DNA of 22,501 bases, from positions 1,496 through 23,996 of IMG/VR virus record IMGVR_UViG_3300030101_003346; one strand, 5' to 3'. Shown piece by piece: positions 1-22,501 of the stretch. Position numbers and translations under genes: made by a program. The notes under the pieces were generated by a model. The model ran no database searches. It saw nothing but the letters and a program-made list of their open reading frames with translations, and was not told the origin of the DNA. This stretch comes from a virus. How positions within the stretch are numbered: the stretch's first letter is position 1; every line of letters begins with the position of its first letter.

Positions 1-38
1 CAAGCACTATAACAAAAAATATGAAAGGAAATAAAAAT

Positions 39-1001
39 ATGGAAAAACAAAAAAGAATAACACTTAACGCTGACAAGCGTAAAGTGATTGCTGATGTATT
101 TCAAAATCATTTTGAAGATAATTCAAAATTTAAGAAATCATGGCAAGACGCAAAAGACAGATATTCTGTTATGCGTAATCAAGCAAAAACAATTATGGAA
201 AAACTAATTAGAAAACATCAACCACAAGAAGATGTTGATACAATTAGAGCCATGAATAATAAGTATGGCAGTAGTGGTGGCGAACTTTACCATGATAATT
301 GTTTCTATGTTTCAAACGAAGTACCAAAGATTGTTGAAGATTATCAAGGCAACAAAAGAGAAGAACATGATGATGTTCACATTAAATTTGGCGACATGGA
401 TAAAGACTTTCTAACTTCATGGTATCGTGATGAGATAAACGCAAAAGGCATTGACGCTGATTTTGATGTTAGATTAGGCGACAACTACGACAAAAGAAAT
501 CCAACTTACTACAATAGTGAAAGTGCAGTAAATAAATTTTTGGGTTTTGGTAGTCGTAATGATGTAAGTAAATCTACAATGTACCCTAAAGATGAGTGGG
601 AAAATGATTTTAAACTTTGGGTTATTGGAACATCATATTGTCATTCTCGTAAGTTTGTTGCAGATCAAGAAACTTTTAAATGGTTTCAAAGTTTTAAAAC
701 TGCACAAGAAGATGTTGTCAAAACCCATGAACAGATGTTTCAGCATGTAGATAAAAAAATGCAGAAACTAAAACTTGGTTTGAAATCTTACAGATACTTT
801 GACCAAGCAAAAGAACTAGCCGACAAACTCGGTGTGGTTTTAAATGAAAGTATATTAGACGCACATTCTAGTATGGCTCTTTCAATTTATAGTCCTAGCA
901 ATCTAGCTGATCTTTTAACAGATGAGGTTGAACAAACTCGTGATGAGAAGATTGCGATTGCAAAACAACTATTACAAGAACAACAAAATAGTTTAAATTA
1001 G
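39..1001 (+). CDS. Hypothetical phage protein, 320 aa
   Basis: I do not recognise this protein. It is soluble and highly charged, with no signal peptide or membrane segment. The N-terminal third is Lys-rich and probably helical (about residues 8-60 counted from this start). The middle is rich in Asp, Tyr and Asn. The last third looks helical and coiled-coil-like, ending in a Gln-rich tail. An in-frame ATG exists at 21, but I chose the ATG at 39 because AAAGGA at 24-29 sits 9 bases before it, whereas the ATG at 21 has no visible ribosome site. It precedes two other unknown genes and lies upstream of the virion gene block, so an early or host-takeover role is possible but only inferred. Its promoter lies outside the window. 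Confidence 0.8.
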   Translation: MEKQKRITLNADKRKVIADVFQNHFEDNSKFKKSWQDAKDRYSVMRNQAKTIMEKLIRKHQPQEDVDTIRAMNNKYGSSGGELYHDNCFYVSNEVPKIVEDYQGNKREEHDDVHIKFGDMDKDFLTSWYRDEINAKGIDADFDVRLGDNYDKRNPTYYNSESAVNKFLGFGSRNDVSKSTMYPKDEWENDFKLWVIGTSYCHSRKFVADQETFKWFQSFKTAQEDVVKTHEQMFQHVDKKMQKLKLGLKSYRYFDQAKELADKLGVVLNESILDAHSSMALSIYSPSNLADLLTDEVEQTRDEKIAIAKQLLQEQQNSLN

Positions 1002-1004
1002 TGT

Positions 1005-1031
1005 TTGACAATGTAAGGGATATCCTATAAT
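1005..1031 (+). promoter_or_regulatory. Putative sigma70-type promoter overlapped by a palindrome
   Basis: TTGACA at 1005-1010 matches the -35 consensus and TATAAT at 1026-1031 matches the -10 consensus. They are 15 bases apart, shorter than the usual 16-18. TAATAT at 1028-1033, at 17-base spacing, is an alternative -10. It lies 30-60 bases before the gene at 1061 and directly after the stop of the previous gene. The promoter is almost entirely covered by the inverted repeat at 1011-1042, which suggests repression by a dimeric DNA-binding protein. Confidence 0.6.
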
Positions 1032-1042
1032 ATCCCTTACAT
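1011..1042. repeat. Perfect 13-bp inverted repeat, candidate operator
   Basis: The left arm (1011-1023) and right arm (1030-1042) are perfect reverse complements, separated by six bases (CCTATA). The left arm abuts the -35 box and the -10 box crosses the spacer. No T-run follows, so a simple intrinsic terminator for the upstream gene is less likely than an operator, although the RNA could still fold into a stable hairpin. The inner GGATATCC (1018-1025) is itself palindromic and resembles the motif at 1472-1484. Confidence 0.65.
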
Positions 1043-1060
1043 AACTTAGAAAGGTATAAT

Positions 1061-1465
1061 ATGACAAAAACATTTAAAATAACTTATTGGGCTAACAAGC
1101 ACAAAAAACACATCACAAGAAATGGATTAATTATGAGTGACTTTAATTGGTGTCATGGTCCAAAGTGCCATACAAATCACACAGTTGACAGAGTGCGAGG
1201 TGTCAAGGGCTCAAAGGTTTTAAGAACTCGTAAGATAAAACAATCATCATGGAACGCAAATAATCAGTTCAGCCATTTTTGTAGTCAAGGTTGTTGGAAC
1301 GATTTTGCCTTTGCACATTGGGAAGAATTTATAAGATTACACCCCAGGACCGAGTGCCTTGAAACACCTATCAATGACCCTAAAAAAGAAACACATACAC
1401 ATGATTATAGTTGGGGCAGACATAGTTATACAACTACAAAAATAGAGGTTGACGAAACTAGATAA
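1061..1465 (+). CDS. Hypothetical protein with Cys/His cluster, possible zinc binding, 134 aa
   Basis: Not recognised as a named family. It has four well-placed cysteines, C31 and C36 (CHGPKCH) and C74 and C78 (CSQGCW), with neighbouring His residues at 32, 37 and 40. This CxxxxC...CxxxC arrangement would suit a structural zinc site, which is an inference. A basic stretch (about residues 43-60, rich in Arg and Lys) lies between the two pairs and could contact nucleic acid. Aromatic residues (WEEF, FAFAHW) follow the second pair. AAAGG at about 1049-1053 serves as ribosome site. It is the first gene behind the palindromic promoter at 1005-1042, so it is probably under its own control. Confidence 0.75.
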   Translation: MTKTFKITYWANKHKKHITRNGLIMSDFNWCHGPKCHTNHTVDRVRGVKGSKVLRTRKIKQSSWNANNQFSHFCSQGCWNDFAFAHWEEFIRLHPRTECLETPINDPKKETHTHDYSWGRHSYTTTKIEVDETR

Positions 1466-1471
1466 ATAAAC

Positions 1472-1484
1472 TAGGATAATCCTA
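1472..1484. repeat. Short palindrome TAGGAT-A-ATCCTA, possible second operator
   Basis: Two 6-bp arms flank a single A, in the leader between the genes at 1061 and 1501. It shares the words GGATA and ATCCTATAA with the larger inverted repeat at 1011-1042. No convincing -35/-10 pair accompanies it: TTGACG at 1449-1454 is too far from TATAAC at 1483-1488 (28 bases). Possible binding site of the same regulator; weak. Confidence 0.3.
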
Positions 1485-1500
1485 TAACAAGAAAGGATAT

Positions 1501-1743
1501 ATGACACAAACAAACACAGAAAGAACATACGAAAGAAAAAACAGATTTAACGGCGAGTCTGTTATGTTAACTCAAAAAGAATCTATAATTCATGACAGAT
1601 TATTTCTTAATGAATTAATGGCAACACTAGAGGATAAACAAGCAGGTGTTGACGGCACGTCTAAACTTTGGGATAAAGTACGTGCAGACATAGATTGGTT
1701 TATGAAACATAATGCCAAAGCTTACATGGTATTATTAGATTAA
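1501..1743 (+). CDS. Small hypothetical protein, 80 aa
   Basis: Not recognised. A small soluble protein with a polar N-terminus (Thr, Asn, Arg, Glu) and a probably helical body from about residue 24 to the end. It has no Cys, signal or membrane segment. AAAGGA at 1492-1497 lies only three bases before the ATG, an unusually short spacing; the next in-frame ATG (1564) has no ribosome site, so the start at 1501 is kept. It is the last gene before the noncoding gap that precedes the terminase. It may belong to the same transcription unit as the gene at 1061. Confidence 0.65.
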   Translation: MTQTNTERTYERKNRFNGESVMLTQKESIIHDRLFLNELMATLEDKQAGVDGTSKLWDKVRADIDWFMKHNAKAYMVLLD

Positions 1744-1753
1744 TAACCCTGGT

Positions 1754-1775
1754 CCCTGGCCCTAACGGGCCAGGG
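1754..1775 (+). terminator. GC-rich hairpin, terminator-like but without T-run
   Basis: A perfect 9-bp stem (1754-1762 with 1767-1775, CCCTGGCCC/GGGCCAGGG) closes a TAAC loop. It starts 11 bases after the stop codon of the gene at 1501. Such a stem is striking in an AT-rich genome and well placed to end the upstream transcript. The bases that follow (CAATAGTGG) are not a T-run, so it may instead be a processing or protective stem, or part of a protein-binding site. Confidence 0.5.
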
Positions 1776-1782
1776 CAATAGT

Positions 1783-1857
1783 GGTCCCAGAACCATTGCA
1801 AAATCCTAAAATTTTTTAATTAATAGTTTAGTATATATACAAAGGGGTCCCACAACC
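1783..1857. repeat. Imperfect 12-bp direct repeat GGTCCCASAACC
   Basis: GGTCCCAGAACC at 1783-1794 recurs as GGTCCCACAACC at 1846-1857 (one mismatch), 63 bases apart. A third GGTCCC (1751-1756) overlaps the start of the hairpin stem. GC-rich 6-mers repeated three times in 100 bases of AT-rich DNA next to terL suggest a protein-binding array, for example for packaging. This is inference. Confidence 0.4.
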
Positions 1858-1954
1858 CACACTAGATTTGCAAGATTTGAATACTTATGCTAGAAAAATA
1901 CTTTATGAGGTTTCAAAACACTTCTAAAAAAATTTTGCAAAAAATTTAAACTTT

Positions 1955-3436
1955 ATGAACTTAGATAAAGAAAAACTAAAAAATCTAGATAAGCTGCCGC
2001 CTGATATCAAGAGACAGTTTGCACTGTACATGAACCAGTGGAAAGAGAAGAAAAAGGAGTCTCAGATAGCTACTGATTTTTTGAGTTTTGTAAAACACGT
2101 ATGGCCAGATTTTGTTGAAGGGTCTCATCATAAAGTGGTCGCAGATAAATTTAATAAAATTGCAAATGGAGAAATTAAGAGATTAATTATAAATATGCCA
2201 CCAAGGCATACTAAATCTGAGTTCGCCAGTTTCCTGTTGCCTGCTTGGATGGTCGGTAGAAACCCGAAGCTAAAAATAATTCAATCAACAAATACAACAG
2301 AGCTATCTGTAAGGTTCGGTCGTAAAGCTAAACAGCTGATTGACTCACAAGAATATCAACAAGCATTTAAGACAAGACTAAAAGAAGATAGCCAGGCTGC
2401 TGGTAAATGGGAAACAGAACAAGGCGGCGAGTATTATGCAGCAGGAGTTGGATCCGCTATTACAGGTAGAGGTGCTGATCTTTTAATTATTGATGACCCG
2501 CACACTGAACAAGATGCTATGAATGCACAAGCACTTGAAAGAACTTTTGAGTGGTATACGTCAGGCCCACGTCAGCGTCTACAACCAGGTGGATCTATTG
2601 TATTAGTTATGACTCGTTGGAACGAGAAAGACTTAGCCGGTCGTCTTATAAAAATGCAACAAGAGCCAAAAGCAGATCAGTGGGAGGTAGTTGAGTTTCC
2701 AGCGATACTACCATCTAATGAACCTTTGTGGCCTGAATATTGGGCAAAGAAAGATTTAGAATCTGTTAAAGCTAGTATTCCATTATCAAAATGGAATGCA
2801 CAGTATATGCAAAACCCAACAGCAGAAGAAGGATCTTTGATCAAAAGAGAATGGTGGCAAAGTTGGGAGAAAGAAGAATTACCAAATCTAGAACACGTTA
2901 TACAATCTTACGATACAGCTTTCATGAAAAAACAAACAGCTGATTATAGTGCTATTACAACATGGGGTGTGTTTACTTTGAACGAAGACTCAGGTCAGCA
3001 ATTAATATTAATTGATAGTATTAAAGGTAGATACGAGTTTCCTGAGTTAAGACGTATCGCACTAGAACAGTATGGATACTGGCAACCTGAAACAGTTATC
3101 ATTGAGTCCAAAGCATCAGGGCTACCATTAACTTATGAGTTGCGAAAAATGGGCATACCTGTTATAAATTTCTCACCCTCAAAAGGCAACGATAAGCATA
3201 CGAGGGTAAACGCGGTTTCTCCTCTGTTTGAGTCAGGGAGAATATGGGCGCCCAAAGAAATGGAATTTGCACAAGAGGTCATAGAGGAATGCGCAGCTTT
3301 TCCTTATGGAGACCATGATGACCTAGTAGATTCTATGACACAAGCTGTTATGAGATTTAGACAGGGTGGATTTATCGAACACCCAGAGGATTATAAGGAC
3401 GAACCTATGCCACAAAAACAGAGGACATATTACTAA
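1955..3436 (+). CDS. terL: Terminase large subunit
   Basis: The packaging motor ATPase and nuclease. It pumps phage DNA into the prohead through the portal and cuts the concatemer. The 493 aa are normal length. The N-terminal ATPase domain shows a Walker A-type segment (MPPRHTKS, 81-88), a Walker B (LLIIDDPH, 176-183) and a coupling-type motif (LVMTRWN, 217-223). The C-terminal RNase H-like nuclease domain shows acidic positions in IQSYDTAF (D320), VIIESKASG (E384) and GDHDDLVDS (453-459). Family knowledge places these as the metal ligands. No good Shine-Dalgarno sequence precedes the ATG at 1955 (the leader is A/T only), which is odd for such a gene. Its stop shares a base with the next start (TAATG). 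No small terminase gene is recognisable beside it. Confidence 0.96.
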   Translation: MNLDKEKLKNLDKLPPDIKRQFALYMNQWKEKKKESQIATDFLSFVKHVWPDFVEGSHHKVVADKFNKIANGEIKRLIINMPPRHTKSEFASFLLPAWMVGRNPKLKIIQSTNTTELSVRFGRKAKQLIDSQEYQQAFKTRLKEDSQAAGKWETEQGGEYYAAGVGSAITGRGADLLIIDDPHTEQDAMNAQALERTFEWYTSGPRQRLQPGGSIVLVMTRWNEKDLAGRLIKMQQEPKADQWEVVEFPAILPSNEPLWPEYWAKKDLESVKASIPLSKWNAQYMQNPTAEEGSLIKREWWQSWEKEELPNLEHVIQSYDTAFMKKQTADYSAITTWGVFTLNEDSGQQLILIDSIKGRYEFPELRRIALEQYGYWQPETVIIESKASGLPLTYELRKMGIPVINFSPSKGNDKHTRVNAVSPLFESGRIWAPKEMEFAQEVIEECAAFPYGDHDDLVDSMTQAVMRFRQGGFIEHPEDYKDEPMPQKQRTYY

Positions 3437-4161
3437 TGGGAGCGTTAGCAAGATTTTTATTATCACTAGGAAACCTGATAAGATCAGGCGGTATCAAAAA
3501 AATAGAAGAAGCTATTGAGTTTGCAAAAAACGAATTTGGTGAAGTAACTCCATTATTACAAAAACAAATAGAAAAAGTTTTTAAAACAGCCAAGAAGCCT
3601 AAGACTGAGAAGAAAGCTGGTGATGTTGTAGAATTAAAAAAAGAAGGTGTTCCAACTAAACTGGGAACATTGGACGATATGGAATCAACTAAATTTGCAA
3701 CAGATAAAGAAGAAGGTATAGCATCTCTTTTAGATGAAATAAAAGAAATTAAAAAAGGATTTGGTGAAATTAAAAACGAAACTAATCTTTTACCAGATAG
3801 TGAAAGACTAGCTAGAGGTTTTCCAAGTAGAAGTGTAGAAGCTATTGTTAGAACAGGAGCAAGAGAACTTTTAGTTAAAAAAGGTATAGAGGTTGGTGAA
3901 CAAGATCCAATACAATTAGCTAGACAGATTTTTGGTGATGAGGTTTTAGAAAAATTAGATAACGTAGCCGATGAAATGATGACAGCACAAAGCTTCAGTG
4001 ATATTGGAAAAATATTAGAAAGAGAAAAAATAGTAGATATGCAACCTAGAAAAGGTTTAGATGTTTCTAAGTCTGATGAACTTGAACAAATTACTAAGTT
4101 TGATGAAACAGATAGAAAACCAAACGCAGAAGGCGGCCTAAATTATTTGATGGGGCTGTAA
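3436..4161 (+). CDS. Conserved marine-phage type protein of unknown function, 241 aa
   Basis: Function unknown. The N-terminus is short and hydrophobic (residues 1-16, MGALARFLLSLGNLI), followed by a long charged, probably coiled-coil region (about 20-115) rich in Lys and Glu. A more ordered helical part follows (about 120-205), and a polar tail ends in a Gly-rich motif, EGGLNYLMGL (232-241). It begins on the terL stop codon (TAATG) and ends in the same way on the start of the 868-aa gene, so terL and these two genes look translationally coupled. Its place between terminase and portal, and its composition, suggest an internal or head-associated virion protein. That is inference. It contains no obvious enzymatic motif. 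Confidence 0.8.
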   Translation: MGALARFLLSLGNLIRSGGIKKIEEAIEFAKNEFGEVTPLLQKQIEKVFKTAKKPKTEKKAGDVVELKKEGVPTKLGTLDDMESTKFATDKEEGIASLLDEIKEIKKGFGEIKNETNLLPDSERLARGFPSRSVEAIVRTGARELLVKKGIEVGEQDPIQLARQIFGDEVLEKLDNVADEMMTAQSFSDIGKILEREKIVDMQPRKGLDVSKSDELEQITKFDETDRKPNAEGGLNYLMGL

Positions 4162-6767
4162 TGAAAATAGCTCAATACAATGACATGATGAGTTATCTTA
4201 CTCGTCCTGGATTCAAAGACGGTGATACAGTTGTACCACCACCAAAACCATTAACAGAATCTCAAGTAAAAGATAAATTAGATCTTTACATAAAAGGTTT
4301 TATCGGCGGCTTTGATAAAATGGAAATGATAGATCTGATGAACAAAATATCTAAAAAGGCTGATGAGTCAGGCGTCATGAGCCAAGAAGATGTATTTAAT
4401 TTTGTACAAGAGAGAAAAAATTTTTATCAAAAGTTTTTGGAAGAAAACAAAGGAGAGGCTGTAGAGTTTCCAAGAGAAGAGTTTAATAAAGGCACCGATC
4501 TAAGTAAAAGCGCTTTTAGAAAACCATATGCGCCTGAGATAGAAAAAAGAATAATAGAACTTGCAAATAATGATAAGTTAGGTGCAGAGGCTATTGCTGA
4601 TAAATTAACAGAAGAATTTGAAGGCACTTTTTCTAGATCACCGGTTGGTAAAAGAATAACTGCTTTAAAAGCAGAAGGAATAATAGAAGACATTCCAGTT
4701 AAAGAAAAAGCAGCGTCTATCGCTATGAGAGGTGATCTATATGGTCAACCTGCAGGAGAAAAATATTTAAAAATACGAGAGATAAGAGATGTAGACAGAA
4801 AGGCTGTGGATAAATCTACTGGTAAATCATTATATAACATACCAGAAAATGCAAAATTTAAAGTAAACTTTGGCAACACAGCTGCAAATCAACCAGATGT
4901 AATATCAAACATACCTGAAAAATTTAGAGGTGTTCAATATTTTACAACTAAAAAAGCTGCAGAGAAAGCTTTGGCTGAAAGAAAAAAATTAAAATTAATA
5001 GGAGATGAGGATCTTGATCCGGTAAGAAAATCTGCAAATAAAAAAAAATACGATCTTATAAAAGAAGTTTCAAACAATAATATAGAAGATAAATTAGCAG
5101 AATTTAAAAAAGGAGAGCCTTTAGAAAAGGCTCACCGTTTGAGTTTAGAACAAGTTAAAAAAACAGGTCAGTTATACAATGTCATGGATCTAGGATTAGA
5201 TTTTGATAGTCCTGAGTTTGTGCAAATAAACAATGAAGCTGTTAAACCTTTTGAGAATAAGTTAAAACAATTATATGCAGAACAAAATAAACTTTATAAA
5301 CAAGTTAAAGATTTAAAAGTAATACCTCAAGATCTACGAAAAAAAATAGAATTTAATAATAAAAAAATATCTACTGTAGTTGATTTAGCAGGAGGCAGGG
5401 TTCAAGGTCTTCAATTAGATGAGTTTACTTTAAAACCAAAAGTATATGGTAGAAACTATGCAAATGTTTTAGGTTTTGGTTTATATGATAAACCTGTAAA
5501 ACAATTAACAAAGGAAGATAGAGCAGCAATAGGTGCTATAATGCAGGGTCAAGTTGACAACGAAAAAAGAACTGCAGAAAAAACAGCACAAAAATTATTT
5601 GCAAATGCACGATTACTAAATGATGTAGATCAACTTGCTACAAAAGGTGCTGTGTCTACAAAAGCAAAAGAGCAAATAAAAGATATGGATTTAAAAAGAG
5701 CAGCCGAAAGAGGTTCTATAGATCTTCAACTTTTAAAAGATATATATGATAAAGGAGGAAGTGCAATTGGAAAAGGAATAAAAGTTATAGGATCTCCTGC
5801 AGCTGGTATAGGTTTTGCACTAACAGAGGATAATGCTTTTTTAAAAGGAGCTAGTTTATTAGCCCCTGAAATTTTAGGAACAAAAGGAATAGTTAGTAAA
5901 ATTTTAAATCCATTTAATGTTGGAAGAGTTATGACACCAGTTGGTTTACCTGTAACTATAGGAGGGGGAATATATGAAGTGGCAAAAAGAGCAGAACCAG
6001 ATTTTCTCTTAGATAAAGAAACTCTTGAACCCAAAACTTTTGATAGAGAAGACGCAAGTTTTGTTATGCCAACAATGATGGATGCATACGAACAAGCATT
6101 TAAATATTCTAAAGATAAAGGTATTTCGTATGATGATGCTGTTAAAGAATTATTTAAAGAAAAAAGTTTTAAAGAGGGTATAGAAGATTTTCAAAGAAAA
6201 AATTTTGTTGTTGGTGGAAGAGTAGGATATGCGGACGGACCAGATGATCCTGGCAAAAGAAAATTTATGAAAATTATGGGAGGACTCGCTACTTTACCTA
6301 TTGTTGGTAGATTTTTTAAAGTCGGAGAGATGGCAGTACCAGTAGCAGAAAAAGCTGTAGAAACTGTTAGCGAAGCACCAAAATATTTTTTTGATTTAGT
6401 TAATAAAATTAAATTACTAGGAAAAGAATCTAAAATTAAACCTAGTGAAAGAGTAACAGAAACTAATTATACAGGTGTTGATGGATCTCAATATACATTA
6501 ACAGAGGATGTTACCACTGGACTTCAAAGAATTGAAAAAGATAAAATAGGTGGTTATGCAGATGAAAATGTAAGTTTTGATACCATAGAAAATAAATCTG
6601 TTATGGAATATCAACCCGCTCGTACAACAGAAGATGGAGTAGAGCCTTCTTACTATGACGAAGGCACAGCTGATTTTGATCCTGATGGAACTGTGGGTGG
6701 ATATGATGATGGAATGGAAGATGATATTATAGAACAAATTAAAAAAGAAGTAGATGATAAAGGGTAA
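4161..6767 (+). CDS. Giant 868-aa protein with HTH-like and AP2-like segments
   Basis: Largest gene in the window, function unknown. In order: a polar N-terminus; a helix-turn-helix-like segment at about 123-175 (the part IIELANNDKLGAEAIADKLT followed by a second helix pair ending LKAEGIIE); a segment at about 200-275 with beta-strands and a final helix (KFRGVQYFTTKKAAEKALAE, 254-273) that recalls AP2/integrase N-terminal DNA-binding domains; a long helical middle; a hydrophobic Gly/Pro-rich stretch at about 533-608; the motif VVGGRVGYADG (683-693); an amphipathic segment (700-722); and a very acidic C-terminus. It lies between terL and portal with 1-base overlaps. Candidate roles are an ejected internal virion protein or a DNA-binding packaging partner. 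No catalytic motif was identified. Confidence 0.85.
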   Translation: MKIAQYNDMMSYLTRPGFKDGDTVVPPPKPLTESQVKDKLDLYIKGFIGGFDKMEMIDLMNKISKKADESGVMSQEDVFNFVQERKNFYQKFLEENKGEAVEFPREEFNKGTDLSKSAFRKPYAPEIEKRIIELANNDKLGAEAIADKLTEEFEGTFSRSPVGKRITALKAEGIIEDIPVKEKAASIAMRGDLYGQPAGEKYLKIREIRDVDRKAVDKSTGKSLYNIPENAKFKVNFGNTAANQPDVISNIPEKFRGVQYFTTKKAAEKALAERKKLKLIGDEDLDPVRKSANKKKYDLIKEVSNNNIEDKLAEFKKGEPLEKAHRLSLEQVKKTGQLYNVMDLGLDFDSPEFVQINNEAVKPFENKLKQLYAEQNKLYKQVKDLKVIPQDLRKKIEFNNKKISTVVDLAGGRVQGLQLDEFTLKPKVYGRNYANVLGFGLYDKPVKQLTKEDRAAIGAIMQGQVDNEKRTAEKTAQKLFANARLLNDVDQLATKGAVSTKAKEQIKDMDLKRAAERGSIDLQLLKDIYDKGGSAIGKGIKVIGSPAAGIGFALTEDNAFLKGASLLAPEILGTKGIVSKILNPFNVGRVMTPVGLPVTIGGGIYEVAKRAEPDFLLDKETLEPKTFDREDASFVMPTMMDAYEQAFKYSKDKGISYDDAVKELFKEKSFKEGIEDFQRKNFVVGGRVGYADGPDDPGKRKFMKIMGGLATLPIVGRFFKVGEMAVPVAEKAVETVSEAPKYFFDLVNKIKLLGKESKIKPSERVTETNYTGVDGSQYTLTEDVTTGLQRIEKDKIGGYADENVSFDTIENKSVMEYQPARTTEDGVEPSYYDEGTADFDPDGTVGGYDDGMEDDIIEQIKKEVDDKG

Positions 6768-6909
6768 AAAAAGCGGACCACCACCAAAATCTGGGCCTAC
6801 ACCACAAGGCTTGAATATTAATTATAATACTGTTAAAACCGTAAAATTGGAGAAAACAAATGGCAGATATGGAAAAGGCTCTACCAAACGAGCCGAGAAA
6901 AGAAGTTGA
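6754..6909 (+). CDS. Small basic Pro/Gly-rich protein bridging two genes, 51 aa
   Basis: A short frame missed by length cut-offs. It starts inside the last 14 bases of the 868-aa gene and ends 50 bases inside the portal gene, in another frame. It fills an otherwise empty 92-base gap. The N-terminus, KKSGPPPKSGPTPQGLN (residues 5-21), is proline-rich and looks like a motif I recall from small proteins beside portals in uncultured marine phages; that recollection is unverified. The C-terminus is basic (NGRYGKGSTKRAEKR). The ribosome site is weak (AAAGAAG just upstream), and translation may be coupled to the upstream stop at 6767. Probably a real gene. Confidence 0.6.
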   Translation: MIKGKKSGPPPKSGPTPQGLNINYNTVKTVKLEKTNGRYGKGSTKRAEKRS

Positions 6910-9364
6910 AGTACCTGGTGAAGAAGAAATTCAAGAAACCCTTGTAGAAGAGGTAGAAAAAGAATTAGAAAAACCAGGTGAAGTAGAAACAGTAGAAAAC
7001 GAAGATGGATCAGTAGATATTAATTTTGATCCAGGTGCAGCTTCAATTGAGGGCGGAGAAGATCATTACGCAAACTTAGCAGAATTTTTACCAGACGAAG
7101 TATTAGACTCATTGTCATCAGATTTAAATTCTAAATACATGGATTATTCTATGTCTAGAAAAGATTGGGAAAAAAGTTATACTCAAGGACTAGACTTATT
7201 AGGATTTAAATATGATCAAAGGTCAGAGCCGTTTCAAGGTGCCTCGGGGGCGACTCACCCGGTTCTTGCTGAAGCTGTTACTCAGTTTCAGGCGCTCGCT
7301 TATAAAGAGTTACTCCCAGCTGATGGACCAGTCAGAACGCAACTCTTAGGAATACAATCTCCAGATAAAGTTCAACAAGCAAATCGAGTAAAAGATTTTA
7401 TGAATTATCAAATTATGGATCAGATGAAAGAGTATGAGCCAGAATTTGATTCTATGTTATTTCACTTACCATTGTCAGGTTCAACTTTTAAAAAAGTATA
7501 CTATGACGAAGTGGAAGGACGAGCTGTATCTAAGTTCGTTCCTGCGGATGATTTGATTGTTCCGTATACGGCTACCTCATTAGACGATGCGGAAGCAATC
7601 ATTCATAGAATTAAAATTTCAGAAAATGATTTAAGAAAACAACAGGTTGCAGGTTTCTATAAAGATATAGAATTAGGTAAACCAGAAGATAAAGAATCAG
7701 ATGTAGAAAAAAAAGAAAGAGAATTAGAAGGAACTAAAAAAACAAAAGATGAAGATATTTATACTTTGTTAGAATGCCATGTTAATTTAGATCTGGAAGG
7801 TTTTGAAGACTCAGATCAAAACGGTGAGCCAACAGGAATTAAACTTCCATATATTGTAACCTTAGAAGAAGGCTCAAAGGAAATATTATCTGTAAAAAGA
7901 AATTACGAAATTGGAGATCCGAAGAAAAATAAAATCCAATATTTTGTCCATTTTAAGTTTCTGCCAGGACTAGGTTTTTATGGTTTCGGTCTCATCCACA
8001 TGATTGGCGGATTGAGTAGAACTGCAACTGCTGCTTTACGTCAACTATTGGACGCGGGTACCCTCTCTAACTTACCCGCAGGATTCAAGATGCGTGGTAT
8101 AAGAATTAGAGACGACGCGCAATCAATACAACCAGGTGAGTTTAGAGACGTAGATGCACCCGGTGGTAATCTTAGAGATTCATTTATGATGCTGCCTTTT
8201 AAAGAACCATCTGCAACTTTATTAAATTTAATGGGCGTTGTAGTTAGTGCTGGTCAAAGATTTGCATCCATAGCTGATCTACAAATAGGAGATGGTAATC
8301 AACAAGCTGCTGTTGGTACAACTGTTGCTCTTCTTGAAAGAGGATCAAGAACAATGTCAGCTATACACAAAAGAATTTACTCTGCATTAAAGAATGAATT
8401 TAAAATTCTTGCAAGAGTATTCAAGTTATATCTACCAGCGGAATATCCGTACGACGTAGTTGGGGGTCAAAGAATGATTAAACAAACTGATTTTGATGAT
8501 CGGGTAGATATCTTGCCAGTTGCTGACCCCAACATCTTTTCTCAAACTCAGCGTATTTCCCTCGCACAAACAGAGTTGCAGCTGGCAACTTCAAACCCTG
8601 GAATGCATAATATGTATCAAGCATATAGAAATATGTATGAAGCATTAGGTGTAAAAAATATTGACTCAGTATTAGTTAGACCTATGCCACCTGCTCCAAA
8701 AGATCCTGCGTTGGAACATATTGATGCTTTGGCTGGTAAACCTTTTCAAGCTTTTCCAGGACAAGATCATAGAGCACATATGACAGCTCATTTAAATTTT
8801 ATGGCAACTAATATGGCTAGAAATAATCCGATGGTCATGGCAAGTTTAGAAAAAAATATTTTTGAACACATAAGTTTAATGGCACAAGAACAGATAGAAT
8901 TAGAATTTAGAGAAGAGTTAATGAGATTACAACAAATGCAACAGAACCCTATGATGATGCAACAGAATCCACAAGCTCAACAACAGGTTATGCAACTAAC
9001 ACAACAGATAGAAGGTAGAAAATCTGTGTTAATAGCAGAGATGACGGGTGAATTTTTAGAAGAAGAGAAGAAAATTACATCACAATTTGACAATGATCCT
9101 ATTGCTAAATTAAGATCTAGAGAATTAGACCTAAGAGCACAAGAAAATGCAAGAAAAGAACGTGAAGGTCAAGAAAGAATGGACCTAGATAAGATGAGAG
9201 CAATGATGAATCAACAAAATCAAGACGAAAAACTAGATCAAAACGAAGAATTAGCAAAATTAAGAGCAAATACTTCGATTGAAAAAACAATTTTAGGAAA
9301 AACTTTACCAAGTTCTAATGATATGGTACCAAAAGTTTCAATTATAAGGTCTGGAAATGAATAA
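6860..9364 (+). CDS. Portal protein
   Basis: The dodecameric head vertex ring through which DNA enters and leaves. It has 834 aa, long as in P22-type portals. The first 65 residues are acidic and disordered. The conserved core starts at about residue 70 and includes SEPFQGASGATHPVLAEAV (122-140) and KEYEPEFDSMLFHLPLSGS (190-208), with the stem/clip portion to about 600. The C-terminal part is helical, with a Met/Gln-rich tract (about 686-715) and a long charged coiled coil to about 810, like the barrel helices of P22-type portals. GGAGA at about 6849-6853 is the ribosome site. Local patches in the core, such as 7240-7330 and 7980-8170, have higher GC than the flanks. The gene ends 8 bases inside the next small gene. 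Confidence 0.92.
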   Translation: MADMEKALPNEPRKEVEVPGEEEIQETLVEEVEKELEKPGEVETVENEDGSVDINFDPGAASIEGGEDHYANLAEFLPDEVLDSLSSDLNSKYMDYSMSRKDWEKSYTQGLDLLGFKYDQRSEPFQGASGATHPVLAEAVTQFQALAYKELLPADGPVRTQLLGIQSPDKVQQANRVKDFMNYQIMDQMKEYEPEFDSMLFHLPLSGSTFKKVYYDEVEGRAVSKFVPADDLIVPYTATSLDDAEAIIHRIKISENDLRKQQVAGFYKDIELGKPEDKESDVEKKERELEGTKKTKDEDIYTLLECHVNLDLEGFEDSDQNGEPTGIKLPYIVTLEEGSKEILSVKRNYEIGDPKKNKIQYFVHFKFLPGLGFYGFGLIHMIGGLSRTATAALRQLLDAGTLSNLPAGFKMRGIRIRDDAQSIQPGEFRDVDAPGGNLRDSFMMLPFKEPSATLLNLMGVVVSAGQRFASIADLQIGDGNQQAAVGTTVALLERGSRTMSAIHKRIYSALKNEFKILARVFKLYLPAEYPYDVVGGQRMIKQTDFDDRVDILPVADPNIFSQTQRISLAQTELQLATSNPGMHNMYQAYRNMYEALGVKNIDSVLVRPMPPAPKDPALEHIDALAGKPFQAFPGQDHRAHMTAHLNFMATNMARNNPMVMASLEKNIFEHISLMAQEQIELEFREELMRLQQMQQNPMMMQQNPQAQQQVMQLTQQIEGRKSVLIAEMTGEFLEEEKKITSQFDNDPIAKLRSRELDLRAQENARKEREGQERMDLDKMRAMMNQQNQDEKLDQNEELAKLRANTSIEKTILGKTLPSSNDMVPKVSIIRSGNE

Positions 9365-9506
9365 GACACAGAAAAAAATAAAAAAAGTCATGTCAGAGTT
9401 TAAAAAAGGTAAATTAAACATTGGTGACTCGAAAAAAAAGGTAAAATCGCGTAAACAAGCGATAGCAATTGCTTTATCAAAAGCAGGAAAGGTTAAAAAA
9501 GGTTAA
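9357..9506 (+). CDS. Small basic DUF6496-like protein, 49 aa
   Basis: A short gene below usual length cut-offs. It reads from the ATG at 9357, overlapping the portal end by 8 bases, to the TAA at 9504-9506, one base before the holin start. The pattern MSEFKKGKLNIGDSKKKV followed by SRKQAIAIALSKAG (residues 31-44) is what I know as the DUF6496 signature (MxEFKxGxL...VxSRKQAIAIALSEA), common in phages and bacteria with unknown function. It is strongly positive (many Lys, few acidic residues). It is the first of a run of tiny basic proteins around the holin gene. A nucleic-acid-binding role is plausible but unproven. Confidence 0.75.
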   Translation: MNKTQKKIKKVMSEFKKGKLNIGDSKKKVKSRKQAIAIALSKAGKVKKG

Positions 9507-9507
9507 C

Positions 9508-9897
9508 ATGGCTTGGTTTAGTGTATTAAAACTTGGTTTAAACGCGGCAACGCACATCTATAAGAAAAAACAAGAGACAAAGATGGCGATGGCTGACGCT
9601 CAACACATGCATGCCTCTAAGATGGCCCGAGGGGAGAGCGAGTACCAGGGCAAATTGCTAGAGGCTCGACAATCGGACTGGAAAGACGAGTTCGTGCTCC
9701 TCGTATTAACGGCGCCGATCCTGGTGATTGCTTGGGGGGTCTTCTCGGACGATCCGGGTGCAGCAGAGAAGATAAAAATGTTCTTCGAACAGTTCCAGCA
9801 GCTCCCGTCATGGTTCACAAACCTGTGGATCCTTGTCGTGGCGAGTATTTATGGTATAAAGGGCACACAGATTTTTAAAAACGGAGGAAAAAAATAA
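9508..9897 (+). CDS. Holin, GTA 3-TM type
   Basis: A probable inner-membrane holin that triggers lysis. The length (129 aa) and layout match the family described as holin of 3TMs for gene-transfer-agent release: a charged helical N-terminus with His and Met (about 1-58), a strong membrane segment (62-79), an amphipathic stretch (85-100), and a second membrane segment (104-118) with a short basic tail (KNGGKK). I chose the ATG at 9508, right after the previous stop and with AAAAGG upstream, rather than the earlier ATG at 9469, which would lie inside the previous gene. Base composition is unlike its neighbours: 9541-9840 counts 158 G+C in 300 (about 53%), with many GC-ending codons. No endolysin lies nearby. 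Confidence 0.8.
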   Translation: MAWFSVLKLGLNAATHIYKKKQETKMAMADAQHMHASKMARGESEYQGKLLEARQSDWKDEFVLLVLTAPILVIAWGVFSDDPGAAEKIKMFFEQFQQLPSWFTNLWILVVASIYGIKGTQIFKNGGKK

Positions 9898-10073
9898 TGA
9901 GAAGGTTTTATAAAAATGGTTCATCTTTTCCTGATCTATCAGGTGACGGTAAAGTCACTATGAAAGATGTTTTGATGGGCAGAGGTGTAATTAAAAAAGG
10001 TAAAAAAAAGAAAAAGAAAAAGAAAATGAAGAGAGTTAAATCACCAATAGAAAAAATGGTAAGGGGGAACTAA
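9897..10073 (+). CDS. Small basic protein with a dockerin/EF-hand-like loop and poly-Lys tract, 58 aa
   Basis: A short gene missed by length cut-offs. Its start overlaps the holin stop by one base (TAATG) and its stop overlaps the next start in the same way, so it belongs to a coupled chain. Residues 12-30 read PDLSGDGKVTMKDVLMGRG. The DLSGDGKVT part matches the Ca-binding loop pattern of dockerin/EF-hand sequences (D-x-S-x-D-G-x-V), followed by a helix. A run of eight Lys (residues 36-43) and a basic tail follow. Calcium binding is inferred from pattern only. A single loop may be structural instead. Confidence 0.7.
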   Translation: MRRFYKNGSSFPDLSGDGKVTMKDVLMGRGVIKKGKKKKKKKKMKRVKSPIEKMVRGN

Positions 10074-10321
10074 TGGCAAAATTATGTCCAAGAGGTAAAG
10101 CCGCAGCAAAGAGAAAATTTTCGGTCTACCCAAGCGCATATGCAAACATGTACGCATCGGCAGTATGTTCAGGTAAAGTCACACCAGGCGGAAAAAAGAA
10201 AAATAGAAAAAAAGCCATGGATGGAGGAATGATGTCTAATAGATCAATGTATGGATCAGGCGGATCTGCTTGCGCACAAATAAAAGGATTTGGAATAGCT
10301 AGACGTCCAGGAAAAAGATAA
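10073..10321 (+). CDS. Small basic Cys-containing protein, 82 aa
   Basis: Unknown function. The motif LCPRGKAAAKRKFSVYPSAY (residues 4-23) followed by VCSGK (31-35) brings two Cys (5 and 32) around a basic helix and an aromatic turn. I recall the same arrangement in small proteins of marine phages. A Gly/Met/Ser-rich linker (50-64) and a C-terminal segment with a third Cys (67) and QIKGFGIARRPGKR complete it. It is highly basic. It starts on the previous stop codon and ends on the next start (TAATG on both sides). Possible roles are DNA condensation or an internal head protein, without direct evidence. Confidence 0.75.
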   Translation: MAKLCPRGKAAAKRKFSVYPSAYANMYASAVCSGKVTPGGKKKNRKKAMDGGMMSNRSMYGSGGSACAQIKGFGIARRPGKR

Positions 10322-10677
10322 TGGCTGAAAAAGGTTTAAGAGCATGGGTAAAGGAAAACTGGGTAGATATTGCGAACAAGCGAAAAGATGGTTCGTACCC
10401 GAAGTGTGGAAGAAGTGGTGGAGAAAAAAGAAAAAATTATCCAAAATGCGTGCCCATTGCAAAAGCAAGACGGATGACCAAAGGGCAGCGTGCGGGTGCC
10501 GTCGCAAGAAAACAAGCAAAATCGAACACAGGTCCTACACCATCTAGAGCAGCGACTTTTTCAAAAAGAAAAAAAGCAGCTGACGGTGGATATATTGGAC
10601 CAGCGATAAGATCAAATTATGGAGGAAAAATTTTAAGTAATCCTTCTTATGAAAAATATTATAAAGGAATGATTTAA
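10321..10677 (+). CDS. Small basic Cys-containing protein, 118 aa
   Basis: Unknown function. The N-terminal domain (about 8-68) has the conserved-looking order WVKENWVDI, KCGRSGG (C29), YPKCVP (C43), then an Arg/Lys-rich helix (RRMTKGQRAGAVARKQAK, 50-67). The Cys pair could hold a fold or a metal. Similar proteins in databases carry a domain of unknown function that I recall as DUF5872; treat that as unverified. A Ser/Lys linker and the motif DGGYIGPAIRSNYGGKI (88-104) follow; this Gly/Tyr tail resembles the C-termini of its neighbours. It is basic throughout. Start and stop overlap the neighbouring genes by one base. Confidence 0.75.
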   Translation: MAEKGLRAWVKENWVDIANKRKDGSYPKCGRSGGEKRKNYPKCVPIAKARRMTKGQRAGAVARKQAKSNTGPTPSRAATFSKRKKAADGGYIGPAIRSNYGGKILSNPSYEKYYKGMI

Positions 10678-10991
10678 TGTCGGGTGGAAGTTCATTTATT
10701 AGTGATCAAAAATTTACAACTCTAACAGCAGATGGTAATTTCAAAACAATTACTGGTGGGTCTACTAATTTAGGTCCTTGTAGAGTTACATATATTCAAG
10801 CACATGCTGCATCAAATGCAGTTGTAAAACTTCATGATGGAACAGGCACTGGCGGCCCTTTAGAATTTCAAGCTAAATTTGGATCAGAGGGTTTAGATCT
10901 AATGGTTCCTGGAAGCGGTATAAGATTTAGAACAGGAGTCTTTTTAGATTTAGATCAAACAGATTCAGTTACTATTGGATATACAGGTTAA
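10677..10991 (+). CDS. Probable beta-sandwich virion protein, 104 aa
   Basis: Function not known. The sequence is Gly/Thr-rich with alternating hydrophobics, typical of small all-beta phage structural or decoration proteins. The order CRVTYIQAH, AVVKLHDG (48-55), PLEFQAKFG, LMVPGSGIRF (75-84) and SVTIGYTG at the end parallels the gene at 16608 (RGIILAS, SVTLQDG, TQFQVD, NLAEDGIVF, TVTVIIDK), so the two may be distant homologues. It is the only non-basic protein between the Lys/Arg-rich genes. It starts on the previous stop (TAATG). The next gene begins one base after its stop. Confidence 0.75.
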   Translation: MSGGSSFISDQKFTTLTADGNFKTITGGSTNLGPCRVTYIQAHAASNAVVKLHDGTGTGGPLEFQAKFGSEGLDLMVPGSGIRFRTGVFLDLDQTDSVTIGYTG

Positions 10992-10992
10992 A

Positions 10993-11286
10993 ATGAGACA
11001 GTTTTATTCTAAAGGCACAATGCCTGCAAGAAATAAAAAAAATTTTAGACCCACTAAAAAAGGGGCTGGAATGACAAGGGCTGGGGTAAAAGCTTATAGA
11101 AGACTTAACCCTGGTTCAAAATTAAAAACAGCCGTGACAGGAAAAGTGAAGCCTGGATCAAAAGCTGCAAAACGTAGAAAATCGTACTGCGCACGTTCAC
11201 TAGGTCAGCTCAAAAGAGCATCAGCCAAGACACGTAATGATCCAAACTCACGTATTCGTCAGGCAAGAAGAAGATGGAGATGTTAA
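10993..11286 (+). CDS. DUF6321-like basic protein, 97 aa
   Basis: A small Arg/Lys-rich protein. The blocks GAGMTRAGVKAYRRLNPGS (about 24-42), LKTAVTGKVKPGSKAAKRRK and SYCARSLGQ, ending NDPNSRIRQARRRWRC, match what I know as the DUF6321 pattern (GV.AYRR.NPGSKLKTAV...RRKSFCAR...DP.SRI..A.RKW.C). The function of that family is not known to me. The ATG at 10993 lies right after the previous stop, and an earlier in-frame ATG (10975) would run into the preceding gene, so the shorter start is used. It has two Cys (near 67 and at the last residue). High Arg content suggests nucleic-acid contact, as inference. Confidence 0.75.
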   Translation: MRQFYSKGTMPARNKKNFRPTKKGAGMTRAGVKAYRRLNPGSKLKTAVTGKVKPGSKAAKRRKSYCARSLGQLKRASAKTRNDPNSRIRQARRRWRC

Positions 11287-11287
11287 T

Positions 11288-11419
11288 ATGAGAAAAAAAA
11301 TGATGGGTGGCGGTATGATGAAAAGAACTGCTATGAAAAAAGGTGGCAAGATGAATGCAGGATTAAAAGCATATCTTGCTAAAAAGAAAAAAGATAAAAT
11401 GAAAAAAGCGAAGGCATAA
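11288..11419 (+). CDS. Lys/Met-rich microprotein, 43 aa
   Basis: A tiny gene between two tightly linked genes. It has 15 Lys and 2 Arg among 43 residues, with Met/Gly repeats (KKMMGGGMMKR) and a possible helix NAGLKAYLAKKKK. I chose the ATG at 11288, two bases after the previous stop; a longer in-frame start at 11237 would overlap the previous gene. Its stop overlaps the next ATG by one base. The last 18 coding bases before its stop (11399-11416) are nearly repeated at the start of the next gene. Function unknown. Confidence 0.6.
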   Translation: MRKKMMGGGMMKRTAMKKGGKMNAGLKAYLAKKKKDKMKKAKA

Positions 11420-11436
11420 TGAAAAAAGCAAAAGCA
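11399..11436 (+). repeat. 18-bp imperfect tandem repeat across a gene junction
   Basis: ATGAAAAAAGCGAAGGCA (11399-11416) recurs as ATGAAAAAAGCAAAAGCA (11419-11436), 16 of 18 identical. The first copy encodes the end of one Lys-rich microprotein (MKKAKA) and the second the start of the next (MKKAKA). It may mark a local duplication, or simply the shared low-complexity Lys/Ala coding. Confidence 0.5.
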
Positions 11437-11556
11437 AAAATAAAAAAAGTTATCAAAGGTTTAGGAAAAGCTGTTAAAGCTCACACTAAACAAAGAAAAA
11501 TGTTACAAGGAGCTTTAAGTGCCGGATCCAAAAAAGGGAACAGGAAAAAAGCCTAA
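11419..11556 (+). CDS. Lys-rich microprotein, 45 aa
   Basis: A short gene missed by length cut-offs. It begins on the stop of the previous gene (TAATG) and ends 38 bases inside the next one. It has 15 Lys and 2 Arg in 45 residues. An amphipathic helix is likely at KIKKVIKGLGKAVKAH (residues 7-22), which resembles cationic membrane-active or nucleic-acid-binding helices. Function unknown. The strong ribosome site of the next gene lies inside this frame. Confidence 0.55.
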   Translation: MKKAKAKIKKVIKGLGKAVKAHTKQRKMLQGALSAGSKKGNRKKA

Positions 11557-11797
11557 AGGCTCTGGACGTAGACTTTATACGGACGAGAATCCTAGAGATA
11601 CTGTCCGTATAAAATTTGCTACTCCAACAGATGCAAGAAAAACAGTATCAAAGGTTAAAAAGATCAATAAACCTTTTGCTAGAAAGATTCAAATTTTAAC
11701 AGTAATGGAGCAAAGAGCTAAAGTTATGGGTAAAAATAAAGTAGCTTCAATTGCTAAAAAAGGAAAAGAATCTATAAGAAAGACTAAAAAAACCTAG
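11519..11797 (+). CDS. Basic hypothetical protein with GTG start, 92 aa
   Basis: Starts with GTG at 11519, supported by a strong Shine-Dalgarno sequence (AAGGAG, 11507-11512) six bases upstream, although this lies within the preceding microprotein frame. Residues 2-20 are basic and Gly/Pro-rich (PDPKKGTGKKPKGSGRRLY). Then come DENPRDTVRIKFATPTDAR (22-40), a Lys-rich segment with INKPFARKIQILTVMEQRAK (49-68) and a Lys tail. The middle reads as a small mixed fold with a helix that could bind nucleic acid. I recall similar proteins in uncultured marine phages, always without function. It closes the basic cassette before the GroES block. Confidence 0.75.
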   Translation: MPDPKKGTGKKPKGSGRRLYTDENPRDTVRIKFATPTDARKTVSKVKKINKPFARKIQILTVMEQRAKVMGKNKVASIAKKGKESIRKTKKT

Positions 11798-11807
11798 GAG
11801 AAAGAAT

Positions 11808-12047
11808 ATGGAAGAGTTTAACATTATATATAAAATACAAAGAATGTTGAAAGAAGACTATCAATCTATTGGTGAAACAATGATTAGTGGTGCTATTGAC
11901 AATATGGAAAAATACAAATATATGATGGGACAGGCACATGCCTATAAAAAAATATCACAGGAAATCTCTAACCTGCTAAATAAGAAGGAGCAAATAGATG
12001 AACAACCAGACCTCGAAAACGTCGTCAAATTCGACCCCAAAAATTAA
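11808..12047 (+). CDS. Small helical protein, 79 aa
   Basis: Not recognised. Mostly alpha-helical by composition: about 1-58 has heptad-like spacing (IIYKIQRMLKEDYQSIGETM, then a second helix around YKYMMGQAHAYKKISQEISN) and the C-terminus is acidic. It has no Cys and no membrane segment. AGGAGAAAGA just upstream is the ribosome site. It overlaps the GroES-like gene by 50 bases in another frame, and that gene's ribosome site lies within it. Being at the head of the head-assembly genes, it may act in assembly or be a small terminase-like factor. I see no specific evidence for either. Confidence 0.75.
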   Translation: MEEFNIIYKIQRMLKEDYQSIGETMISGAIDNMEKYKYMMGQAHAYKKISQEISNLLNKKEQIDEQPDLENVVKFDPKN

Positions 12048-12456
12048 ACTAGCATTAGAAGAAAAATATAAAGCAGAAGATAAAAAAGAAATAGATGCTT
12101 ACGAGCGTTTAAAAAAGAAAGAAACTAATAAACTTCCTAAACCAACAGGTTGGAGATTACTAGTATTACCTTTTAAAATGCCTGAAAAGACTAAAGGTGG
12201 TCTTTATATTGGTCAAGATACATTAGAACGTCAACAAGTAGCCTCTACTTGTGGATTAGTTTTAGAAACGGGTCCTCATTGTTATGATGAAGAAAAATTT
12301 CCAGAGGGACCTTGGTGTAAAAAAGGTGATTGGATTATTTTTGCAAGATATGCTGGATCTAGAATTCAAATTGACGGGGGTGAAGTTAGATTGTTAAATG
12401 ATGATGAAGTGTTAGCAACTATAGATAACCCCGAAGATATACTTCATCAATATTAA
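11998..12456 (+). CDS. GroES-like co-chaperonin
   Basis: Phage-encoded 10-kDa chaperonin (Cpn10 family). It would cap host GroEL and help fold a bulky capsid protein, as T4 Gp31 does. The Cpn10 domain spans about 48-143: KPTGWRLLVLPFK, then the mobile loop with KTKGGLYIGQDTLERQQVAS (64-83, compare the GGIVL region of GroES), GLVLETGP, KKGDWIIFARYAG and DDEVLATIDNPEDIL. The first 47 residues are an extra polar extension not found in E. coli GroES (97 aa). AAGGAG (11985-11990), seven bases before the ATG, fixes the start inside the upstream gene. No GroEL is encoded here. It lies just ahead of scaffold and capsid, which fits the role. Confidence 0.88.
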   Translation: MNNQTSKTSSNSTPKIKLALEEKYKAEDKKEIDAYERLKKKETNKLPKPTGWRLLVLPFKMPEKTKGGLYIGQDTLERQQVASTCGLVLETGPHCYDEEKFPEGPWCKKGDWIIFARYAGSRIQIDGGEVRLLNDDEVLATIDNPEDILHQY

Positions 12457-12473
12457 TCATAGAGGAGTAAACT

Positions 12474-13448
12474 ATGCCAGAAGAAGAAAAAAAAACAGTT
12501 GATATAGATACATCAGGACCTGATGTTGATATACAATTGCCTGAAGAAAAAGAAGATTCTGTTGTAGAAACCGAACAGCCAAAAGTTGAAACGGAAACAG
12601 TAGAACAGGAGAAAGAAGTAAAAGTAGAAGAAGAAAAGAAAGAACCAGTACAAGAAGAGAAAGAAAAAGAATTAGAACAATACTCTGAAAGTGTTCAAAG
12701 AAGAATAGCTAAACTAACTAAAAAATGGAGAGAGGCTGAGAGACAAAAAGATGAAGCAGTTGAATATGCTAAATCACAAATTGAAGCAAAAGAAATAGCT
12801 GAAAAAAAAATCTCTAAGTTCGAACCTGAGTTTTTTAAAAACGCTGAAGATAGCGTTGAGAATGGTTTAAAAGCAGCACAAGCAAAACTTGCTGCAGCTA
12901 GAGAGGCTAATGATTTAACAGCTGAAGCAGAAGCTTTAACTGCTATATCAGAGTTTGGTTACAGAAGAGCTAGACTTGCTGAGACTAAAAATGAACAAGA
13001 AGAGTATAATAAACAACTAAAAGAAAAACCAAAGCCGGAAATAAACCTAAATAGACAGACAGCTTCTGCAGGATCCCCAGATCCTAAAGCTGAAGATTGG
13101 GCTAGTAAAAATGCGTGGTTTGGACAAGATACAGCCATGACATATACTGCTTTTGATCTTCATAAGAAATTGACTGAAGATGAGGGTTTTGACCCATCAA
13201 GTGACGAGTATTATTCTGAAATAGATAAAAGAATAAGACTTGAATTCCCACACAAGTTTGCTAATAATAGTGATAAGGGAGAAAATACGACCAAACCTGT
13301 GCAAACAGTAGCTTCAGCGAAGCGAAGCACAAATACCGGTCGCAAAAACTCTGTGAGACTCACATCATCACAGGTAGCAATCGCTAAAAAATTAGGTGTG
13401 CCACTTGAAGAATATGCGAAACAACTAAAAATCACGAAGGAGGCATAA
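12474..13448 (+). CDS. Scaffolding protein
   Basis: Likely internal head scaffold, guiding procapsid assembly. It has 324 aa. Residues 1-68 are a very acidic, low-complexity region (Glu, Val, Lys), 69-185 form a long coiled coil, and 205-262 are a conserved-looking block (DWASKNAWFGQDTAMTYTAF through FPHKF). A basic linker and a C-terminal helix-turn-helix-like end (VRLTSSQVAIAKKLGVPLEE, 294-313) complete it. P22-type scaffolds also place a short positive helix-turn-helix at the C-terminus for coat binding. GAGGAG at 12461-12466, eight bases upstream, is the ribosome site. Its position directly before the capsid genes supports the call. Confidence 0.8.
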   Translation: MPEEEKKTVDIDTSGPDVDIQLPEEKEDSVVETEQPKVETETVEQEKEVKVEEEKKEPVQEEKEKELEQYSESVQRRIAKLTKKWREAERQKDEAVEYAKSQIEAKEIAEKKISKFEPEFFKNAEDSVENGLKAAQAKLAAAREANDLTAEAEALTAISEFGYRRARLAETKNEQEEYNKQLKEKPKPEINLNRQTASAGSPDPKAEDWASKNAWFGQDTAMTYTAFDLHKKLTEDEGFDPSSDEYYSEIDKRIRLEFPHKFANNSDKGENTTKPVQTVASAKRSTNTGRKNSVRLTSSQVAIAKKLGVPLEEYAKQLKITKEA

Positions 13449-13452
13449 GCAT

Positions 13453-13917
13453 ATGGAAAATGATAATGATAAAAGAGCATCCCGTGCAAGTCAAACTAGA
13501 GAGAAAAAAGCTCGACCAAAAGTTTGGCAAAAATCCAACGACTTGGATGCACCACCCGCACCTGCAGGTTTCAGGCATAAGTGGATAAGAACTGAGTCAC
13601 TAGGTTTTCAGGACACTAAAAATGTTTCTGGTAAACTAAGAGAAGGTTACGAATTAGTTCGAGCTGATGAGTATCCAGACACAGATTATCCAGTTTTAGA
13701 TGACGGGAAATATAAGGGCATGATTGGAGTCGGGGGCCTTGTGCTGGCAAGGATACCAGATGAGATTGCAGAGCAAAGAAACGCTCACTATAGAAATCTG
13801 CATAATGAAAAAGTTCAGGCTGCAGATAACGATCTTATGAGGGAACAGCACCCTAGTATGCCGATCAATGTTGATCGACAGACTCGTGTAACCTTCGGTG
13901 GTACAAAGAAATCCTAA
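13453..13917 (+). CDS. Conserved phage protein of unknown function, 154 aa
   Basis: Not assigned, but the body looks like a conserved phage family next to scaffold and capsid. The N-terminal 30 residues are basic and polar (Arg, Lys, Ser). The core has DAPPAPAGFRHKWIRTE (32-48), followed by GYELVRADEYPDTDYPVLDDG and GMIGVGGLVLARIPDEIAEQ, which reads as a small beta domain with a final helix. The C-terminal part is polar, with VDRQTRVTFGG. The gene starts 4 bases after the scaffold stop, with AAGGAGG (13437-13443) as ribosome site. A head-assembly or virion role is inferred from context. Confidence 0.75.
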   Translation: MENDNDKRASRASQTREKKARPKVWQKSNDLDAPPAPAGFRHKWIRTESLGFQDTKNVSGKLREGYELVRADEYPDTDYPVLDDGKYKGMIGVGGLVLARIPDEIAEQRNAHYRNLHNEKVQAADNDLMREQHPSMPINVDRQTRVTFGGTKKS

Positions 13918-13971
13918 TATAGAATTTCTAGTCCGCCGGATAAACAAAATGTCTAAAGGAGGACAACTACT

Positions 13972-14535
13972 ATGGCAAATAAAGACGCCGCTTTTGGATT
14001 AAGATCCATTGGCAAAGTTGGTCAGAATAGAGACAACCAAGGTTTATCCGAATATGATATCGCAGCAAGTGCTACAGCGATATTCCAAAACGACCCTGTA
14101 CAAATGTTAAATACAGGTACAATTGGAGTAGCTGCAGCAGCGGATACATTAATCGGAGTACTTAATGGTGTATTCTTCACTGACGCAAACACTAGTAAAC
14201 CTACTTTTGCGAACCATCTAAAAGGATCCAATACTGCAACAGACATTAAAGGATTCATAGCGGATGATCCGTATGAGAGGTTTGAAGTTCAATCGGACGA
14301 CGCAACTGCAGCAGCAGACGTCGGCCTTAATGCTGATATTGTGTACGCAGCTGGTAGCACACATGACTTTGTGTCAGGTGTGGAATTAGATCATTCTGAT
14401 CTTAAAACTGGTACTGCACAATTAAGAGTACTTGGCATATCAAAAGATATCAATAATAACACTCCAGGTTCTGCGAATGTTAATTTGGTAGTTATGATTA
14501 ACGAGCACTTCTTAAAAGCAACAGCCGGAGTATAA
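13972..14535 (+). CDS. Probable head decoration/stabilisation protein, 187 aa
   Basis: An Ala/Asp/Asn-rich, beta-type protein between scaffold and capsid, a usual place for decoration or capsid-stabilising proteins. Segments include FGLRSIGKVGQN, FQNDPVQMLNTG, VLNGVFFTDANTSKPTFANH and KGFIADDPYERFEVQSDD (93-110). It ends VVMINEHFLKA. No signal or membrane segment is visible. A very strong ribosome site, AAAGGAGGA (about 13957-13965), precedes the ATG, as expected for an abundant virion protein, and the capsid gene follows after 11 bases. The decoration assignment rests on context and composition, not on a firm family match. Confidence 0.7.
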   Translation: MANKDAAFGLRSIGKVGQNRDNQGLSEYDIAASATAIFQNDPVQMLNTGTIGVAAAADTLIGVLNGVFFTDANTSKPTFANHLKGSNTATDIKGFIADDPYERFEVQSDDATAAADVGLNADIVYAAGSTHDFVSGVELDHSDLKTGTAQLRVLGISKDINNNTPGSANVNLVVMINEHFLKATAGV

Positions 14536-14546
14536 GGAGGATAATT

Positions 14547-15455
14547 ATGGCGATAAGTAGAGGACAATTAGTCAAAGAACTCGAGCCGGGATTAAATGCC
14601 TTATTCGGGTTGGAATATAAACGTTATGAGAATCAGCATGCTGAGATATACACTACTGAGTCTTCAGACAGAGCGTTTGAAGAAGAAGTTATGTTATCAG
14701 GTTTTGCTCAAGCTCAAGTTAAACCAGAAGGATCAGGTGTAGTTTTTGACAATGCTCAAGAAACTTTCACTGCAAGATATACACACGAAACTGTGGCTCT
14801 TGCCTTCGCGATAACTGAAGAAGCTATTGAGGATAATCTGTATGACAGACTTGCTAGTAGATATACAAAAGCATTAGCTAGATCTATGGCGAACACTAAA
14901 CAAATCAAAGCTGCTAGTCTGTTAATTAACGGACTACCAGGTGGTACGTTCAAATCAGGTGATGGTGTAACACTATTTAACACTGCTCACCCAACTGTGG
15001 CTGGAACTGTTAAAAATACTTTAACAGTAGCGGCAGACTTGAACGAAACTTCATTGGAGCAGTCATTAATTGACATTAATGCATTTACTGACGAGAGAGG
15101 TCTTAAAGTAGCTGCTAGAGGTGTTAAAATGATTGTACCTTCGGAGCTTCAGTTTACAGCTGAGAGATTAATGAAATCTCAAGGTAGAACTGGAACAGCA
15201 GATAATGATCTAAATGCTATAAATAGCATGGGAATGATTCCACAAGGTTATAGAATTAATAATTTCTTAACTGACACGGATGCATTCTACATTATTACTG
15301 ATGTACCAAATGGTATGAAGTATTTCGAAAGATCTCCTATCAAAACAGCGATGGAAGGTGATTTCGATACTGGTAACGTAAGATACAAAGCTAGAGAAAG
15401 ATATTCATTTGGAGTATCTGACTTCAGAGGTATCTTTGCATCACCAGGTGCTTAA
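14547..15455 (+). CDS. Major capsid protein (HK97 fold)
   Basis: The coat subunit of the head; 302 aa. The order of parts fits HK97-like coats related to Mu gpT-type heads: an N-terminal arm (1-40); an E-loop-like region (about 45-90, with VVFDNAQETFTARYTHETVA); a long spine helix (about 92-128, EEAIEDNLYDRLASRYTKAL then MANTKQIKAASLL); the characteristic LFNTAHPT (143-150); P-domain strands with IVPSELQF and VRYKARERYSFG near the end. It is preceded by TAAGGAGG, a strong ribosome site, and followed by a hairpin terminator, as suits a highly expressed gene. Its neighbours are scaffold, decoration protein and GroES. Confidence 0.92.
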   Translation: MAISRGQLVKELEPGLNALFGLEYKRYENQHAEIYTTESSDRAFEEEVMLSGFAQAQVKPEGSGVVFDNAQETFTARYTHETVALAFAITEEAIEDNLYDRLASRYTKALARSMANTKQIKAASLLINGLPGGTFKSGDGVTLFNTAHPTVAGTVKNTLTVAADLNETSLEQSLIDINAFTDERGLKVAARGVKMIVPSELQFTAERLMKSQGRTGTADNDLNAINSMGMIPQGYRINNFLTDTDAFYIITDVPNGMKYFERSPIKTAMEGDFDTGNVRYKARERYSFGVSDFRGIFASPGA

Positions 15456-15467
15456 TACTAACTAATT

Positions 15468-15492
15468 TGAGGCGGGACACAATCCCGCCTCA
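15468..15492 (+). terminator. Rho-independent-like terminator after the capsid gene
   Basis: A perfect 10-bp stem, TGAGGCGGGA (15468-15477) and TCCCGCCTCA (15483-15492), has a CACAA loop. It begins 13 bases after the capsid stop. Only TTT follows, so it may end transcription partially and protect the capsid mRNA from 3' decay. Confidence 0.75.
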
Positions 15493-15513
15493 TTTGCAAT
15501 ATAGAAAGAGAAA

Positions 15514-15792
15514 ATGCATTCAAAAAATTTTAAAGTAAAAATCTTTGCCTACCAATACAGCGCAGAATTTAATATAAATTGTCTTGACGGACCCATAGAT
15601 ATCGAAAATGCCATAGTTGACAAACTAGGAAAATCTGATACAAAATGGGAGTATCTTGGAGAAATGATGGATCCCAAGGTAAATAGAATAACCTATGAGG
15701 AGGTTATTGATGGAGGCGATAATGCAACATCTACAAGATCTATACACAAACAAAAAGAGTTTGGATCTTCAGTGGGAGCAAGAGCATCTTAA
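15514..15792 (+). CDS. Small hypothetical protein, 92 aa
   Basis: Not recognised. The first half looks like a small mixed alpha/beta domain (KNFKVKIFAYQYSAEFNINC, then DIENAIVDKL, 29-38, and TKWEYLGEMM). The last third is polar and likely disordered. AAAGAG upstream serves as ribosome site. It is the first gene after the capsid terminator, so it is probably translated from readthrough or from a separate promoter. It overlaps the next gene by 83 bases. Confidence 0.7.
   Translation: MHSKNFKVKIFAYQYSAEFNINCLDGPIDIENAIVDKLGKSDTKWEYLGEMMDPKVNRITYEEVIDGGDNATSTRSIHKQKEFGSSVGARAS
15698..15716 (+). promoter_or_regulatory. Two stacked Shine-Dalgarno sequences inside an upstream gene
   Basis: AGGAGG at 15698-15703 lies 6 bases before the ATG at 15710. 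GGAGG at 15712-15716 lies 5 bases before the in-frame ATG at 15722. Either or both may initiate the gene ending at 15937. An earlier in-frame ATG at 15695 overlaps the first of these sites and has no site of its own. Confidence 0.55.
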
Positions 15793-15937
15793 AGAGGGTA
15801 GATATACTCTCAATATGGTTAAGATTGACAGAAAAGTCAGAGACGTAATTAGCCATATTAAACTAGCTGAGGCTAAAAAAGCTGATCTAGAAAATAAAGT
15901 CGAGAGTGCGGCTCCTCAAGTTTCTGTAGCTACTTAA
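15710..15937 (+). CDS. Small helical protein, 75 aa
   Basis: Not recognised. Mostly alpha-helical, with heptad-like spacing: LQDLYTNKKSLDLQWEQEHL, then VKIDRKVRDVISHIKLAEAKKADLENKV, ending in a polar tail. It is probably a small coiled coil. The start at 15710 is chosen from the AGGAGG six bases upstream; 15722 is nearly as good (see the stacked ribosome sites). It lies in a different frame inside the tail of the previous gene, which suggests coupled translation. Virion or assembly roles are possible but unsupported. Confidence 0.7.
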   Translation: MEAIMQHLQDLYTNKKSLDLQWEQEHLKEGRYTLNMVKIDRKVRDVISHIKLAEAKKADLENKVESAAPQVSVAT

Positions 15938-16098
15938 TAAAAAGCTACATCGTTGGAAAATTCCTATCCACATTACAGGCCCTCTTGCGCTCTACTTAAA
16001 ACTAGTATATAAAATATTCACTATACAATTAATAAGGATACTGACGAGTATAGTCGATGGCCTAAAAACAGTATTCGTAAATTTAGGAGGATATAATC
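15938..16098. other. Intergenic stretch with weak promoter-like and hairpin-like signals
   Basis: 160 bases without a gene. TTGCGC (15985-15990) and TATAAA (16008-16013) are 17 bases apart and could be a weak promoter for the abundant-looking gene at 16099. ACTATAC (16020-16026) pairs with GTATAGT (16048-16054) across 21 bases, with a smaller alternative stem ATACT/AGTAT (16038-16042, 16047-16051). TGTAGCT (15925-15931) and AGCTACA (15943-15949) form a weak stem across the previous stop. Confidence 0.35.
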
Positions 16099-16560
16099 AT
16101 GGCAACAACTACATTCCAAGGTATCGTTAGATCAAATGGCGGTGCTGGAAAAGGAAATGCAACACCAAGTGTTGTAACTTTATCAGAAGTTATTTCATTT
16201 GATCCAACTGCAGCTTCTGCAACAAATGTCAGAATTGGAACTTCTTCATCTACAGGTGAAACTTTTGTTTTACCAACAGGTGCTGTACCAATTTCTTTTA
16301 TGACTATTGGTGGATCTTCAGGTGGTACTAACCCAACCGTAGATATCGGAACATCAGCAGATGATGACGGTTTTTTTAACGAAGTAGACTGTGATACTAA
16401 AGGTACTTTAAAAGGTGCTGATGGTGCATTGGTCGTTGCAGGAGGAATTACTGCAGCATCTACTGTTACAGGTAAAGTTGGTTCATCTGCAGCTACTGGT
16501 GGAACAGTTACTGGTGTATTTACATACACAGTCGTTGACGCTGGTAAAGACTCAGTATAA
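16099..16560 (+). CDS. Probable virion structural protein, 153 aa
   Basis: A Gly/Thr/Ser/Val-rich beta protein without named family. The N-terminus (MATTTFQGIVRSNGGAGKGN) and central strands (FVLPTGAVPISFMTIGG, NPTVDIGTSADDDGFF) are typical of capsid-bound or tail-associated marine phage virion proteins. A low-complexity Gly/Thr/Ala stretch (about 110-140) precedes the final strand. A strong ribosome site (AGGAGGA, about 16084-16090), a leader with promoter-like boxes and a UUCG hairpin just after the stop all suggest high expression. It could be a tail or decoration protein. The evidence is composition and context only. Confidence 0.7.
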   Translation: MATTTFQGIVRSNGGAGKGNATPSVVTLSEVISFDPTAASATNVRIGTSSSTGETFVLPTGAVPISFMTIGGSSGGTNPTVDIGTSADDDGFFNEVDCDTKGTLKGADGALVVAGGITAASTVTGKVGSSAATGGTVTGVFTYTVVDAGKDSV

Positions 16561-16568
16561 TTAATTTA

Positions 16569-16590
16569 ATGTGGGGCTTCGGCCCCACAT
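16569..16590 (+). terminator. Hairpin with UUCG tetraloop
   Basis: A 9-bp stem, ATGTGGGGC (16569-16577) and GCCCCACAT (16582-16590), closes a TTCG loop. The C(UUCG)G closure is one of the most stable RNA hairpins known. Only AAATTT follows, so termination may be partial; mRNA protection is an alternative. It sits between two virion genes, with the next ribosome site starting right after it. Confidence 0.7.
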
Positions 16591-16607
16591 AAATTTAGGA
16601 GAATTAA

Positions 16608-16877
16608 ATGAAATCAGACGTAAAAGCAGTTAGAAAAACATCAACAGGTTCAGTGTTTGGTGGAAGAACTAGACTAAGAGGTATTATTTTAGCATCAGAT
16701 GGATCTGCAGGTTCAGTTACTTTACAGGATGGAAATTCAGTAACACAGTTTCAAGTAGATGTACCAGCAGGTGATGTTTTTGCATATAATCTTGCAGAAG
16801 ACGGAATTGTATTTGAAGGTGGAATGACAATTTCAGCTATTTCAAACTCTACTGTAACTGTTATTATAGATAAATAG
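16608..16877 (+). CDS. Small beta-type virion protein, 89 aa
   Basis: Unknown function. An all-beta, Gly/Val/Thr-rich sequence: RTRLRGIILAS, SAGSVTLQDG, TQFQVDVPAGDVFAYNLAED, GIVFEGGMTI, then TVTVIIDK at the end. The order of strands parallels the protein at 10677, so both may belong to one small virion family, perhaps bound to the head or tail surface. It begins after the UUCG hairpin with AGGAG upstream (16597-16601), and the following adaptor gene starts 8 bases after its stop. Decoration or tail-associated roles are inferred. Confidence 0.7.
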   Translation: MKSDVKAVRKTSTGSVFGGRTRLRGIILASDGSAGSVTLQDGNSVTQFQVDVPAGDVFAYNLAEDGIVFEGGMTISAISNSTVTVIIDK

Positions 16878-16885
16878 GAGGTTAA

Positions 16886-17614
16886 ATGGCTAACACTACC
16901 TCTGGCACAACAACATTTGAAAAAGGTTTTTCTATTGCAGATATAATAGAAGAATCTTATGAAAGAATAGGTCTTAGAGGCGTAAGTGGATATCAATTAA
17001 AATCTGCCAGAAGATCTTTAAATATTTTATTTCAAGAATGGTCGAATAGAGGACTTCATTATTGGGAAATTGCAAACAATAATATTACTTTAGTTAATAA
17101 TCAGTCAGTATACACAATGTTTAGATCATCAGCAGATGGAACATCTGATGCTACAGCTGTATTTGGTGTTGATGATATATTAGAAGCTTCTTTTAGAAAT
17201 TCTGATAATATCGATATGCCTTTAACAAAAATTAACAGATCTGGATATCAAGCTTTATCTAATAAAACATCAACAGGACAACCAACTCAATATTACGTTC
17301 AAAGATTAATTGATAGGGTTACTATAACTTTATATCTTACTCCTGGAACCGATGAAGCTGGTAAATTTATTAACTATTATTACGTAAAAAGAATTCAAGA
17401 TGCAGGAGCATATACTAATGATGCAGACGTTCCTTTTAGATTTGTTCCATGTATGATAGCAGGTTTATCCTATTACCTGTCTCAAAAATTTGCGCCAGAA
17501 AGAATACAACCTATGAAATTATTATATGAAGATGAATTAAATAGAGCTTTAGCAGAAGATGGATCCGCTTCTAGTTCTTTTATAACACCTAAAACTTATT
17601 ACCCTAATATATAA
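16886..17614 (+). CDS. Head-to-tail adaptor-like protein, 242 aa
   Basis: Probably a connector protein under the portal, of the P22 gp4 / SU10-adaptor type found in podoviruses. The N-terminal helical part (SIADIIEESYERIGL, 16-30; then SARRSLNILFQEWSNRGLHY, 40-59) matches the usual adaptor start. A beta-rich middle follows (90-180, with GQPTQYYVQRLIDRVTITLY). The C-terminal helices have FRFVPCMIAGLSYYLSQKFAP and LYEDELNRALAEDGS, the typical end. TAGGAGG upstream is the ribosome site. Its stop overlaps the next start (TAATG). A second adaptor-like gene lies at 18113, as in several podoviruses. Confidence 0.75.
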   Translation: MANTTSGTTTFEKGFSIADIIEESYERIGLRGVSGYQLKSARRSLNILFQEWSNRGLHYWEIANNNITLVNNQSVYTMFRSSADGTSDATAVFGVDDILEASFRNSDNIDMPLTKINRSGYQALSNKTSTGQPTQYYVQRLIDRVTITLYLTPGTDEAGKFINYYYVKRIQDAGAYTNDADVPFRFVPCMIAGLSYYLSQKFAPERIQPMKLLYEDELNRALAEDGSASSSFITPKTYYPNI

Positions 17615-18111
17615 TGGCAAAATTATCTAAAGGAAAACACGCACAAGCAATATCAGATAGATCTGGAATGGCTTTTCCATACAATGAAATGGTCAGAGAA
17701 TGGAATGGATCTTTTGTTCACATAACAGAATTTGAAAGAAAGCAGCCACAATTAGAACCAACTAGATTCACCGCTGATCCTCAAGGATTAGAAAATGCAA
17801 GACCAGATAGAACAGAACCAGTCACAGAAAATTTATTACCTGGAAATCCTTTTAGTCTAACTAGTGGAAGTGGCACAGTAACAGTTACAGAAATAAATCA
17901 TGGCAGAAGCACTAGTAATACAGTTAGATTCAGAAATGTTTCTGGATCTCCAGGAGGAGTGTCTTTTTCAACCTTTGAAAACTCTTCAGGATTTAGTATA
18001 ACGGTTACAGGAACAGACAAATATACTTTTGCATTAGGAACAAATGCATCTGTTACAGAAGAATCAGGAGGAATTACAGTTACAGCAGGACCCGTAACTT
18101 TAACACCGTAA
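17614..18111 (+). CDS. Virion protein of unknown role, 165 aa
   Basis: Located between the two adaptor-like genes. The N-terminal half (residues 1-75) is conserved-looking: SGMAFPYNEMVREWNGSFVH, then EFERKQPQLEP and DPQGLENARPDRTEP. I recall similar blocks in marine phage virion proteins. The C-terminal half (76-165) is a Thr/Ser/Gly-rich beta domain (SGSGTVTVTEINHGRS through TDKYTFAL and GGITVTAGPVTL), like an Ig-type or fibre-like module. It starts on the stop of the upstream gene. One base separates its stop from the next start. A tail connector or tail-spike attachment role is plausible but unproven. Confidence 0.7.
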   Translation: MAKLSKGKHAQAISDRSGMAFPYNEMVREWNGSFVHITEFERKQPQLEPTRFTADPQGLENARPDRTEPVTENLLPGNPFSLTSGSGTVTVTEINHGRSTSNTVRFRNVSGSPGGVSFSTFENSSGFSITVTGTDKYTFALGTNASVTEESGGITVTAGPVTLTP

Positions 18112-18112
18112 A

Positions 18113-18814
18113 ATGGCTTATACTTTAGACAACTTAAGAACTGACATTAGAAGCTATACAGAAGTTGATGACTCTGTTTTATCAAACACTGTATTAGATA
18201 CAATAATTAAAAATGCTGAAAATAGAATATATAGAGAATCTGATTCTGACGATAATAGATTTTATGCAACTTCTACCCTAATTAGTGGTAATAGATATGT
18301 AACTATTCCATCAGATTTAAGAATTATAAGATATGTTCAATTAAAAGACACAAACGTAACTCCAAACGCACAAACTTTTTTACAAAAAAGAGACACTACT
18401 TTTATGTCAGAATTTTATGATACTCCAGGGACAGCCTCTGGAATACCTAAATATTATGCTAATTGGGATGCTAATTTTTGGTTAGTAGCTCCTACTCCAA
18501 ATGCTAATTATGAAATAACATTAGCTTATGTAAAGCAACCTGAAAGTATAACAGTTACTACAGGAGCTAACCCTCCTAGTACAAACGGAACTTATGTGTC
18601 AAATAAATATCAAGATTTATTATTGTATTCATGTCTAGTAGAAGCATATGGGTACTTGAAAGGACCAGCAGATATGCTACAATACTATGAAGCTTCTTTT
18701 AGAAGAGCTATGCAATCTTATTCTATTGAGCAACAAGGTAGAAGACGTAGAGACGAATATAATGATGGTGCTATTCGTACTCCAATAAGATCAGAGTCAC
18801 CATCTAAATATTAA
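18113..18814 (+). CDS. Second adaptor/tail-connector-like protein, 233 aa
   Basis: Probable head-tail connector component. It opens with a helical segment (LDNLRTDIRSYTEV, then VLDTIIKNAENRIYRESDSD, 28-47), followed by beta structure (YVTIPSDLRIIRYVQLKD). A conserved-looking motif, GIPKYYANWDANFWLVAPTP, sits in the middle, and a C-terminal helical part (KYQDLLLYSCLVEAYGYLKG, then YYEASFRRAMQSYSIEQQG) ends in an Arg-rich tail. This layout is that of phage adaptor proteins of the gp4/SU10 type. There is no clear Shine-Dalgarno sequence: the ATG follows one base after the previous stop, so re-initiation is likely. Confidence 0.75.
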   Translation: MAYTLDNLRTDIRSYTEVDDSVLSNTVLDTIIKNAENRIYRESDSDDNRFYATSTLISGNRYVTIPSDLRIIRYVQLKDTNVTPNAQTFLQKRDTTFMSEFYDTPGTASGIPKYYANWDANFWLVAPTPNANYEITLAYVKQPESITVTTGANPPSTNGTYVSNKYQDLLLYSCLVEAYGYLKGPADMLQYYEASFRRAMQSYSIEQQGRRRRDEYNDGAIRTPIRSESPSKY

Positions 18815-18824
18815 GGAGATAAAA

Positions 18825-19256
18825 ATGGCAAATATAGTACCACACAGTTTTAAAAGTGAATTACTTTCAGGAACGCATAATTTTGCGAGCGGAGGTGATA
18901 GCTTTAGACTACCTTTATATACATCTAATCCTTACACAACAGCAAGCACAGCATATTTAACTACTAATGAAGTTAGTACAGGTTCAGGTAGTAACTATGT
19001 TACTGCAGGTAAAGAGTTACAAACTCAAACTGTTACGACCGGGACAGGAACAGCAACAGTTGATTTTGCTAATCTAACTTATTCAAGTGCAACTTTTGGA
19101 GCTGCATTTGGTGCAATTTATAATGATGATAAATCAGATAAGTTATGTGTAGTTTTAGATTTTGGTGGAACAAAGACAGCGACTAATGGTGACTTCACTA
19201 TTGTATTCCCTGATCCGAGTACACCAGCAAATGCGATTATTAGTTTAACATCGTAA
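18825..19256 (+). CDS. Virion protein of unknown role, 143 aa
   Basis: Not recognised. The N-terminus (MANIVPHSFKSELLSGTHNF) is polar, followed by FRLPLYTSNPYTTASTAYLT and beta strands with many Thr, Ser and Gly. The middle holds a Thr/Gly-rich strand region (TQTVTTGTGTATVDF) and the end reads CVVLDFGGTKTATNGDFTIVF. The layout resembles small phage tail or neck proteins. TAAGGAG upstream is the ribosome site. It lies after the connectors and before the fibre genes, so a tail-associated structural role is the best guess. Confidence 0.7.
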   Translation: MANIVPHSFKSELLSGTHNFASGGDSFRLPLYTSNPYTTASTAYLTTNEVSTGSGSNYVTAGKELQTQTVTTGTGTATVDFANLTYSSATFGAAFGAIYNDDKSDKLCVVLDFGGTKTATNGDFTIVFPDPSTPANAIISLTS

Positions 19257-19268
19257 TAGGAATTAAAT

Positions 19269-20213
19269 ATGGCGTTTATACTTAACGATAGGGTTAAAGA
19301 ATCTAGTTCGACTACAGGAACAGGTACGTTTACACTTGGCGGTGCAGTAACAGGTTTTGAAACTTTTGCTGCTGGTATTGGTGGAAGCAACACTACTTAT
19401 TACTGTATCTTTGAGACAGGAACAAATAATTTTGAGATTGGTTTTGGAACCTTAAACGGAGGAGCAAGCACACTTGCTAGAACTTATGTTATCTCCAGTT
19501 CTAATAGTGATGCAAAAGTAAATTTTGCAGGTGCAACAGAAGTTTTTTGTACGGTTCCAGGTGCAAAAATTAATCTTCCATTTCCAGAAGAGAACGCTTC
19601 TTCATCAGCGCCAAAAATAATTACGGTTACAGTTGATAGTAAATCCGGTAATCATCCATATCAAGGTGTAGGTTCTGGTAATGCATATTTTTTAAATGGA
19701 TTAGAAGCACCAGCTTTAAGATTAACTGGTGTAGATGCATCAAACTCTGCTTACGCACAGTATTATAGATTTGATCAATCAGACTCATCAAACAGTGGAC
19801 ATCCTCTAAGATTCTATTTAGATTCTGCTAAAACCACAGAGTACACGACAGGTGTAACCAATACAGGAAGTTCACCAGCACCAGGATCATCTGGTGCGTA
19901 TACACAGATTGCTGTTGATGAAACAACACCAAATATTTTATATTATCAATGTTCATCTCATGCATATATGGGTAATCATGTAACCAATATAAGCAATAAA
20001 ATTAATTCAAATTTAGTCACAATAGGTAATGTGACTGTTGGATCACAACTAAAAATGCCTGATAATACTTCAGGAAAAATACTAGTTGGAGATGGCACAA
20101 GTTATCAAGAAGTGGCTGTATCAGGAGATGCAACACTAGCTAGTAATGGAGCATTAACAGTAACAGGAGGAGTATCTGCAGGATTCGTGGTTGCAATGTC
20201 AATCGCCTTGTAG
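19269..20213 (+). CDS. Fibre-type protein with amicyanin-like motif, 314 aa
   Basis: A tail fibre or fibre-adaptor protein. The N-terminal part (1-100) is a beta-rich attachment-type domain (NDRVKESSSTTGTGTFTLGG; LARTYVISSSNSD). Residues about 115-240 form a second domain with RFDQSDSSNSGHPLRFYLD (167-185) and, later, NILYYQCSSHAYMGN (222-236). His178, Cys228, His231 and Met234 reproduce the copper ligand set of cupredoxins, and C-x2-H-x2-M is the spacing of amicyanin. A short fibre-like end (about 245-314, with GKILVGDGTSYQEVAVSGDATL) follows. I recall FDQSDSSN-type sequences in marine phage fibres. Copper binding is not proven. Confidence 0.8.
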   Translation: MAFILNDRVKESSSTTGTGTFTLGGAVTGFETFAAGIGGSNTTYYCIFETGTNNFEIGFGTLNGGASTLARTYVISSSNSDAKVNFAGATEVFCTVPGAKINLPFPEENASSSAPKIITVTVDSKSGNHPYQGVGSGNAYFLNGLEAPALRLTGVDASNSAYAQYYRFDQSDSSNSGHPLRFYLDSAKTTEYTTGVTNTGSSPAPGSSGAYTQIAVDETTPNILYYQCSSHAYMGNHVTNISNKINSNLVTIGNVTVGSQLKMPDNTSGKILVGDGTSYQEVAVSGDATLASNGALTVTGGVSAGFVVAMSIAL

Positions 20214-20225
20214 TAAATAAAGATT

Positions 20226-20564
20226 ATGGCACAAGATTTTGAAAGATATGGTCTAAATGCAGTAGGAACATCAGCAACAGCGGTACATACAAGTAATTCT
20301 GATGATGCAATTATTTCCATACGTTTAGCTAATATTACAACATCAACAATAAATGCAGATGTATTTATTACATCTTCAGTAACCGGTGGTTCACAAGATC
20401 ACTACATAATTAAAAATGCACCGATAGTTGCGGGCGGATCGCTAGAGCTAATAGATGGTGGAAGTAAAATAGTAATTGAATCGGGAGACGTGGTGAAAGC
20501 ACAATCCGACACTGCAAGTTCGCTAAGTGTTTGGATGTCTGTTGTCGATGCAATTAGTACGTAA
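20226..20564 (+). CDS. Small beta-type virion protein, 112 aa
   Basis: A Thr/Ser/Ile-rich beta protein, probably part of the tail or fibre apparatus: RYGLNAVGTSATAVHTSNSD, then IISIRLANITTSTINADVFI, a turn, HYIIKNAPIVAGGSLELIDGG, SKIVIESGDVVKAQSD, and a final strand. I know similar small proteins among phage tail genes, with no defined role. Composition also resembles the small beta proteins at 10677 and 16608. The ribosome site is weak (AAAGAT before the ATG). It sits 12 bases after the fibre gene, probably on the same transcript. Confidence 0.7.
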   Translation: MAQDFERYGLNAVGTSATAVHTSNSDDAIISIRLANITTSTINADVFITSSVTGGSQDHYIIKNAPIVAGGSLELIDGGSKIVIESGDVVKAQSDTASSLSVWMSVVDAIST

Positions 20565-20572
20565 GGAGATTC

Positions 20573-21016
20573 ATGGCCTATTTAGGAAACGCACCAAAAC
20601 AAAATTTAAATACCATGAACTCTCAACAGTTCAGCGGTGATAATTCAGAAACAAATTTTACATTAAGTCAATCTGTTACGAATACCAACGAAGTTGAAGT
20701 TTATGTAGGGAACGTTCGTCAAGATCCCCATTCAGCTTATTCAATATCAGGTAATACAACTTTAGCTTTTACAGCTGCGCCACCAACAGGCACTAATAAT
20801 ATTTACGTTGTATTCCAAGGTAAATCTTTAGGAACAGTAGAACCTGGACAAAACAGTATTGAGTTTGGAATGATTAAATCAATTAATGGTGGATATAAAA
20901 ATTTAGCAACTGTATCAGAAGCTATTACAATTGCATCAACTGATAACATGATGATGTGTGGACCAGTAAGTTTTACAAACACAATAACAGTACAAGGAAC
21001 ATTAACGGTAGTATAA
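20573..21016 (+). CDS. Fibre-like protein, 147 aa
   Basis: Short tail-fibre-type protein. The N-terminus (MAYLGNAPKQNLNTMNSQQF) and the following block (NFTLSQSVTNTNEVEVYVGN, then VRQDPHSAYSISGNTTLAFT, GTNNIYVVFQGKSLG) form a pattern I know from many marine phage fibre proteins: a beta domain with a V-N-N-V-RQ turn. The C-terminus (MMMCGPVSFTNTITVQGTLTVV) looks like a short beta-helical or trimerising end. AAGGAG upstream is the ribosome site. The stop lies one base before the next start. It is the first of a series of fibre genes running to the window end. Confidence 0.75.
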   Translation: MAYLGNAPKQNLNTMNSQQFSGDNSETNFTLSQSVTNTNEVEVYVGNVRQDPHSAYSISGNTTLAFTAAPPTGTNNIYVVFQGKSLGTVEPGQNSIEFGMIKSINGGYKNLATVSEAITIASTDNMMMCGPVSFTNTITVQGTLTVV

Positions 21017-21017
21017 T

Positions 21018-21575
21018 ATGGCAACATTATTTGTAGATAAAGTAGACCCACAATCAGGAACTAGTTTAGAGATAGGCTCTTCAGGAGATACTATTACTAT
21101 TCCTTCAGGTTGCACGATCACAAATAACGGAACTCAATCTGGATTTGGTGGAACTAACACTCCAAACTTTTTTGCTTTTTTAAATGCTAATCAAACTAAT
21201 TTTAACGATACTTCATTTACAAAAGTTGTTTATAACGCAGAATTATTTGATACAGGAAATGGATTTAATACTTCAACTGGTACTTATACTATTCCTGAAG
21301 CTGGTAAATATTTTTTTAGTTTTCAAGTAAGAAAATCTAATATTCAAACTGATAGATTATTATTGGAAGTAAGAGAAAATGGAAGTGGAATTAGAGATCT
21401 TGAACATGGAACACATGGTGCATATGGTGCAGTAACAGGAAGTTTTATTAAATCTTTTTCAGCCAATGATACTATTGAAGCATATGTATATCAACAGAGT
21501 GGTGCAACAAGAACAATGAGAGGTGGAACTAATGCAAAAGATTCATGGATGTATGGGTTTAAAATTATAGAATAA
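21018..21575 (+). CDS. Fibre protein with C1q/TNF-like head (copy 1), 185 aa
   Basis: An N-terminal motif, LEIGSSGDTITIPSGCTITN (17-36), resembles a beta-helical fibre end and recurs in the next gene. Residues about 48-185 form a C1q-like jelly-roll: FFAFLNANQTNFNDTSFTKVV, FNTSTGTYTIPEAGKYFFSF (83-102), RLLLEVRENG, and at the end DSWMYGFKII, which fits the C1q end pattern. C1q-like heads in phage fibres usually trimerise and contact host surface sugars or proteins; that role is inferred. The gene starts one base after the previous stop. Confidence 0.75.
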   Translation: MATLFVDKVDPQSGTSLEIGSSGDTITIPSGCTITNNGTQSGFGGTNTPNFFAFLNANQTNFNDTSFTKVVYNAELFDTGNGFNTSTGTYTIPEAGKYFFSFQVRKSNIQTDRLLLEVRENGSGIRDLEHGTHGAYGAVTGSFIKSFSANDTIEAYVYQQSGATRTMRGGTNAKDSWMYGFKIIE

Positions 21576-21579
21576 TATT

Positions 21580-22164
21580 ATGGGAACAATTAAAGCAACA
21601 AATATAGAACCAATCGCGGACAACGGTACAGTAACCCTGGGTAGTTCTGGTGATACGTTTACAGTGCCATCAGGTGTAACTGTTAACATGTCTAGTGCTA
21701 CACAGACAGGAGTTGGTGGAGTAATGACACCAGCTTTTTCAGTTTATTTAAGCTCTACACAAGATATTTCTGGTGCAGGTACAATGACAAGGTGTAATTT
21801 TAATACAGAATTACTTGATACAGATAATGCTTATGATAATTCAAGTAATTATAGATTTACACCACAAACAGCTGGTAAGTATGCTTTATTTGCAACAATT
21901 AGAGGTTTTACAGGCTCTGGTGATTATAATGCTTATTCTATTCAATTAAGAAAAAATAATACTGCGATTGGTAGATCTGATTTAAACATGAGTTCAAATG
22001 TTTTAGGTGGGGGAGCAAATGTAACAATTCCAATTAGTATTGTAGCTGATGCAAATGGAAGTTCAGATTACTTCGATGTTTATTTTAGTGCTAATAATTC
22101 TACTTTTAAAGCAGAAGCTGGAACAGCTACAAATTTTTTTGGATATAAAATAATAGGAGCATAA
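21580..22164 (+). CDS. Fibre protein with C1q/TNF-like head (copy 2), 194 aa
   Basis: Tandem relative of the preceding gene. The N-terminus has the same motif (VTLGSSGDTFTVPSGVTVN, 18-36). The C1q-like domain covers about 50-194: PAFSVYLSSTQDISGAGTMT, AYDNSSNYRFTPQTAGKY (84-101), YSIQLRKNNTAIG and NFFGYKIIGA at the end. The 84-101 block is identical to one in the next gene. The ATG follows the previous stop after four bases; its own stop shares a base with the next start (TAATG). The role is likely receptor binding or fibre tip, as inference. Confidence 0.75.
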   Translation: MGTIKATNIEPIADNGTVTLGSSGDTFTVPSGVTVNMSSATQTGVGGVMTPAFSVYLSSTQDISGAGTMTRCNFNTELLDTDNAYDNSSNYRFTPQTAGKYALFATIRGFTGSGDYNAYSIQLRKNNTAIGRSDLNMSSNVLGGGANVTIPISIVADANGSSDYFDVYFSANNSTFKAEAGTATNFFGYKIIGA

Positions 22165-22501
22165 TGGCATCAATTATAAAAGCAAATAAACTACAAGACT
22201 TCGCAGGTAACGATATTTTATCTAGCGATGGTGCAGGTGTTATAACTCCTAATGCAAGTGGGATTAAGATGACTCCAGCCTTTGAAGCATTTCTTTCTTC
22301 AAATCAATCTGTGTCTGATAACACATTAACTAAAGTGCAATTTGATACAGAGGTTTTTGATACTGATGGGGCTTATGATAATTCTTCAAACTATAGATTT
22401 ACACCTCAAACAGCTGGAAAATATTTTTTTTATACAACAGTTTCAGGTTTTGGTAATGCAAGTGCAGACTTAAATGTTTTTACAATTAAATTTTATAAAA
22501 A
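22164..22501 (+). CDS. Partial fibre protein with C1q-like head (copy 3), cut by window end
   Basis: Starts on the stop of the preceding gene (TAATG) and stays open to the window end, so only 112 residues are visible. The N-terminus differs from copies 1 and 2 (MASIIKANKLQDFAGNDILS), then MTPAFEAFLSSNQSVSDNTL starts the C1q-like domain. AYDNSSNYRFTPQTAGKY at 70-87 is identical to copy 2, although the DNA differs at 8 of 54 bases. The rest of the domain lies beyond the window. Confidence 0.75.
   Translation, partial: MASIIKANKLQDFAGNDILSSDGAGVITPNASGIKMTPAFEAFLSSNQSVSDNTLTKVQFDTEVFDTDGAYDNSSNYRFTPQTAGKYFFYTTVSGFGNASADLNVFTIKFYK

Follow-up and report, generated by a model that had tools for sequence, protein, structure and literature searches.

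The window analyzed here, a 22,501-nt stretch of an IMG/VR virus record, is a fragment of an HTVC023P-type pelagiphage, as judged by its terminase large subunit, which is 83 % identical to that of HTVC027P and 62 % identical to that of HTVC023P. Phages of the HTVC023P type are ocean viruses infecting SAR11 bacteria and are widespread in marine viral sequence sets. On the + strand, gene 1 (21–1001) encodes a 326-aa protein of unknown function that is homologous to HTVC027P gp35 (28 % identical) and for which no PHROG or Pfam family scored above the cut-off. It is followed co-directionally by gene 2 (1061–1465; 134 aa), a fusion of ORFs resembling HTVC027P gp36 and gp37 that arose by a deletion of ~180–200 nt relative to relatives with two separate ORFs. 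The gene for the terminase large subunit (1955–3436, +; PHROG 38, E = 3.5e-111) starts the packaging and structural block, in which a phage GroES-like co-chaperonin, annotated in HTVC027P too, is encoded at 11998–12456. Directly to the left of the window the source record (L557) contains ten N at its positions 1486–1495, so that the immediate upstream region and promoter of gene 1 are unreadable.

Between genes 1 and 2, also on the + strand, a −35 box TTGACA (1005–1010) abuts a perfect 13-bp inverted repeat: left (5′) arm ATGTAAGGGATAT (1011–1023), spacer or loop CCTATA (1024–1029), and right (3′) arm ATATCCCTTACAT (1030–1042). The ribosome-binding site AGAAAGG (1048–1054) and gene 2, the first gene after the promoter, come next. 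The initial annotation described a promoter overlapped entirely by this dyad, and that description holds: boxes and arms lie where it placed them, and the promoter is conserved. Among the window's perfect inverted repeats whose arms are separated by no more than 30 nt, the dyad (1011–1042) is the longest; when the window was shuffled ten times with a first-order Markov model, none of 13 or more arose, the maximum being 12. Sense RNA of positions 1005–1060 folds at −17.8 kcal/mol (z −5.0), and the stem of HTVC027P at −17.8 kcal/mol in the sense versus −10.1 kcal/mol in the antisense orientation. Rfam covariance models gave no match at E values up to 1 in 900–2000 of the window.

A search with the gene 1 protein and its relatives retrieved 410 locus records containing the gene 1 C-terminus, some of which overlap on one contig; they yielded 295 different intergenic regions and 166 different dyads, of which 162 have arms of at least 9. 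IMG/VR as a whole contains more than 580 relatives of gene 1. The promoter-dyad arrangement is conserved in hundreds of HTVC023P-type pelagiphage sequences, nearly all with the same layout: stop codon, −35, dyad, AAC, AGAAAGG, ATG. Stems measure 11–15 bp in most relatives, and 111 of the 162 unique dyads between gene 1 and gene 2 are perfect. The inner 24-mer of the window's dyad recurs exactly in 32 IMG/VR stretches, with TTGACA equally distant wherever the contig extends far enough, and a search for extra copies of the exact dyad with up to three mismatches found one copy each in 10 records and in the window's own record. This exact dyad is common to phages whose gene 1 proteins are ~28 % identical, which suggests cassette exchange. 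The element also precedes other small genes, in most cases with the same terminase downstream. HTVC033P contains a relative of gene 1 and no such promoter-hairpin 3′ of it. In HTVC023P the stem closely precedes a separate promoter instead of overlapping it, and in variants with another promoter layout a CACAATGGCGA stem stands before an extended −10, again upstream of the start.

The promoter format was defined by a position profile of 127 unique dyads, all anchored on TTGAC; 36 further regions without TTGAC mostly have TTGCAA/TTGTTG-like boxes or another promoter layout. The sixth base of the −35 box is A in 85 % of the 127 dyads, and a conserved T, A and T occupy positions 24, 25 and 29 from the first T of TTGAC (81, 80 and 79 %, respectively). 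The commonest −10 hexamer among the relatives is TAGGAT; in the window these positions read TAATAT (1028–1033), the hexamer also chosen by a promoter scan of the window. The −10 element therefore begins in the spacer and has most of its length in the right arm, and TATAAT at 1026–1031, which would leave a 15-nt spacer, is by this profile not the best-conserved −10. With a conserved −35/−10 distance of 17 nt the spacing is ordinary, and the suggestion that a 15-base spacing calls for a DNA-twisting activator loses its basis. MerR-type promoters combine an operator between −35 and −10 with long spacers (19–20 nt), not short ones, and assignment to that type was rejected for the 17-nt spacer found here.

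Taken together, TTGACA, a spacing within 16–18 nt, a TANNNT hexamer and conservation upstream of a gene make the element a well-supported, consensus-like predicted host-σ70 promoter. Transcription is predicted to start at A1039 or A1041 (1039–1041), 6–8 nt 3′ of the −10 element and at the foot of the right arm; in the relatives, with one outlier, the 3′ edge of this arm falls within −4 to +6 relative to the predicted start. HTVC027P lacks an RNA polymerase and uses that of the host throughout infection (PMC12753301). When the window with its left flank, the first 45 kb of HTVC027P and three further long genomes were scanned for a promoter combined with a ribosome-binding site and ATG, the scan returned the dyad promoter, a second promoter before an 80-aa gene, a divergent leftward promoter and two isolated matches. 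The second promoter (TTGACG-17-TAGGAT; 1449–1477, +) carries only a 5-bp dyad, TAGGA/TCCTA, as it does in HTVC027P, and the region 1449–1495 is retained in HTVC027P as well as in three further long genomes. The divergent promoter, present in the window's record and in HTVC027P, has no co-directional gene directly upstream. Both promoters share the format of the dyad promoter and are without a long stem, with arms of 3–4 bp in the divergent promoter and 5–6 bp in the second one, which lies inside the downstream unit.

The arms themselves vary widely, and ATGTAAGGGATAT, TATGGGACAATC, CCCTATCCTAT, GATTAGGGAGTTT, GAGGGACATTA and AATAGGGCTATTCTA are among the sequences found; only GGGA...TCCC recurs. 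Covariation was counted in 155 sequences in six fixed ungapped registers, whose core cells comprise 1620 Watson-Crick, 71 G-T, 4 A-C and 11 other combinations (99 % paired). Changes on both sides occur in 56 of 68 core columns, and sliding the partner by 1–3 bases reduces pairing to 28–59 %. A separate pair count gave a covariation score of 0.866 versus 0.254 for shuffles, with the observed score reached in 0 of 500. Pairing in A5 is lowered by a gap introduced by MAFFT in 2 of 18 rows.

The departures from Watson-Crick pairing are asymmetric. Inside the arms of the 162 dyads there are 47 G-T/T-G pairs, a single C-A and no A-C, and the sole C-A call stems from a mis-registered dyad (L214). Reduced to distinct sequence contexts, the count is 16 G-T versus 0 A-C; the binomial probability of 16 out of 16 is 1.5e-5, for contexts that are not fully independent phylogenetically. 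The underlying changes are A>G and C>T, on both arms, with A>G the commoner. At four-fold sites the window is free of strand bias (T/A 1.03, G/C 0.98), and HTVC027P has a mild T excess (T/A 1.53) with none in G/C. Since A>G and C>T affect both arms and the four-fold sites of the window are unbiased, strand-biased deamination is an unlikely source of the G-T excess and was rejected. A function of double-stranded DNA would leave G-T and A-C equally often, so the asymmetry speaks against a double-stranded DNA reader; G-T without A-C is expected if a sense-strand RNA hairpin is under selection. A hypervariable stem that is, in all probability, selected at the RNA level is thus well supported by compensatory changes and by G-U tolerance on one strand.

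Based on these observations, we propose, with a probability of roughly 0.55, that the element is a composite transcription-unit boundary, in which a host-σ70 promoter is nested in the stem-loop of a read-through RNA. The promoter (−35 TTGACA, 17-nt spacer, −10 TAATAT) would start the small-gene/terminase block via the host σ70 RNA polymerase, and the stretch from just behind the −35 box to about +1 would double as the code for an RNA stem-loop. Because the promoter's own transcripts would begin at the foot of the stem, they would lack the stem-loop, and only RNA presumed to be read through from the co-directional gene 1 would carry all of it; the stem therefore most likely acts on incoming RNA. 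It may end the incoming transcript at the junction, either by factor-aided termination or by cleavage and protection of the new 3′ end, and the promoter would then restart transcription for the downstream genes. An intrinsic (Rho-independent) terminator was considered and rejected: no U-tract directly follows the stem, with at most 2 T in 8 nt in 142 of the 162 dyads, so that classical intrinsic termination does not fit and factor-aided termination, cleavage and 3′-end protection are the candidates. Support for the putative boundary function comes from: (i) the stemless divergent promoter, (ii) the position of the stem upstream of the start in the variant layouts and (iii) the stem of HTVC023P. 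The recurrent GGGA...TCCC and the sharing of one dyad across phages with such divergent gene 1 proteins could count against an RNA boundary, as they could reflect either a recognized sequence or a recent exchange of the cassette.

More tentatively, and at odds we would put below even, the promoter may be self-insulating, in that the same ~30 bases act in DNA as the promoter core and in RNA arriving from upstream as a stem that stops or trims the transcript. If this is true, the promoter would be shielded from read-through with no extra sequence needed, compensatory changes would let its arms drift, and in abundant ocean phages the cassette would stand ahead of a changing set of small genes.

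A narrower form of the boundary proposal, which we consider rather unlikely, is that the stem is an RNase III site overlapping the promoter: read-through RNA would be cut in the stem without being stopped, and processed and newly initiated mRNAs, with near-identical 5′ ends, would both feed the downstream genes. The absence of a U-tract and the tolerance of G-U in an 11–15 bp stem are compatible with this, a cut in the right arm would place the 5′ end near +1, and the same genomes contain other U-less intercistronic stems; against it, typical RNase III substrates have longer stems, and those observed here are short by that measure.

The initial annotation took the dyad for an operator through which a dimeric regulator occludes the promoter, with the 134-aa product of gene 2 as a possible autoregulator. 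A perfect dyad extending from the −35 box to +1 is indeed exactly where a repressor would block, σ70 promoters overlapped by dyad-symmetric operators are known from LacI, TetR and cI-type systems, GGGA/TCCC recurs as a potential half-site core, and the exact 32-bp dyad is widespread. Unlike in those systems, the arm sequence here is variable, the exceptions obey RNA pairing rules, and no repressor was recognized in the adjacent 134-aa protein. The gene is kept and the arm sequence is not, which is the outcome that the initial annotation had named as refuting its reading; pairing is kept instead, and a tolerance of G-T that excludes A-C would be meaningless for double-stranded DNA. Moreover, six contigs (L008, L268, L270, L276, L497 and L551) carry two or three promoter-dyads with differing arms; they were identified by a looser scan for all TTGAC dyads, which includes chance dyads within genes and served only to find such multi-copy contigs. 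Neither does gene 2 make a convincing regulator: its 134-aa product has no significant Pfam or PHROGs family and no solved-structure match, hence no recognizable DNA-binding family, the Pfam similarity of its two fused parts (WYL_2-like and zf-FCS-like) is weak and below threshold, and the promoter-hairpin precedes other genes as well. An operator with a conserved half-site was accordingly rejected as the main explanation, and a phage or host dimeric repressor with lineage-specific specificity appears improbable.

A role of the stem as DNA, in single-stranded or cruciform form, for instance during replication or packaging close to the terminase gene, is in our view very improbable. The dyad does lie just before that gene, and a top-strand hairpin would likewise favor G-T over A-C; a cruciform, however, extrudes both strands and would remove the strand preference, and either form sits poorly with several copies per contig before different genes and with the coupling of the element to a promoter, a ribosome-binding site and a gene start. 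Coincidence in an AT-rich phage genome, in favor of which simple promoter matches are no more frequent in the window than in shuffles, is refuted by conservation and covariation across hundreds of sequences.

The closest known design is the promoter-early stem-loop (PeSL) cassette of T4-type phages (Arbiol et al. 2010; Comeau et al. 2014; cited in PMC4503421, PMC5931544 and PMC4177764), which the titles of these reports call mobile regulatory cassettes and composite promoter-terminator motifs mediating modular shuffling. As far as PeSLs are described in those titles and citations, the likeness consists in a σ70-like promoter with a stem-loop at gene borders, accompanied by variable small genes and placed before different genes. 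By the same descriptions the present element differs in that stem and core promoter are the same bases, from the edge of the −35 box to +1, in that a U-tract is absent, in that long genomes of the window's type have one copy only, and in that the phage group is unrelated to the T4-type. Given the other phage group, the lack of a U-tract and a terminator activity that is only putative, we do not class the element as a PeSL.

Two further systems share parts of the proposed design. In T7, RNase III sites lie at or near phage promoters, so that here as there a stem in read-through RNA is close to a promoter, and initiation and processing give similar 5′ ends; the T7 promoters serve the phage polymerase and the stems are longer, whereas cleavage at the present stem is only a candidate. 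Alphaproteobacteria possess stabilizing intercistronic stem-loops, e.g. in the puf operon of Rhodobacter, where a stem lacking a U-tract, situated between genes of the same orientation, can shield the RNA segment upstream of it. To our knowledge the puf stem harbors no promoter, in contrast to the arrangement described here. A literature search found no description of the present element.

A promoter whose non-transcribed core is selected as RNA would be unusual, and the idea is testable by compensatory mutation. Given the reliance of HTVC027P on host RNA polymerase (PMC12753301), the element would bear on how such phages partition transcription. The rule of TTGACA followed by a covarying stem ending at about +1 may be used to find transcription-unit borders in uncultured phages. 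The locus also advises caution, since a promoter can carry a perfect dyad that is not an operator, and sequence alone suffices to tell the two readings apart by counting G-T versus A-C.

Further stems and hairpin-bearing promoters were observed in these genomes. Strong intercistronic stems without a U-tract are found in the window at 15468–15492, after the major capsid gene, and at ~1754–1775, before the terminase gene; relatives have stems after the capsid gene and before the terminase gene as well, with different sequences. Three contigs (L071, 3332–4155; L073; L164) contain 3–4 copies each of a stem placed after TTGACA and before an extended −10; most read ATGGCGCC taac GGCGCCAT followed by a TGTGTTATAAT-like sequence, and the spacing from TTGACA, ~24 nt, is too long for a normal −35/−10 pair. 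In L008 (3245–3555), the right arm of one promoter-hairpin runs directly into an ATG, so that a 78-aa protein would be translated from a leaderless mRNA; a second promoter-hairpin with other arms is located 276 bp downstream of it.
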